A stretch of DNA of 64,000 bases from Pseudorhodoferax soli (GTDB taxonomy: Bacteria > Pseudomonadota > Gammaproteobacteria > Burkholderiales > Burkholderiaceae_C). Position 1 is the stretch's first letter, and every line of letters begins with the position of its first letter. Shown piece by piece: positions 1 to 64,000 of the stretch. The notes under the pieces are model-generated. The model made no database searches. It was not told the origin of the DNA and worked only from the letters and a program-made list of their open reading frames with translations. The DNA is taken from positions 620,001 through 684,000 of the forward strand of contig NZ_QPJK01000002.1 in the NCBI RefSeq assembly GCF_003337555.1, in the 5' to 3' direction. Made by a program: the position numbers and the translations under genes.

Positions 1-167
1 GCCGCGGCGAGCTGGTCTGGAAGCCCTTCGCACTGCCGGTGCTGAACCAGCTGCAGGTCGGCATCGTGGTGCCGGCGCAGCGCGCGCTGCCACAGCTCAC
101 GCAGAACTTCGTGGGCCGGCTCGCGCGCCGGCTGGCGCAGCTGGAGCAGGAGGCGGCCGCGCTGTAG
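1..167 (+). CDS. LysR-type regulator, C-terminal fragment (partial)
   Basis: The reading frame enters from the left edge and ends in TAG at 165-167, giving about 54 C-terminal residues. The sequence (a GELVWKPF stretch, then VLNQLQVGIVVPAQRALP and a final helix rich in Leu/Arg/Gln) resembles the end of a LysR-family effector-binding domain, where a strand is followed by an 'alternating aromatic/proline' turn and a closing amphipathic helix. The DNA-binding half lies outside the window, so the family is inferred from a short tail only. It converges on ffh, with 15 nt between the two stop codons and no obvious terminator hairpin. Confidence 0.55.
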   Translation, partial: RGELVWKPFALPVLNQLQVGIVVPAQRALPQLTQNFVGRLARRLAQLEQEAAAL

Positions 168-182
168 CGGCCCGGCCTGGTC

Positions 183-1568
183 TCAGAACGGCAGCTTGGG
201 CATGCCGCCCCCGCCCAGGCCCTTCATGCCGCCCATGCGCTTCATCATCTTCATGAGGCCGCCGCCCTTCATCTTCTTCATCATGTCCTGCATCTGGCCG
301 AACTCGTTCAGCAGGCGGTTGACCTCCTGCACCTGAACGCCGGCACCGGAGGCGATGCGGCGCTTGCGCGTGGCCTTGATGAGCTCGGGCTTCCTGCGCT
401 CCTGCGCCGTCATGCTGTGGATGATGCCCTGCTTGCGGCGGATCTCGCGCTCGGCGCGGTCCATGTCGACCTGGCCGGCCTTGGCCGACATCTGCGTGGG
501 CAGCTTGTCCATGAGGCTGGACAGGCCGCCCATCTGGTTCATCTGCTGGATCTGCGCCAGGAAGTCGTTCAGGTCGAAGCTCTCGCCGCTCTTCACCTTG
601 GCCGCCAGCTTCTGCGCCGCCGCCATGTCCACGTTGGCCGTGACCTGCTCGACCAGGGCCACGATGTCGCCCATGCCCAGCACGCGGCCGGCGTGGCGCT
701 CGGCGTCGAACACCTCCAGGCCGTCGATCTTCTCGCTGGTGCCGGCGAACTTGATCGGCACGCCCGTGACATGGCGGGCCGACAGCGCGGCACCGCCGCG
801 CGAGTCGCCATCGGTCTTGGTCAGCACGATGCCGGTGAGCGGCAGCGCTTCGCCGAAGGCCTTGGCCACGTTCATCGCGTCCTGGCCCTGCATGGCGTCG
901 ACGACGAACAGCGTCTCCACCGGGTTCAGCGCAGCGTGCAGTTCGCGGATCTCCTGCATCAGCGCCTCGTCCACCGCCAGGCGGCCGGCGGTGTCGACCA
1001 GCAGCACGTCGAAGTAATGGCGCTTGGCGTGGTCCAGCGCGGCGCGCGCGATGTCCACGGGCTTTTGCTCGCCGGTGCTCGGGAACCACTCGGCACCGGC
1101 CTGCTTGGTGACGGTCTTGAGCTGCTCGATGGCGGCCGGGCGGTAGACGTCGGCCGACACCGTCAGCACCTTCTTCTTGCGCCGTTCGGTCAGCAGCTTG
1201 GCCAGCTTGGCCGTGGTGGTGGTCTTGCCGGTGCCCTGCAGCCCGGCCATCAGCACCACGGCGGGTGGCTGGGCGGCGAGGTTGAGTTCGGCACCCGGCA
1301 GGCCCTGGCCCATGGTGGTGGCCAGCTCGCGGTTGACGATGCCGACCAGGGCCTGGCCCGGCGACAGCGAGCCCAGTACCTCCTGGCCCAGCGCCTTTTC
1401 CTTCACGCGGGCGATGAAGTCGCGCACCACGGGCAGGGCCACGTCGGCCTCGAGCAGCGCCATGCGCACCTCGCGCAGCATGTCGGTGACGTTGGCCTCG
1501 GTGATGCGGGCCTGGCCGCGCATCTCCTTGACCAGACGCGAGAGTTTTTCGGTGAGGGCGGACGCCAT
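183..1568 (-). CDS. ffh: Signal recognition particle protein Ffh
   Basis: 461-residue SRP54 GTPase that binds 4.5S RNA and signal sequences and targets nascent membrane proteins to FtsY at the inner membrane. The N-terminal helical bundle (about residues 1-85) precedes the G domain with P-loop GLQGTGKTT (from about residue 109), then DTAGR and TKTDGD. The M domain is the methionine-rich tail ending in repeated MKKMKGG/MKMMKRMGG motifs, which form the signal-peptide groove. The length is normal for the family. The ATG at 1566-1568 is preceded by AAAGGA and is preferred over an in-frame GTG seven codons upstream. It is transcribed divergently from the CcsA-like gene. Confidence 0.97.
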   Translation of the reverse strand: MASALTEKLSRLVKEMRGQARITEANVTDMLREVRMALLEADVALPVVRDFIARVKEKALGQEVLGSLSPGQALVGIVNRELATTMGQGLPGAELNLAAQPPAVVLMAGLQGTGKTTTTAKLAKLLTERRKKKVLTVSADVYRPAAIEQLKTVTKQAGAEWFPSTGEQKPVDIARAALDHAKRHYFDVLLVDTAGRLAVDEALMQEIRELHAALNPVETLFVVDAMQGQDAMNVAKAFGEALPLTGIVLTKTDGDSRGGAALSARHVTGVPIKFAGTSEKIDGLEVFDAERHAGRVLGMGDIVALVEQVTANVDMAAAQKLAAKVKSGESFDLNDFLAQIQQMNQMGGLSSLMDKLPTQMSAKAGQVDMDRAEREIRRKQGIIHSMTAQERRKPELIKATRKRRIASGAGVQVQEVNRLLNEFGQMQDMMKKMKGGGLMKMMKRMGGMKGLGGGGMPKLPF

Positions 1569-1643
1569 GGAGGTCCTTTGCTCCAGCACGGGGAGCGCAG
1601 TTGGGGGAAGGGGGAAGCGGCCGGCGGCTGGAAGGCGTGCCGG

Positions 1644-1649
1644 TAAACT
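1644..1649 (+). promoter_or_regulatory. Candidate -10 element (TAAACT) for the CcsA-like gene
   Basis: TAAACT ends 6 nt before the ATG at 1656, and no Shine-Dalgarno sequence is visible. If used, transcription would start at or beside the A of the ATG, giving a leaderless mRNA. No convincing -35 hexamer is present, so this is tentative. The promoter must lie in the 87-bp gap shared with divergent ffh. Confidence 0.35.
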
Positions 1650-1655
1650 GAGCAG

Positions 1656-2468
1656 ATGATTTTAGCGAGCGCCTCCATGGCCACCGTGTTGCTGTCGGCC
1701 GCCGCTGCCGCGGCCTATGCGGTGCCTGCGGCGGTGGCGTCCCGCCTGCAGCCCGAGCGCAGCCGCCACGCCCTGTTGCCGGCCTGGGTGCTGCACGCGC
1801 TGCTCTTGTGCTGGGGCCTGTGGTTCACGGCCACGCCGCGCTTCGGCTTCGCGCCGGCGCTGTCGGTCACGGCCTGGCTGGTCCTCACGGTCTATGCGGT
1901 GGAAAGCCATGTGTTCCCGCAGTTGCGCGCACATTGGGCGCTGGCCGGCTTCGGCGCCGTGGCCGTGCTGATGGCGCTGGTGTTCCCCGGCACGCCCCTG
2001 CACGAGAACGCCTCGCCCTGGCTACCCCTGCACTGGGCGCTGGGCATCGCCTGCTATGGCCTGTTCGCCGCAGCCGTGCTGCATGCCTGGCTGATGCGCC
2101 GCAGCGAGCGGGCCATGCGCGACGCCGGCCCCTCGTTCAGCGGCGTGCCGCTGCTCACGCTGGAGCGGCTGACCTTCCGCTTCGTGCAGGCCGGCTTCGT
2201 GCTGCTGACGGCCACGCTGGCGGCCGGCTGGCTGTTCGGCGAGTCGCTCTACGGCGCGGGCGCCGGCCGCTGGCGCTGGGACCACAAGACGGTGTTCTCG
2301 CTGCTCTCGTGGCTCAGCTTCGCGGTGCTGCTGGTCGGCCGCGCGCGCTTCGGCTGGCGTGGCCGCACTGCCGTGCGCGTGCTCTATGCGGGCGCAGCGC
2401 TGCTGCTGCTGGCCTATGTGGGCTCGCGGTTCGTGCTCGAAGTGTTGATCGGCCGGGGAGCCGCATGA
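1656..2468 (+). CDS. CcsA/YpjD-family cytochrome c assembly-like membrane protein
   Basis: 270-residue integral membrane protein with about eight hydrophobic helices, matching the CcsA/YpjD-type cytochrome c assembly family (PF01578-like). Visible family features are the LPLHWALGIACYGLFAAAVLHAWLMRR segment in the middle (split here: LHWALGIACYGL, then LHAWLMRR) and the RWRWDHKTVFSLLSW stretch, which contains conserved His/Trp positions near the heme-handling region. Members next to ffh in proteobacteria (YpjD) have no proven role in heme delivery, so the function is inferred. It overlaps the next small gene by 4 nt (ATGA), indicating an operon that continues into pilS and pilR. Confidence 0.8.
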   Translation: MILASASMATVLLSAAAAAAYAVPAAVASRLQPERSRHALLPAWVLHALLLCWGLWFTATPRFGFAPALSVTAWLVLTVYAVESHVFPQLRAHWALAGFGAVAVLMALVFPGTPLHENASPWLPLHWALGIACYGLFAAAVLHAWLMRRSERAMRDAGPSFSGVPLLTLERLTFRFVQAGFVLLTATLAAGWLFGESLYGAGAGRWRWDHKTVFSLLSWLSFAVLLVGRARFGWRGRTAVRVLYAGAALLLLAYVGSRFVLEVLIGRGAA

Positions 2469-2686
2469 AGTTCCTGATCGTCCTGCTGGTGGTGGCCTTC
2501 GGCATCTGGCTGTGGCGCTCGCGCCGGCCGCCGCCACCGCCGGCCAAGCCGCGCAGCCGCACGGGCCTGCCCGCCGAGATGGCGCGTTGCGCCGCCTGCG
2601 GCCTGCACCTGCCCTTGGCCGACGCCGAGCGGGGCCCGCGCGGCGTCTACTGCAGCAAAGAGCACCGCCGCCAGATCGAGGGCTGA
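2465..2686 (+). CDS. Small PP0621-like protein with Cys/His motif
   Basis: 73-residue protein with one N-terminal membrane helix (MKFLIVLLVVAFGIWLW), a basic proline-rich linker (RSRRPPPPP) and a short C-terminal module containing CAACGLHLP and a second Cys-Lys-Glu-His (YCSKEH), a pattern that could bind zinc. This matches the small 'PP0621 family' found between ypjD-like genes and pilS in betaproteobacteria. No function is established. Its ATG overlaps the preceding stop (ATGA), so it is probably translationally coupled; pilS begins 6 nt after its stop. Confidence 0.8.
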   Translation: MKFLIVLLVVAFGIWLWRSRRPPPPPAKPRSRTGLPAEMARCAACGLHLPLADAERGPRGVYCSKEHRRQIEG

Positions 2687-2692
2687 ACCGGC

Positions 2693-4396
2693 GTGACCGT
2701 CCTCGACGACGCCTGGCCACCGTCCGACTTCGACCCGCGCGCGGCTGTCCTGGCGCCGGTCGGCGACCTGGCCCTCACGCGTGCCTGGTACGGCTTCATG
2801 ACCGCGCGCGTCACGATCGCGCTGGCCCTGCTGCTGCTGCAGGCCACACAGTACGCGTTGACGGCCACCGCGCCGGCCTGGGTGCTGGCCATGTGTGCGC
2901 TGTACCTGGCCAGTGCGCTGGCGACGCGGCTGCTGGCGCGGCCCCGCCTGCCGCGCCATGCGCTGGAGCCGACCTGGCTGCTGACGGTGGGCATGGACGT
3001 GCTGGTCATCGCGCTGCTGCAGCTGTTCCAGTCCGGCGCCATCAGCTACACCCCCTTGCTGGGCGTGCCCGTGCTGCTGACGGCCGTGCTGGGCACGCGG
3101 CCCATGGCCATCGGCATGGCGCTGGCCATCACCTTGCTGCTGCTGCTGGAGACGTGGTGGACTTCCGCGCACGGCATCACCGAGAGCACGGGGCGCTACC
3201 TGCAGGCCGGGCTGGCGGGCCTGGGCTACCTGCTGGTGGCCTTCCTGGCCAACCAGCTGGCGGCCCGGCTCATGCGCGAGGAGCAACTCGCGCTCGCCGG
3301 CCTGCACGCCGCCCGGCTGCAGGCCCAGGTGAACCAGCTCGTGATGGAGACGCAGACCGACGGGGTCGTGGTGGTGGACACGCACGCCCGCATGCGCACC
3401 GCCAACCCGGCGGCGCGCGCACTGCTGGGGCTGGACACGGCGGGCCTGCGGCCTGCGCTGGACGCGCAGCCCAGCTGGGCGCCGCTGCTGGAACTGGCGC
3501 GCGCCACGTTCGAGCAGGCCACGCCGCAGGCGGCCGACCTGACGCTGCGCAGCGCCAGCCGCGGCGCCAGGCGCCTGCGCGTGCACACCCGCATGACCGA
3601 GGCGCCGGGCCGCGCGCACGAGCGGCTGTGCGTGATGTTCCTGCACGACCTGCGCGAGGCCGAGGCGCGCACGCGCACCGAGAAGATGGCGGCCATGGGC
3701 CGCATGTCCGCCGCCGTCGCGCACGAGATCCGCAACCCGCTGGCCGCCATCGTCCAGGCGAATGCGCTGCTGGACGAAGAGCTGCAGGCCCCCGGCCAGC
3801 GCCAGCTCACGCAGATGATCCAGCACAACGCGCAGCGCCTGTCCAAGATCGTCGACGAGGTGCTGGACGTGGCCCGCGTGCCCGAGGCCGGCCGCACGGC
3901 ACCGCCCACCCTGGTGCTCGATGCCAGCGTGCAGGACATCTGCGCCGACTGGGTGCAGCGCGCGCCGCAACGCCGCCGCGTGCAGCTCGACCTGGCCACC
4001 GGTGGGCTGCCCGTGGATTTCGACAGCGAGCACCTGCGCCGCGTGTTGGTCAACCTGCTGGACAACGCGCTGCGCTATGCGAGCGGGCGGCCGGCCGCGA
4101 TCCAGGTGACCACGCGGCTGTCGTCCGACCGCCAATCCAGCCTGCAGGTCTGGAGCGACGGTGCACCGCTGGAGGAATCGGTCGAGCGCCACCTGTTCGA
4201 GCCCTTCTTCTCCTCGGAGAGCCGCTCCAGCGGACTGGGGCTGTACATTTGCCGCGAACTCTGCGAGCGCCATCGCGCCAGCATCGGCTACCAGCGCAGC
4301 GCGCGGCAGCGGGGCGGCGCGAGCGTCCAGGGCAACGAGTTCTCCGTGCAGTTCCGTCCCCCGAAACCCGCAGAGCGCACCACGCCCGCCCATTGA
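2693..4396 (+). CDS. pilS: Type IV pilus sensor histidine kinase PilS
   Basis: 567-residue membrane sensor kinase. The N-terminal third has about five to six hydrophobic helices (residues ~35-200), followed by a PAS-like region (~210-310), a HisKA dimerisation domain with phosphoacceptor His344 in the motif AHEIRNPL, and an ATPase domain with the N-box NLLDNAL and the G-box SSGLGLYI. The D-box reads SDGAPL rather than the usual DNGPG. The start is GTG at 2693, shortly after the upstream gene. PilS senses pilin in the membrane and phosphorylates PilR to control pilA with sigma-54. The pairing with pilR 3 nt downstream makes the assignment firm. Confidence 0.9.
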   Translation: MTVLDDAWPPSDFDPRAAVLAPVGDLALTRAWYGFMTARVTIALALLLLQATQYALTATAPAWVLAMCALYLASALATRLLARPRLPRHALEPTWLLTVGMDVLVIALLQLFQSGAISYTPLLGVPVLLTAVLGTRPMAIGMALAITLLLLLETWWTSAHGITESTGRYLQAGLAGLGYLLVAFLANQLAARLMREEQLALAGLHAARLQAQVNQLVMETQTDGVVVVDTHARMRTANPAARALLGLDTAGLRPALDAQPSWAPLLELARATFEQATPQAADLTLRSASRGARRLRVHTRMTEAPGRAHERLCVMFLHDLREAEARTRTEKMAAMGRMSAAVAHEIRNPLAAIVQANALLDEELQAPGQRQLTQMIQHNAQRLSKIVDEVLDVARVPEAGRTAPPTLVLDASVQDICADWVQRAPQRRRVQLDLATGGLPVDFDSEHLRRVLVNLLDNALRYASGRPAAIQVTTRLSSDRQSSLQVWSDGAPLEESVERHLFEPFFSSESRSSGLGLYICRELCERHRASIGYQRSARQRGGASVQGNEFSVQFRPPKPAERTTPAH

Positions 4397-4399
4397 GCC

Positions 4400-5825
<1,426 letters not shown>

Positions 5826-5836
<11 letters not shown>

Positions 5837-6437
5837 GCCGGCGGCGCCGCTTGAGGCACTCTGGCGGGGCGGCTGGTACCGTTTCGCACGGCACCAGCCC
5901 TCGCCCAACTTCGGGCCGCGGCCGGCCGGCGCGCGCATCGACCTCGTGGTGCTGCACTCCATCAGCCTGCCGCCGGGCCAGTACGGGGGCGACGAGATCC
6001 TGGCCCTGTTCGACAACCGGCTCGACTGGGAAGCCCACCCCTACTTCGCGCAGATCCGCGGCCTGCAGGTCTCGGCGCATTTCCTGATCCGGCGCGGCGG
6101 CGAACTCTGGCAGTTCGTCGATGCCGACGCGCGTGCCTGGCATGCCGGCCGCTCGCATTGGCGGGGCCGCGACGAGTGCAACGACGACTCCATCGGCATC
6201 GAACTCGAGGGCCTGGAGGGCGAGCGCTTCGAGGCGGCCCAGTACGACACCCTGACCAGCCTGTGCACGGCGCTGGCCCAGCGTTACCCGATCGCCCATG
6301 TGGCCGGCCACGAGCATGTGGCGCCCGGCCGCAAGCAGGACCCCGGACCGGGTTTCGATTGGGCCGCGCTCGAGCAGGGCACGGGCTGGCCGGCCGACTG
6401 GTTTCCGCTTGCGGTGCGCCGATCCGCCCCCATCTAG
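5826..6437 (+). CDS. ampD: 1,6-anhydro-N-acetylmuramyl-L-alanine amidase AmpD
   Basis: 203-residue cytoplasmic zinc amidase of the Amidase_2 family that removes the peptide from 1,6-anhydroMurNAc during cell-wall recycling and so lowers the AmpR inducer signal. Zinc ligands and catalytic residues are visible: His in VVLHSIS near the N-terminus, His in the GHEHVAPGRK segment, and the Lys and Asp of GRKQDPGP. NDDSIGIELEG is also typical. The ATG at 5826 gives a normal AmpD length; a longer reading frame upstream overlaps pilR and is rejected. It functionally complements mpl further along in the window. Confidence 0.93.
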
Positions 6438-6612
6438 AACAGGTTGCAGGAACGCGCTGCGAAGGCCCTCGCGGGCAGGCCCAGCAACCATGCCGCCTGC
6501 GAGGCGGAATGGGGCGCCATCCCGCATGGAGCCTCATCTTTGCGCGACCATGGCGCACCACTGCTGGCGCTGCGCGGGGTCCTTGGAAATTCCACACAAA
6601 AAGCTGCAGGAC

Positions 6613-6628
6613 ACGCTACCTGTAGTGG
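6613..6628. promoter_or_regulatory. NrdR box 1
   Basis: ACGCTACCTGTAGTGG matches 11 of 16 positions of the proteobacterial NrdR consensus ACACTATATATAGTGT. It lies exactly 31 bp upstream of a second match. A 31-32 bp spacing (three helical turns) is the known arrangement for NrdR pairs. Confidence 0.75.
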
Positions 6629-6643
6629 CTAGAATGCCTGCGG

Positions 6644-6659
6644 ACCCTAGATATGGGGC
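6644..6659. promoter_or_regulatory. NrdR box 2
   Basis: ACCCTAGATATGGGGC matches 11 of 16 positions of the NrdR consensus and is an imperfect palindrome. It starts 31 bp after box 1 and flanks the candidate -10 TAGAAT (6630-6635), so bound NrdR would block transcription of nrdAB when dATP or ATP status signals sufficiency. Confidence 0.75.
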
Positions 6660-6755
6660 CCGGCCCGGAGCTCTTTTCTGGTGCGCCCAGGCCCCGTTTG
6701 CGGTGACGACACACCGCCAGATTTCGACCCCGTACCCAGCACACACAAGGAAGCC

Positions 6756-9707
6756 ATGCAAACTGCAGCTCACCTCCCATCCGCCTCGCAACTGTCTCCC
6801 ATGGCCGCTGCTGCACGCGCCGCCACCGCCGACAGCACTGCGCCGAACGCGCTGGCGCATTACCAGATCATTCGCCGCAATGGCGCCGTCGTGCCGTTCG
6901 AGCCCAACAAGATCGCCGTGGCCATGATGAAGGCCTTCCTGGCCGTGCACGGCACCCAGGGCGCGGCCTCGGCCAGCGTGCGCGAGACCGTGGACGGCCT
7001 CACGCAGGCCGTCACGCGCGCGCTGATGCGTTCGCGCCCGGGCGGCGGCACCTTCCACATCGAGGACGTGCAGGACCAGGTCGAACTGGGCCTCATGCGT
7101 GGCGGCCACCACGAGATCGCCCGCGCGTATGTGCTGTACCGGGAACGTCGCACGCAGGAACGCGCCCGCCAGGGCGAGCAGGAGCAGCCGGCCGCTGCCC
7201 CCACGCTGCATGTGCTGGACGGCGGCGAGCGCGTGGCGCTCAACCTGGCCGACCTGCAGCAGCTGATCGCCAACGCCTGCGCCGGCCTGGGCGCGGACGT
7301 CAAGCCCGATCCCATCGTGGCCGAGACCATGCGCAACCTGTACGACGGTGTGCCGCTCGAAGAGGTGTTCAAGGCCGCCATCCTGGCCGCCCGCACGCTG
7401 ATCGAGAAGGACCCCGACTACACCTACGCCACGGCCCGGTTGCTGCTGCACACCATCGTCAAGGAAGTCCTGGGCCGCGAAGTGCTGCAGGCGGACATGG
7501 GCACGGCCTACGCCGACTACTTCCCGCACTACATCAAGAAGGGCGTGGAGAACGAGCTGCTGGACGAGAAGCTGCTGCAGTACGACCTGGCCCGCCTGGG
7601 TGCGGCGCTCAAGGCCGAGCGCGACATGAAGTTCGACTACCTGGGCCTGCAGACCCTGTACGACCGCTACTTCCTGCACGTCAAGAAGGCCCGCATCGAG
7701 CTGCCGCAGGCCTTCTTCATGCGCGTGGCCATGGGCCTGGCGCTGGGCGAGATCGACCGCGAGGCGCGCGCCATCGAGTTCTACGAGGTGCTGTCCTCGT
7801 TCGACTTCATGTCCTCCACGCCCACGCTGTTCAACAGCGGCACGCTGCGCTCGCAGCTGTCCTCCTGCTACCTGACCACCGTGCCCGACGACCTGGACGG
7901 CATCTACGAGTCGATCAAGGAGAACGCCCTGCTGTCCAAGTTCGCTGGCGGCCTGGGCAACGACTGGACGCGCGTGCGCGCGCTGGGCTCGCACATCAAG
8001 GGCACGAACGGCGAATCGCAGGGCGTGGTGCCCTTCCTCAAGGTTGTCAACGACACGGCCGTGGCCGTGAACCAGGGCGGCAAGCGCAAGGGCGCGGTCT
8101 GCACGTACCTTGAGAGCTGGCACCTGGACATCGAGGAGTTCCTGGAGCTGCGCAAGAACACCGGCGACGACCGCCGCCGCACGCACGACATGAACACGGC
8201 CAACTGGATTCCGGACCTGTTCATGCGCCGTGTCATGGAGAAGGGCCAGTGGACCTTGTTTTCGCCCTCCAACGTGCCTGACCTGCATGATCTCTTTGGC
8301 GCCGACTTCGAGAAGGCCTACGTGGCCTACGAAGAGAAGGCTGCGCGCGGCGACATCAAGCCCAGCAAGACCGTCCCGGCCACCGACCTGTGGCGCAAGA
8401 TGCTCTCGATGCTGTTCGAGACCGGCCATCCCTGGATCACGTTCAAGGACGCCTGCAACGTGCGTTCGCCCCAGCAGCACGTGGGCGTGGTGCACTCGTC
8501 CAACCTGTGCACCGAGATCACGCTGAACACCAGCGACACCGAGACCGCCGTCTGCAACCTGGGTTCGGTGAACCTGCTGCAGCATCTGAAGGACGGCCCT
8601 GACGGCAAGTCGGTCGACCACGAGAAGCTCAAGAAGACGATCTCGACGGCGATGCGCATGCTCGACAACGTGATCGACATCAACTACTACGCCGTGAAGA
8701 AGGCGCGCGACTCCAACCTGCGCCACCGCCCCGTGGGCCTGGGCGTGATGGGCTTCCAGGACGCGCTGTACGAGCTGCGCATCCCCTACGCCAGCGACGC
8801 TGCCGTGCAGTTCGCCGACACCTCGATGGAAGCCGTCTGCTACTTCGCCTACTGGGCCTCGACCGACCTGGCAGCCGAACGCGGCCGCTACTCCAGCTTC
8901 AAGGGTTCGCTGTGGGACAAGGGCATCTTGCCGATGGACTCCTTGAGCCTGCTCGAGCAGGCCCGCGGCGGCTACGTGGAAGTCGACCGCTCGGCCACGC
9001 TGGATTGGGACGCGCTGCGCGCCAAGATCAAGCAGGACGGCATGCGCAACTCCAACTGCGTGGCCATCGCGCCGACCGCGACCATCTCCAACATCATCGG
9101 CGTGGACGCCTCCATCGAGCCCTGCTTCGGCAATCTCTCGGTGAAGTCCAACCTGTCGGGCGAGTTCACGGTCATCAACCATTACCTCGTGGCCGACCTC
9201 AAGCGCCTTCACCTGTGGGACGACGTGATGGTCATGGACCTCAAGCACTTCGACGGTTCGCTCGAGCCCATCGACCGCGTGCCGCAGGAGATCAAGTCGC
9301 TGTACGCCACGGCCTTCGAGGTCGAGCCGGCCTGGCTCGTCGAAGCCGCGGCACGCCGCCAGAAGTGGATCGACCAGGCCCAGTCGCTGAACATCTACAT
9401 GGCTGGCGCCTCGGGCAAGAAGCTCGACGACACCTACAAGCTGGCCTGGACGCGCGGCCTGAAGACCACCTACTACCTGCGCACGCGCAGCGCCACGCAC
9501 GCAGAGAAGTCGACGGTCGCACCGGGCCGTCTGAACGCGGTGTCTTCGGGTGCCGGCGCAGCACCCGGCATGAGCGCGCTCGATGCCGCAGCGGCCAAGG
9601 CGCGTGCACAGATGGACGCGCAGATGAATGCGCCGCTCGCCGCATCGGCGGCCACCGATGTGAAGTTCTGCGGCGTGGACGACCCCACCTGCGAAGCCTG
9701 TCAGTAA
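6756..9707 (+). CDS. nrdA: Class Ia ribonucleoside-diphosphate reductase, alpha subunit
   Basis: 983-residue catalytic subunit that reduces NDPs to dNDPs with NrdB. An ATP-cone (about residues 35-135, beginning IIRRNGAVVPFEPNKI) gives allosteric activity control. A second cone-like stretch follows before the ten-stranded barrel. Active-site cysteines are visible: Cys371 in QLSSCYL and the thiyl-radical Cys585 in SSNLCTEI. The C-terminus ends CGVDDPTCEACQ, carrying the shuttle cysteines. At 983 residues it is longer than the E. coli protein (761), mainly at the N-terminus. The ATG at 6756 has AAGGA just upstream; an upstream in-frame ATG overlapping the promoter region is rejected. Confidence 0.96.
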   Translation: MQTAAHLPSASQLSPMAAAARAATADSTAPNALAHYQIIRRNGAVVPFEPNKIAVAMMKAFLAVHGTQGAASASVRETVDGLTQAVTRALMRSRPGGGTFHIEDVQDQVELGLMRGGHHEIARAYVLYRERRTQERARQGEQEQPAAAPTLHVLDGGERVALNLADLQQLIANACAGLGADVKPDPIVAETMRNLYDGVPLEEVFKAAILAARTLIEKDPDYTYATARLLLHTIVKEVLGREVLQADMGTAYADYFPHYIKKGVENELLDEKLLQYDLARLGAALKAERDMKFDYLGLQTLYDRYFLHVKKARIELPQAFFMRVAMGLALGEIDREARAIEFYEVLSSFDFMSSTPTLFNSGTLRSQLSSCYLTTVPDDLDGIYESIKENALLSKFAGGLGNDWTRVRALGSHIKGTNGESQGVVPFLKVVNDTAVAVNQGGKRKGAVCTYLESWHLDIEEFLELRKNTGDDRRRTHDMNTANWIPDLFMRRVMEKGQWTLFSPSNVPDLHDLFGADFEKAYVAYEEKAARGDIKPSKTVPATDLWRKMLSMLFETGHPWITFKDACNVRSPQQHVGVVHSSNLCTEITLNTSDTETAVCNLGSVNLLQHLKDGPDGKSVDHEKLKKTISTAMRMLDNVIDINYYAVKKARDSNLRHRPVGLGVMGFQDALYELRIPYASDAAVQFADTSMEAVCYFAYWASTDLAAERGRYSSFKGSLWDKGILPMDSLSLLEQARGGYVEVDRSATLDWDALRAKIKQDGMRNSNCVAIAPTATISNIIGVDASIEPCFGNLSVKSNLSGEFTVINHYLVADLKRLHLWDDVMVMDLKHFDGSLEPIDRVPQEIKSLYATAFEVEPAWLVEAAARRQKWIDQAQSLNIYMAGASGKKLDDTYKLAWTRGLKTTYYLRTRSATHAEKSTVAPGRLNAVSSGAGAAPGMSALDAAAAKARAQMDAQMNAPLAASAATDVKFCGVDDPTCEACQ

Positions 9708-9734
9708 GACCGCGATGAAGCGCTGAGCGCAACA

Positions 9735-9778
9735 CCTGTCGCATCGCATTTCGCCTACGCGTTTTTGCGATGCACAGG
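9735..9778 (+). promoter_or_regulatory. Intercistronic hairpin 1 (nrdA-nrdB)
   Basis: CCTGT and GCATCGCA (9735-9748, with one bulged C at 9740) pair with TGCGATGC and ACAGG (9766-9778), a 13-bp stem with a 17-nt loop. There is no T-run after it, so it is not a standard terminator. It could stabilise the nrdA 3' end or attenuate read-through into nrdB. The Shine-Dalgarno of the small ORF at 9789 overlaps its 3' arm. Confidence 0.6.
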
Positions 9779-9788
9779 AGCAACAAAC

Positions 9789-9959
9789 ATGCACGGCGCC
9801 CTTGGTGAAGCCTTTGCTTTTCAGGGCGCCGCTTTCATAATCTCGGCACTGGAAAATCTATGCTTACCTGGGACGACGAAGTCAAGCCCTCCTCGCAATC
9901 CACACCACACGGCGGGTCCTCGGGACACCGCGAGGCAGCGGTCCCTCCCAAATCCGTGA
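9789..9959 (+). CDS. Candidate small leader ORF between nrdA and nrdB
   Basis: 56-codon frame starting at ATG 9789 with AGGAG at 9776-9780, an ideal 8-nt spacing that is better than nrdB's own site. It begins [20 protein letters not shown], so the first 20 residues are moderately hydrophobic, and it runs 100 nt into nrdB in another frame. No homolog is recognised. The C-terminal part, overlapping nrdB, may be meaningless. It could be a translated leader that opens hairpin 2 and couples to nrdB, or a chance frame. Confidence 0.3.
9794..9831 (+). promoter_or_regulatory. Intercistronic hairpin 2 (nrdA-nrdB)
   Basis: CGGCGCCC (9794-9801) and GGGCGCCG (9824-9831) form a perfect 8-bp GC stem with a 22-nt loop, 28 nt before the nrdB ATG. 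There is no T-run. The stem lies inside the small ORF that starts at 9789. Confidence 0.6.
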
Positions 9960-11113
9960 ATGCCGTTCCCGCCGCCGCAACGGCCGCGGTTCAAGCCTCC
10001 ACTTTCAACGCTGCTGCAAGCGCATCGCGCCTGCCCGATGTCGCACTGCCGCCGGTCGCCGCACCGCGCGCCGCCGAAGCCGCAGGTGCCAGCGCACGCC
10101 GCGTGAACGCGGCCGACAAGCGCATCATCAACGGCCAGACCGACGTCAACCAGCTGGTGCCGTTCAAGTACAAGTGGGCCTGGGAAAAGTACCTCGCCAC
10201 CTGCGCCAACCACTGGATGCCGCAGGAAGTGAACATGAACCGCGACATCGCGCTCTGGAAGGACCCGAACGGCCTGACGGAGGACGAGCGTCGCATCGTC
10301 AAGCGCAACCTCGGCTTCTTCGTGACGGCCGATTCGCTGGCCGCCAACAACATCGTGCTGGGCACCTACCGCCACATCACGGCGCCCGAGTGCCGCCAGT
10401 TCCTGCTGCGCCAGGCCTTCGAGGAAGCGATCCACACGCACGCCTACCAGTACATCGTGGAGTCGCTGGGTCTCGATGAATCCGAGATCTTCAACGCCTA
10501 CAACGAGGTGCAGTCGATCCGCGACAAGGACCAGTTCCTGATCCCCTTCATCGAGGCGATCATGGACCCGAACTTCCACACCGGCACGCCCGAGAACGAC
10601 CAGACCCTGCTCAAGAGCCTGATCGTGTTCGCATGCCTCATGGAAGGTCTGTTCTTCTACGTCGGCTTCACGCAGATCCTGGCGCTGGGCCGGCAGAACA
10701 AGATGACGGGTGCGGCCGAGCAGTACCAGTACATCCTGCGCGACGAGTCCATGCACTGCAACTTCGGCATCGACCTGATCAACCAGCTGAAGCTGGAGAA
10801 CCCGCACCTATGGACACCCGAGTTCAAGGCCGAGATCAAGGTGTTGTTCGAGAAGGCCGTCGCACTCGAGTACCGCTATGCCGAAGACACCATGCCGCGC
10901 GGCGTGCTCGGCATGAACGCCTCGATGTTCAAGGGTTACCTGCGCTACATCGCCAACCGGCGCGCCACGCAGATCGGCCTGGAGCCGCTGTTCCCGAACG
11001 AAGAGAACCCGTTCCCCTGGATGAGCGAGATGATCGACCTGAAGAAGGAACGCAACTTCTTCGAGACGCGCGTCATCGAGTACCAGTCCGGCGGCGCGCT
11101 GTCCTGGGACTGA
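9860..11113 (+). CDS. nrdB: Class Ia ribonucleoside-diphosphate reductase, beta subunit
   Basis: 417-residue ferritin-like radical subunit. Di-iron ligands are visible: Asp in [12 protein letters not shown], Glu189 and His192 in [10 protein letters not shown], Glu in ACLMEGLFF, Glu and His in RDESMHCNF. Tyr196 occupies the position of the stable tyrosyl radical (E. coli Tyr122), so this is class Ia and not a Tyr-less variant. The first ~85 residues are an Ala/Pro-rich extension of low complexity. The ATG at 9860 has GGAAAA upstream. It forms an operon with nrdA, separated by 152 bp that contain two hairpins. Confidence 0.95.
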
Positions 11114-11197
11114 GACACCGACAACAACATGTTCTACCGCACGTCACGCCCTCCGAACCGCACCGACAGAGTGCCGGCGTGTACGTGTCCTGAATCC

Positions 11198-11228
11198 ATG
11201 GCGCTGGGGCTTTCGGCCCCAACGCCAT
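11198..11228. terminator. Strong hairpin after nrdB (no T-run)
   Basis: ATGGCG-C-TGGGGC pairs with GCCCCA-A-CGCCAT: 12 bp with a single mismatch and a 5-nt loop, 84 nt after the nrdB stop. It is followed by GCATCG without a T-run, so it may be a processing or stability element or a weak terminator. It separates nrdB from the histone-like gene. Confidence 0.5.
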
Positions 11229-11291
11229 GCATCGCTTGTGGCGCCCCAACGCGCCCCAAGTGCTCTTTGTAATCCGATCAAGGAGAAAACC

Positions 11292-11873
11292 ATGGCAACT
11301 GCGAAGAAACCGGCCGCTAAGAAGGCCGCCCCGGCGAAGAAGGCCGCTGCTCCGGCGAAGAAGGCCGCTCCGGCCAAGAAGGCTGCTGCTCCGGCGAAGA
11401 AGGCCGCTGCTCCGGCCAAGAAGGCTGCGCCTGCGAAGAAGGCCGCACCGGCAAAGAAGGCTGCACCTGCGAAGAAGGCAGCACCGGCGAAGAAGGCTGC
11501 GCCTGCGAAGAAGGCAGCACCGGCGAAGAAGGCTGCGCCCGCCAAGAAGGCCGCTCCGGCCAAGAAGGCTGCGCCCGCCAAGAAGGCCGCTCCGGCCAAG
11601 AAGGCTGCGCCCGCCAAGAAGGCCGCTCCGGCCAAGAAGGCTGCCGCTCCGGCCGCCAAGAAGGCCGCTGCTCCCGCCAAGAAGGCTGCTGCCAAGAAGG
11701 CCGCTCCGGCCAAGAAGGCGACCGCCAAGGCCGCCCCTGCCAAGAAGGCTGCTGCCAAGAAACCTGCAAAGAAAGCGGCCCCTGTGCCTGCTGCCGCTGC
11801 CCCTGCAGCGTCCACGCAGACCACGCTGAACCCGCAGGCCGCCTGGCCGTTCCCAACGGCCAGCAAGCCCTGA
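11292..11873 (+). CDS. Histone H1-like AAPAKK-repeat nucleoid protein
   Basis: 193-residue basic protein made almost entirely of Lys-Ala-Pro repeats (KAAPAKKA units, residues ~5-170) without a folded core, like the C-terminal tail of eukaryotic H1 and bacterial HctB/AlgP-type proteins. It probably binds DNA or RNA non-specifically and compacts the nucleoid. The start is the ATG at 11292 with AGGAG at 11281-11285; an earlier in-frame ATG lies upstream of the ribosome site. A strong terminator follows the stop. The final ~25 residues (AAPAASTQTTLNPQAAWPF and on) are not repeat-like. Repeat number is expected to vary among strains. Confidence 0.9.
   Translation: MATAKKPAAKKAAPAKKAAAPAKKAAPAKKAAAPAKKAAAPAKKAAPAKKAAPAKKAAPAKKAAPAKKAAPAKKAAPAKKAAPAKKAAPAKKAAPAKKAAPAKKAAPAKKAAPAKKAAAPAAKKAAAPAKKAAAKKAAPAKKATAKAAPAKKAAAKKPAKKAAPVPAAAAPAASTQTTLNPQAAWPFPTASKP
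11310..11770 (+). repeat. 15-18 bp coding tandem repeats in the histone-like gene
   Basis: The DNA repeats units of the type GCCAAGAAGGCYGCNCCN many times, with several long exact copies (for example the alternating blocks at about 11530-11640). Copies within this central part differ less than codon constraints require, suggesting recent unit duplication by slippage or recombination. Unit lengths are multiples of three, so changes stay in frame. Confidence 0.85.
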
Positions 11874-11896
11874 GCGTTGCGCTGCAAGGCGCGACC

Positions 11897-11927
11897 AAGC
11901 CCGGTGCCGCAAGGCCCCGGGCTTTTT
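11897..11927 (+). terminator. Rho-independent terminator of the histone-like gene
   Basis: AAGCCCGG (11897-11904) pairs with CCGGGCTT (11917-11924), 12-nt loop, followed by TTTTT through 11927. It ends plus-strand transcription 24 nt after the gene and sits between two convergent genes. Confidence 0.85.
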
Positions 11928-11954
11928 CATTTCATGCGGAGCTCGCAGGCTGGG

Positions 11955-12857
11955 TCACAGGCCCCATGCCGCGCGGTCCACGCTGTAGTTCTGCGGGCCG
12001 CGCTGGGCGATCTTCAAGGCCCCGATGCGGCTGCCCAGCTCAGCGCAACGCGCCAGCGGCCAGCCACGCTCCAGCCCGTACAGCAATGCGCCGCGGTAGG
12101 CGTCGCCGCAGCCCGTGGGATCGACGAGTTCGTCCACTGGCACCGGCGCGACCAGCGTGCGCTCGCCAGCGATCCAGACCTCGCTGCCTTCGCCGCCCAG
12201 CGTGACCACCAGCCCCTGCACCTGGCGCGAGAGCTCGGCGAAACCCAGGCCGGTGCGGTCGCTGAGCATCTTGCCCTCGTAGTCGTTGACGGTGACCCAG
12301 GTGGCCAGCGAGACGAAATGGCGCAGCGCAGCGCCATCGAACATCGGCAGGCCCTGCCCCGGATCGAAGACGAAGGGGATGCCGGCGGCGGCGAACTGCT
12401 CGGCATGCTGCAGCATGGCATCGCGCCCGTCGGGCGAGACGATGCCGAGCTTCACGTCGCTGCGCGCTTCGATGCGCGTCTGGTGCGCCTGCATCATGGC
12501 GCCGGGGTGGAAGGCCGTGATCTGGTTGTTGTCATGGTCCGTCATGATCATGGCCTGGGCCGTGTAGCTGCCCTCCACCACGCTCACGTAGTCGGTGGCG
12601 ATGCCCAGGTCCTTCATGCGCTGCAGGTAGTCGGCGCCATCGGTGCCCAGCGTGGCCATGGGCAGCGGGTCGCCACCGAGTTGCTTGAGCGCGTAGGCGA
12701 TGTTGCCGGCGCAGCCGCCGAAGTCCCGCCGCAGGCTCGGCACCAGGAAGGACACGTTCAGGTTGTGGATCTGGTCGGGCAGGATCTGGTCGGAGAACCG
12801 GCCCTCAAACCGCATGATGGTGTCGAACGCGAGCGAGCCGCAGATGATGCTGGCCAT
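11955..12857 (-). CDS. PfkB-family carbohydrate/nucleoside kinase
   Basis: 300-residue ribokinase-fold kinase. It shows the N-terminal substrate pattern (CGSLAFDTI, then DFGGCAGNIAYALKQLGG) and the C-terminal signature DPTGCGDAYRGALLYGL, where the Asp of GCGD is the catalytic base and the Gly-rich turn is the anion hole. The sequence style is closest to bacterial adenosine-kinase/sugar-kinase proteins; the substrate cannot be read from the sequence. It is the last gene of the accB-accC-prmA-DUF3426 run, 23 nt after the DUF3426 gene. Confidence 0.85.
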   Translation of the reverse strand: MASIICGSLAFDTIMRFEGRFSDQILPDQIHNLNVSFLVPSLRRDFGGCAGNIAYALKQLGGDPLPMATLGTDGADYLQRMKDLGIATDYVSVVEGSYTAQAMIMTDHDNNQITAFHPGAMMQAHQTRIEARSDVKLGIVSPDGRDAMLQHAEQFAAAGIPFVFDPGQGLPMFDGAALRHFVSLATWVTVNDYEGKMLSDRTGLGFAELSRQVQGLVVTLGGEGSEVWIAGERTLVAPVPVDELVDPTGCGDAYRGALLYGLERGWPLARCAELGSRIGALKIAQRGPQNYSVDRAAWGL

Positions 12858-12880
12858 GGGAACTCCTGGAAGGTGGAAGG

Positions 12881-14119
12881 TCAGGGATAGAAGGGGTCGA
12901 GGCGGTAGCCCACCACGCGCGCGCGGCCCGCGCTGTCGGCGATCTGCAAGTCAGCGCCCGCCGTCCATTCGCCATGGGCATCCAGTGCCTCGGGCGGGCT
13001 GCCGAGTTCCTGCGGCATCAGCACGCGGCGCAGCACAGGCTGCTCGGCGATGTCGGTCAGCGTCAGCGCAATGGCCGGCAGTGCCACGGGGTGTGCGGCG
13101 CGGTTGCGCAGCGTCAGGCTGAGCCGGTAGCCGCTGTCGCCCAGGGCCTGGAAGGCCGAGCCGTCGATGACGATGGCATCGATGCGGCGCAGCGGCTGTA
13201 CGCTGCAGGACAGCGGCGCGCACAGCGCGCCCAGCAGCGGGCGCAGGCCGGGCGCCCTGGCGGCGAGGCGGTCGCGCTCGTGCACCGCCCACTGCCACAG
13301 CAGCAGCACCAGGGCCAGGCCCGCGGCCAGCGACCAGAACAGGCGCGTGCGCGGCACCGCCGCCGCCGGTGCCGCCGTCGGTGGCTCGGGCACGGCATCG
13401 CGCAGGAACGAGAGTTCGGCATGCGCCGGATCCAGCGGAACGGGCCGGGCCACAGGCGGCGCAGCCACCACGCGCGCAGGCATCGGGGCGGGCCGCGGCG
13501 CGTCCTCCGCCGCCGCGCGCAGCGGCAGCGGCATGGCGTGGCCGGCGCTGGCCGTTCGCAACGGAATGGACGCGGACTCTTCCGTCAGCGACACCACGAG
13601 GCGGCCCGGCCGGTCGTCCGGGACGCGGGCGGCCGGGCCGGCAGCGCCGAGCGGTTCGGCGCTGACGCGGTGCAGCTCTGGCACGAAGGCCGTGCCCGGC
13701 CCAGGCAAGCCCACGCCGGGTTCGGGCACCGGTGCGGCGGCCTGCGCCTGCACGTAGTCGGCCAGATCCTGCTCCAGCGACGCGACGGAATCGGTCACCG
13801 GGATCTCGGCGGGGGCATGGGGCAGCCAGGGGGGCACGTCCTCGTCGGCCACGGGCCAAGGTGGCGCGTGCTCGGGCGCCGGCGCAAGATCTTCGGTCTC
13901 GGCAGGCGGCGTCTGCGGCAGCGCCGGCTCGGCGGGCACAGGCTCGGCCGTCGGCAGTGCCGCCTGCGCGGTCTCCTCAGGCGCGCCCAGGTGCCGGGCG
14001 GCGTCGAAGACCTCGGCGCAATGGCCGCAACGCACCCAGCCTTCGGAGATGCGCAGCTGATCGGGCACGACCCTGAAGCGGGTTCCGCATGCAGGGCAGC
14101 GCGTGATCAGCTGGGCCAT
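12881..14119 (-). CDS. Zinc-ribbon and DUF3426 membrane protein
   Basis: 412-residue protein. The N-terminus is an MJ0042-type zinc ribbon with Cys8, Cys11, Cys31 and Cys34 (TRCPACG and VRCGHC). A long Pro/Ala/Glu-rich linker of about 210 residues follows, then a single membrane helix (LFWSLAAGLALVLLLWQW) and a periplasmic DUF3426 domain of about 140 residues. The role is unknown; the family is usually next to prmA in betaproteobacteria, as here (8-nt gap). The ATG at 14119 starts directly with the zinc ribbon, so longer upstream frames are rejected. Confidence 0.88.
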   Translation of the reverse strand: MAQLITRCPACGTRFRVVPDQLRISEGWVRCGHCAEVFDAARHLGAPEETAQAALPTAEPVPAEPALPQTPPAETEDLAPAPEHAPPWPVADEDVPPWLPHAPAEIPVTDSVASLEQDLADYVQAQAAAPVPEPGVGLPGPGTAFVPELHRVSAEPLGAAGPAARVPDDRPGRLVVSLTEESASIPLRTASAGHAMPLPLRAAAEDAPRPAPMPARVVAAPPVARPVPLDPAHAELSFLRDAVPEPPTAAPAAAVPRTRLFWSLAAGLALVLLLWQWAVHERDRLAARAPGLRPLLGALCAPLSCSVQPLRRIDAIVIDGSAFQALGDSGYRLSLTLRNRAAHPVALPAIALTLTDIAEQPVLRRVLMPQELGSPPEALDAHGEWTAGADLQIADSAGRARVVGYRLDPFYP

Positions 14120-14127
14120 GGGCGCGC

Positions 14128-15027
14128 TCAGCGCGGTGCGCCGCGCGTGGCCGTCATGAGGATCCAGCCGTCTTCCTCGTCCGCCACCTGCAACGACAGG
14201 TAAGGCGCGTAGGCCGCCTTGAGTTCGTCGGCCTGGCGCGCCAGGATGCCGGCCAGCACCAGGGCACCGCCAGGTGCCACATAGGCACTGAGCAGGGGCG
14301 CCAGCATCTTGAGCGGCGTGGCCAGGATGTTGGCCAGAACGACCTGGTAGGCGCCGCTCGAGGCATCGGGCAGGCCGGCCCGCAGGTGCACGCCATTGGC
14401 GCGGGCGTTGTCGCCGGTGGCCTGCACGGCGGCCTCGTCGATGTCGACCGCATCCACCTCGGCGGCACCGTGCTTGGCGGCCGCAATGGCCAGGATGCCA
14501 GAGCCGCAGCCATAGTCCAGCACGCGGCCCCAGTCGCCGCCCGCACCGCGGCCCGCGATCCATCGCAGGCACATGCGCGTGGTCGGGTGCGTGCCGGTGC
14601 CGAAAGCCAGGCCGGGGTCCAGCCGCAGCACATGCTGCGCCGCGGCCGGCGGCTCGTGCCATGTCGGCACGATCCAGAAGGCCGGCGTGATCTCGACCGG
14701 CGCGAACTGCGATTGCGTCAAACGCACCCAGTCTTCATCGGGCACGGCGCTCACGCCCTGCAGCGTGCAGGCCGCGAAGAAATCCTGCGCCTGCAGCAGC
14801 AACGCAGCCTCGTCGGCCAGCGCCTCGGTGGCGAACAAGGCCACCAGGCGCGAGCGCTGCCAGCCCTCGGCGGGGGGCGGCATGCCCGGCTCGCCGAACA
14901 GGGCCTGCTCGACGGCGGTATCGCCGTCGGCGTCCTCGACGCTGACGGACAGCGCGTCCAGCGCCTCCAGCGCATCGCTCAGGGTCTCGACCCGGTCCTC
15001 CGGGCACAGCAGGCGCAGTTCGAACAT
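14128..15027 (-). CDS. prmA: Ribosomal protein L11 methyltransferase PrmA
   Basis: 299-residue SAM-dependent enzyme that trimethylates ribosomal protein L11. The N-terminal L11-binding domain (1-~60) is joined to a class I methyltransferase fold with AFGTGTHPTT, the SAM motif LDYGCGSGILAIAAAKHGA, VDIDEAAV and the NILATPL active-site loop. Length is normal. It starts 5 nt after the accC stop, so accB, accC and prmA are probably one transcript. Confidence 0.96.
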   Translation of the reverse strand: MFELRLLCPEDRVETLSDALEALDALSVSVEDADGDTAVEQALFGEPGMPPPAEGWQRSRLVALFATEALADEAALLLQAQDFFAACTLQGVSAVPDEDWVRLTQSQFAPVEITPAFWIVPTWHEPPAAAQHVLRLDPGLAFGTGTHPTTRMCLRWIAGRGAGGDWGRVLDYGCGSGILAIAAAKHGAAEVDAVDIDEAAVQATGDNARANGVHLRAGLPDASSGAYQVVLANILATPLKMLAPLLSAYVAPGGALVLAGILARQADELKAAYAPYLSLQVADEEDGWILMTATRGAPR

Positions 15028-15032
15028 GGCGC

Positions 15033-16382
15033 TCACCGCTTGTGCTGTGCCAGCCACTCTTCCAGGTAGTGGATGTTGGTGCCCCCGGCCATGAACTTGG
15101 CGTCGACCATCAGCTCGCGGTGCAGCGGGATGTTGGTGTTGATGCCTTCGATGACGGTCTCGGCCAGCGCCGTGCGCATGCGTGCCATGGCCTGCTCGCG
15201 CGTGTCGCCGTGTACGATGATCTTGCCGATCATGGAGTCGTAGTTGGGCGGCACGAAGTAGTTGCTGTAGGCATGCGAATCCACGCGCACACCCGGCCCG
15301 CCCGGCGCATGCCAAGTCGTGATGCGGCCCGGCGAAGGCGTGAACTTGTACGGGTCTTCCGCGTTCACGCGGCACTCGATGGCGTGGCCGCGGATCTCGA
15401 TCTGGCGCTGCGTGAACGGCAGCTTCTCGCCGGCCGCCACCATGATCTGCGTGCGCACCACGTCCACGCCGGTGATCAGCTCGGTCACCGGATGCTCGAC
15501 CTGCACGCGCGTGTTCATCTCGATGAAGTAGAACTCGCCGTTCTCGTACAGGAACTCGAAGGTGCCGGCGCCGCGGTAGCCGATGCGCTTGCACGCCGCC
15601 ACGCAACGCTCGCCAATGCGCTCGATCAGCTTGCGCGGGATGCCCGGCGCGGGCGCTTCCTCGATGACCTTCTGGTGGCGCCGCTGCATGGAGCAGTCGC
15701 GCTCGCCCAGGTACACGGCGTTCTTGTGCTTGTCGGCGAGGATCTGGATCTCCACGTGCCGCGGGTTCTGCAGGAACTTCTCCATGTAGACGGCCGGGTT
15801 GCCGAAGGCCACGCCGGCCTCGGCCTTGGTCATCTGCACCGCGTTGACCAGCGCCGCCTCGGTGTGGACCACGCGCATGCCGCGCCCACCACCGCCGCCG
15901 GCGGCCTTGATGATCACCGGGTAGCCGACGGTCTTGGCGATGCGGCGCATCTGCACCGGATCGTCGGGCAGTTCGCCATCGGAACCCGGCACGCAGGGCA
16001 CACCTGCCTTGATCATGGCCTGCTTGGCGGCGACCTTGTCGCCCATCGTGCGGATGTTCTCGGGCGTCGGGCCGATGAACTGGAAGCCGCTCTTCTCGAC
16101 GCGCTCGGCGAAGTCGGCGTTCTCGCTCAGGAAACCGTAACCGGGGTGGATGGCTTCGGCATCTGTCACCTCGGCGGCCGAGATGATGGCCGGCATGTTG
16201 AGGTAGCTCTGCGCCGAGGGCGGCGGACCGATGCAGACGGCCTCGTCCGCCAGTCGCACGTACTTGGCGTCGCGGTCGGCCTCTGAATAGACCATCACCG
16301 CCTTGATGCCCAGCTCGCGACAGGCGCGCTGGATTCTCAAGGCGATTTCGCCGCGGTTGGCGACCAGGATTTTTTTAAACAT
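15033..16382 (-). CDS. accC: Acetyl-CoA carboxylase, biotin carboxylase subunit
   Basis: 449-residue ATP-grasp enzyme that carboxylates the biotin of AccB, the first step of fatty acid synthesis. It starts [16 protein letters not shown] and has the glycine-rich ATP loop [28 protein letters not shown], and the [20 protein letters not shown] catalytic region (split: [16 protein letters not shown]). Length equals E. coli AccC. The start at 16380-16382 uses AT-rich codons (TTT AAA AAA), unlike the rest of the gene. A second copy of the same 5' end lies 118 bp upstream, and the start codon sits in the loop of a 16-bp hairpin; both are described separately. Confidence 0.97.
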
Positions 16383-16405
16383 TGCGGCTCCGCGGCGAAA
16401 TCGCC
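16341..16405 (-). promoter_or_regulatory. Perfect 16-bp inverted repeat around the accC start
   Basis: GGCGATTTCGCCGCGG at 16341-16356 (inside accC codons 9-14) is the exact reverse complement of 16390-16405, upstream of the start. In mRNA this gives a 16-bp stem with a 33-nt loop that holds the ribosome site and the ATG (16380-16382). The upstream arm is not part of any expected gene, so the structure looks acquired. It probably lowers accC initiation unless the leader ORF ribosomes open it. Confidence 0.7.
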
Positions 16406-16500
16406 CCGCACGCTGCGCGTGCCAACGCGGTGTGCCGGACTGCGTCCGTCCGCGCCGCGACGCGAGCGCCGCGGTTGGCGACCAGGATCTTCTTGAACAT
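16375..16500 (-). CDS. accC leader ORF carrying a duplicated AccC N-terminus
   Basis: 41-codon frame starting 8 nt after the accB stop, where accC would be expected to start. Its first 11 residues [11 protein letters not shown] are identical to AccC, then it diverges ([10 protein letters not shown] and on) and ends with TAA at 16375-16377. That stop lies 2 nt past the ATG of the intact accC, so the two frames overlap by 8 nt. Copy A uses the GC-rich codons typical of the genome, while the intact gene's copy uses TTT AAA AAA. The simplest reading is an 118-bp duplication/insertion at the accC start that turned the original start into a leader peptide coupled to the new start. Confidence 0.6.
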
Positions 16501-16508
16501 GAGACGGC

Positions 16509-16964
16509 TTATTCGATGACGAACAGCGGCTGACCGTACTCGACGGCCTGGCCGTTCTCGCACAGGATCTGCGTGATCGTGCCGGCCTTGTCGGCCTCGA
16601 TCTCGTTGAGGATCTTCATGGCCTCGATGATGCAGACCGTCTCGCCTTCCTTGACCGTGCTGCCGATCTCGACGAAGGCCTTGGCGCCCGGGCTGGGCGA
16701 GCGGTAGAAGGTGCCGACCATGGGCGACTTGGCCACATGGCCCTTGATGGCTGGAGCTGCGGCGGGAGCCGCCGGCGCCGCCGGGGCGGCTGCCGCTTCC
16801 GCCGCGGGCTGCGCGGCCGGCACGGGTGCGGCCACGTAGGCCATGGGGCCGGGCGGGACGCCCTTGACGATGCGAACCTTGCCTTCGGCTTCGGTGATTT
16901 CCAGCTCGGAGACGTTGGAGTCCGAGACCAGGTCGATCAAGGTCTTGAGTTTGCGTAAATCCAT
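16509..16964 (-). CDS. accB: Acetyl-CoA carboxylase biotin carboxyl carrier protein
   Basis: 151-residue BCCP. The N-terminal part ([20 protein letters not shown]) is the dimerisation/autoregulatory region, followed by an Ala/Pro linker (~45-72) and the biotinyl domain with the biotinylation site Lys117 in [26 protein letters not shown] carries the characteristic BCCP 'thumb'. The ATG at 16964 has AGGAG upstream. It is the first gene of accB-accC-prmA; the E. coli counterpart autoregulates its operon, which is possible here but not shown by the sequence. Confidence 0.97.
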
Positions 16965-17087
16965 GAAGGCTCCTGACGCCCAGACGAAAAGGCTGGAATC
17001 TAACTCAAATCCAGCGAACTTTCGCCTATTGCAGGCATTTTTGATGTTCTTCGCCGATCAACGGCGAACAGACTTGCGCCAGCGGGG
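16965..17087 (-). promoter_or_regulatory. accB upstream region with 7-bp inverted repeat
   Basis: This 123-bp gap must hold the accBC promoter or read-through from the tlpA-like gene. It contains TTCGCCG/CGGCGAA at 17050-17068 (7-bp arms, 5-nt spacer). No T-run follows on either strand, so it fits an operator or a weak hairpin. A possible -10 is TTAGAT near 17003. No binding protein is assigned. Confidence 0.35.
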
Positions 17088-17636
17088 CTAGGAAACGCTT
17101 ATTTGCGTCGCCCAACGTTGCAAATCTTGGGGGGTGATTTGCCCTATTTTACGTTCGGCCACATGTCCGGTCGCATCCAGCACCAAGGTGAAGGGCAAAC
17201 CGCCGGCGGCATTGCCGAGTTCTTTCACCACGGACAGGCCCGTCAGACCCAGGATGCCCACCGGGAAACCGACCGGCGTCTTGCCCAGGAACTTCTGTAC
17301 GGCGGCCGGCTTGTCCACCGCCAATCCGACGACTTGCCAGCCGTTCGGCGCATGTTGACGAAAGAAGGCGTCGATCATCGGCAACTCCTCCACGCACGGC
17401 GGGCACCACGGCGCCCAGAAGTTGACCAGCAGCGGACGCCCCCGGAATCCGGCCATCGGCAGCGTGCCGCCCTCGGGCCGTTCGCTTTGCAGCGCCCACA
17501 GGCCGGCACTTTCTGCCGGAACCGAAGCGCCTGTGCGGCGCAGCCACCAGGCGGAACCTGAGCCGGCCACCAGCGCCACCGCGCCAGCGCCCAGCAACAC
17601 ACCGCGCCGCGCGGGGGAAAACATGCGTGCGCTCAT
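17088..17636 (-). CDS. TlpA-like thioredoxin-fold protein
   Basis: 182-residue redoxin. An N-terminal membrane anchor or signal (ARRGVLLGAGAVALVAG, with a twin-Arg-like RR) is followed by a TlpA/ResA-type thioredoxin domain with active site Cys78-Pro-Pro-Cys81 in FWAPWCPPCVEE and the cis-Pro region GLPFTLVLD. It should act in the periplasm as a thiol reductase, for example in cytochrome c or copper-site maturation. The ATG overlaps the stop of the upstream gene (ATGA), so the two are co-translated. Confidence 0.88.
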   Translation of the reverse strand: MSARMFSPARRGVLLGAGAVALVAGSGSAWWLRRTGASVPAESAGLWALQSERPEGGTLPMAGFRGRPLLVNFWAPWCPPCVEELPMIDAFFRQHAPNGWQVVGLAVDKPAAVQKFLGKTPVGFPVGILGLTGLSVVKELGNAAGGLPFTLVLDATGHVAERKIGQITPQDLQRWATQISVS

Positions 17637-18229
17637 GGCGTCGCCTCCTGTGCAACGAGCCTGCGCACGGCCTCCAGGCTGCCGCGAAGCGTGCGGCCGC
17701 GCGTATCGGGCTTGAGCGCGCCGCGCAGGTCTCCCAGATCGTGCACCAGCAGGTGCACGCCGATGGTCTCGCCAAGCTCGGGGCACTGGCTCTGCAGGCT
17801 CAAAGCCTCGACGGGATCGCCGCGGAAACCCGGCACGGTGCTGGGCTCGTAGCGCACGCCGCGGTCGATCAGCAGGATCTCGGTGGACTTGGAGTCGTCG
17901 CAGAACAGCTGCAGGTAGATGTCGGACCGGCGCGTGGCCGTGCCATGCCAGACGGCACCCGCCAGGTGCGGGCGGAAGGGCTCCAGCCGCTCCATCCAGG
18001 TCAGCGCCAGCCGGCGCAGTGCGGCCAGTTCCCGCGGCTGGGTGTCGGCGCAGAAGACGGCGATGTGCTCGCGCACAGCGTCTTCCAGTTCATCGTTGCC
18101 CGGCAACCGCGCGCGCGAGCCCAGGCCCAGCTGCTGAACGGCGCGCCGCTTGGCGGCACCCCACTCCAACCCGTCGTCGACCACCATGCGCGCCGCAACG
18201 GCCGCAATCTCAGCACTTGCGTTGTCCAT
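17633..18229 (-). CDS. Conserved protein of unknown function, nucleotidyltransferase-like motif
   Basis: 198-residue soluble protein, mainly found next to mpl in Comamonadaceae, where it is often labelled a UDP-N-acetylmuramate-alanine ligase. No Mur-ligase P-loop or ligase domain is present, so that label is not supported. Residues ~91-105 (GAVWHGTATRRSDIYL) resemble the hG-G/S...SD-x-D/Y motif of minimal nucleotidyltransferases, with a later Asp in EILLID, but the second Asp is replaced by Tyr. It could be a degenerate NTase fold. It overlaps the TlpA-like gene by 4 nt and is divergent from mpl. Confidence 0.7.
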   Translation of the reverse strand: MDNASAEIAAVAARMVVDDGLEWGAAKRRAVQQLGLGSRARLPGNDELEDAVREHIAVFCADTQPRELAALRRLALTWMERLEPFRPHLAGAVWHGTATRRSDIYLQLFCDDSKSTEILLIDRGVRYEPSTVPGFRGDPVEALSLQSQCPELGETIGVHLLVHDLGDLRGALKPDTRGRTLRGSLEAVRRLVAQEATP

Positions 18230-18272
18230 GGACAGATTGTGCGCCCCACCCGAACAGCCCCTGCGCCACTCC

Positions 18273-18278
18273 TAGAAT
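18273..18278 (+). promoter_or_regulatory. Candidate -10 element (TAGAAT) for mpl
   Basis: TAGAAT ends 6 nt before the mpl ATG at 18285, and there is no Shine-Dalgarno sequence. The whole divergent gap is 55 bp, so the promoter must be here. If this is the -10, mpl mRNA is leaderless. The -35 region is not convincing. Confidence 0.45.
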
Positions 18279-18284
18279 CCCGCG

Positions 18285-19682
18285 ATGCACATCCATATCC
18301 TCGGCATCTGCGGCACCTTCATGGGCGGCCTGGCGGCGCTCGCGCGCAGCGCAGGCCACCGCGTGACCGGCTGCGATGCCGGTGTCTACCCTCCCATGAG
18401 CGAGCAGTTGCGGGCGCTCGGCATCGATTTGATCGAAGGCTTCGGCGCGGACCAGTTGGCCCTGGCGCCCGATGTCTTCGTCGTCGGCAACGTCGTGTCG
18501 CGGGCCCGGCTGGCCGACGGCACACCCAAATTCCCGCTCATGGAGGCCATCCTCGATGCGGGCGCGGCCTATACCAGCGGCCCGCAATGGCTGGCCGAGC
18601 ACATCCTGCGGGGCCGCCATGTCCTGGCGGTCGCCGGCACGCACGGCAAGACCACCACGACCTCGATGCTGGCCTGGGTGCTCGAATGCGCCGGCCTGAA
18701 CCCGGGCTTTCTGGTCGGCGGCGTGCCGCTGAACTTCGGCATTTCGGCGCGGCTCGGCGCGGGTGACGGCTGCTTCGTGATCGAGGCCGACGAGTACGAC
18801 ACGGCCTTCTTCGACAAGCGCAGCAAGTTCGTGCATTACCGCCCGCGCACGGCCGTGCTGAACAACCTGGAGTTCGACCACGCCGACATCTTCGACGACC
18901 TGGCCGCCATCGAACGCCAGTTCCACCACCTGGTGCGCACCGTGCCCGGCCAGGGGCGCGTGGTCGTCAACGCCGGGGAAGCCAGCCTCGGCCGCGTCCT
19001 GGCCCAGGGCTGTTGGAGCGAGACCGTGGGTTTCGGCGCGGGCGGGCGCTTCACGGCCGAAGGCACGGCCGAGCGCTTCAGCGTGCACGACCAGGGCCGG
19101 CCAGTGGCAGAGGTGCATTGGGCGCTGTCGGGCCTGCACAACCGGATGAACGCGCTGGCAGCCATCGCTGCGGCTGAACACCTGGGCGTGGCGCCCGCGG
19201 TGGCGGCCGAGGCGCTGCAGCGCTTCGAGAACGTGCGCCGGCGCATGGAACTGCGCGGCGAAGTCGCGGCCAACGGCGAGACGGTGCGTGTCTACGACGA
19301 CTTCGCCCACCACCCCACGGCCATCCGCACCACGGTGGACGGCCTGCGCGCGCAGATCGGCCCGGCCGGCGGTCGCATCCTGGCCATCTTCGAGCCGCGC
19401 AGCAACACCATGAAGCTGGGCAGCATGAGCGCCAAGCTGCCGTGGAGCCTGGCGTCGGCCGATCTGGCGTTTTGCCACGCGGCCGGGCTGGGCTGGGACC
19501 CGCGCGAGGCCCTGGCCGAGATGGGCACGCGCCTGCAGGTGGCCGACAGCATCGACGAGCTGCTCGCCCAGGTGCTGGCCGCCGTGCGGCCTGGCGACCA
19601 CCTGCTGTGCATGAGCAACGGCGGCTTCGGCGGCGTGCACGCCCGCCTGCTCGACGCGCTCAAGGCGCGCTTCGCTCAGTAG
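18285..19682 (+). CDS. mpl: UDP-MurNAc:L-alanyl-gamma-D-glutamyl-meso-DAP ligase Mpl
   Basis: 465-residue Mur-ligase-fold enzyme that reattaches recycled tripeptide to UDP-MurNAc. Features: MHIHILGICGTFMGG N-terminus (the Mpl variant of the MurC GxGGxxM nucleotide loop), P-loop [37 protein letters not shown] and the C-terminal FEPRSNTM. The FDKRSKF and RSNTM motifs distinguish Mpl from MurC, which is also present in the window. It works downstream of AmpD in recycling. It ends 7 nt inside the convergent small gene. Confidence 0.95.
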   Translation: MHIHILGICGTFMGGLAALARSAGHRVTGCDAGVYPPMSEQLRALGIDLIEGFGADQLALAPDVFVVGNVVSRARLADGTPKFPLMEAILDAGAAYTSGPQWLAEHILRGRHVLAVAGTHGKTTTTSMLAWVLECAGLNPGFLVGGVPLNFGISARLGAGDGCFVIEADEYDTAFFDKRSKFVHYRPRTAVLNNLEFDHADIFDDLAAIERQFHHLVRTVPGQGRVVVNAGEASLGRVLAQGCWSETVGFGAGGRFTAEGTAERFSVHDQGRPVAEVHWALSGLHNRMNALAAIAAAEHLGVAPAVAAEALQRFENVRRRMELRGEVAANGETVRVYDDFAHHPTAIRTTVDGLRAQIGPAGGRILAIFEPRSNTMKLGSMSAKLPWSLASADLAFCHAAGLGWDPREALAEMGTRLQVADSIDELLAQVLAAVRPGDHLLCMSNGGFGGVHARLLDALKARFAQ

Positions 19683-19987
19683 CTGACGGTCAGCTGGTCC
19701 AGGTCGAGCCGCACGACCGGCTTGGCCAGGGCCGCGCTCGCGGCACGCGCAAAGCGCGCGAACCACTGCGGATCGGCGAGCAGTTCGGGCCCGGCGGCGC
19801 GCGCGATCGCGATCAGCTTGTCGGCCAGCAGCACCTTGCCGGTGGCACGCAGGGGCTCGCATTCCAACTGCACGAACTGCGTGTCCAGCCAGCTGCGCGC
19901 CTGCTCCTGCGGCATGGGCGCGGCATCCTCGAGATCGAAACGCAGCTCCTGGCCACCGGCCAGCCGCACGGACACTTCACTGCGCAT
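19676..19987 (-). CDS. Small conserved protein of unknown function
   Basis: 103-residue acidic, soluble protein without recognisable motif (MRSEVSVRLAGGQELRFDLE, then helical). The ATG at 19987 is chosen over a TTG four codons upstream because a GGGGGAAG purine tract lies just before it. Its stop overlaps the mpl stop by 7 nt in convergent orientation. Its codon usage matches the neighbours, so it is likely real. Confidence 0.65.
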   Translation of the reverse strand: MRSEVSVRLAGGQELRFDLEDAAPMPQEQARSWLDTQFVQLECEPLRATGKVLLADKLIAIARAAGPELLADPQWFARFARAASAALAKPVVRLDLDQLTVSY

Positions 19988-20053
19988 GGCTTCCCCCAAA
20001 AGCCTTCAGCATCGCCGCGGCACCGGGCCGCGGCAATCGACGCAAACCCCACT

Positions 20054-21181
20054 TCAGGATGAGGTGGCCGCAGCCCGGCGCTTCGCCACGGCCCGGGCCA
20101 GGGTCTCCAGCACATCGACCGAAGGCTCCCAGCCCAGGCAGGCATCGGTGATGCTCTTGCCGTAGGCCAGCGCGCGCACGTCGTCCTTGCCCGGCGTGAA
20201 CTTCTGCGCGCCGGCCACAAGGTGGCTTTCCACCATCACCCCGAACACCTGGCGCGAGCCACCGGCGATCTGGGCCGCGATGTCGCCCGCCACCTCGGTC
20301 TGCTTCTCGTGCTGCTTGCTGCTGTTGGCGTGGCTGCAATCCACCATGAGCTTGGGCTGCATGCCCGCCGCCTCCAGCTCCTTGCAGGCAGCAGCCACGC
20401 TGGCGGCGTCGTAGTTGGGGGCCTTGCCGCCGCGCAGGATCACATGGCAATCCTTGTTGCCGTTGGTCTGCACGATGGCGACCTGGCCGTTCTTGTGCAC
20501 CGACAGGAAGTGGTGACCGCGCGCAGCCGCCTGTATGGCGTCGGTGGCGATCCGGATGTTGCCGTCCGTGCCGTTCTTGAAGCCGATCGGTGCCGACAGG
20601 CCCGAGGCCAGCTCGCGATGGACCTGGCTTTCGGTGGTGCGCGCGCCGATCGCACCCCAGGCGATCAGGTCGCCGATGTACTGCGGTGAGATCACATCCA
20701 GAAACTCACTGCCGGCCGGCAGGCCGAGCCGGTTGATGTCGATCAACAGCTGCCGCGCGATGCGCAGTCCTTCGTCGATGCGGTAGCTCTCGTCCAGGTA
20801 GGGATCGTTGATCAAACCCTTCCAACCCACGGTGGTGCGCGGCTTCTCGAAGTAGACCCGCATGACGATCTCCAGGTCGTCGGCGTATTTGTCGCGCAAG
20901 GGCTTCAGGCGCCGCGCGTACTCCAGTGCAGCGGCCGGGTCGTGGATCGAACACGGTCCGATGACCACCAGCAGGCGGTCGTCCTGGCCGGCCATGATGT
21001 CGTGGATGCGCCCGCGGGTGCGGCCGATCAGCGCCTCGACCGGCGTCCCGCGGATCGGGAAGAAGCGGATCAAGTGTTCGGGAGGCGGGAGCACGTTGAT
21101 GTCCTTGATGCGTTCGTCGTCGGTCTGGCTGGTCTTGTCGACGGTCGCGTACCAGGCGTCTGGGGTCTGTTGCGTGCTCAT
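20054..21181 (-). CDS. aroG: 3-deoxy-7-phosphoheptulonate (DAHP) synthase, class I
   Basis: 375-residue AroF/G/H-type enzyme that condenses PEP and erythrose-4-phosphate, the entry to aromatic amino acid synthesis. Family blocks visible: LLVVIGPCSIHDP, RVYFEKPRTTVGWKGLINDP, GARTTESQ, GFKNGTDG, HVILRGGKAPNY and MVDCSHAN. The ATG at 21181 has AGGAAG at a good distance. Upstream lies an aromatic leader peptide and an intrinsic terminator, showing regulation by transcription attenuation. Which of the aromatic amino acids inhibits the enzyme cannot be read from the sequence; the symbol aroG is approximate. Confidence 0.96.
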   Translation of the reverse strand: MSTQQTPDAWYATVDKTSQTDDERIKDINVLPPPEHLIRFFPIRGTPVEALIGRTRGRIHDIMAGQDDRLLVVIGPCSIHDPAAALEYARRLKPLRDKYADDLEIVMRVYFEKPRTTVGWKGLINDPYLDESYRIDEGLRIARQLLIDINRLGLPAGSEFLDVISPQYIGDLIAWGAIGARTTESQVHRELASGLSAPIGFKNGTDGNIRIATDAIQAAARGHHFLSVHKNGQVAIVQTNGNKDCHVILRGGKAPNYDAASVAAACKELEAAGMQPKLMVDCSHANSSKQHEKQTEVAGDIAAQIAGGSRQVFGVMVESHLVAGAQKFTPGKDDVRALAYGKSITDACLGWEPSVDVLETLARAVAKRRAAATSS

Positions 21182-21215
21182 GGTCTCTTCCTGTGGTTGT
21201 GAAATCGTTGGGGCC

Positions 21216-21250
21216 AAAAAAAACCGCCGGTCCTTGCGGTACCGGCGGTT
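21216..21250 (-). terminator. Attenuator terminator upstream of DAHP synthase
   Basis: On the minus strand AACCGCCGGT (21250-21241) pairs perfectly with ACCGGCGGTT (21231-21222), 9-nt loop, followed directly by a run of T through 21216 (8 Ts in total with the stem end). It lies 25 nt after the leader-peptide stop and 34 nt before the aroG start. The leader sequence CCGGCGG at 21300-21294 can pair with the same 5' arm, forming an antiterminator. Confidence 0.92.
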
Positions 21251-21274
21251 CTTGGAGGTTCTGTCGTCTGCTGT

Positions 21275-21349
21275 TTACGCGCGCGCCTCTCGTCCGCCGG
21301 ATTCCGGGAACCAAAAGTAGGCAAAGTAAAAGGCGCGGGAGGCAGACAT
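21275..21349 (-). CDS. Aromatic leader peptide controlling DAHP synthase
   Basis: 24-residue peptide starting MSASRA, with the cluster FYFAYFWF (four Phe, two Tyr and one Trp in eight residues), then PESGGREARA and TAA at 21277-21275. Such clusters occur by chance very rarely and are the mark of ribosome-mediated attenuation, where scarcity of charged tRNA-Phe, -Tyr or -Trp stalls the ribosome. The codons for Ser-Gly-Gly overlap the antiterminator strand. There is no Shine-Dalgarno; a TGTGCTAGAGT promoter-like sequence ends 8 nt before the ATG. Confidence 0.85.
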   Translation of the reverse strand: MSASRAFYFAYFWFPESGGREARA

Positions 21350-21357
21350 CGGGCGCG

Positions 21358-21363
21358 ACTCTA
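21358..21363 (-). promoter_or_regulatory. Candidate -10 (TAGAGT) of the aroG leader transcript
   Basis: TAGAGT with an upstream TG-N (TGTGCTAGAGT on the minus strand) fits an extended -10. The predicted start site is within about 1-2 nt of the leader ATG at 21349, which would make the leader peptide leaderless. No good -35 is seen. It overlaps the region just after the tldD stop. Confidence 0.4.
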
Positions 21364-21377
21364 GCACACCGATCGCA

Positions 21378-22850
21378 TCAGGCCGTGCCGCCGACCGTGA
21401 GGCCGTCGATGCGCAGCGTGGGCTGGCCCACGCCCACGGGCACGCTCTGGCCTTCCTTGCCGCAGGTGCCCACGCCCGAATCGAGCTTCATGTCGTTGCC
21501 GATCATGGACACGCGCGTCAGCGCGTCCGGGCCGTTGCCGACCAGCGTGGCGCCCTTGACCGGGTACTGGATCTTGCCGTTCTCGACCCAGAAGGCCTCG
21601 CTCGCGGAGAACACGAACTTGCCCGAGGTGATGTCGACCTGGCCACCGCCGAAGTTGCTGGCGTACAGGCCCTTCTTGATGCTGGCGATGATCTCGGCCG
21701 GCTCCCTGTCGCCACCCAGCATGTAGGTGTTGGTCATGCGCGGCATCGGGATGTGGGCGTAGCTCTCGCGCCGGCCGTTGCCGGTTGGCTTGGTCTTCAT
21801 GAGGCGCGCGTTCATCGCGTCCTGGATGTAGCCCTTGAGGATGCCGTCCTCGATCAGCACGTTGCGCTGGCTGGTGTTGCCCTCGTCATCGACGTTGAGC
21901 GAGCCGCGGCGGTCGGCGATCGTGCCGTCGTCCAGCACCGTCACGCCCTTGGCGGCCACGCGCTGGCCGATGCGCCCGCTGAAGGCGCTCGATCCCTTGC
22001 GGTTGAAGTCGCCTTCCAGCCCGTGGCCGATGGCCTCGTGCAGCAGGATGCCGGGCCAGCCGGCGCCCAGCACCACCGTCATCTCGCCAGCCGGCGCCGG
22101 GCGCGCTTCCAGGTTGGTCAGCGCGGCCTGCACGGCCTGGTCCACATATTCGTCGATGCGTGCTGAATCGAAGTAGGCCAGGCCGAAGCGGCCACCGCCG
22201 CCGCTGGAGCCGACCTCGCGGCGCGTCTGGCCGCCCACCTGGGCCTCGGCGATCACGGTCACGGACAGGCGCACCAACGGGCGCACGTCGGCCGCCAGCG
22301 TGCCGTCGGCGCGCGCCACCAGCACCACGTCGTATTCGCTCGCCAGCCCCGCCATGACCTGCACCACCCGCGGGTCCTTGGCACGCGCGCGCTGCTCCAC
22401 CTGTTCGAGCAGCTTGACCTTGGCCGTGCTGTCCAGCGTGGCGATGGGGTCCAGGCCGTCGTACAGCGAGCGGCTGCGGGCGATCTTTTGCGCAGGCACC
22501 TTGGCGCGCTTGTTCTGCGCAGCGGAAGAGATCGCGCGCACGGTGCGCGCGGCGTCCAGCAGCGAAGCCTCGGAGATGTCGTCGGAATAGGCGAAGGCCG
22601 TCTTCTCGCCGCTGACCGCGCGCACGCCCACGCCCTGGTCGATGCTGAAGGAGCCGGTCTTGACGATGCCCTCCTCCAGGCTCCAGCCCTCGCTGCGCGT
22701 GTACTGGAAGTACAGGTCGGCATCGTCGACCTTGTGCGCCTGGATCTCGGCCAGCGCGCGCTGCAGGTGCGCGGGCGTGAGGCCGAAGGGATCGAGCAGC
22801 AGTTGCTGGGCGGTGGCGATGCGGGCCAGGGTGGGTTCGCGGGAGATCAT
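21378..22850 (-). CDS. tldD: TldD metalloprotease subunit
   Basis: 490-residue subunit of the TldD/TldE(PmbA) peptidase, which trims peptides such as modified antibacterial peptides and CcdA antitoxin. The zinc-binding helix HEAIGH starts at His271 within LLHEAIGHGLEGDF, and the later GTCGKEGQSVPVGVGQP segment provides the third ligand region. Length is normal for TldD. The start ATG at 22850 gives a typical N-terminus. No tldE is seen in the window. Confidence 0.95.
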   Translation of the reverse strand: MISREPTLARIATAQQLLLDPFGLTPAHLQRALAEIQAHKVDDADLYFQYTRSEGWSLEEGIVKTGSFSIDQGVGVRAVSGEKTAFAYSDDISEASLLDAARTVRAISSAAQNKRAKVPAQKIARSRSLYDGLDPIATLDSTAKVKLLEQVEQRARAKDPRVVQVMAGLASEYDVVLVARADGTLAADVRPLVRLSVTVIAEAQVGGQTRREVGSSGGGGRFGLAYFDSARIDEYVDQAVQAALTNLEARPAPAGEMTVVLGAGWPGILLHEAIGHGLEGDFNRKGSSAFSGRIGQRVAAKGVTVLDDGTIADRRGSLNVDDEGNTSQRNVLIEDGILKGYIQDAMNARLMKTKPTGNGRRESYAHIPMPRMTNTYMLGGDREPAEIIASIKKGLYASNFGGGQVDITSGKFVFSASEAFWVENGKIQYPVKGATLVGNGPDALTRVSMIGNDMKLDSGVGTCGKEGQSVPVGVGQPTLRIDGLTVGGTA

Positions 22851-22888
22851 CGGGCCATTCTAGGAGTCCGCCGATCGCCGCGCCGCCG

Positions 22889-24043
22889 TCAGGTCTGCAA
22901 GAGGCGCTTCGATTTGGCGATGGACATCAGGATGCCCAGGCCCATGCCCAGCGTGACCATGGCCGTGCCGCCATAGCTCACGAAAGGCAGCGGAACGCCC
23001 ACCACCGGCAGCATGCCGCTGACCATGCCCATGTTGACGAAGGCGTAGGTGAAGAAGATGAGCGTGACGGCCCCGGCCAGCAGGCGCGAGAACAGCGTGG
23101 GCGCCTCCAGTGCGATGACCAGGCCGCGCAGGATCAGGAACACGAAGGCCAGGATCAGGAAGCCGTTGCCCAGCAGGCCGAATTCCTCCGAGTAGGCCGC
23201 GAAGATGAAGTCGGTGGTGCGTTCGGGGATGAACTCCAGGTGCGTCTGCGTGCCCTGCATGAAGCCCTTGCCGAACACACCGCCCGAGCCGATCGCGATC
23301 ATGCCCTGCAAGATGTGGAAGCCCTTGCCCAGCGGATCGCGGGTGGGATCCATCAGCGTGCAGATGCGCTGCTGCTGGTACTCGCGCAGCACCACCCAGC
23401 GCACGCCGTCCTGGCACAGGTCGGACGAGAACCAGACCACAAGGCCGATGCCGATCACGCCCAGCAGCACGGGCGGCACGATGAGCCGCCAGGGCAGCCC
23501 GGCGAAGAAGATGACCGACATGCCCGCCGCCGCCACCAGGATGGAGGTGCCCAGGTCGGGCTGGTGCATGATCAGCAGCACCGGCACGGCCAGCAGCGCG
23601 AACGCCACGAGGAAGTCCAGGGGCTGGCGGTGTCCTTCGCGCCGCTGGAACCACCAGGCCAGCATCAGTGGCGTGGCGATCTTGAGGATCTCGCTGGGCT
23701 GGATCACCAAGCCGACATTGATCCAGCGCTGCGCACCCTTCTTGGTGATGCCGAAGAACTCCACGCCCAGCAACAGCACCACGCCCACCACGTAGACGGG
23801 CACGGCGAATTTCATGAGTTGCTGCGGCGGCACCTGGGCCACGACGAACAGGATGGCGCCGGCCAACAGCATGTTGCGGCCGTGGTCGACGAAGCGCGTG
23901 CCATGGTCGTAACCCGACGAGTACATCGCCAGCAGACCGGCCGCGCACAGCAGCAGCACGGCGCAGGCGAGCAGCGCATCGAAGCCGCGGAACAGCGGCA
24001 GCGCGCGGCGCCACAGCGGGGGATTGTCGAGAACAGCGGCCAT
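22889..24043 (-). CDS. rodA: Rod-shape peptidoglycan polymerase RodA
   Basis: 384-residue SEDS-family glycosyltransferase with about ten membrane helices that polymerises lipid II during elongation together with PBP2. Motifs: KKGAQRWINVG, QPSEILKI, HQPDLGTSI, PERTTDFIFAAYSEEFG and PLPFVSYGGTAM. The Asp in the PERTTDF loop is the catalytic-site Asp of the family. The start ATG at 24043 is chosen because the upstream in-frame extension is basic and not family-like. A second SEDS protein, FtsW, is in the dcw cluster. Confidence 0.93.
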   Translation of the reverse strand: MAAVLDNPPLWRRALPLFRGFDALLACAVLLLCAAGLLAMYSSGYDHGTRFVDHGRNMLLAGAILFVVAQVPPQQLMKFAVPVYVVGVVLLLGVEFFGITKKGAQRWINVGLVIQPSEILKIATPLMLAWWFQRREGHRQPLDFLVAFALLAVPVLLIMHQPDLGTSILVAAAGMSVIFFAGLPWRLIVPPVLLGVIGIGLVVWFSSDLCQDGVRWVVLREYQQQRICTLMDPTRDPLGKGFHILQGMIAIGSGGVFGKGFMQGTQTHLEFIPERTTDFIFAAYSEEFGLLGNGFLILAFVFLILRGLVIALEAPTLFSRLLAGAVTLIFFTYAFVNMGMVSGMLPVVGVPLPFVSYGGTAMVTLGMGLGILMSIAKSKRLLQT

Positions 24044-24133
24044 GGGGGAAGAAAAAATCCGAGGCCGGATTATCCGGCGCGCGCGGGCCGCGGCCCGCAT
24101 GGCACCGCGATCATCCGGCCCTTTGCCGGCCCA

Positions 24134-25666
24134 TCACCCGCCCAACACGCGGTTCTTTCCGGTGCGCTTGGCCAGGTACATGGCCGCATCGGCGCGCTTG
24201 AGTGCGTCGGCCATGGCCTCCTCTTCGCCCAACTGGGCCACGCCTGCGCTGAAGGTGATCAGCACCTTGTCCTTGCCATTGAGGAAGTAGCGCGTGGTCA
24301 GTTCGCGCTGCAATCGCGTGAGGATGGCGATGGCGTCGGCCAACACGGTGTCGGGCAGCACGATCACGAACTCCTCGCCGCCGTAGCGGGCGAGCGAATC
24401 CTGTGGCCGGATCGCCATGCGCGCCACCTCGGTCAGGTGCAGCAGGGCCTTGTCGCCCGCGTCGTGGCCGAGCTGGTCGTTCAGGCGCTTGAAGTTGTCC
24501 ACGTCCAGCAGCGACACACACAGCGCCTGGCTCTTGCGCCGGGCCGAGGCCACCTCGCGTTGCAGGGTCTCGTCCAGGCCGCGGCGGTTCAGCACGCCGG
24601 TCAGCGCGTCGTGGCGGGCCAGCGCGCTCACCCGGTCCAGCTCCACATGCAGCTGGACGATCTGCGCCTCGGCCTCCTGGGTCTTGGCCCGCATGGCCTG
24701 CAGCTCGTCGCGCGAGTGCACGGTGTCGCGCGCCATCGCGCGCGTGGCGCTGATGGCCTCCTGCAGCACCGGGCCCAGTTCCTCGAGCGTCGTTGCCTGC
24801 TCGATCTGCCGCGCGCACTGCTCGATCTTGGCGTGGTAGGTGCTGCTGGTTTCCGTCATCAGCGAGAGGCGGTCGACGAAGGTGGCCAGCAGCTGGCGCA
24901 TCTGCAGCTGCGCCTCGTAGGCGCGGCCCTTGGCCTCGGTCTGCTTGAAGATGACGTCTTTGAGCCGGCGCTCCACGTCGTCGAGCCGGCGCAGGTTCAG
25001 CGGCGGCGTGGCGGCGCTGCGCAGCGCGTCGATCTGGCCGCGCATCCAGCGGTCGTCCATGCACAGCTCGCCGATGTTCTCGAACACCAGGTTCAGCAGG
25101 TTCAGCAGGCCGTTGCGGATCTCGGCCTGGTCCTCGGCCGCGAAGGACAGCCGAAGCGCGTAGTTGCCCAGCACCGAGCGCGCGTCGCGCAACTGCAGCT
25201 GCGGCCGGCGCAGCAGCTGCAGCACGTCGACAGTCTGTTCAGCAAAGCGCGCATCCTCCTTGCCCAGGGCCGGCTGCGCGCATTCGATCAGCCGCGCCAC
25301 CTGCTCCAGCACCAGGGCGGTGGTCGCATCCGGGTCCGCGCCGCCGCTTGCCGGCTCCAGCGCGGCGAAGGAAGAAGGCCCGACTGCAAAGCCGCCGTAG
25401 GCCACCAGCGCGGCCTCGACCTTGTCCCAGCTGCGCTGGCCGATGGCCGACTCCAGCAGCCCCAGCTGCTTCTCCTGGCCGGGGTTGCGCGCCGGCATGG
25501 CGGCCGCGATCTGGCGCAGCGATTCGAACGGGAAGTGGGCCGGTGGCAGCGTGCCCGCGACCTCGTGGTACAGCGTCTGGTAGTTCTCGGGCGTGGGCGG
25601 CAGGCGCTTCTCCGCCAGCCGCTTGAAGGCTTCTCTGGCGATTTCGCTGGGCGATCGGTCGAGCAT
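24134..25666 (-). CDS. Diguanylate cyclase (GGDEF) with long helical N-terminus
   Basis: 510-residue protein. Residues ~1-330 are a mostly helical, coiled-coil-like region without membrane segments, and ~340-510 a GGDEF domain with the active-site motif Gly-Gly-Glu-Glu-Phe at 429-433 (RYGGEEFVIVLPD) and HDALTGVLNRRGL before it. The intact motif suggests an active enzyme making cyclic di-GMP in the cytoplasm. No RxxD inhibitory site is evident. The ATG at 25666 is the first that fits; a longer frame reaches into the ABC-transporter promoter region. Confidence 0.88.
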   Translation of the reverse strand: MLDRSPSEIAREAFKRLAEKRLPPTPENYQTLYHEVAGTLPPAHFPFESLRQIAAAMPARNPGQEKQLGLLESAIGQRSWDKVEAALVAYGGFAVGPSSFAALEPASGGADPDATTALVLEQVARLIECAQPALGKEDARFAEQTVDVLQLLRRPQLQLRDARSVLGNYALRLSFAAEDQAEIRNGLLNLLNLVFENIGELCMDDRWMRGQIDALRSAATPPLNLRRLDDVERRLKDVIFKQTEAKGRAYEAQLQMRQLLATFVDRLSLMTETSSTYHAKIEQCARQIEQATTLEELGPVLQEAISATRAMARDTVHSRDELQAMRAKTQEAEAQIVQLHVELDRVSALARHDALTGVLNRRGLDETLQREVASARRKSQALCVSLLDVDNFKRLNDQLGHDAGDKALLHLTEVARMAIRPQDSLARYGGEEFVIVLPDTVLADAIAILTRLQRELTTRYFLNGKDKVLITFSAGVAQLGEEEAMADALKRADAAMYLAKRTGKNRVLGG

Positions 25667-25875
25667 GGAGCGACGGGCAAGCAAGTCGAAAGCGGGACGT
25701 TGGGTGCACTGGAGGGGCCCGCGATCGTACCCAATTCGGCACCCGGCATCCAATTTGTGTGTACAAGCAACAGCTTCGGGGGCTTAAACGTCGAGAAAGG
25801 GGCGCTTGCGCAAACGCAAATAGCCGTCGTACGCCGCGCTGGCCACACTGCGGCCACAACGCGAGGAGACGACCC
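25667..25875. promoter_or_regulatory. Divergent promoter region, diguanylate cyclase / ABC transporter
   Basis: 209-bp gap. It contains TTGCG(4)CGCAA at 25806-25819, a 5-bp inverted repeat, and a looser TTGT...ACAA palindrome near 25755-25766. Either could be an operator for the transporter operon. No clear -35/-10 pair was identified. Confidence 0.35.
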
Positions 25876-27174
25876 ATGAAGACCACGCAGCCCCTGGCCC
25901 TGGTGCTGGCCCTGCTGGCGGCCATGCCCGCCACAGCCCAGGACAAGCCGGCCGAACTCCGGATCGGCATCACCACCTTCCTGACCGGCGCCGCCTCGGT
26001 GTTCGGCGTGCCCGGCAAGGCCGCGGCTGAAATCCTCATCGACGAGCTCAACGCGCAGGGCGGCATCGGCGGCGTAAAGCTGGTGCCGACCTTCATCGAC
26101 GAGGGCATCGGCGGCGACAAGATGCTCAGCGAGTACCGCCGCCTGGTGCAGGAGCAAGGCGTGAAGGTCATGCTCTCGGGCATCTCCAGCGGCAACTGCA
26201 ACATCGTCGCGCCGGTGGCCGAAGACCTCAAGGTGCTCAACGTGCTTTGGGATTGCGGCACCGAGAAGCTGCTGGAGTCCAAGCGCTACCAGTACGTGGT
26301 GCGCACCCAGGCCAATGCCACCACGGAGATGGTGGCCACCGTGGTCTACCTGCTACGGCACCGGCCGGATTTCAAGACCGTGGCCGTGGTGAACCAGGAC
26401 TACGCCTGGGGCCGCGATTCCTGGGAGATCTTCCTCAACACGCTGCGGGCGTTCAAGCCCGACGTGAAGGTGGTGGCCGAGATGTTCCCCAAGCTCGGCG
26501 CCTCGGACTTCTCCACCGAGATCAGCCGCCTGCAGGCGCTCAAGCCCGACGTGGTGCTCAACACCTCCTGGGGCGGCGACCTGGACACCTTCGTGCGCCA
26601 GGCCAGCCAGCGCGGCCTGCTCAAGCAGGGTGCCACCTTCGTGCTGCCGCTGGCGGAAAGCTCGCTCGAGCGCCTGGGTTCGGCGCTGCCGGAGGGCGTG
26701 ATCGTCGGCGCCCGCGGAGAGCACTACTGGCTGCACCCCGAAACGCGCGACGATGCCAAGCACAAGGACTTCATCGCCAAGTTCCGCGCCAAGACCAACG
26801 CCTACCCGATCTACCCGACCTACCACATGGCCCAGGCGCTGGTGGGCCTGAAGACCGGCTACGAGGCCGCCATCGCCGCCAACGGCGGCAAGTGGCCCGG
26901 TCCGGAGCAGGTGGCGGCCGCCATGCGCAAGATGGAGTTCAAGGCCTATGGCCGCACCGTGAAGATGCGCGAGGACGGCCAGGGCCTGGAAGACCAGTTG
27001 CTCGGGCTCACGCGCAAGGTGCCGGAGTACCCCTTCATGGTCATGGACAAGATGCTGCTGGTGCCAGCGCCGCTGGTCACCACGCCGGTGGGCCAGCAGT
27101 CGACCGACTGGGTCAAGACGCTCAAGCCCGAACTGCTGCAGAACGCCGGCCTCAAGACCTACAGCCACCGCTGA
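25876..27174 (+). CDS. ABC transporter substrate-binding protein (LivJ-type)
   Basis: 432-residue periplasmic binding protein with signal peptide MKTTQPLALVLALLAAMPATAQ and the Peripla_BP_6 fold (begins IGITTFLTGAASVFG, then ILIDELNAQGGIGG). It binds the solute imported by the four downstream components. Members of this family bind branched-chain amino acids, amides or aromatic acids; the pocket residues do not allow a substrate call. The ATG at 25876 has GAGGAG 7 nt upstream. First gene of a tight five-gene operon. Confidence 0.93.
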   Translation: MKTTQPLALVLALLAAMPATAQDKPAELRIGITTFLTGAASVFGVPGKAAAEILIDELNAQGGIGGVKLVPTFIDEGIGGDKMLSEYRRLVQEQGVKVMLSGISSGNCNIVAPVAEDLKVLNVLWDCGTEKLLESKRYQYVVRTQANATTEMVATVVYLLRHRPDFKTVAVVNQDYAWGRDSWEIFLNTLRAFKPDVKVVAEMFPKLGASDFSTEISRLQALKPDVVLNTSWGGDLDTFVRQASQRGLLKQGATFVLPLAESSLERLGSALPEGVIVGARGEHYWLHPETRDDAKHKDFIAKFRAKTNAYPIYPTYHMAQALVGLKTGYEAAIAANGGKWPGPEQVAAAMRKMEFKAYGRTVKMREDGQGLEDQLLGLTRKVPEYPFMVMDKMLLVPAPLVTTPVGQQSTDWVKTLKPELLQNAGLKTYSHR

Positions 27175-27176
27175 GC

Positions 27177-28082
27177 ATGAACGCGAGCCTGGTCGCGCTC
27201 GCGCTGATGGACGGCGTGTCCTATGCGGCCCTGCTGTTCCTCGTGGCGCTGGGGCTGACGCTGGTCTTCGGCGTGATGAACATCCTGAACATCGCGCACG
27301 GCAGCCTCTACGCCTGGGGCGGCTACCTGGCCGCCACCTTCGGCATCGCCATCACGCAGCACGGCTGGCCGGCGGCGCTGGCGCTGCCGCTGCTGTTCGC
27401 CGCCGCGCTGCTGGTCGGCCTGGTGCTGGGCAGCGTGCTGGAGATCGGCCTGTTGCGCCGCATCCTCGACAAGGACCCCATCTTGCAGCTGCTGGTGACC
27501 TTCGCCGCCTTCATGATGCTGGAAGACCTGCAGCGCATGGTCTGGGGCGGCCAGCCCTACTTCGTCTCCGACGTGGTCAACCAGCTCGGCACGCTGGAGG
27601 TGGCCGGCGTCACCTACACGCGCTACCAGCTGCTGGTGCTGCCCACGGTGGCCTTGCTGGCCTACGGCGGGCTGCGGCTGTTCCTGGAGCGCACGCAGCT
27701 CGGCCGGCAGATCACCGCCGTCACGCACCACCGCGAGGTGGCCACCGCGATGGGCGTCAACGCCGCGCGCGTGTCCTGGCTGACCATGGTGATCGGCGCG
27801 GCGCTGGGCGCACTGGGCGGCGCGCTGGCCTCGCCCACCACCTCGCTGACGCCCGGCATCGGCGCCGAGATGATGGTGCTGTCGTTCGCGGTCGTGGCCA
27901 CCGCCGGGCTCGGGCAGATCGGCGGCGCGGGGCTGGCGGCGCTCCTGATCGGCATCGTGCGTTCGTTCTCGATCTACTTGCTCCCCGAGATCGAGGTGCT
28001 GGTGCCCTACCTGATCATGGTGGCCGTGCTGCTGGTGCGGCCGCAGGGCATGTTCGCGAACGTGGCGGCCAGGCGCATCTAG
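27177..28082 (+). CDS. livH: ABC transporter permease (LivH-type)
   Basis: 301-residue inner-membrane permease with eight or so helices, LivH family (GVSYAALLFLVALGLTLVFGVMNILNIAHGS near the N-terminus is the family signature region; read as GVMNILNIAHG). It partners LivM-type permease downstream to form the channel. Starts 2 nt after the binding protein stop. Confidence 0.93.
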   Translation: MNASLVALALMDGVSYAALLFLVALGLTLVFGVMNILNIAHGSLYAWGGYLAATFGIAITQHGWPAALALPLLFAAALLVGLVLGSVLEIGLLRRILDKDPILQLLVTFAAFMMLEDLQRMVWGGQPYFVSDVVNQLGTLEVAGVTYTRYQLLVLPTVALLAYGGLRLFLERTQLGRQITAVTHHREVATAMGVNAARVSWLTMVIGAALGALGGALASPTTSLTPGIGAEMMVLSFAVVATAGLGQIGGAGLAALLIGIVRSFSIYLLPEIEVLVPYLIMVAVLLVRPQGMFANVAARRI

Positions 28083-28084
28083 CC

Positions 28085-29023
28085 ATGTTGCGCCAACGCC
28101 TCTTCGTCCTGGTGCTGCTGGCCATCGCCATCGCGCTGCCGCTGGTCTTCCCCTGGCTCAAGACGCCGGTGCTGCTGGCCCTGTCCAGTGGCCTCGCGGT
28201 GCTGGGCGTCATCGTGCTGATCCGCGCTGGCCAGGTTTCGTTCGGCCACGCCATGTACGCCTGCCTGGCCGGCTACACCGTGGGCTTCGGCGCGCGGCAT
28301 TGGCAGCTCGACGCCCTGCTGCTGATCGGCCTGGGCACGGCCGTGGCGGCGCTGGCCGGCGGGCTCATCGGCCTGTTCATGGTGCGCTACCGGGGCATCT
28401 TCTTCGGCATGCTGAACCTGGCCTTCTCGATGGTGCTGTTCTCGGTGCTGGCCAAGTCCGGCGCCGTGACGGGCGGCACCGACGGCCTGCGCTTCGACCG
28501 GCCCACCCTGGCCGGCGCCACGCTGGACCGCGACGGCTTCGAACTCGCGCTGCTTGCCATGGCACTCGTCTGCGCGCTGGCGGCCGGCGGCCTGGTGCAG
28601 CGCTACTTCGCCTCGGTACCGGGCCAGGCGCTGGCCGCCATCAAGACCAACGAGACGCGGCTCGAATACCTGGGCATCTCGGCCAAGCGCGTGTTCTGGG
28701 GCGGCTATGTGCTGTCGGCCACCCTGTGCGGCCTGGGCGGGAGTTTCTTCGCGCTGACGCAGGGCCTGGTCACGCCCGAGATGGGCTACTGGGTGCGCAG
28801 CGGCGAGATCGTGTTCGTCGCCATCCTGGGCGGCTCGGCCCACGCGCTGGGCGCCTTCATCGGCGCCTTCGTGTTCGAGTTCGTCAAGCTCTACGTGGCG
28901 GCCTGGCTCACGGGCAGTTGGCAGCTGGTGCTGGGCGCCATCCTGCTGGTGATGGTGTTCGCTGCGCCGGGCGGGCTGTACAGCCTCATCGCGCCCTGGC
29001 TGCGCGGCAGGAAGCCGGCATGA
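28085..29023 (+). CDS. livM: ABC transporter permease (LivM-type)
   Basis: 312-residue permease with about ten hydrophobic segments. The LivM family signature is the GQVSFGHAMYACLAGY block and the later ILGGSAHALGAFIGAF. It overlaps the next gene by 4 nt (ATGA) and follows livH by 2 nt, so the transporter genes are translated together. Confidence 0.93.
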   Translation: MLRQRLFVLVLLAIAIALPLVFPWLKTPVLLALSSGLAVLGVIVLIRAGQVSFGHAMYACLAGYTVGFGARHWQLDALLLIGLGTAVAALAGGLIGLFMVRYRGIFFGMLNLAFSMVLFSVLAKSGAVTGGTDGLRFDRPTLAGATLDRDGFELALLAMALVCALAAGGLVQRYFASVPGQALAAIKTNETRLEYLGISAKRVFWGGYVLSATLCGLGGSFFALTQGLVTPEMGYWVRSGEIVFVAILGGSAHALGAFIGAFVFEFVKLYVAAWLTGSWQLVLGAILLVMVFAAPGGLYSLIAPWLRGRKPA

Positions 29024-29759
29024 CGGCGCTGCTTTCCACGCAAGGCCTGTCGCTGTCGTTCGGCGCCGTGGTGGCCTGCGACGCCATCGACTTCAGCCTG
29101 CAGCGAGGCGAGCGCCTGGCCGTCGTGGGCCAGAACGGCGCCGGCAAGACCACCTTCCTCAACATCGTGACGGGCTACCTCAAGCCGTCGGCCGGCAGCG
29201 TGCATTTCGACGGCGCCGACATCAGCGGCCTGGCGCCGCGCGCGATCACGCTGCGCGGCATCGGCCGCTCGTTCCAGCTGCCGCAGCTGTTCACCGAGCA
29301 CACGGTGCGCGAATGCCTGCTGCTGGCGGCCTCGGCGCGCGCGCCACGGCGTGGGTGGTGGCCGCCGCTGGCGCAGGCCGTGGACGCGGAGCGTGTGGAC
29401 GCCACCTTGGCGCTGCTGCAACTGGCACCGCGTGCGCACGACCTGGCGGGCGCGCTGCCCGAGGGCCAGCGCAAGCTGCTGGACGTGGCGATGGCGCTGA
29501 TCCTGGAGCCGAAGTTGCTGATCATGGACGAGCCGACCAGCGGTGTCTCGACCGATGAGAAGCACGGCCTCATGCAGGTGCTGATGCGCGCGCTGGATGC
29601 ACGCCAGGTGAGCTGCATCTTCGTCGAGCACGACATCGACATCGTGCGCGCCCACGCCACGCGGCTGTGCGCCTGGATCGCCGGGCGCATCGCAGCCGAC
29701 GGGCCGCCCGCGCAGGTGCTGGCCGACCCCATCGTGGTCAAGAACGTGATCGGCGAGTG

Positions 29760-29760
<1 letters not shown>
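29020..29760 (+). CDS. livG: ABC transporter ATPase (LivG-type)
   Basis: 246-residue ATPase. Walker A GQNGAGKTT, a LPEGQRKLL signature in place of LSGGQ (as is usual for LivG), and Walker B LLIMDEPTSG with the H-loop EHD. It energises import with LivF. Overlaps livM by 4 nt and livF by 1 nt. Confidence 0.93.
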
Positions 29761-30422
<662 letters not shown>

Positions 30423-30434
30423 GAGGAGAGACAC

Positions 30435-31184
30435 ATGCGACTGCAAGGCAAGACCGCCATCGTCACCGGCGCCGCCAGCGGCTTCGGCGCCGAGATCGCG
30501 CGCCAGTACGTGGCCGAGGGCGCCCGCGTGGCGCTGGCCGACATCAACGAGGCCGGCGCGCGCGCCGTGGCCGAACCGCTGGGCGCGGCCGCCATCGCCG
30601 TGCGCTGCGACGTGACCCAGCGCGCCGACATCGATGCTGCCATCGCCGCAACCCAGAAGGCCTTCGGCCGCGTCGACATCGCCGTCAACAACGCCGGCTG
30701 GACGCACCGCAACCAGCCGCTTCTGGACGTGGGCGAGGACGAGTTCGACAAGGTCTACGCGATCAATGTCAAAAGCATCTTCCACATGGTCCGCGCCGTG
30801 GTGCCGGCCATGCGCGCCCAGGGCGGCGGCGTGATCCTCAACGTGGGTTCCACCGCAGGCATCCGCCCGCGGCCCGGCCTCACCTGGTACAACAGTTCGA
30901 AGGGCGCGGTGAACCTCATGAGCAAGTCGCTGGCGGTGGAGCTGGCGCCCGACCGCATCCGCGTGAACGTGATCTGCCCCGTGATGGGCGCCACTGGCCT
31001 GCTGGAGTCGTTCATGGGCATGCCCGACACGCCCGAGAACCGCGCCCGCTTCATCGCCACCATCCCGCTCGGCCGGCTGTCCGAGCCGCGCGACATCGCG
31101 CGCGCCGCCGTCTACCTGGGAAGCGACGACGCCGAGTTCATCACCGGCGTCGAATTCCCCGTGGACGGCGGGCGCACCGTCTAG
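30435..31184 (+). CDS. Short-chain dehydrogenase/reductase
   Basis: 249-residue classical SDR, Rossmann fold, NAD(P)-dependent oxidoreductase. Nucleotide motif TGAASGFG, NNAG, a catalytic Ser in VGSTAG and YNSSK holding catalytic Tyr and Lys; C-terminal PVDGGRTV. Asp at the end of strand 2 (LADIN) suggests NAD preference. Preceded by GAGAGGAG and 12 nt after livF, it belongs to the transporter operon and probably oxidises the imported compound or its product. Confidence 0.93.
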   Translation: MRLQGKTAIVTGAASGFGAEIARQYVAEGARVALADINEAGARAVAEPLGAAAIAVRCDVTQRADIDAAIAATQKAFGRVDIAVNNAGWTHRNQPLLDVGEDEFDKVYAINVKSIFHMVRAVVPAMRAQGGGVILNVGSTAGIRPRPGLTWYNSSKGAVNLMSKSLAVELAPDRIRVNVICPVMGATGLLESFMGMPDTPENRARFIATIPLGRLSEPRDIARAAVYLGSDDAEFITGVEFPVDGGRTV

Positions 31185-31185
31185 T

Positions 31186-32145
31186 TCAGCGGATGGCGAT
31201 CGGGTTGACGATCGCCTGCACGCCGCCCGTGAAGCGGCTGGCGCCCAGCACGAACATGAACTCCCAGGCCTTGTCCTTCACGAGCTCGGCCGTGTCCACG
31301 TTCTCCAGGATGTAGATGCCGTTCTTGGGGATCAGGATCTGGTGGATCTCGAAGATGCCCACGCCCTTCTCGAACGGGATCGCCTCCACGCCCCAGGTGT
31401 CGGCGCCCACGGCCACTACCTGCTTGCTGGCCAGGTACTCGGCACCCTCCTTGCCGACGCCCGGCTCGCCGCCGATGTAGCGCTTGTCGTCCTTGCCAAC
31501 CAGGCTGAGCCAGCCGCTGTAGAACAGCACCACGTCGCCCTTCCTGATCTCCACGCCCTGGCGCTGGGCCTGCTCGTCGATTTCCTTGCGGTTGTAGGCC
31601 GTGCCCTCGGCCACCGGGTTCTGGCCGTAGTAGGCCGTCATGTCGAGCACCACGCCGCGCGTGACGATGGCCGGCACCTTCTCGATGCCCAGCTTGGTCA
31701 GCCCGTTGGCCTGCACGAATTCGCTGTTCTTGTTGCAGTTGTAGTAGACGTTGTCCACGCCGATGTGGCCCATGCCGTCGATCTGCGTGCCGGTGCCCAC
31801 GTAGCCCATGTAGATGTCGTCGTTGTAGTTGGTCTTGGTGGGACCCAGGCCGACACCACCGACCTGGCCCGGCTGGTTGATCACCAGCGCCCAGCTGCGC
31901 GGCCCGTAGGCCGGCGTCTTGGCATTGGTCTCCACGCCCAGCCGGTAGGTCTTGCCGGTCTTGATGAGCTTGGATGCAGACAGCGCCAGCTCAGAAGTCA
32001 TCAGGTTGCCGGCGCCGACCTCGTCGCCCGCGCCCCACTTGGACTTGCACCAGTCGGGTTGTGGCGGTTGCTGCGCGCACGCGGGCAGCACGGCCAGGCT
32101 GGCCGCGGCCAGCAGCAGCGGAACGATGCGGTACGGGGTTCCCAT
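31186..32145 (-). CDS. Cyclase-family hydrolase (KynB/isatin-hydrolase-like), probable lipoprotein
   Basis: 319-residue protein of the cyclase family PF04199. The signal peptide has a lipobox (LAVLPAC, lipid Cys near residue 24), suggesting outer or inner membrane attachment in the periplasm. The usual metal motif HxGTHxDxPxH appears as GTGTQIDGMGHIG, with Gln for one His, a pattern found in a sub-branch. Metal-dependent amide or lactam/enol hydrolysis is plausible; substrate unknown. A GGAGGAG precedes the ATG at 32145. Convergent with the SDR, 1 nt apart. Confidence 0.85.
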   Translation of the reverse strand: MGTPYRIVPLLLAAASLAVLPACAQQPPQPDWCKSKWGAGDEVGAGNLMTSELALSASKLIKTGKTYRLGVETNAKTPAYGPRSWALVINQPGQVGGVGLGPTKTNYNDDIYMGYVGTGTQIDGMGHIGVDNVYYNCNKNSEFVQANGLTKLGIEKVPAIVTRGVVLDMTAYYGQNPVAEGTAYNRKEIDEQAQRQGVEIRKGDVVLFYSGWLSLVGKDDKRYIGGEPGVGKEGAEYLASKQVVAVGADTWGVEAIPFEKGVGIFEIHQILIPKNGIYILENVDTAELVKDKAWEFMFVLGASRFTGGVQAIVNPIAIR

Positions 32146-32378
32146 GGCGTCTCCTCCTTGGCGAGGGCCGGCGGCAGGTTCGGTGCTGGTCGCCCCCCGC
32201 GGATCTCCTCGTGAACATGCCGGCGCACGGGGGGGGCCGGGCCATCATCGCCAAAGGGCCGGCGGCGCGGTATTAAAAGATGGCAAAGGGGGCCTCAACA
32301 CGGCGCTTAAAGCCGCCTGAAGGGCCGCTTGCCGAAAACCAAATGGACGCGCCGCGCCCGCAACGCCAAGCTCGCTGC
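32146..32378. promoter_or_regulatory. Divergent region, cyclase gene / HotDog gene
   Basis: 233-bp gap holding the ribosome site of the cyclase gene and promoters of both genes. It has a run of G (around 32229-32236) and an AT-rich TATTAAAAG near 32270. No confident promoter or operator was found. An in-frame ATG at 32343 is a possible alternative start of the HotDog gene. Confidence 0.35.
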
Positions 32379-33194
32379 ATGAGGGATGACGACGTGCAGG
32401 CCACACTGCGCCGGCTGCGGGGCCGCTGGACACAGCGCGTGGACGAGGTCACGTCTGCCCCGCTGGCTGCGCTGGCGGCCACGCTCGACCATGCCGAGCA
32501 GCCGCCGCTGCCGGGCGATGCACTGCCACCGCTCGCGCATTGGCTGTTCTTCTGGCCGCTGCGCACCACCAGCGGCGTGGAGCGCGACGGCGAGGCCTGC
32601 CCCGACGCCGAATTGCTGCCGCCCGAATGGCCGCAGCGCCAGTGCACCGGCGTGCGCTTGCGCTTCCACCACGCGCTGCGCGTGGGAGACGAGATGCTGC
32701 GCCGCTCCGGCGTGCAGCAGGCACAGGCACTGCCCGAGGGGGGCGTGCGGCTGACCCTGCGCCACGAGATCACCAACGCGCAGGGCCTGGCGCTCGAGGA
32801 AGAGCAGGACCTGGTCTGCCGCGCGGCCGGCGCCCGCCCCGGCGCCCTGCCCCAGCCGGCACCGGCCGAGGCCCATTTCACCCGGCTGCTGACGCCCGGC
32901 GCCGTGCTGCTGTTCCGCTACGCGGCCCTGCGCTTCGACAGCCACGCGGCACTCGACGGGCCCGCGGCCCTGTTGCCCCCGGCCCTGCTCGCCACGCTGG
33001 CGGTGGACTTGCTGCGGCGCGAACGGCCGGCCGTGGCCCTGCGCGCGCTGGACTTCTCGCTGCTGCGCCCGGTGCCGGCCGGCCAGCCGCTGCGCCTGGC
33101 CGGCCGCGACGACAGCCCGCGGCACCTCACGCTGTGGGCCCAGGACGCCGCCGGGCAGCTCGCGCTGCAGGCGCATGCCGAGTACGCAGGCTGA
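32379..33194 (+). CDS. HotDog-fold FAS1-like dehydratase / mesaconyl-CoA hydratase family
   Basis: 271-residue protein with two HotDog-like halves. The block PGDALPPLAHWLFFWPLRTTSG near the N-terminus (shown split: LPPLAHWLFFWPL) and FHHALRVGDEMLRRS match the FAS1-like dehydratase/mesaconyl-C4-CoA hydratase family, with catalytic His in the second half (LTPGAVLLFRYAALRFDSHA). It should act on acyl-CoA substrates. The ATG at 32379 is chosen by homology of the N-terminus; 32343 or 32280 are also possible. It converges on the LysR gene, which may regulate it. Confidence 0.75.
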   Translation: MRDDDVQATLRRLRGRWTQRVDEVTSAPLAALAATLDHAEQPPLPGDALPPLAHWLFFWPLRTTSGVERDGEACPDAELLPPEWPQRQCTGVRLRFHHALRVGDEMLRRSGVQQAQALPEGGVRLTLRHEITNAQGLALEEEQDLVCRAAGARPGALPQPAPAEAHFTRLLTPGAVLLFRYAALRFDSHAALDGPAALLPPALLATLAVDLLRRERPAVALRALDFSLLRPVPAGQPLRLAGRDDSPRHLTLWAQDAAGQLALQAHAEYAG

Positions 33195-34118
33195 TCAGGC
33201 CGGCTGCAGCAGCTGCGCCCGCGCCGAAGCCGCGTCGGCCACGAGCAGATCGACCAGGTCGCGCGCGAACGGCGGCAGCGCCTTCAGGCTGCGCACGCAG
33301 ATCTGCTGGGCGCGCACGGCCCAGTCGTCGGCCAGCGGCAAGGTGCGGATGGCCATCGCCTGCGCATGGCGCTCGGCGGCGCTGGCCGGCAGCACGGCGA
33401 TGCCGGTGCCGGCTTCGATGAGCCGGCAGGCCGTCTCGAAGTTGCCGACCTGGATGCGCACCTGCATGGGCCGGTGCAGGCTGTCGCACACGCGGCGCAG
33501 GAAGCCGTGCAGCGCGCTGGCCTCCGACAGCCCGATGTGGTCGCAGTCCAGCGTGTCCGCGAAGGCCATGCACGGCGCCTGGGCGAAGGCATGGCCGGTT
33601 GCCACCACGAGCACGAGCCGGTCCACGCGGTAAGGGATCACCTCCAGGTTCTCGGTGCGCACCGCGCCAGCCACGAGGCCGATGTCCGTCTGCCCCTCGG
33701 TGACGGCGCGCACCGTGTCCGGGCTCAGCTTCTCGCGCAGGTCGACGTTCACGTCGGGATGGCCGACCAGGTACTCCTTGAGCACGCCCGGCAGGTACTC
33801 CAGTGCCGTGGTGTTGGCGAACACGCGCAGATGGCCTTTCACGCCCTTGGCGTACTCCTGCAGTTCGCCGCGCAGGTGCTCGAGCTGCGCCAGCACCAGG
33901 CGTGCGTGCTGCACCATGGCCTGGCCCGACGGTGTCAGCGTCACCCCCTGGCTGGTGCGGTAGAGCAGCTTGGTGCCCACGCTCTCCTCCAGGTTCTTCA
34001 CGCGGATGCTGGCGCCAGGCAGCGAGATGTGCGAAGCCTCGGCCCCGCGCGTGAGGCTGTTGGCTTCGGCGATGCGTACCATCAGGCGCAGATCGACGAG
34101 GTCGAAATGAACGGCCAT
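33195..34118 (-). CDS. LysR-type transcriptional regulator
   Basis: 307-residue LTTR. The N-terminal winged helix (VHFDLVDLRLMVRIAEANSL then TRGAEASHISLPGASIRVKNLEE) is followed by the effector-binding domain from about residue 90. The start ATG at 34118 has a GGAGGAG tract upstream. Probable targets are the divergent esterase gene, the convergent HotDog gene or the catabolic block; no operator was recognised. Confidence 0.92.
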   Translation of the reverse strand: MAVHFDLVDLRLMVRIAEANSLTRGAEASHISLPGASIRVKNLEESVGTKLLYRTSQGVTLTPSGQAMVQHARLVLAQLEHLRGELQEYAKGVKGHLRVFANTTALEYLPGVLKEYLVGHPDVNVDLREKLSPDTVRAVTEGQTDIGLVAGAVRTENLEVIPYRVDRLVLVVATGHAFAQAPCMAFADTLDCDHIGLSEASALHGFLRRVCDSLHRPMQVRIQVGNFETACRLIEAGTGIAVLPASAAERHAQAMAIRTLPLADDWAVRAQQICVRSLKALPPFARDLVDLLVADAASARAQLLQPA

Positions 34119-34205
34119 GCGGGTCTCCTCCGCGTGTTTCTTGTCGGCCGCGATTCTGTGTTGGCCGCGGCCACTGCGGCGCATCCCGAAACACTTGCTC
34201 ACACC

Positions 34206-34802
34206 ATGCCCCATCCTCCGCTCACCCATCTGCTCTATCTGCACGGCTTTCGCTCCTCTCCGCAGTCGACCAAGGCCCGCCTGATGGCAGCGCGTGTACA
34301 GGCGCAGCACCCCGCGCTCACCTGGTGGTGCCCGCAGCTGCCGCCCTCGCCGCGCCAGGCCATGCAAGAGCTGCTGGCGGGCGTGCAGGACTGGCCGCGC
34401 GCGCGCATGGCCGTGGTCGGCTCCTCGCTGGGCGGCTTCTACGCCACCTGCGTGGCCGCGCAGACCGGCTGCCGCGCCGTGCTGCTGAACCCGGCCGTGC
34501 ACCCGGCGCGCGACCTGTCGCGCCACATCGGCGAACACAGCGGCTGGCACGACCCGGCGCAGCGCTTCGTCTTCACGGCGGAGCATGTGGCCGAACTGCG
34601 GGTGCTGGAGCAAGCCGCCGCCGCGGCCGACACCGCCCGCATGCTGGCCATCGTGGCCAAGGGCGACGAGGTGCTGGACTGGCGCGAGATGTGCGCACGC
34701 TATCCCGATGCCCGCATCCGGCTGCTCGAAGGCAGCGACCACGCCATCAGCGAATTCCCGCAGTACCTGGACGAAGTCTTCGAATTCCTGCTGGCCGCCT
34801 AG
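34206..34802 (+). CDS. YqiA/YcfP-family alpha/beta-hydrolase (esterase)
   Basis: 198-residue serine hydrolase. N-terminal YLHGFRSSPQSTK, nucleophile elbow GSSLGGFYA, an Asp in AKGDEVLDW and catalytic His in EGSDHAISEF, the YqiA layout. Cytoplasmic, substrate unknown. Divergent from the LysR gene (87 bp apart), and 31 nt before the RNB gene. Confidence 0.88.
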   Translation: MPHPPLTHLLYLHGFRSSPQSTKARLMAARVQAQHPALTWWCPQLPPSPRQAMQELLAGVQDWPRARMAVVGSSLGGFYATCVAAQTGCRAVLLNPAVHPARDLSRHIGEHSGWHDPAQRFVFTAEHVAELRVLEQAAAAADTARMLAIVAKGDEVLDWREMCARYPDARIRLLEGSDHAISEFPQYLDEVFEFLLAA

Positions 34803-34833
34803 ACGGGCATCCGCCTCGGGGACAATACGGGCC

Positions 34834-36897
34834 ATGTACGCATTGTTCGAAGAAGCCGGCAAGTTCATGACCGGGCGGGTGCTGTCCGAGGCCGACGCCT
34901 CGGCCCAGGTGGAGCTGGACAGCGGCAAGCGGGTCAAGGTCAAGGCCGCCAACCTGCTGCTCAAGTTCGAGAAACCCACGCCGCAGCAGCTGTTGGCCGA
35001 GGCCCGTTCGCAGGCCGAGTCCATCGAGCTGGAGCTGGCCTGGGAGTTCGCCAGCGACGACGAATTCGGTTTCGCCGACCTGGCGAAGGTCTATTTCAGC
35101 GACAACGCCACGCTGGCCCAGCAGGTCGGGGCGCTGCTGCGCCTGTTCGAGGCGCCGCACTACTTCCGCCGCGCCGGCAAGGGGCGCTTCCGCAAGGCGC
35201 CGGCCGAGCAGATCCAGCAGGCCCTGGCCGCCATCGAGAAGAAGCGGCTGCTGCAGCTGCAGATCGACGACTGGGCCCAGGAACTGGCCGAGGGCCGCTG
35301 CCCCGCGCCGATCCGCGACCAGCTCTACCGCATCCTGTTCAAGCCCGACAAGAACGGCCCCGAGTACAAGGCCGTGGTCGAGGCCTCGCGCGCCACGCAG
35401 ACCGCGCCGCTGGACCTGCTGCAGCGCGCCGGCGCGATCGATTCGCCCTACGAGTTCCACTGGCGCCGCTTCCTGTTCGACCAGTTTCCGAAGGGCACGG
35501 GCTTTGCCGCGCTGCAGGCGCCGGCCATTGCGGACGAACTCCCCGTGGCCGCTGTGCGCGCCTACTCCATCGACGATTCGCAGACCACCGAGATCGACGA
35601 CGCGCTGTCGCTGCAGGGCCTGGGCACGGACGAGGTCACGGTCGGCATCCACATCGCTGCGCCTGGCCTGGCCATCGCGCCGGGCACGGCCATCGACCAG
35701 GTGGCGCGCACGCGCCTGTCCACGGTCTACATGCCCGGCCACAAGATCACCATGCTGCCCGACGAGGTGGTGCAGAGCTACACGCTGCAGGAAGGACGCG
35801 ACTGCCCCGCCGTCTCGCTGTACGCGCGCTTCGATGCGCAGACGCTGGCGCTGCGCGGCACCGAGACGCGCCTGGAGCGCGTGCCGATCGCCGCCAACCT
35901 GCGCCACGACCAGCTCGATGCGCTGATCACCGAGGAGTGGCTGGCGCAGGAGACGCCGCCGGCCCTGCCGGATCTCCCGGCAGGCGTTCAACCGGCCGAG
36001 CTGGCCTTCCTGTACCGCCTGGCGCGCCACCTCAAGGCCCAGCGCGAGGTCGTGCGCGGCAAGCCCGAGACCTTCAACCGGCCGGACTACAACTTCCGCC
36101 TGGTCCATTCGGACGAAGCGCCGCTCGGCGACGAGCCGGCCGGCCGCGAGCGCGTGGAGATCAGCGTGCGCAAGCGCGGCGCGCCGCTCGACCTGATCGT
36201 GGCCGAGGCCATGATCCTGGCCAACAGCAGCTGGGGCCAGTGGCTGGCGGCGTGCGGCGTGCCCGGCATCTACCGCAGCCAGGCCAGCCTGGCGCCCGGT
36301 GTGAAGGTGCGCATGGGCACCAAGGCGCTGCCGCATGCGGGCATCGGCGTGCCGGCCTATGCCTGGAGCACCTCGCCGCTGCGCCGCTACACCGACCTCG
36401 TGAACCAGTGGCAGATCATCGCCTGCGCGCGCCACGGCAAGACGGCCGCGCTGGCCGCGCCGTTCAAGCCCAAGGATGCCGACCTGTTCTCGGTCATCTC
36501 CAGCTTCGACGCCGCCTACAGCGCCTACAACGGCTTCCAGGGCGGCATGGAGCGCTTCTGGACGCTGATGTACCTGCAGCAGAACGGCATCACCGAGATC
36601 GACGGTGCCGTCATCAAGGACGGCCTGGTCCGCGCCGACAACCTGCCGCTGGTGCTGGGCGTGATGGGTGCGCAAGGCCTGCCGCGCAACGCCCATGTGC
36701 GGGTGAAGCTCGGCGCCATCGACCTCATCACGCTGGACGTGGCCGGCACCGTGGTCGAGCGGCTGGATGCGCTGGACGCGCCCGCGGCCGCCACCGACGA
36801 GGAGCCGGAGGACGAGGAAGCCGCGGCCGGGCCCATCGCCATCGCGGTGGACATGAATGCGCCTGCCGTCCCGGCCGAGGACGCACCCACGCCATGA
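34834..36897 (+). CDS. RNase II-family exoribonuclease (RNB domain)
   Basis: 687-residue 3'-5' exoribonuclease. The N-terminal part contains small OB-like regions; the RNB domain (~residues 245-600) has the magnesium-binding motif SIDDSQTTEIDDALS, the AAPGLAI region and the YAWSTSPLRRYTDLVNQ arginine block. The C-terminal S1 region is short and the tail is acidic (TDEEPEDEEAAAG). Degrades single-stranded RNA. The ATG at 34834 is 7 nt after a GACAAT hexamer, with no Shine-Dalgarno, so the message may be leaderless. Confidence 0.9.
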   Translation: MYALFEEAGKFMTGRVLSEADASAQVELDSGKRVKVKAANLLLKFEKPTPQQLLAEARSQAESIELELAWEFASDDEFGFADLAKVYFSDNATLAQQVGALLRLFEAPHYFRRAGKGRFRKAPAEQIQQALAAIEKKRLLQLQIDDWAQELAEGRCPAPIRDQLYRILFKPDKNGPEYKAVVEASRATQTAPLDLLQRAGAIDSPYEFHWRRFLFDQFPKGTGFAALQAPAIADELPVAAVRAYSIDDSQTTEIDDALSLQGLGTDEVTVGIHIAAPGLAIAPGTAIDQVARTRLSTVYMPGHKITMLPDEVVQSYTLQEGRDCPAVSLYARFDAQTLALRGTETRLERVPIAANLRHDQLDALITEEWLAQETPPALPDLPAGVQPAELAFLYRLARHLKAQREVVRGKPETFNRPDYNFRLVHSDEAPLGDEPAGRERVEISVRKRGAPLDLIVAEAMILANSSWGQWLAACGVPGIYRSQASLAPGVKVRMGTKALPHAGIGVPAYAWSTSPLRRYTDLVNQWQIIACARHGKTAALAAPFKPKDADLFSVISSFDAAYSAYNGFQGGMERFWTLMYLQQNGITEIDGAVIKDGLVRADNLPLVLGVMGAQGLPRNAHVRVKLGAIDLITLDVAGTVVERLDALDAPAAATDEEPEDEEAAAGPIAIAVDMNAPAVPAEDAPTP

Positions 36898-37763
36898 GGC
36901 TACCGGGCTGGCTGCGCCGACTCAGCACGCTGCAGGCGGCGCTGCTGTTCTCGGTGGCCGCGCACGCGGCATTGCTGGCCGTGCGCTTCGCCGACCCGGC
37001 CGCATTCGACCGGCTGTTCCAGGACACCCCGCTGGAGGTGATCCTCGTCAACGCCAAGTCCGACGAGCGCCCCGACAAGGCCCAGGCCATCGCCCAGGCC
37101 TCGCTGGCCGGCGGCGGTGACGCCGCAGCCGGGCGTGCCACCTCGCCGCTGCCCCCCTCGCCGCGCGCCGACATCGGCGACGCCATCGAGGAGGCGCAGC
37201 GCCAGGTCGAGGCCATGCACCAGCAGCAGACCCTGCTGCTGGCCCAGGTCACGCGCATGCTGGCTGCGCTGCCGCCGCCCGACCCGCGCAACATCAGCGA
37301 ATCGGCCGAGGCGCGCGCGCAGGACGAACGCCGACGCCAGCTGCTGCAGCACCTGGCCGAGATCGAGCGCCGCATCGAGATCGAGAACGCCCGGCCCAAG
37401 CGCCGCGTGGTCAGCCCGTCCACGCGCGAGGAGGTCTACGCCGTCTACTACGACACGCTGCGCCGCAGGGTCGAGGAGCGCGGCACCCAGAACTTTCCCG
37501 AAAGCAACGGCCGCAAGCTCTACGGCGAGCTCGTCATGATCATCACCGTGGACCACACCGGCCAGGTGCTGTCGACCGAGGTCGCCGAAAGCTCGGGCAA
37601 CCGCCTGCTCGACCAGCGCGCCCAGGCCATCGCACGCGCCGCCGGCCCTTACGGCGGCTTCACGCCGGCCATGCGCATGCAGGCCGACCAGATCCTCGTG
37701 GTCTCGCGCTTCCGTTTCGCGCGCGACGCCACGCTGCAAACCAACGTCAGCACACCGCCATGA
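36894..37763 (+). CDS. TonB C-terminal-domain protein
   Basis: 289-residue inner-membrane protein: one N-terminal membrane helix (LQAALLFSVAAHAALLAVRF), a long helical/coiled middle with many Gln/Arg/Glu, and a TonB-like C-terminal domain (YGELVMIITVDHTGQVLSTEVAESSGNRLLDQRA region). It could transduce force to an outer-membrane protein, or act in envelope integrity like TolA. No exbB/exbD nearby. Overlaps the RNB gene by 4 nt (ATGA). Confidence 0.85.
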   Translation: MRLPGWLRRLSTLQAALLFSVAAHAALLAVRFADPAAFDRLFQDTPLEVILVNAKSDERPDKAQAIAQASLAGGGDAAAGRATSPLPPSPRADIGDAIEEAQRQVEAMHQQQTLLLAQVTRMLAALPPPDPRNISESAEARAQDERRRQLLQHLAEIERRIEIENARPKRRVVSPSTREEVYAVYYDTLRRRVEERGTQNFPESNGRKLYGELVMIITVDHTGQVLSTEVAESSGNRLLDQRAQAIARAAGPYGGFTPAMRMQADQILVVSRFRFARDATLQTNVSTPP

Positions 37764-37822
37764 GCACCGCCAGGCCGCCCCAAGGTGCTCGCACCGCAGG
37801 CCGCCAGGCCAAAGGTTTTTGA

Positions 37823-38656
37823 ATGCACTTTGATTACTGCGTCATGGGCAACCCGGTCGCGCACAGCCGCTCGCCCTGGATCCATGCCCGCTTCGCCGAA
37901 CTGACGGGCCAGGCGATGGCCTACGACCGGCTGCATGTGGAACTGGACGGTTTCACGGCCGCGGTGCAGGCCTTCCGTGCGCGCGGCGGCAAAGGCTGCA
38001 ATGTGACGGTGCCCTTCAAGCTGGAAGCCGCGGCGCTGGCAGCAGTGCACTCCGAGCGCGCGCGCCTGGCTGGCGCTTGCAACACCCTGCACTTCAGGCC
38101 CGAAGGCATCTACGGCGACAACACCGACGGAGCCGGCCTGGTGCAGGACATCACGCAGCACGCGGGCCAGGCGATCGCCGGCAGCGATCTGCTGCTGATC
38201 GGCGCGGGCGGCGCTTCGGCTGGCGTACTGGGGCCACTGGTCGAGGCCGGTGCCCGGCGCATCATGGTGGCCAACCGCACGGCGGGCAAGGCCCAGGCGC
38301 TGGTGGAGCGGCACGCCGCGCTGGCCGTGCCGCGCGGCTGCGTGCTGTCGGCCTGCGGGCTCGACGAAGTCCCGGGCCACTACGACATCGTCGTCAACGC
38401 CAGCGCCAGCAGCCTGGCCGGAGCCGAAGTGCCGGTGGCCGCCAGCGTGCTGGCCGATGGCGCGCTGGCCGTGGACATGATGTACGGCCCCGCCGCCGCG
38501 CCGTTCCTGGCCTGGGCGCGCGCCCACGGCGCACGCGCGCGCGACGGCCTGGGCATGCTGGTCGAGCAGGCCGCCGAATCCTTCGCGCTGTGGCGCGGCG
38601 TGCGCCCGCCTTCCGCGCAGGTGCTCGCCGAGCTGCGCGCCACCGTGGACGCCTGA
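37823..38656 (+). CDS. aroE: Shikimate dehydrogenase
   Basis: 277-residue NADPH enzyme reducing 3-dehydroshikimate, in the same pathway as the DAHP synthase of this window. Motifs: NPVAHSRSP, NVTVPFK (catalytic Lys), NTDGAG, GAGGASAGV nucleotide loop and VANRTAGKA. Length is normal. The 59-bp gap upstream has a short GGTGC/GCACC stem only. Confidence 0.95.
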   Translation: MHFDYCVMGNPVAHSRSPWIHARFAELTGQAMAYDRLHVELDGFTAAVQAFRARGGKGCNVTVPFKLEAAALAAVHSERARLAGACNTLHFRPEGIYGDNTDGAGLVQDITQHAGQAIAGSDLLLIGAGGASAGVLGPLVEAGARRIMVANRTAGKAQALVERHAALAVPRGCVLSACGLDEVPGHYDIVVNASASSLAGAEVPVAASVLADGALAVDMMYGPAAAPFLAWARAHGARARDGLGMLVEQAAESFALWRGVRPPSAQVLAELRATVDA

Positions 38657-38660
38657 ACGC

Positions 38661-39377
38661 ATGCGCCAGATCGGCCGCTGGCTGCTGCTGCTCGCCGTCG
38701 CGGCGCTTGCGCTGCAGCTGTTCTTCGTCGGGCGCATCGCGCTCATGGCGGTGATGGCGCCGCAATCCACCGCGTTCCAGCGCTCCGAAGCCTGGCGCCT
38801 GGCCACCTCGGGCGGCAGCTTCCACTGGCGCCAGCAGTGGGTGGATGCCGACCGCATCTCCGACCAGCTCAAGCGCGCGGTGATCGCCTCGGAGGACTCC
38901 GGCTTTCCCGACCACGACGGCGTGGACTGGCAGGCCCTGGAGAAGGCCTGGGAGAAGAATGAGAAGGCCGCCGAACGCGCCACGGCCCGGCCCAACGCCA
39001 AGCCCGCCAAGATCGTCGGCGGCTCCACCATCACGCAGCAGCTGGCCAAGAACCTGTTCCTGTCGGGCGAACGCACGCTGCTGCGCAAGGGCCAGGAGTT
39101 CGTGCTGACGCTGGTGCTGGAAGCCCTGCTGGACAAGCGCCGCATCCTGGAGATCTACCTCAACAGCGTGGAATGGGGCGAAGGCGTGTTCGGCGCCGAG
39201 GCCGCAGCGCGCCATTACTTCAAGAAGAGCGCCGCCCAGCTGAACGCCTACGAGGCCGCGCGGCTGGCCGTGATGCTGCCGCGGCCGCGCCACTACGAGA
39301 AGCTGCCCAATTCGGGCTACCTCGCCAGCCGCGCGCGCACCATCGTCGCCCGCATGGGCGACGTGCAGCTGCCATGA
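38661..39377 (+). CDS. mtgA: Monofunctional peptidoglycan transglycosylase MtgA
   Basis: 238-residue GT51 enzyme anchored by one N-terminal helix, polymerising lipid II glycan chains. Catalytic motif ASEDSGFPDHDGVDW (donor Glu in EDxxF-xxH), GGSTITQQLAKNLFLS and RRILEIYLNSVEWG. 5 nt after aroE and overlaps the next gene by 4 nt. Confidence 0.94.
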   Translation: MRQIGRWLLLLAVAALALQLFFVGRIALMAVMAPQSTAFQRSEAWRLATSGGSFHWRQQWVDADRISDQLKRAVIASEDSGFPDHDGVDWQALEKAWEKNEKAAERATARPNAKPAKIVGGSTITQQLAKNLFLSGERTLLRKGQEFVLTLVLEALLDKRRILEIYLNSVEWGEGVFGAEAAARHYFKKSAAQLNAYEAARLAVMLPRPRHYEKLPNSGYLASRARTIVARMGDVQLP

Positions 39378-39997
39378 GCGCCGGCACGCGCGCCAAGCTC
39401 GTCGGCTGGCTGCTGCTGGGCCTCGTGCGCCTGCTGACAGGTGCGCAGGCACGCTGGTGGGGCTGCCCGCCCAAGGCCGAGCAGCGCATCTACTTCGCCA
39501 ACCACCAGAGCCATGCCGACCTGGTCATGATCTGGGCCGCGCTGCCGGCCGAGCTGCGCGGCATCACGCGTCCCATCGCGGCCAAGGACTACTGGACCAA
39601 GACGCCGCTGCGGCAATGGATCACCACGGCCGTGTTCAATGCCGTCTACGTCGACCGCGAGCGCACCGAGGGCCAGGACCCGCTGGCGCCGCTGGTGCAG
39701 GCGCTGGACGCGGGCGACTCCATCATCCTGTTTCCCGAAGGCACCCGCGGGCACGCCGAGGAGCCGCAGCCCTTCAAGGCCGGGCTGTACAACCTGGCGC
39801 AGCGCTTCCCGCAGGTGGTGCTGGTGCCGGCCTGGATCCACAACGTGCAGCGCGTGATGCCCAAGGGCGAGGTCGTGCCCGTGCCCATCCTGTGCTCGGT
39901 GACCTTCGGTGCGCCCATGCAGTTGCAGGCCGATGAAACCCGCCAGGACTTCCTGGCCCGCGCGCGCGGCGCCGTGATCGCGCTGAGGGACGTATGA
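39374..39997 (+). CDS. PlsC-like 1-acyl-glycerol-3-phosphate acyltransferase
   Basis: 207-residue acyltransferase. The catalytic HxxxxD motif is NHQSHADLVM, and the glycerol-phosphate site is FPEGTRG. N-terminal hydrophobic helix. It probably acylates lysophosphatidate to phosphatidate, whose product is the substrate of the CdsA-like protein encoded next, 4 nt overlapped. Confidence 0.88.
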   Translation: MSAGTRAKLVGWLLLGLVRLLTGAQARWWGCPPKAEQRIYFANHQSHADLVMIWAALPAELRGITRPIAAKDYWTKTPLRQWITTAVFNAVYVDRERTEGQDPLAPLVQALDAGDSIILFPEGTRGHAEEPQPFKAGLYNLAQRFPQVVLVPAWIHNVQRVMPKGEVVPVPILCSVTFGAPMQLQADETRQDFLARARGAVIALRDV

Positions 39998-40977
39998 GCA
40001 GCTGGCTGCGCGGTCTGAGCCCCAGCGAGCAGGTCGGCGCGCTGTTCGTGCTCGTGTTCGGCCTGCTGGTGCTCGTGACGGGTGCGCTGGTCACGCTGTC
40101 GGTGCGCAGCCGCCACGACGCCGACGAGGCACGCCAGGCCGCGCATGCCGACTGGTGGGCGCTGCTCAAGACCAGCTGGTTCATGGTCAGCATCTTCTGG
40201 ATCGGCTGGGTGCTGGGTGAGACCGCTGCCACCGTGCTGTTCGCGCTCGTGGCCTTCCTGGCGCTGCGCGAGTTCATCACCTTGTCGCCGACGCGGCGCG
40301 GCGACCACCGCAGCCTCGTGCTGGCCTTCTTCGCCGTGCTGCCCGTGCAGTTCTGGCTGGCGGGCAGCAAGCACTTCGACCTGTTCACGGTGTTCATCCC
40401 CGTCTACGTGTTCCTGGCCATCCCCGTGGTCAGCGCGCTGGCCGACGATCCGCAGCGCTTCCTCGAGCGCAACGCCAAGCTGCAGTGGGGCATCATGGTC
40501 TGCGTCTACGGCATGAGCCATGTGCCGGCGCTGCTGCTGCTGAACCTGCGCCACTACGAGGGCCGTGGTGCCTTCCTGGTGTTCTTCCTCGTCTTCGTGG
40601 TACAGACCTGCATGCTGGTGCAGCACCTGGCAGCGCGGCACTTTCCGCGGCCGCCCGCCGCGCCCCATGTGAGCCGCAGCTTCAACTGGACCACCTGGGC
40701 CGTCGCCGTGCTGGCCGCCAGCAGCCTCGGCGTGCTGCTGTACGCGATCACGCCCTTCCGCCCCCTTGAGGCGCTGGCCATGGGCGCCGTCGCCTGCGTG
40801 GCGGGCAGCATGGGCCACCTCGTCATGAAGGCGCTCAAGCGCGACCGCGGCGTGACCAACTGGGGCCCGCAGGGCCGCTCGGTGACGGGCGCCAACGGCC
40901 TGCTCGACCGCGTGGACGCGCTGTGCTTCGCGGCGCCGGTGTTCTTCCATTCGGCACGCTGGTACTTCGGAGCATGA
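39994..40977 (+). CDS. CdsA-like phosphatidate cytidylyltransferase
   Basis: 327-residue membrane protein with about eight helices. The CDP-diglyceride synthase signature is present at the C-terminus ([21 protein letters not shown], then [17 protein letters not shown]). It would make CDP-diacylglycerol from phosphatidate and CTP. The pairing with the PlsC-like gene matches YnbB-type clusters; whether it is the main CdsA cannot be decided. Confidence 0.88.
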
Positions 40978-40984
40978 AAGCCGC

Positions 40985-41533
40985 ATGAGGATCCTGGGCA
41001 TCGACCCCGGCCTGCAGTGCACCGGCTTCGGCGTGATCGACGCCGACGGCCCGCACCTGCACTACGTGGCCAGCGGCACCATCCGCACCACCGCGCAGGA
41101 CATGGGCGACCTGCCGGCACGGCTCAAGGTGCTGTTCGACGGCATCGGCGAGATCAACGAACGCTATGCGCCGCAGACGGCGGCGGTGGAGATCGTGTTC
41201 GTCAACGTCAACCCCCAATCCACGCTGCTGCTCGGCCAGGCGCGCGGCGCCTGCGTCACGGCGCTGGTGGCACGCAACCTGCCGGTGGCCGAGTACACCG
41301 CCCTGCAGATGAAGAAGGCCATCGTCGGGAGCGGCCGGGCCGACAAGAGCCAGGTGCAGGAGATGGTCAAGCGCCTGCTGCAACTGCCCGGCATCCCGGG
41401 CAAGGACGCGGCCGACGCGCTGGGCATCGCGATCACGCACGCCCATGTAGGCCAGGCGATGGCGCGGCTGGCTCAGGCCACGCCGCTCAAGCGGGCGACG
41501 ACGGGGATGTACAAGGGCGGGCGGACGCGCTGA
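40985..41533 (+). CDS. ruvC: Holliday junction resolvase RuvC
   Basis: 182-residue endonuclease that resolves Holliday junctions with RuvAB. Catalytic acidic residues appear in [14 protein letters not shown], in [11 protein letters not shown] (Glu) and in [15 protein letters not shown] (Asp pair). Length is normal; 7 nt after the CdsA-like gene. ruvAB is not in the window. Confidence 0.95.
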
Positions 41534-41540
41534 GCAACGC

Positions 41541-41717
41541 TCAGGCGATGCGCTCGAGGATGAGCACCGCGAAGAAGCCCAGCGCCGCCAGCACCGTCCA
41601 CTTGAGCGTGAGCAGGCCCCAGCGCTTGTAGTGCGGCCGCCCGGTGCCGGCGTAGAACGCGAACATCACGCCCGCGGCCAGCAGCAGGAAGAAGATCGCC
41701 CAGCGGAACAGCAGCAT
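41541..41717 (-). CDS. Small two-helix membrane protein
   Basis: 58-residue protein starting MLLFRWAIFFLLLAAGVMFA with a second hydrophobic helix (VLAAGGFFAV-like; sequence VLAALGFFAVLILERIA) at the C-terminus and a short polar loop (YAGTGRPHYKRWG). Its stop follows the convergent ruvC stop by 7 nt and it starts 12 nt after lpxC, so it may be the last gene of the dcw-lpxC transcript. Function unknown; too short for standard gene finding thresholds but with family-like features. Confidence 0.65.
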   Translation of the reverse strand: MLLFRWAIFFLLLAAGVMFAFYAGTGRPHYKRWGLLTLKWTVLAALGFFAVLILERIA

Positions 41718-41729
41718 CGGCCCGGCGGC

Positions 41730-42653
41730 CTACCAGGCCCGCAGCGGCTGGGCGAAGCCCTTGGGCGCCTTGCGCTCGTCGTCGAAGCTGACGATCTCGT
41801 AGCACTCGGGGTGGGCCAGCAGTTCGCGCAGCAGCTTGTTGTTCATGGCATGGCCCGAACGGAAGGCGCTGTAGGCCGCCAGCAGCGGCTTGCCGACGAT
41901 GTAGAGGTCGCCCATGGCGTCGAGGATCTTGTGCTTGACGAACTCGTCGTCGTAGCGCAAGCCGTCGCTGTTGAGCACCTTGTAGTCGTCCATGACGATG
42001 GCGTTGTCCAGCCCGCCGCCCAGGGCGAGGCCGTTGGCACGCATCATCTCCACGTCCTTGGTGAAGCCGAAGGTGCGCGCCCGCGCGATGTCACGCGCAT
42101 AGGAGTCGGACGACATGTCGAATTCCACGCGCTGGCCGGTGGAGTCCACGGCCGGGTGGTGGAACTCGATCTCGAAGCTGAGCTTGAAGCCGTGGTAGGG
42201 CTCCAGGCGCGCCCACTTGAGGTTGACGCCCTCGCCTTCGCGCACCTCGACGGGCTTGGTGATGCGGATGAAGCGGCGCGCAGCGCGCTGCATCTCGATG
42301 CCGGCGCTCTGCAGCAGGAACACGAACGACGCGGCCGAGCCGTCGAGGATGGGCACCTCTTCGGCGCTGATGTCCACGTACAGGTTGTCGATGCCCAGGC
42401 CGGCACAGGCCGACATGAAGTGCTCCACCGTGTGCACCTTGGCGCTGCCGTTGGCGATGGTGGAGGCCATGCGCGTGTCGCTCACCGACTGGGCCGTGAC
42501 GGGAATGTCCACGGGCTCGGGCAGATCGACGCGGCGGAACACGATGCCGGTGTCGGGCTGCGCCGGGCGCAGCGTCAATTCCACACGCTGGCCGCTGTGC
42601 AGGCCCACGCCCACGGCCTTAGTGATGGATTTGAGGGTGCGTTGCGCAAGCAT
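41730..42653 (-). CDS. lpxC: UDP-3-O-acyl-N-acetylglucosamine deacetylase LpxC
   Basis: 307-residue zinc deacetylase, committed step of lipid A synthesis. Zinc ligand His in [14 protein letters not shown], the motif [10 protein letters not shown] and the second metal site HKILDAMGD. It starts [10 protein letters not shown] at 42653, the usual N-terminus; an upstream extension is rejected. Follows ftsZ by 78 nt. In enterics the same position is the end of the dcw cluster. Confidence 0.96.
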
Positions 42654-42731
42654 GGGCATGATTTTAAAGGGCATGGTGCCTGCCTGCGCCTTGCAGGGCC
42701 ATCGCATTGCCGATGGCCCGCATTGCGAAGA

Positions 42732-43949
42732 TCAATCGGCCTGCTTGCGCAGGAATGCCGGGATCTCGTAGTCGTCCATGCCGCCGGAAGACAGCGCGTC
42801 CACGCGCGCCGTGGCCTGCGTGCGGTTCGGCGTGCGCCAGACGGCCGGGCCGCGCAGCGACTCGTAGTCGGGCTGGACATTGCCCATGCCCGCCATGCCG
42901 CTGGCCGCGGTCAGCGTGGGGATGGCGAAGCCCTGGTTGTCGGTGCCGGTGCGCTGCACGACCTGCAGCGGCGGCGCCACGCGGCGCTGGTTGCGCGCCA
43001 GGCCGGTGGCGACCACGGTCACGCGGATCTGGTCGCCGAGGCTTTCGTCGTAGGCCGTGCCGTAGATCACATGCGCTTCGGCCGAGGCGTAGGCGCGGAT
43101 GGTGTTCATGGCCAGGCGAGATTCCGACAGCTTCAGCGAACCCTTGGCCGCGGTGATCAGCACCAGCACGCCCTTGGCACCGGACAGGTCGATGCCCTCC
43201 AGCAGCGGGCAGGCCACGGCCTGCTCGGCGGCGATGCGCGCGCGGTCCGGGCCGGCGGCCAGGGCCGTGCCCATCATGGCCTTGCCGGGCTCGCCCATCA
43301 CGGTGCGCACGTCTTCGAAGTCGACGTTCACATGGCCGGGCACGTTGATGATCTCGGCGATGCCGCCGACCGCGTTCTTGAGCACGTCGTTGGCGTGGGC
43401 GAAGGCCTCGTCCTGGGTGGCGTCGTCGCCCATGACTTCCAGCAGCTTCTCGTTGAGCACCACGATCAGCGAGTCGACGTTGGCTTCGAGCTCGGCCAGG
43501 CCGGCGTCGGCGTTGGACATGCGCTTGGGGCCTTCGAAGTCGAAGGGCTTGGTGATCACGCCGACCGTCAGGATGCCCATTTCCTTGGCCACGCGGGCGA
43601 TCACGGGGGCCGCACCGGTGCCGGTGCCGCCGCCCATGCCGGCCGTGATGAACAGCATGTGCGCGCCGCTGATGCTCTGGCGGATGTCGTCGATCGCCGC
43701 CTCGGCCGACTCGCGGCCCTTCTCGGGCTTGCTGCCGGCGCCCAGGCCGGTGGTGCCCAGCTGGATGGTCTTGTGCGCTGCGGTGCGCGTGAGCGCCTGG
43801 GCATCGGTGTTGGCGCTGATGAACTCCACGCCTTGCACGCCGCAGCCGATCATGTGCTCGACGGCATTGCCGCCGCCGCCGCCGACGCCGATCACCTTGA
43901 TTTGCGTGCCGAGGTTGAACTCTTCGACTTCGATCATTTCGATGGGCAT
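42732..43949 (-). CDS. ftsZ: Cell division tubulin FtsZ
   Basis: 405-residue GTPase forming the division ring. The N-terminal GTP loop region KVIGVGGGGGNAVEHM, the tubulin signature GGGTGTGAAPV around residue 107 and the C-terminal conserved peptide DYEIPAFLRKQA (binding FtsA and ZipA-like proteins) are present. A linker of about 60 residues precedes it. Starts at MPIEMIEVEEF with AAGGA upstream; the upstream MKEKN extension is rejected. Follows ftsA by 193 bp, with hairpins. Confidence 0.97.
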   Translation of the reverse strand: MPIEMIEVEEFNLGTQIKVIGVGGGGGNAVEHMIGCGVQGVEFISANTDAQALTRTAAHKTIQLGTTGLGAGSKPEKGRESAEAAIDDIRQSISGAHMLFITAGMGGGTGTGAAPVIARVAKEMGILTVGVITKPFDFEGPKRMSNADAGLAELEANVDSLIVVLNEKLLEVMGDDATQDEAFAHANDVLKNAVGGIAEIINVPGHVNVDFEDVRTVMGEPGKAMMGTALAAGPDRARIAAEQAVACPLLEGIDLSGAKGVLVLITAAKGSLKLSESRLAMNTIRAYASAEAHVIYGTAYDESLGDQIRVTVVATGLARNQRRVAPPLQVVQRTGTDNQGFAIPTLTAASGMAGMGNVQPDYESLRGPAVWRTPNRTQATARVDALSSGGMDDYEIPAFLRKQAD

Positions 43950-44029
43950 GTTCTTTTCCTTCAATCTTTAAAAATGTTGCAGTTGCCTGGTGTGTTCTGA
44001 CGTTCTAGATGCTCTTGTGTTTTCGCTGC

Positions 44030-44060
44030 GGGGGCGGGTGCGGGCTTCGCCATCGCCCCC
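44030..44060. repeat. Inverted repeat in ftsA-ftsZ gap (hairpin 1)
   Basis: GGGGGCG (44030-44036) and CGCCCCC (44054-44060), a 7-bp stem with a 17-nt loop. It lies between ftsA and ftsZ on their transcript. May contribute to differential expression of FtsA and FtsZ; no T-run, so not a terminator. Confidence 0.5.
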
Positions 44061-44079
44061 CGTCCCCGGCATGCCAGGG

Positions 44080-44095
44080 ACCGGCGCGCGCCGGT
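44080..44095. repeat. Perfect 16-bp palindrome in ftsA-ftsZ gap
   Basis: ACCGGCGCGCGCCGGT is an exact palindrome and could form a short hairpin or be a dyad-symmetric protein site. With the hairpin at 44030-44060 it makes this 193-bp gap unusually structured. Confidence 0.55.
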
Positions 44096-44142
44096 CGCGC
44101 GGACCGTCTTTGCTGGATGAGTCGGTGTGACATGGCCGGTTC

Positions 44143-45372
44143 TCAGAAGTTGCCGATGAACCAATCCTTTACACGGCCCATGGCGGTCTTCATCGAGCCC
44201 GCCTTCTGCGCCACCTTGTAGCCGCGCATGCGCGCCACGCGTCCCTCTTCGAGCAGGCCCATGACGGTCGCCGCACGCGGCTGCGCGATCATGTCGGCCA
44301 GCGCACCGCCGTACTTGGGCACGCCGCGCCGCACCGGCTTCAAGAAGATGTCCTCGCCGAGTTCCACCATGCCGGGCATGACCACGCTGCCACCCGTGAG
44401 AACGATGCCGGAGGACAACACCTCCTCGAAGCCCGACTCGCGGATCACCTGCTGCACCAGCGAGAAGATCTCTTCTACGCGCGGCTCGATCACGCCGGCC
44501 AGCGCCTGGCGGCTCAGCATGCGCGGGCCGCGGTCGCCCAAGCCCGGCACCTCGACCTGGGTGTCGGGGTCGGCCAGCAGCTGCTTGGCGCAGCCGTTCT
44601 CGACCTTGATGTCCTCGGCGTCCTTCGTCGGGGTGCGCAGCGCCATCGCGATGTCGCTGGTGATCAGGTCGCCGGCGATCGGGATGACGGCCGTGTGGCG
44701 GATCGCGCCGCCCGTGAAGATCGCCACGTCGGTGGTGCCGGCGCCAATGTCGACCAGCGCCACGCCCAGCTCGCGCTCGTCCTCGGTCAGTACCGACAGG
44801 CTGGAGGCCAGCGGATTCAGCATCAGCTGGTCCACGTCGAGCCCGCAGCGGCGCACGCACTTGATGATGTTCTCGGCCGCGCTCTGCGCGCCCGTGACGA
44901 TGTGCACCTTGGCCTCGAGCCGGATGCCGCTCATGCCGATCGGCTCCTTCACGTCCTGGCCGTCGATCACGAACTCCTGCGGCTCCACCAGCAGCAGGCG
45001 CTGGTCGGTCGAGATGTTGATGGCCTTGGCCGTCTCGACCACGCGCGCCACATCGGCCTGCGTGACCTCGCGGTCCTTCACGGCCACCATGCCCGAGGAG
45101 TTGATGCCCCGGATGTGGCTGCCCGTGATGCCCGTGTAGACATGGGCGATCTTGCAGTCGGCCATGAGCTCGGCCTCCTTCAAGGCCTGCTGGATGCTCT
45201 GCACGGTGGCGTCGATGTTGACGACCACGCCACGCTTCAGGCCATTGCTGGGCGCCACGCCGAAGCCGGCCAGCTTGAGCTCTCCCCCAGGCATGACCTC
45301 GGCCACCACGGCCATCACCTTGGCCGTGCCGATGTCCAGCCCCACCACCAGATCTTTGTATTCCTTCGCCAT
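44143..45372 (-). CDS. ftsA: Cell division actin-like protein FtsA
   Basis: 409-residue actin-fold ATPase that anchors FtsZ to the membrane. Start LVVGLDIGTAKVMAVV is phosphate loop 1; GAGTTDVAIFTGG is phosphate loop 2; the C-terminal amphipathic helix GRVKDWFIGNF is the membrane-targeting sequence. Length typical. It lies 21 nt downstream of ftsQ. Confidence 0.96.
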   Translation of the reverse strand: MAKEYKDLVVGLDIGTAKVMAVVAEVMPGGELKLAGFGVAPSNGLKRGVVVNIDATVQSIQQALKEAELMADCKIAHVYTGITGSHIRGINSSGMVAVKDREVTQADVARVVETAKAINISTDQRLLLVEPQEFVIDGQDVKEPIGMSGIRLEAKVHIVTGAQSAAENIIKCVRRCGLDVDQLMLNPLASSLSVLTEDERELGVALVDIGAGTTDVAIFTGGAIRHTAVIPIAGDLITSDIAMALRTPTKDAEDIKVENGCAKQLLADPDTQVEVPGLGDRGPRMLSRQALAGVIEPRVEEIFSLVQQVIRESGFEEVLSSGIVLTGGSVVMPGMVELGEDIFLKPVRRGVPKYGGALADMIAQPRAATVMGLLEEGRVARMRGYKVAQKAGSMKTAMGRVKDWFIGNF

Positions 45373-45393
45373 GTCGATTCCTGTTGTTGGCGT

Positions 45394-46182
45394 CTATTTG
45401 CGTTTGGGCGCCGCCGCCGTGACCGTGGTCACGCCGCGCAGCTTGAGGGCAAACCCGGTCGGGTAGCGCAGGTCGGCCGATTCCAGCGCGTCCGCGCCGC
45501 GTCCGTACTGGCGCGCCACCGTGGGTACGGTCTTCACGAAACGTTCGAGACGCTCGGTGATCTCCTCGGGCGTGCCGCGGCCCAGCTCCACCACCGCGCC
45601 CGATCCGAGCAGCGCGCGCCAGCTGCCCCGGCCCGTGAGTTCCAGTTGCGTGATCTCGGTGTCGAGCGGGTCGAACAGCGGCGCCAGCGTGCGGTACATG
45701 CCCAGGATCTGGTCCGACTCGCCATCCGGCCCCAGCAGGCGCGGCAGGTCGCTGCGGTGCACCTCGTCCACATTGGCCTCGAACACCTCGCCGAAGCTGT
45801 TGAGCAGTTGCGAGCCGCTCTCCGGCCCCCAGTAGGCGGCTGCCCGGTGTTCCTGCAGCGTCACGCCCAGCCGGTTCGGAAACTCGCGGCGCACGGTGGC
45901 GCGGCGCACCCAGGGCACGGCCTCGAAGGCACCGCGCGTCTCGTCCAGGTTCACCGTGAAGAAGGTGCCGCGCAGGTGCGGTGCCACGTTGGCCTTGAGC
46001 GTGAGCACGTTGTTGTGCGTGACCTCGCCGCGCACCTCGATGCCGCCCAGCGCGAACACCGGCTGGCGCAGCACCCACAGGCACAGCGCGCCCAGCGTCA
46101 GGCCGGCGAAGATCAGGAACAGCACCGAGGCGGTGATGTTCATGAGCTTGACGTCCATCGGCGCTGGCAGCGTGGCGTTCAT
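45394..46182 (-). CDS. ftsQ: Cell division protein FtsQ
   Basis: 262-residue bitopic membrane protein: a cytoplasmic N-tail, one helix ([20 protein letters not shown]), a POTRA domain ([16 protein letters not shown], then [24 protein letters not shown]) and a beta-domain. It recruits FtsB/L in the divisome. Starts with an ATGA overlap to ddl. Confidence 0.95.
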
Positions 46183-47153
46183 GCGGCGGCGGCTCCCGGG
46201 GAATCCAGCGCGGCCGAGGCCAGCACGCGCAGGCACAGGTCGGGGTAGGCGATGCCGGCCGCGCGCGCGGCCATGGGCACGAGCGAGTGGCCGGTCATGC
46301 CGGGCGAGGTGTTCATCTCCAGCAGGAAGGGCTTGCGGTCGCTGGCGCGGATCATCAGGTCGGCCCGGCCCCAGCCGCGGCAGCCCAGCGCGCGGTAGGA
46401 GGCCAGCACGATGCGCCGGATCTCCGACTCCTCGGCCTCGGGCAGGCCGCTCGGGCACAGGTAGCGCACCTCGTCGGTGAAGTACTTGTTCTGGTAGTCG
46501 TAGGCGCCTTCGGGGGCCTGGATGCGGATCACGGGCAGCGCCTCGGCGCCGGCGCCCGCGCCCAGCACGGCGCAGGTCACTTCCTCGCCTTCGATGAACT
46601 CCTCGCACAGCACGTCGGGGTCGTATTGCGCCGACAGGCGCACGGCGTCCAGCATCTGCGAGTAGCCCTGCACCTTCGTCACGCCGATGGACGAACCCTC
46701 GCGCGGCGGCTTGACGATCAGCGGCAGGCCCAGCGCATCGGGCACCTGGCGCACGTCGGCCAGTTCCTGGCTGCCGGGCTGCAGCACCACGTGGCGCGGC
46801 GTGGGCAGGCCGCAGGCCTCCCAGATGCGCTTGGTCATGACCTTGTCCATGGCGATGGCGGAGGCCATCACGCCGGAGCCGGTGTAGGGGATGCCCAGCA
46901 ATTCCAACGCGCCCTGCACCGTGCCGTCTTCGCCGTGGCGGCCGTGCAGCGCGATGAAGCAGCGCGCGAAGCCCTGGCTCTTGAGTTCGTGCAGGCCTTG
47001 CTCGGCCGGATCGAAGGCGTGCGCGTTGACGCCGGCCAGGCGCAGCGCGTCCAGCACACCGTTGCCCGACAGGAAGGAGATCTCGCGCTCGGCCGAACTG
47101 CCGCCCATCAGGACCGCGACCTTGCCCATGCTGGCTGCCAGGCTCGTGCTCAT
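46179..47153 (-). CDS. ddl: D-alanine-D-alanine ligase
   Basis: 324-residue ATP-grasp ligase making D-Ala-D-Ala for MurF. Motifs: [52 protein letters not shown] and [16 protein letters not shown]. Between murC and ftsQ, 4-nt overlaps at both ends, the standard dcw order. Confidence 0.96.
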
Positions 47154-48553
47154 GCCGTCACCCCCAACTCCACGACTTTGGCGGGCACACCCCCGATGGA
47201 GCCCGCGCCCATGCACAGCACCACATCGCCATCGCGCGCATTGCTGCGGATGGCCTGCGGCATCGCGCCGATGTCGTCCACGAACACCGGCTCGACCTTG
47301 CCGGCCACGCGCAGCGCGCGCGCCAGCGCCCGGCCGTCGGCCGCGACGATGGGCGTCTCGCCGGCCGCATAGACCTCGGCCAGCAGCACGGCATCGGCCT
47401 CGCCGATGACCTTGACGAAGTCCTCGAAGCAATCGCGCGTGCGGGTGTAGCGGTGGGGCTGGAAGGCCAGCACCAGGCGCCGGCCCGGGTAGGCGCCGCG
47501 CGCGGCGGCCAGCGTCACCGCCATCTCGACCGGGTGGTGGCCGTAGTCTTCGATCACCGTGTAGTGGCCGCCATCTGCCGCCGGCTGCTCGCCGTAGCTC
47601 TGGAAGCGCCGGCCGACGCCGCGGAACTCGGCCAGGCCCTTGAGCACAGCCGCATCGGGCACGTTCAGTTCGACCGCCACGGCGATGGCCGACAGCGCGT
47701 TCAGCACGTTGTGGCGGCCGGCCAGGTTCAGCACCACCTGCAAGTCGGGCAGCGTCACGCCATTGCGGCGCTGCACGGTGAAGTGCATCTGCGTGCCGAC
47801 AGCGCGCACGTCCACGGCGCGCACCTGGGCGTCCTCACCGAAGCCGTAGCTCGTGATCGGGCAGGTCACCTGGGGCACGATCTCGCGCACGGCGGCATCG
47901 TCGGTGCACAGGATGGCGGTGCCGTAGAACGGCATGCGGTGCAGGAAGTCGACGAAGGCGGCCTTCAGCCGGCCGAAGTCGTGGCCGTAGGTCTCCATGT
48001 GGTCGGCGTCGATGTTCGTCACCACCGCCATCACCGGCAGCAGGTTCAGGAACGAGGCGTCCGATTCGTCGGCCTCCACCACGATGTAGTCGCCGCCGCC
48101 CAGCTTGGCGTTGGCCCCGGCGCTGTTGAGCTTGCCGCCGATCACGAAGGTCGGGTCCAGCCCGGCCTCGGCCAGAACGCTGGCCACCAGGCTGGTGGTG
48201 GTGGTCTTGCCGTGCGTGCCGGCGATCGCGATGCCCTGCTTCAGGCGCATCAGTTCGGCCAGCATCAACGCGCGCGGCACCACCGGGATGCGCATGGCAC
48301 GGGCCTGCTGCACCTCGGGGTTGTCGGCCTGCACGGCGGTCGAGGTGACGACGGCGTCGGCACCGGCCACATGGGCGGCGTCGTGGCCGACGAAGGTCTG
48401 GATGCCCAGGTCGGCCAGCCGGCGAAGCGTGGCGCTGTCGGACATGTCCGAGCCCGAGATCTGGTAGCCCAGGTTGCGCAGCACCTCGGCGATGCCGCTC
48501 ATGCCGGCGCCGCCCACGCCTACGAAGTGAATGTGACGGATGGCGTGCTTCAT
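47150..48553 (-). CDS. murC: UDP-N-acetylmuramate-L-alanine ligase MurC
   Basis: 467-residue Mur ligase adding L-Ala to UDP-MurNAc. The MurC-type nucleotide loop [15 protein letters not shown]-loop [36 protein letters not shown] and FQPHRYTRT are all present. Same fold as Mpl in this window, but with MurC-type motifs. Overlaps ddl and murG by 4 nt. Confidence 0.97.
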
Positions 48554-49626
48554 GCGCGGGGAGCCAATGCTTCGATCTGGTCGGCGACACGTGCGGCCGC
48601 CTGGGGTTTTGCCAATGCGCGCGCCTTGGCCGCCATGGCCTGCAGCGCGTCGCGCGAGAGCCCGGCCAGCAGCTGTGCCAGCCGGCCCGGGTTCAATTCG
48701 GTTTGCGGCAGGTGCATGCCGGCGCCCTGCCCGGCCAGCCACTGCGCGTTGTCGCGCTGGTGCGAGGTGGTGCTCACGATCAGCGGCACCAGCACGGCCG
48801 CCACACCGGCCACGCACAGTTCGCTGACGGTGATGGCGCCGGCGCGGCAGACCACCACGTCGCAATCGGCCAGGGCCTGCGCCATGTCGTCGATGAAGGG
48901 CACGGCCTGCGCCGTGACGCCGGCTTGCACGTAGGCCTGGGCCACGGCCGCGTCGTTGCCCTGGCCGCACTGGTGCAGCACCTGGGGCCGCGCTGCCGGG
49001 TCCATCGCCGCCAGGGCCTGCGGCAGGCATTCGTTGAGCACGCGCGCGCCCAGGCTGCCGCCGACGACCAGCACGCGCAGCGGCCCGCTGCGGCCGGCGA
49101 AGCGCTCGGCCGGCGCCGGCAGGGCCTCGATCTCGGCCCGCACCGGGTTGCCGGTGACCTGCGATTTTTTGACGCGCGCCACATCCGGCCCGTCGAAGCC
49201 GAAGGCCACCGCGTCGGCCACGGGCAGCAACGCCTTGTTGCTCATGAGCAGGGCCGCGTCGGCATTGACGAGGGCCAGTGGCTTGCCGAGGGCGGCCGCC
49301 ATCAGCCCGCCCGGGAAGCAGACATAGCCACCCATGCCCAGCACCACGTCGGCACGGCGACGGCGCAGGATCTGCAGGCAGGACCAGAACGCGCCCAGCA
49401 TGCGCATGCCGCCGGTCAGCGTGTGCACCAGCCCCTTGCCGCGCAGGCCCGAGAAGCCGATGGTGTCCAGCGCGATGCCGGATGGCGGCACCAGGCGGTT
49501 CTCCATGCCGGTGCGCGTGCCCAGCCAGCTGACAGTCCAACCGCGCGACTGCAGCTCGCGCGCCACCGCCAGGCCCGGAATCACGTGCCCGCCCGTTCCC
49601 GCCGCCATGACGACAAGGTGGCTCAT
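48550..49626 (-). CDS. murG: UDP-GlcNAc:lipid I GlcNAc transferase MurG
   Basis: 358-residue peripheral membrane GT28 enzyme making lipid II. Motifs: [38 protein letters not shown] and [15 protein letters not shown]. The ATG at 49626 follows a structured 76-nt gap from ftsW. Confidence 0.96.
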
Positions 49627-49702
49627 TGAGGCACCCTTCGGCCTGCGGCCTGTTGTCCGCCCAAGCGGTAGCGAGCTTGTTTGGGGCGGCCCGGCACTGC
49701 GC
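49627..49702. repeat. Structured 76-nt gap between ftsW and murG
   Basis: The otherwise tight dcw cluster opens here. The gap contains CCGCC and CAAGC (from ~49657) facing GCTTG and GGCGG (to ~49689), a stem with a 5-nt bulge, plus GGCCTGCGGCC near 49640. No promoter was recognised. It looks like an inserted palindromic spacer. Confidence 0.35.
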
Positions 49703-50962
49703 TCATAGCCCACGCCCCCCATGCATGAGTTGGCGGCTCTCATAGTCCACGCGCAGCACCACGGCGATGGCCACCACATTGAGCAGGATGGCCGAACCGC
49801 CGAAGCTCATGAGCGGCAGCGTGAGCCCCTTGGTGGGCAGCGCGCCCAGGTTCACGCCCATGTTGATGAAGGCCTGGAAACCCATCCACACGCCGATGCC
49901 CTGGGCCACGAGGCCGGAGAACACGCGGTCCAGCGCGATGGCCTGGCGGCCGATGTGCATGATGCGGCGGATCAGCCAGAAGAACAGCGCGATGACACAC
50001 ATGACGCCGACCAGGCCGAACTCCTCGCCGATCACGGCGAGCAGGAAGTCGGTGTGGGCCTCGGGCAGCCAGTGCAGCTTCTCGACGCTGCCGCCCAGGC
50101 CGACGCCGAAGATCTCGCCGCGCCCGATCGCGATCAGCGAGTGCGAGAGTTGGTAGCCCTTGCCCAGTGCGTGCTTCTCGTCCCAGGGGTTGAGGTAGGC
50201 AAAGATGCGCTCGCGCCGCCACTCGGACGTCAGGATCATCAGGCTGAAGGCCACCAGCAGCACGGCGGCGATCAGGAAGAACATGCGCGCGTTGACGCCG
50301 CCCAGGAACAGGATGCCCATGGCGACGATGGCGATCACCATGAAGGCGCCCATGTCGGGCTCCAGCAGCAGCAGCACGCCGACCAGCGCGATGGCCACGC
50401 CCATGGGCAGCACGGCGCGCCAGAAGTTCTCCTTCACTTCCATCTTGCGGACCATGTAGGCCGCGGCATAGAACACCACCGCCAGCTTGGCAAGCTCGGA
50501 CGGCTGGAAGTTCATGATGCCGATGGAGATCCAGCGGCGCGCGCCGTTCACGCCCTTGCCGATGAAGGGCACCAGCACCAGCACCAGCAGCGCGACCGAG
50601 AACACGAACAGCCAGCCCGAGTACTTCTCCCAGGTCTGCATCGGCACCTGGAAGGCCAGCAGCGCGGCGACGAAGGCCACGCCGATGGCGATGGCGTGGC
50701 GGATCAGAAAATGCGTCTGCGTGTAGTTCTTGAAGCGCGGGTTGTCCGGCATCGCGATGGAGGCCGAATACACCATGACCAGGCCCCAGGCCAGCAGCGC
50801 CACGCAGACCCACAGCAGGGTCTGGTCGAAGCCCAGCACGCGCACGGGCGTGGCGCGCGTTTGCGCGTAGCCGCCCAGGCCCAGGCGCACGGGCAGCGCG
50901 TCGGCGGCGGCCTGCGGCAGGCCGCGGAACCAGTTGGGCAGGCGCAGCGAGGGCAGATTCAC
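49703..50962 (-). CDS. ftsW: Septal peptidoglycan polymerase FtsW
   Basis: 419-residue SEDS glycosyltransferase with ten helices, working with FtsI at the septum. Motifs: [48 protein letters not shown] and [12 protein letters not shown]. The start is GTG at 50962, overlapping the murD stop (GTGA). RodA encoded at 22889-24043 is the elongation counterpart. Confidence 0.95.
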
Positions 50963-52710
50963 AGGGAGCCTTCCATGGCCACGCCAGCGGCGTCGGCCAG
51001 CACGCCCACCGCAGCGCGGAAGACCTCGGCGCGGTGTTCGTAGTTGCGGAACATGTCGAAGCTGGCACAGGCCGGCGACATCAGCACGGCGTCACCGGGC
51101 TGGGCGCGTTCGGCGGCCAGGCGCACGGCTTCGTCCATGCTGGCGGCGTCGAGCAGCGCGACGCCGGCATCGGCCAGCGCGGCGCGGATCAGCGCTGCGT
51201 CGCGGCCGATCAGCACCACAGCGCGCGCGAAGGCGGCCACGGGCCGCGCCAGCGGCGCGAAGTCCTGGCCCTTGCCCTCGCCGCCCAGGATCAGCACCAC
51301 GCGGCGCTCTGCACCCAGGCCGTTCAGCGCGGCAACGGTGGCGCCCACGTTGGTGCCCTTGCTGTCGTCGAAGTACTCGATGTCTTCGACGATGGCGATG
51401 GGCTCGACGCGGTGCGGCTCGCCGCGGTACTCGCGCAGGCCGTAGAGCATGGGCGCCAGCGCGCAGCCGGCGGCGTTGGCCAGTGCCAGCGCGGCCAGCG
51501 CGTTGACGGCATTGTGGCGGCCGCGGATGCGCAGCGCGTCGGCCGGCATCAGGCGCTGCAGCGTCAGTTCCTCGGGCGCCTCGGAGCGCTTGCGCTTCAG
51601 GCCATCGCTCTCGCGGGCGCGCACCAGCCAGGCGATGCCGCTCACGACCTCCAGGCCCCAGTCGCCCGGGCGCTGCGGCAGTTCTCCGCCGAAGCTCTGG
51701 TAGTCGCGCGGCACGGGCTTGGCCTTGGAGCCCTTGGCGGCCACCGGCTTGGGCAGCATGGCCATGACGGCGTCGTCGTCGCGGTTGAGCAGCATCAGCG
51801 TGCGCGCGCCGAAGATGCGCGCCTTGGCCTGGGCGTAGGCGGCCATGCTGCCGTGCCAGTCCAGGTGGTCTTGCGTGAGGTTGAGCACGGTCGCGGCCGT
51901 GGGCTCGAACTGGCTGGACGCGTCCAGCTGGAAGCTGGACAGCTCCAGCACCCAGACCTGCGGCAGGTCGTCGGCGGCGATGCGCGCGGCCAGCGTGTCC
52001 AGCAGCGTGGGGCCGATGTTGCCGGCCACGGCCACGCTCTTGCCGGCGCGCTCGACGAGCTGGCCGGTCAGCGACGTGACTGTCGTCTTGCCGTTGGTGC
52101 CGGTGATGGCCAGCACGGCCGGACGGTAGCCGGTCTCGACGGGCGGCGGCGCGATGGGCGGCAGGCTGGTGTCGTCGTCATCGGACAGCACAGCCGCAGC
52201 CGGCGGCGGGGCCGACTCGGAAGGCGCGGTGTCGTCGGACGGCTCGGCGTGGAGGGGTTCCTGCTCTTGCGGTGCGGGGGCGTCTTCGGTCTGGACCTCG
52301 ACCTCGGTCTCGCTCTCGCTCTCGCTCTCGCTCTCGGCGTCAGCCACGGCAGCAGGCACCTCTTCCTCGCGCAGGTCCTTGATCGCCTGTGCGAACAGGT
52401 CGAGCTCGCCGCCGACGAACAGGCCGATGGCGCGCGCGGCGTCGAGCACGGGCGCGAGCTGCGCGGGCGACAGGCCGGGCGAGCGGTAGACCGCACGCAC
52501 ATCCTGGCCCTCGACCAGGGCGGCGCTGAATGGCCCCGCCACGAAGCGCACCTGCGGCAGCTCGGCCTGCAATGCGGCCAGCTGCGGCGGCGCCTCGCGC
52601 GTGTCGGCCACGGCCACGCGCGCACCGTGCGCGGCGCACCAGCGCGCCATCGCCAGGCCGGACGCGCCCAAGCCCAGGATCAGCACGGAGAGGTCTTGCA
52701 GGTGCTTCAT
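50959..52710 (-). CDS. murD: UDP-MurNAc-L-Ala:D-Glu ligase MurD with long acidic insertion
   Basis: 583-residue Mur ligase adding D-Glu; typical MurD is ~440-460. The N-terminal domain (1-~112) and the ATP domain with P-loop [10 protein letters not shown] at ~204 are separated by an ~80-residue low-complexity acidic insert (about 113-193) rich in Glu, Ser, Pro and Asp, including a Ser-Glu repeat. A second extra segment with [10 protein letters not shown] lies in the middle of the ligase. Catalytic motifs ([28 protein letters not shown]) are intact, so the enzyme should work. Confidence 0.93.
52303..52338 (-). repeat. Hexanucleotide microsatellite in murD
   Basis: Four exact CTCGCT units (52309-52332) flanked by near-units CTCGGT and CTCGGC, encoding the Ser-Glu repeat at about residues 125-134. 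Slippage would add or drop Ser-Glu pairs without changing frame. Confidence 0.8.
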
Positions 52711-53885
52711 CGCAGCTTGAGGGTGGACAGGCCGACGAGGCACAGCAGCATGGTCACGATCCAGAAGCGCACGACGACCTGCGTTTCCTTCCAGCCGCTC
52801 TTTTCGAAGTGGTGGTGCAGCGGCGCCATCTTGAGGATGCGCCGGCCCTGGCCGTACTTTCTGCGGGTGTACTTGAACCAGCTGACCTGGATGATCACGG
52901 ACAGCGCCTCGACCACGAAGATGCCGCCCATGATGGCCAGCACGATCTCCTGGCGCACGATCACGGCGATGGTGCCGAGCGCGCCGCCCAGCGCCAGCGC
53001 GCCCACGTCGCCCATGAAGACCTGGGCCGGGTGTGCGTTGAACCACAGGAAGGCCAGCCCCGCGCCCGACATGGCGGCGCAGAAGATCATGAGCTCGCCG
53101 GCGCCCGGGATGTTGGGCAGCAGCAGGTACTTGGCGAACACGGCGTTGCCGGTCACGTAGCAGAACAGGCCCAGCGCGGCGCCGACCAGGATCACGGGCA
53201 TGATGGCCAGGCCGTCCAGCCCGTCGGTGAGGTTCACCGCGTTGGACGCGCCGACGATGACCAGGTAGGTCATGACCACGAAGCCCAGCACGCCCAGCGG
53301 GTAGCTGACTTCCTTGAAGAACGGCACCTGCAGGCCGGCCTTGGGCGGCAGGTTCAGGTCGAAGCCGGACTGCGCCCAGGCTGTGAACAGCTCGAACACG
53401 CGCTGGTTGGAGCTTTCGGAGATCGAGAACACCAGGTACACCGCGGCCACCAGGCCGATCAGCGATTGCCACAGGTACTTCTCGCGCGAGCGCATGCCCT
53501 CGGGGTCCTTGCGCACCACCTTGCGCCAGTCGTCGACCCAGCCGATCGCGCCGAAGCCGAAGGTGACCAGCATCACGATCCAGACGAAGCGGTTGGACAG
53601 GTCGAACCAGAGCAGCGTGGACAGCGCGATGGACAGCAGGATGAGCACGCCGCCCATGGTCGGCGTGCCGCTCTTGGCCAGGTGCGCCTCGATGCCGTAG
53701 CCGCGGATCGGCTGGCCGATCTTGAGTTCGCGCAGCTTGCGGATCACGAACGGGCCCATGCCGATGCCGATGACCAAGGCGGTCATGGCCGCCATCACGG
53801 CGCGGAAGGTGATGTACTGGAACACCCGCAGGAAGCCCAGCTCGGGCGACAGCGTCTGCAGCCATTGGGCCAGGCTAAGCAGCAT
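52707..53885 (-). CDS. mraY: Phospho-MurNAc-pentapeptide translocase MraY
   Basis: 392-residue polytopic enzyme making lipid I. Motifs: [18 protein letters not shown] (catalytic Asp), [10 protein letters not shown] and [13 protein letters not shown]. Start MLLSLAQWL at 53885 fits the family; upstream extension rejected. Overlaps murD by 4 nt and murF by 11 nt. Confidence 0.96.
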
Positions 53886-55269
53886 GGACGCCCTCCTGCT
53901 GCAGTGCCTCGACCACACGCTCCATCTTCATGAAGCGCGAGCCCTTGACCAGCACGCTGGCCACCTGCGGTGCGCGCGCCCGCGCGGCCGCGATGAGCGC
54001 CTGCGCGTCGTCGAAATGCTCGGCGCCGGTGCCGAAGGCGGCGACCGCGCCTGCGCTCTGGGCACCCAGCGCGAGCAGGTGCTCGATGCCGGCCGCGCGC
54101 GCCTGCGCGCCGGCCTCGGCATGGAACCGGGGGCCGGCGTCGCCGACCTCGCCCATGTCGCCCAGCACCAGCAGGCGCGGGCCCGGCAGCGCGGCCAGCA
54201 CAGCGATCGCGGCGGCCACGGAGTCGGGGTTGGCGTTGTAGCTGTCGTCCACCAGCGTGCGCCCGCCGGACAGCGCCAGCGCACGCGAGCGGCCCTTGAC
54301 GGGCTCGAAGGCCGCGAGGCCCGCGGCGATGGAAGCGATCGGCATGCCAGCGGCCAGCGCGCACGCCGTGGCGGCCAGCGCGTTCTGCACGTTGTGGCGG
54401 CCCGCGATGCGCAGGCGCAACGCGAAGCCGCCCTGCGGCGTGTGCACGCGCACCTGCCAGGCGCCGTCGGACCAGCGCGGCTCGTCGGCGCGGACCTCGG
54501 CGCGAGCTTCGGCGTCCAGGGCGTCCAGGCCGAAGGTGATCACGCGGCGCGTGCCGGCCATCTCACGCCACAGCGGCAGGTAGGCATCGCCCGCCGGCAG
54601 CACCACGGTGCCGGTGGGCGGCAGCGCGGCAATCACGCTGCCGTTTTCGCGCGCCACGGCCTCGATGGTGGCCATGAACTCCATGTGCTCGCGCTGGGCG
54701 TTGTTGACCACGGCCACCGTGGGCTGGGCGATGGCCCCCAGATGCGCGATCTCGCCCGGGTGGTTCATGCCGAGCTCGACCACGCCCAGGCGGTGGCCGG
54801 CGCGCAGGCGCAGCAGCGTGAGCGGCAGGCCGATGTCGTTGTTGAGGTTGCCCTGGGTGGCGAAGGCGGCCTCGCCAGCGGCGGCGCGCAGGATGGCCGC
54901 GACCATCTGCGTGACCGTGGTCTTGCCGTTGCTGCCGGTCACTGCCACCAGCGGCAGCGTGAACTGGGCGCGCCAGCCGCGCGCCAGCTGGCCCAGCGCG
55001 GCGATGGTGTCGTCGACTTCGATGCAGGGCAGGCCGTGCGCCGCAAAGCCGCCGCTGGCGCCGCGCAGGCACAGCGCGGCCGTGGCACCGCTGGCCTTGG
55101 CCTGCGCCAGCAACGCGTTGGCATCGAAGCGCTCGCCGCGGATCGCGACGAACAGGTCGCCGGCCGCCAGCGTGCGCGTGTCGCTGTGCACGCGGGCGCA
55201 GCGCACGGCGCCGTCGCCGTGCAGTTCGCCACCGGGGATCCAGGCCAGGGCCTGGCGCAGGCTCAGCAT
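53875..55269 (-). CDS. murF: UDP-MurNAc-tripeptide:D-Ala-D-Ala ligase MurF
   Basis: 464-residue Mur ligase. Motifs: [15 protein letters not shown]-loop [45 protein letters not shown]. Overlaps murE by 7 nt at its start and mraY by 11 nt at its end. Confidence 0.95.
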
Positions 55270-56777
55270 GCGGCACCTCCGGCACGGGCGGACAGCGCAG
55301 CTTCGGCCTGGGCGCGGTCGGAGAACGGCAGCTTGGCGCCGGCGATCTCCTGGGTGGTCTCGTGTCCCTTGCCGGCCAGCAGCACGACGTCGTGGGCGGC
55401 GGCCTGGGCCAGGGTTTCGGCGATGGCGCGCGCGCGGTCGGCCTGCACCCGCGCGTCGGCGCGGTGGGCAAGGCCCGCAAGAATCTGCTCGATGATGCTC
55501 TCCGGGGTTTCCTGCCGGGGGTTGTCGCTGGTCACGACCACGCGGTCGGCGACACGCTCGGCCACGGCGCCCATCAGCGGGCGCTTGCCGGCGTCGCGGT
55601 TGCCGCCGCAGCCGAACACGCACCACAGCCGGCCGCCTCTCGCCTGGGCCAGCGGGCGCAGGGCCCGCAGCGCCTGCTCCAGCGCGTCGGGCGTGTGGGC
55701 GTAGTCGATGGCCACCAGCGGCTGGCCGTCCAGCGCGATGCGCTCCATGCGGCCCGGCACCGGCAACAGCGCCTGGCAGGCTGCCAGGGCATCGGCCAGC
55801 GCGAAGCCCAGCGCGCGCAGGGCGCCGATGACGCCCAGCAGGTTGTTGACGTTGTACTGGCCGATCAACGGGGTGGCCAGCCGAATGCCTTGCCCGCCTT
55901 CGCGCACCGTGAAGGCCAGGCCACCGCCGGCCTCATAGCCGATGTCGGTGGCGGCCAGGCGCGCGGCACCCTGGGCCGAGACGGTCCACAGGTCCAGCGC
56001 GCCGCCGGCCAGCTGGTCGGCGAGGCCACGGCCGTAGGGGTCGTCCACGTTGACGACGGCGGCCTGCAGGCCAGGCCAGGCGAACAGCTCGGCCTTGGCC
56101 TGCCAGTAGGCGGCCATGGAACCGTGGTAGTCCAGGTGGTCCTGCGTGAAGTTCGTGAAGATGGCCAGGCGGATGCGCGTGCCATCCAGCCGGCGCTCGG
56201 CGATGCCGATGGACGAGGCTTCGATGGCGCAGGCCGCAAGCCCGGTGTCGACGAACTCGCGCAGTCGCGCCTGCAGCAGCACCGGGTCGGGCGTGGTCAT
56301 GCCCGTGGGCACCACGGTCGGCGGCACGCCCGTGCCGAGCGTGCCGACCACGGCGCAGCCGCTGGGCAGGGTGCCGGCGGCCTGCTGTGCCTGCGTCAGC
56401 GCCTGGGCGAGCCACCAGGCGGTGGAGGTCTTGCCATTGGTCCCGGTCACGGCCAGCAGGTCCAGCGCCTGCGAGGGCTGTTCGTAGTAGGCCGCGGCGA
56501 TGGGGCCGGAGCCGGCCTTGAGGCCTGCGAACGTGGCCACGGGCTCGCCCTCGAAGCCATAGGCCTCGCTGCCTTCGTGCTCGACCAGGCAGGCCACCGC
56601 GCCCTGGGCCAGCGCCTGCGGCACGAAGCGCCGCCCGTCCGTGGCGGCACCGGGCCAGGCGATGAAGCCGTCGCCCGGGCCGACCTGGCGGCTGTCGGTG
56701 TGCAGCACGCCCGTGACGCGGCCGCGCAGCCAAGCTGCGCAGTCCTGCACGGTGGCGATGCTGGCCGGCGCGGGCAT
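55263..56777 (-). CDS. murE: UDP-MurNAc-L-Ala-D-Glu:meso-DAP ligase MurE
   Basis: 504-residue Mur ligase. P-loop VTGTNGKTSTAWW, EASSIGIAERR, FTNFTQDHLDYHG, and the specificity motif Asp-Asn-Pro-Arg (TSDNPRQE), which selects meso-diaminopimelate, not lysine. Hence a DAP-type peptidoglycan as expected for a Gram-negative. Overlaps ftsI by 1 nt. Confidence 0.96.
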   Translation of the reverse strand: MPAPASIATVQDCAAWLRGRVTGVLHTDSRQVGPGDGFIAWPGAATDGRRFVPQALAQGAVACLVEHEGSEAYGFEGEPVATFAGLKAGSGPIAAAYYEQPSQALDLLAVTGTNGKTSTAWWLAQALTQAQQAAGTLPSGCAVVGTLGTGVPPTVVPTGMTTPDPVLLQARLREFVDTGLAACAIEASSIGIAERRLDGTRIRLAIFTNFTQDHLDYHGSMAAYWQAKAELFAWPGLQAAVVNVDDPYGRGLADQLAGGALDLWTVSAQGAARLAATDIGYEAGGGLAFTVREGGQGIRLATPLIGQYNVNNLLGVIGALRALGFALADALAACQALLPVPGRMERIALDGQPLVAIDYAHTPDALEQALRALRPLAQARGGRLWCVFGCGGNRDAGKRPLMGAVAERVADRVVVTSDNPRQETPESIIEQILAGLAHRADARVQADRARAIAETLAQAAAHDVVLLAGKGHETTQEIAGAKLPFSDRAQAEAALSARAGGAAC

Positions 56778-58519
56778 CAGAACGACTCCTCCACGGTGGT
56801 CGCGACCACCTGGGGCTTGACGGCCATGTCGGGCTGCACGCCCATCATGCGCAGCGTCTGCTGCACGACCTCGCTGAACACCGGGGCGGCCACGGTGCCG
56901 CCATAGAAGGTGCCGTTGCTGGGCTCGTCGACCATCACGCCGACGATGATGCGCGGCTTGTCGATGGGCGCCATGCCCGTGAACCAGGCGCGGTACTTGC
57001 CCGCGGCGTAGCCCTTGCCGGCCTGTTTGCGCGCCGTGCCCGACTTGCCGCCGACCGAGTAGCCCACCGTCTGCGCCAGCTGGCCCGTGCCGCCAGGGCC
57101 GGCTGCCATCTGCAGCATGTGGCGCACGGCCGCCGCGTTCTGCGCCGAGAACACGCGCGTGCCGACGGCCGGCTCGCCGTGCTTGAGCATGGTGACGGGG
57201 ATGATGGAGCCATCGTGCGCGAAGGCGGTGTAGGACTGCACCATCTGGAACAGCGAGGCCGACAGGCCGTAGCCGTAGGCCATGGTGGCCTGCTCGACCG
57301 GCTTCCAGGTCTTCCAGGGGCGCAGCCGGCCCGTGACGGCACCGGGGAACTGCACCTGGGGCTTTTGCCCATAGCCCAGCGCCGTGAAGGTATCCCACAT
57401 CTCGTGCGGCGTCATCTTCTGCGCGATCTTGAGCGCGCCCACGTTGGACGACTTCTGGATCACGCCCTCCACCGTCAGCGTGCCGTAGTTGTGCGTGTCG
57501 CTGATCGTGAAGCCACCGAGCTGGAAGCGCCCGGGGCCGGTCTCGATGGTGGTCTGCGGCGTGACGCGGCCGGCTTCCAGCGCCATCGCCACCGTGATCG
57601 GCTTCATCGTCGAGCCGGGCTCGAAGGTGTCGGTGATGGCGCGGTTGCGCAGCTGCTCGCCGGTCAGGTTGCGACGCTGGTCGGGCACGTAGCTGGGGTA
57701 GTTGGCCAGCGCCAGCACCTCGCCCGTCACGGCGTCCAGCACCACCACGCTGCCGGCCTTGGCCTTGTGCTGGGCCACGGCGTCGCGCAGCTTCTGGTAG
57801 GCGAAGAACTGCACCTTGCTGTCGATCGAGAGCTGGATGTCGCGCCCGTCCACGGGCGGCACCTCGTCGCCGATGTCCTCGACCACGCGGCCGAGCCGGT
57901 CCTTGATCACGCGGCGCGAGCCGGCCTTGCCCAGCAGCTCGTGCTGGAACGCGAGTTCCACGCCTTCCTGGCCCTGGTCTTCGACGTTGGTGAAGCCGAC
58001 CACGTGGGCCGACGACTCGCCTTCGGGGTAGTGGCGCTTGTACTCGGGCCGCTCGTGCACGCCCTTGATCTTGAGCGCCATGATCTGCTGGGCGATCGGC
58101 GCGTCGACCTGGCGGCGCAGCCAGACGAAGGTCTTGTCCTCGTCTTCCAGGCGCTTGTTGAGGTCGGCGATCGGCATGTCCAGCAGCTTGGCCAGCTGGC
58201 GCAGCTTGGCCGGGTCGCGGTCTACCTCTTCGGGGATGGCCCAGATGCTGGCCGCCACCACGCTGCCGGCGAGCAGCAGGCCGTTGCGGTCGAGCACGCG
58301 GCCGCGGCTGGCCGGCAGCTCCAGCGTGCGCATGAAGCGCACCTTGCCCTGGCGCTGGAAGAAATCGTTCTCGATGACCTGGATGTAGGCCGCCCGCGCG
58401 GTCAGGCCGACGAAGCCCAGGGCCAGCGCGGCCACGACGAACTTGCTGCGCCAGACCGGCGTCTTGCCCGCGAGCAGCGGGCTGGAGGTGTAGCGCACGC
58501 TACGGCTGTTGCGGCTCAT
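56777..58519 (-). CDS. ftsI: Septal transpeptidase FtsI (PBP3)
   Basis: 580-residue class B penicillin-binding protein: N-terminal helix (FVVAALALGFVGLTARAAYI), PBP-dimerisation domain and transpeptidase domain with nucleophile Ser303 in GSTMKP, SSN motif (QKSSNVG) and KSGTA at Lys492. Length typical. Overlaps ftsL by 4 nt. Confidence 0.96.
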   Translation of the reverse strand: MSRNSRSVRYTSSPLLAGKTPVWRSKFVVAALALGFVGLTARAAYIQVIENDFFQRQGKVRFMRTLELPASRGRVLDRNGLLLAGSVVAASIWAIPEEVDRDPAKLRQLAKLLDMPIADLNKRLEDEDKTFVWLRRQVDAPIAQQIMALKIKGVHERPEYKRHYPEGESSAHVVGFTNVEDQGQEGVELAFQHELLGKAGSRRVIKDRLGRVVEDIGDEVPPVDGRDIQLSIDSKVQFFAYQKLRDAVAQHKAKAGSVVVLDAVTGEVLALANYPSYVPDQRRNLTGEQLRNRAITDTFEPGSTMKPITVAMALEAGRVTPQTTIETGPGRFQLGGFTISDTHNYGTLTVEGVIQKSSNVGALKIAQKMTPHEMWDTFTALGYGQKPQVQFPGAVTGRLRPWKTWKPVEQATMAYGYGLSASLFQMVQSYTAFAHDGSIIPVTMLKHGEPAVGTRVFSAQNAAAVRHMLQMAAGPGGTGQLAQTVGYSVGGKSGTARKQAGKGYAAGKYRAWFTGMAPIDKPRIIVGVMVDEPSNGTFYGGTVAAPVFSEVVQQTLRMMGVQPDMAVKPQVVATTVEESF

Positions 58520-58854
58520 CGCCGGGCTCCCGGACGTTGTGGCGCCGCTGCCGCCGAGGCCGCGGGCGCGGGCAGCGGGATCAGCACGCCGGTGCTGGCG
58601 CTGACGTATTGCGTGATGGCCGGCGTGGTGGTGCGCATCTGCAGCTGCTCCTTGGCGAGCTTCTCCACGCGCAGCGGCGTGGCCTGGCCCCGGCGCTCGA
58701 CCTGCAGGCGATCGAACTCCACGTCGAGCCGGCGCGCGAGCTTGGTCTCGCGGTCCAGCTGCACCGTGAGGTTGCGCGACTCGTACTGCGTGCGCACGAG
58801 GTACATGGCGCTGGCCATGACGGCCAGCAACAGCACGAGGTTGAGCCGGGTCAT
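58516..58854 (-). CDS. ftsL: Cell division protein FtsL
   Basis: 112-residue bitopic protein: one N-terminal helix (LNLVLLLAVMASAMYLV) and a coiled-coil periplasmic part (ESRNLTVQLDRETKLARRLD) followed by an Ala/Pro tail. It joins FtsB and FtsQ in the divisome. Position between rsmH and ftsI is diagnostic as the sequence is poorly conserved. Confidence 0.9.
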   Translation of the reverse strand: MTRLNLVLLLAVMASAMYLVRTQYESRNLTVQLDRETKLARRLDVEFDRLQVERRGQATPLRVEKLAKEQLQMRTTTPAITQYVSASTGVLIPLPAPAASAAAAPQRPGARR

Positions 58855-58948
58855 GGGGCCTCCACGCTCGTCACTGCGTGTACCACGCTGCCCCCAGAGG
58901 GGGTCGCGTTCCGCATGGGGCCGGCCCGGCGGCAGAACTTCGCTGCGC
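58855..58948. repeat. Palindrome-rich spacer between rsmH and ftsL (REP-like)
   Basis: 94-nt gap with CCCCC/GGGGG (58891-58903, 3-nt loop) followed by GGGGCCGGCCCGGCGGC. Its character (short GC inverted repeats in a tight operon) resembles dispersed extragenic palindromes in this family; copies elsewhere in the genome cannot be checked here. Confidence 0.45.
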
Positions 58949-59890
58949 TCATGCCGCCGTCCTCTCGGCCACGCGCATGACGGCGCTGCGCGCGCGCGGG
59001 TTGGCCTGGACCTCGGCGGCCGACGGCATCACGCGGCCCAGCGACTTGAGCGGCATGGCCGCGCTCTTGCCCAGCATCCAGTCCGGCGACCGGCGGTCGA
59101 CCGTCTCCTTGGCGTGGCGCGCGATGAACTGCTTGACGATGCGGTCTTCCAGCGAATGGAAGCTGATCACCGCGAGCCGGCCACCCGGGGCCAGCACGCG
59201 CAAGGCGCCGCTCAGCGCCTGTTGCAGCTCTTCAAGCTCGGCGTTGATGTGAATCCGAAGAGCCTGAAATGTGCGCGTTGCAGGGTCCTTGCCCGGCTCG
59301 CGGGTTTTGACCGCGCCAGCCACGAGCTGGGCCAGCTCGGCGGTGGTTGAAACAGGGCCCCGTTCTTGTCGGCGAGCAACAATCGCCTTTGCAATCGGAA
59401 CAGCAAACCGTTCTTCGCCATAGTCACGAATCACCTCCGCAATGGTTGTGGTGTCGGCCGTGGCAAGCCACTCGGCCACGCTAGTGCCGCGCGTCGTGTC
59501 CATGCGCATGTCCAGCGGTCCATCGGCGCGGAAGCTGAATCCCCGCGCCGGGTCGTCGATCTGGGGCGAGCTCACGCCCAAATCCATCAGTACGCCGGCC
59601 ACGCTGGCCTCGGGCAGCTCGGCGAGCGCATGGAAGGCCTCGTGCCGGATCGAGAAGCGCGGATCGGCGATCTGCGCCGCTGCCGCCACCGCCTGCGGGT
59701 CGCGGTCGAACGCGACCAGACGGTCCTGCGGACCCAGCTGGGAGAGCAGCAGCCGGCTGTGGCCGCCACGCCCGAAGGTCGCGTCCACGAAGGTGCGCGC
59801 CGCACCCGGTTCCGGCTGCGCCTGCTTGTTGAAAAGAGCCTCGACTGCTTCGTTCAACAAGACGGTGGTATGAATCCATGAGGTTTCCAC
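58949..59890 (-). CDS. rsmH: 16S rRNA (cytosine1402-N4)-methyltransferase RsmH
   Basis: 313-residue SAM enzyme (MraW). SAM motif [11 protein letters not shown], the [19 protein letters not shown] block and [12 protein letters not shown]. The start is GTG at 59890 with TAAGGG upstream; alternative starts would cut the conserved HTTVLLNEA. About 59230-59460 has lower GC (57% over 120 bp counted) than neighbours. Confidence 0.95.
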
Positions 59891-59899
59891 CGCCGGCCC

Positions 59900-60334
59900 T
59901 TAGAAGGAAATGTCCTTGAACGCCTCGGGCGGCGGGCCCTCCAGGGCCTTGGCCTCCTTGGCCTGGTAGGTCGCCTTGTCCCACAGCTCCAGGTGGTTGC
60001 CCATGCCCAGCAGCATCGTGTCCTTGGTGATGCCGACGGCCTCACGCAGCTCGGGCGCGACCAGTACGCGGCCGCTGCCGTCCATGTCAACGTCCATGGC
60101 GTTGCCCAGGAATATGCGCTTCCACCAGTGTGCATCGGCCGGGAGCACGGCGATGCGCGCGCGAAAGGTCTCCCACTCGGGCCGCGGGAAGACCATCAGG
60201 CAGCCGTGCGGATGGCGCGTGATCGTCAGCGCACCCTTGCCACCGGCCTCCGATTCGAGCGCAGGCCGATACCGGGTTGGCATGGATAGCCGACCCTTTG
60301 CATCGAGACTGAGCGACGAAGGCCCTTGAAACAC
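59900..60334 (-). CDS. mraZ: Transcriptional regulator MraZ
   Basis: 144-residue double AbrB-like DNA-binding protein that represses the dcw promoter. [20 protein letters not shown] and [17 protein letters not shown] are the two swapped-hairpin modules. The GTG at 60334 gives the usual N-terminus; a longer upstream frame covers the operator and is rejected. First gene of the dcw cluster. Confidence 0.94.
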
Positions 60335-60379
60335 CGCGCACCACCTTGGGTTCGTGCCGGGGAAAATGGGGCCGAAATA

Positions 60380-60413
60380 GCCCGTCCACCCCACAAAACT
60401 GCACCTTTTCCCA
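60380..60413 (-). promoter_or_regulatory. MraZ operator: TGGG-type boxes at 10-bp spacing
   Basis: On the minus strand TGGG (60413-60410), TGCA (60403-60400), TGGG (60393-60390) and GGGC (60383-60380) repeat every 10 bp, fitting the known MraZ site of TGGGN repeats on one helix face. It lies 46-79 nt upstream of the mraZ start. TACAGT at 60418-60413, overlapping the first box, could be the -10. Confidence 0.75.
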
Positions 60414-60429
60414 CTGTAGCACCAAACGC

Positions 60430-60460
60430 GCAGGCCACCCGACGGGTGGCCTGCCTTTTT
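60430..60460 (+). terminator. Perfect 11-bp hairpin with T-run, plus-strand oriented
   Basis: GCAGGCCACCC (60430-60440) pairs perfectly with GGGTGGCCTGC (60444-60454), loop GAC, followed by CTTTTT to 60460. The T-run is on the plus strand, opposite to mraZ and hslU. It would stop transcripts moving toward hslVU; on the minus strand it has no T-run. Confidence 0.7.
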
Positions 60461-60532
60461 GTAATTAAATCAATGACTTAGCTAGCAGAATCGCAGCGCA
60501 GCAAAAGGGTAAAAATCGTTAAAAATGAAGCA

Positions 60533-60563
60533 CTTAGCACGAATATTCAATGTACGTGCTGAG
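60533..60563 (-). terminator. Possible hslVU terminator hairpin
   Basis: CTTAGCACG (60533-60541) and CGTGCTGAG (60555-60563) form a 9-bp stem (one G-U) with a 13-nt loop, 54 nt after the hslU stop. On the minus strand a TTTTT run follows about 9 nt later, so it is a weak terminator candidate. The 282-bp gap to mraZ is AT-richer than the coding DNA and holds no gene. Confidence 0.45.
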
Positions 60564-60616
60564 CTTCCCGATCTCGACCCACTGGCTGCATACACAGGTG
60601 CTTCCTGGTACGCGGT

Positions 60617-61978
60617 TCACAGAATATAGCGCGACAGATCCTCGTCGCGGCTGAGCGCATCGAGCCGGGCGTTGACATACGCAGCATCGACCACGACGGT
60701 CTGCCCGTCCAGCTTCGCGGCCTCGAAACTGACCTCGTCGAGCAAGCGCTCGAGCACGGTGGACAAGCGCCGCGCACCGATGTTCTCGGTTCGCTCGTTG
60801 ACCTCGTAGGCGATGTGCGCCAGCCGCGTCACGCCTTCGGGCGTGAACTCGAGCGTGACGTTTTCGGTCGCCAGCAACGCCTGGTACTGGCGCACCAGCG
60901 AGGCATGGGTCTGCGTGAGGATGGCATCGAAATCCTGCACCGACAGCGACTGCAGCTCCACGCGGATCGGGAAACGCCCCTGCAACTCGGGAATCAAATC
61001 GCTCGGCTTGGACAGGTGGAACGCGCCCGAAGCGATGAACAGGATGTGGTCGGTGCGCACCACGCCGTACTTGGTCGTCACGGCCGTGCCCTCCACCAGC
61101 GGCAGCAGGTCGCGCTGCACGCCCTGGCGCGAGACCTCGCCGGCCTGGCCTTCGCTGCGCGAGGTGACCTTGTCGATCTCGTCGATGAAGACGATGCCGT
61201 TCTGCTCGGCGTTGTGCACGGCCTGGAGCTTGATCTCTTCCTCGTTGACGAGCTTGGCGGCCTCTTCCTCGGTCAACAGCTTCATGGCCTCGCCGATGCG
61301 CAGCTTGCGCGTCTTGCGCTTTTGCTGGCCCATCTGGCTGAACATGCCGCGCAGCTGCTCGGTCATCTCTTCCATGCCGGGCGGGCCCATGATCTCCAGC
61401 GCCTGCTTGGCATCGGCGACGTCGATCTCGATCTCCTTGTCGTCCAACTGGTGTTCGCGCAGCTTCTTGCGGAAGGCCTGGCGTGCCGTGCTGTCGGCCG
61501 GCTTCTCGGCCGCCGCCGCGTTGGCCGAAAAGCCGAAAGACGCATCGGTGGCCGGCACGCGGGCGGGCGGCAGCAACACGTCGAGCACGCGCTCCTCGGC
61601 GGCGTCCTCGGCGCGCGTGCGCATCTTGCGCATGGCCTGTTCCCGCGTCTGCTTGACGGCCGAATCGACGAGGTCGCGGATGATGGAATCCACGTCTTTG
61701 CCGACATAGCCGACCTCGGTGAACTTGGTGGCCTCGACCTTGATGAAAGGAGCATCGGCCAGCTTGGCCAGGCGGCGCGCAATCTCTGTCTTGCCCACGC
61801 CGGTGGGGCCGATCATGAGGATGTTCTTGGGCGTGATCTCCACGCGCAGCTTCTCCTCGACCTGCTGGCGGCGCCAGCGGTTGCGCAACGCGATGGCGAC
61901 GGCGCGCTTGGCATCCTTCTGGCCGACGATGTGGCGGTCGAGTTCGGAGACGATTTCCTGGGGGGTCATGGACGACAT
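60617..61978 (-). CDS. hslU: HslU ATPase of the HslVU protease
   Basis: 453-residue AAA+ unfoldase that feeds HslV. Starts [20 protein letters not shown]; Walker A GPTGVGKT at 57-64, GYVGKDVD pore loop, I-domain (~110-250), FIDEIDKV Walker B and the C-terminal LSRYIL tail that docks in HslV. Starts 4 nt after the hslV stop. Confidence 0.96.
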
Positions 61979-61982
61979 GGGC

Positions 61983-62528
61983 TTACAGGACCTCGACCGT
62001 GTGGTGCATGTTGGTGTAGATGCAGATCTCGCCGGCAATCCCGAGCGACTTGCGCACGATGTCCTCGGCCGAGAGATCGGTGTTCTGCAGCAGCGCGATG
62101 GCAGCCGACTGCGCGTAGGCCCCGCCCGAACCGATGGCCACGATGCCGTGCTCGGGCTCGAGCACATCGCCGTTGCCGGTGATGATCAGAGAGGCCGTGT
62201 GGTCGGCCACGGCCAGCATGGCCTCCAGGCGGCGCAGCACGCGGTCGGTGCGCCAGTCCTTGGTAAGCTCGATGGCGGCGCGGGTCAGCTGGCCCTGGTG
62301 CTTCTCCAGCTTGGCCTCGAAGCGTTCGAACAGCGTAAAGGCGTCGGCCGTGGCGCCGGCAAAACCGGCCAGCACCTTGCCCTGGTGCAGCTTGCGCACC
62401 TTGCGGGCCGAGCCCTTGACGACGATGTTGCCCAATGTGACCTGGCCGTCACCACCGATGGCGACCTGGACGCCCTGGGGGGTGGACCGCCGCACGCTGA
62501 CGATGGTGGTACCGTGAAATTGCTCCAT
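61983..62528 (-). CDS. hslV: HslV peptidase of the HslVU protease
   Basis: 181-residue proteasome-like subunit. [14 protein letters not shown] gives a six-residue extension to be removed so Thr7 becomes the N-terminal nucleophile, the usual betaproteobacterial form. [24 protein letters not shown] and [11 protein letters not shown] are conserved. An unusual STPQG appears right after VSVRR. Confidence 0.95.
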
Positions 62529-62599
62529 CGCATGGACCTGGGGTTGGATCAATGAAAAACAAGCGGCCGGCGTGCACCGCCGGCCGGGCACAGCCAGTT

Positions 62600-64000
62600 T
62601 CAGTGGCTGCGCGGCAGGATGGTGGCGTGGTCGGCGAGGCCGATCACGTGGAAGAAGACGGCCACGAGCCGGTGCAGTCCGCGGAACTCCAGCCGCTGCC
62701 CGGCGGCCTGCTGGGCCGCGGCCCAGTTCAGCACCGAGCCGGCGGCCGCGAAGTCGATGCGTACCAGGTCTGCGCAATCCACGACCAGCGGCTGGCCCGC
62801 GCCGAGTGGCACCGCCATGGACGCCAGTGCGCCCGATGCGTCGCCGGTCACCACACCGGCGAGCCGCACGGCCGGCGCGGGCTGGTCGGTTGCCGTTGCC
62901 TGGCCGAAGGCGCCCCCAACACCCGGCGCCACCAGGCTGCAGCGCGCATCCTCCCAGGGCGGCGGCGCCACCTCGTAGGTGATGCAGTAGTCGAGCGCGA
63001 CGAGATCGAACTCCTCGGGCCGCTGCGTCAGCCGCAACCAGGCCAGGCGCAGCCGCCACCAGGCAACGGGCTGGGCGCGCTGCCCTGACACGGTGTGGTG
63101 GCGCAGCAGTTGCTCCAGCCGCGGGCTGCCCTGCGCCGACACGCACAGCGGCTGGTCCGCCAAGTGGGACAACAGGTCGGACAGGGGAGCGAGCGCGGGC
63201 GGTTGCACTGCGTCGAGTTGGCTCCAGTCCAGCTGCACGGTGCCGCCGCGGAACTCGGCAATCTGCACGGCCAGCGCCGTGACCTGGGCCGCATCCAGCA
63301 AGGCCGGCGCCGTCCAGGCGAGTGCGGCGCCAGCGGCCGGCGCCACGCGGTCCGGCGCGCCGATCACAGCCCAGGCCGGCGCCTGGCGCTGGTGGCGCAC
63401 CGTGAAATCGATGGCCATGGACTCGAAGCGGCCCTGCTGCGCCGTGGCACGGTAGAGGTCGAACAGGGCCGCCCAGGCACGCAGCGCCACAGGCACGGGC
63501 GTCTGCGCCTCGGCCAGCGCGCGCAGCGCTGCTTCGCAACCGGCGTCGTCGCCATTGGCGAAGCGGATCGCGGCCTCCTCCAGCCCGGGGTCGGACACCA
63601 ACTCGCCGCCCTCGGCGAAGCCGCCCAGCGACCAGTCCACACCAGGCAGCATGTCTTCGGCCGGCGCCTCGGCCAGCAGAGCTTCGCGCGGCTGGATGTC
63701 GGTGGCCGCGAAATCGGTGACGCGGGCCTCCGCCGGCTGCGGCTCGGCGGTGACGGGGGACGAGAACTTCGGTGCGGCGCCAGCATCGCGCGGCGGCTGC
63801 CATTGCTGGCGCACCATCTGTGCCTCGATCTCGTCGATCTTCTTAAGCGTGCCTTCGCGCTGGCCGCTGCCGGATGGCTGGCTGCTGTCGAAGAAGCCGG
63901 AATCGTCCAACGCCATCGGCGTGATGGACGCCCCCCCGGCGCTGCGCTGGCGCAGCTTGCGCAGCTGGTCGAACTCACGCTTGCGCACGAAGTCGTTCGC
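62600..64000 (-). CDS. STAS-domain protein (5' end outside window)
   Basis: At least 466 residues. The frame continues to the window edge as [16 protein letters not shown], so the true start is probably beyond 64000, with an in-frame GTG at 63988 as the only alternative inside. N-terminal basic helix, long Ala/Pro/Glu-rich region, and a C-terminal STAS-like domain ([21 protein letters not shown]). Role unknown; members in this family are soluble and may act in regulation. 71 nt upstream of hslV. Confidence 0.75.

Follow-up and report, generated by a model that had tools for sequence, protein, structure and literature searches.

A conserved aromatic leader peptide and predicted transcription attenuator upstream of the DAHP synthase gene aroG in Pseudorhodoferax soli and its relatives

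The class I DAHP synthase gene aroG of Pseudorhodoferax soli is preceded by a short ORF rich in Phe, Tyr and Trp codons and by an intrinsic terminator, and this arrangement is found in nearly all genomes of its family that we searched. Judging from the conserved aromatic codons, the conserved terminator and an antiterminator with compensatory changes, we have little doubt that it is a ribosome-mediated transcription attenuator, which would sense charged tRNA-Phe, tRNA-Tyr and tRNA-Trp. Attenuation had already been proposed in a preliminary description of the locus, and comparison among relatives strongly supports it. Two features go beyond that description, an antiterminator strand lying within the leader ORF and a probable leaderless start of the leader mRNA.

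Organization of the aroG leader region

The locus lies in a stretch of 64,000 nucleotides of contig NZ_QPJK01000002.1 (assembly GCF_003337555.1, positions 620,001 to 684,000), which we call the window; the features of the locus are collected in Table 1. The assignment of AroG is based on a profile search (542.9 bits against TIGR00034, cut-off 173.2), and a Shine-Dalgarno-like AGGA is located before aroG at 21192-21189. The aromatic ORF reported in the preliminary description is borne out at its full length of 24 codons, and so is its core FYFAYFWF (leader codons 7-14, the Phe/Tyr/Trp control codons), in which seven of eight residues are aromatic and Phe, Tyr and Trp are each represented. The hairpin had been described as a perfect 10-bp stem with a run of 8 T, 25 nt after the stop codon; the stem (AACCGCCGGT/ACCGGCGGTT) and the T run (21223-21216, two of its T residues belonging to the stem) stand as described, but the distance from stop codon to stem is 24 nt. 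The spacing of 34 nt from the T run to the aroG ATG had been given correctly. The end of tldD is 28 nt, and the element TGCTAGAGT 8 nt, from the leader ATG. None of the Rfam 15 covariance models (leaders, T-box, riboswitches) matched positions 20500-22700 of the window, even with E values of up to 1 allowed.

Table 1. Features of the aroG leader region (coordinates of the window)
Feature	Position	Strand	Evidence or remark
tldD	ORF 22850-21378	minus	NCBIfam PRK10735.1
Extended -10 element TGCTAGAGT	21358..21366	minus	TGnTAnAnT spacing across 52 loci
-10 hexamer TAGAGT	21363-21358	minus	part of TGCTAGAGT
Leader peptide ORF MSASRAFYFAYFWFPESGGREARA	21275..21349 (ATG 21349, TAA 21275)	minus	24 codons + TAA
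Strand 1 (limits approximate)	21319..21337	minus	minimum free energy fold; predicted partner, strand 2
Strand 2 CCGGCGG..GAGAGG, predicted antiterminator 5' side within leader ORF	21286..21300	minus	
CCTC, predicted antiterminator inner helix	21255..21258	minus	partner GAGG 21289-21286
Strand 3 AACCGCCGGT, terminator 5' arm	21241..21250	minus	
Terminator loop	21240-21232	minus	
Strand 4 ACCGGCGGTT + T run	21216..21231	minus	terminator 3' arm, 21231-21222
aroG, class I DAHP synthase, 375 aa	20054..21181 (ATG 21181)	minus	

Conservation in the family

Genome contigs were scanned with the AroG protein and the best 80 of 526 loci were kept. Named in the record titles of these loci are Variovorax, Pseudorhodoferax, Polaromonas, Hydrogenophaga, Ramlibacter, Acidovorax and further Comamonadaceae, along with metagenome bins whose labels go no lower than family, order or phylum. 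A short ORF with at least five aromatic residues in eight precedes aroG in 79 of these best 80, L043 being the sole locus where an aromatic leader was not found upstream of aroG. The leader is located 89-164 nt ahead of the point where the aroG match begins, or 38 nt in the single case of L046, and a terminator-like hairpin was called in the window and in 78 of the 79 leader loci, the one without it again being L046. The non-redundant set used below has 52 rows, namely the window and 51 of the 78 loci with a hairpin; for L013, L029 and L064 the leader start is the first in-frame ATG.

The codon pattern of FYFAYFWF, with up to two mismatches, was present in 114 of 299 genomes of the family, and none of the 299 contained the reversed control pattern, so the pattern is not due to chance; among 30 matches that were fetched, 29 directly precede aroG and one (L102) reaches the contig end. 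The 52 rows also served to build a covariance model, which matched 194 of the 200 genomes of the family that were searched with it (176 of the 179 of good quality) and missed the other six. Short aromatic-rich ORFs do appear in 12 of 1240 shuffled upstream regions of the order survey described below; the conservation in 79 of the best 80 loci and in 194 family genomes nevertheless refutes a chance ORF beside an ordinary terminator, to which we give practically no credence. Judging from the sequence comparison, the observation of an aromatic leader followed by a terminator is correct and not a product of chance.

The same genome carries a second class I DAHP synthase on contig 1 (L002/L217), with 59% identity to the AroG of the window, and no aromatic leader was found upstream of this paralog.

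Leader codons and the amino acids presumably sensed

The preliminary description held that leader codons not conserved among relatives would speak against attenuation; the codons proved to be conserved as amino acids, with synonymous changes. Among codons 4-15 of the 52 leaders, a share of 0.577 encodes aromatic residues when read in frame, compared with 0.179 and 0.127 in the other two frames. A block [YF]FW[FI] is present in 49, its first residue being Tyr in all 49 (TAC 42, TAT 7) and the following Phe being encoded by TTT in 47 and by TTC in 2. Upstream of the block, Phe and Tyr interchange freely.

Among all leader Phe codons of the 52 loci, TTT accounts for 144 of 229. The aroG stretches, taken from 49 loci, contain 409 Phe codons, of which 54 are TTT and 355 are TTC. 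Slower decoding or weaker RNA structure is a possible reason for the TTT preference in the leaders.

Recurrence of the Y-F-W-F block in the family could be expected of an arrest peptide of the TnaC type, in which the nascent chain would sense a free aromatic ligand instead of tRNA charging. Such a peptide should keep specific positions, whereas the order of the aromatic residues varies across families (FYFAYFWF, FFAFYFWF, YFFWFWY, FYFWYYF, FFFFFYF) at constant density, and the antiterminator geometry described below suits stalling at codons; we regard an arrest peptide as very unlikely.

A narrower form of attenuation, in which the attenuator is real and senses mainly one or two amino acids (e.g., Phe, or Phe and Tyr), the remaining aromatic codons being incidental, deserves more weight, and we consider it possible, if rather improbable. 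Phe is the most frequent leader residue (19%), the last Phe of the window's run (codon 14) no longer favours the antiterminator in the stalling model below, and the Phe-Tyr-Phe leader aroR of Corynebacterium glutamicum responds to Phe limitation and not to Tyr availability, according to a 2025 review (PMC11802643). Against this, Phe, Tyr and Trp all occur in 51 of 52 leaders, the [YF]FW[FI] block is retained as given above, and stalls at Y11 and W13 still yield the antiterminator in the model for the window. Sensing of all three aromatic amino acids in vivo, as the preliminary description had it, is what the codon content of the leaders suggests.

Promoter and probable leaderless start

A TGnTAnAnT element precedes the leader in all 52 loci, with 8 nt from its end to the leader ATG in 26 loci, 7 in 17 and 6 in 9; none of the 279 other ATGs in these stretches has the element at this spacing of 6-8 nt. 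A sigma-70 scan requiring a -35 element found no promoter, the conserved site being an extended -10. Given a spacing of 6-8 nt, the usual promoter geometry places the start 0-2 nt before the leader AUG, which in the window predicts transcription from about 21351. A search of the 13 nt preceding the leader found no AGGA, GGAG or GAGG in any of the 52 loci. The extended -10 at 6-8 nt from the ATG in 52/52 suggests that the leader mRNA probably lacks a 5' UTR. In Burkholderia cenocepacia, leaderless transcripts have been described that have a TA-rich motif immediately upstream (PMC4603805). Among 29 listed leaders from outside the family, a relaxed form of the -10 pattern was, by raw count, present in 15 and absent from 14.

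A predicted antiterminator excluding the terminator

Just past the aromatic run, strand 2 contains CCGGCGG, which is identical to the core of the 3' arm of the terminator and can therefore pair with CCGCCGG (21248-21242) inside strand 3; this segment thus has strand 2 as its second partner. GGCG and GAG are invariant in the alignment A1. Both strands were found in 94 of 96 loci, and pairing between strands 2 and 3 extends over 7 of 7 positions in 68 of these, over 6 in 17 and over at most 5 in 9. At position 2 of this helix, C-G (CC/GG) in 45 rows is replaced by U-A (CT/AG) in 18, with U-G rows as intermediates, and the change is mostly accompanied by a change in strand 4.

The inner helix, GAGG:CCTC in the window, switches partners between clades; at its position 15 the pair is G-C in 30 of the 52 loci, A-U in 9 and U-A in 4, and is unpaired in 9. 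The mean energy of this duplex is -6.25 kcal/mol for native pairs, -5.37 (sd 0.17) when the partners are permuted between species and -3.05 for shuffled partners; 0 of 5000 permutations matched the native pairing, a comparison uncorrected for relatedness. RNAalifold on a MAFFT alignment of 37 rows recovered the outer antiterminator helix only, with no double change. Since MAFFT misaligns the 3' side, as seen by eye, the sequences were folded singly with the outer helix enforced, and the covariation evidence given here comes from these per-sequence folds and the wider sampling, not from RNAalifold. The two pairings are mutually exclusive, and in the fold that we predict the antiterminator, backed by compensatory changes, excludes the terminator.

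The RNA motif of strand 2 is conserved even where the reading frame is shifted (L035, L078, L118-L120), and on this ground it appears to be held as RNA and not as peptide. This bears on the idea that the ORF is a functional small membrane protein and that the hairpin just terminates the tldD transcript. The peptide is indeed hydrophobic and aromatic and begins only a short distance after tldD. Its C-terminal part tracks an RNA motif that survives frame shifts, however, tldD and the leader are separated by a promoter-like element, the 34 nt ahead of aroG are all that is left for another promoter, and the antiterminator carries compensatory changes, so we hold a membrane protein to be extremely improbable.

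Stalling model and proposed mechanism

We modelled ribosome stalling with an assumed footprint of 29 nt and with the RNA extended to the end of strand 3. In the window, strands 2 and 3 pair with a probability of 0.82-1.0 when the A site lies within codons 2-13 and of 0.0 when it lies within codons 14-24; in the model the switch point is thus where the aromatic run ends, which is what attenuation calls for. At the stop codon, where the edge of the footprint just frees strand 2, the probability is 0.88, a value that depends on the assumed footprint. In the model without a ribosome, strands 2 and 3 do not pair in the window (0.0) and strands 1 and 2 do (0.99; mean over the 52 loci, 0.73). Averaged over the 52 loci, pairing between strands 2 and 3 has a probability of 0.93 with the ribosome at aromatic codons, of 0.49 with it at the stop codon and of 0.31 when there is none. 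A value above 0.5 at aromatic codons together with one below 0.5 at the stop codon was obtained for 27 of the 52, and in 14 of the 52 the antiterminator was favoured even with no ribosome.

We infer the following sequence of events, from transcription start and translation to stalling and readthrough. RNA polymerase would start at the leader AUG or no more than about 2 nt from it, and a ribosome would load on the leaderless message. When charged tRNA-Phe, tRNA-Tyr or tRNA-Trp is short, the ribosome would be stalled in FYFAYFW and cover strand 1, so that strand 2 would pair with strand 3 and transcription would read through into aroG. When all three tRNAs are plentiful, the ribosome would proceed over strand 2, strands 3 and 4 would fold into the terminator, and transcription would end with the release of an RNA of roughly 135 nt. 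If the leader is not translated, strands 1 and 2 are predicted to pair, judging from the sequence of the window, and the terminator would form as well.

Reach beyond the family

In the order to which the window belongs, the covariance model matched 79 of 300 genomes, some of them weakly or partially. Each of the 30 best matches has an aromatic leader before aroG; these are the window, eight others of its family and 21 of other families. In a model-free survey of the order, 99 DAHP synthase places were found in 74 of 100 genomes, and 90 were examined, the nine weakest being left out. A short ORF with at least five aromatic residues in eight lies upstream of 22 of the 62 genes with at least 60% identity, compared with the 12 of 1240 shuffles cited above and 2 of 62 reverse strands; upstream of the 28 genes below 60% identity no aromatic ORF was found (shuffles, 4 of 560). 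One of the 22, the leader of L214, is probably a chance hydrophobic ORF. The distribution of the leader outside the family of the window is thus patchy in this sample of the order.

In the same sample, 10 of the 62 aroG genes have a tldD C-terminal motif upstream but no leader, and 3 of the 62 have both, as counted with a hand list of 22 leaders that contains L178 in place of L214. Because the motif also precedes aroG where there is no leader, this gene neighbourhood has a broader distribution than the leader has.

In the class, the model R1 matched 10 of 229 genomes, three of which are the genome of the window, G114 and G128. Two other matches (G601 and G753) lie before aroG in one family outside the order. 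That family was picked for sampling since these two genomes had matched the model; the leader was found at all seven aroG genes identified there (in 7 of 30 genomes), the two included, with FYFWYY in most of the leaders. The remaining five matched genomes were rejected as candidates, the match being to the 3' part of the model only, at loci with no AroG hit.

Other putative leaders of the lineage

Of 23 trpE loci, 10 are preceded by a putative leader with the motif GAWPWR and an extended -10 at 6-8 nt. The genome of the window is among them; its trpE (L287, contig 12) has the leader MSAHSTTTSGTGRGAWPWRKPTTSRT, which is probably leaderless and whose ATG follows TGCTACACT at 8 nt. Putative Leu-rich leaders with a like -10 spacing precede leuA in 6 of the 23 loci examined for it (L247-L250, L252, L253), and genome G114 also appears to have a Leu-rich leader of leaderless type before leuA (L144); no such leuA leader with this spacing was found in six genomes of the genus of the window.

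A wider reading joins two propositions, that a pan-aromatic attenuator, responding through one leader to a lack of any of Phe, Tyr and Trp, stands at the entry of the pathway and that leaderless initiation is the general rule for attenuator leaders of this lineage. We see the balance for and against the two together as even. If both hold, leaderless initiation would couple ribosome and polymerase from the first nucleotides.

If true, our interpretation would explain how influx into the shikimate pathway is controlled in a large group of proteobacteria where matches to TrpR are nil and full matches to TyrR few. It would also provide a sensor, made by nature, that covers the tRNAs of all three aromatic amino acids, and a widespread, conserved case of attenuation from a leaderless message, through which the role of the 5' UTR and the timing of initiation become testable.

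Comparison with known systems

In its sequence, the aroG leader region conforms to ribosome-mediated attenuation of the trp type. The leader regions of trpL and pheL in Escherichia coli have a four-strand layout with an intrinsic terminator, and their leader mRNAs have ordinary 5' UTRs. As at aroG, a leader ORF with control codons precedes a biosynthetic gene (PMC11802643); unlike the aroG leader, each of the two senses one amino acid and controls a branch operon. The DAHP synthase genes of E. coli are instead controlled by TyrR and TrpR. The contrast drawn in the preliminary description with these repressors holds for TrpR, since TIGR01321 matched 0 of 25 relatives. It is incomplete for TyrR, since the TyrR-type domain (TIGR04381) was above the cut-off in 1 of 25 and weaker in 5 more, including the genome of the window (22.7 bits, cut-off 30). 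Among 14 control genomes, E. coli alone was positive for TIGR01321 and for TIGR04381.

Vitreschak and co-workers are said to have published a comparative survey of attenuators in 2004. In the parts of the open PMC literature consulted, including PMC12125101, we found no report of a proteobacterial DAHP synthase gene preceded by an aromatic leader, and the words 'aroG' and 'DAHP' are absent from the main texts of PMC2965389 and PMC4833913.

The trpL leader of trpE(G) in Sinorhizobium meliloti is leaderless, as is probable here, the 5' end of the RNA being the ATG of a 14-aa ORF, and it has a terminator and an antiterminator, as predicted here (PMC7298713). It differs from the aroG leader in that Trp is sensed and trpE(G) is controlled; the trpL products act in trans (PMC7298713).

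In the literature consulted, the nearest known case is aroR, which precedes aroF in C. glutamicum. This attenuator was reportedly treated by Neshat and co-workers in 2014, and attenuators of C. glutamicum are said to be leaderless transcripts. As at aroG, an aromatic leader is located before a DAHP synthase operon; ribosome stalling raises transcription there (PMC11802643), as we predict for aroG. C. glutamicum belongs to another phylum, and aroR contains Phe-Tyr-Phe, in contrast to the seven aromatic residues including Trp found here; the two were compared by description only. Attenuation of this kind is known, and what appears new, against the portions of the literature consulted, is this member of it, the inclusion of Trp, the near-universality in the family and the reach beyond it.
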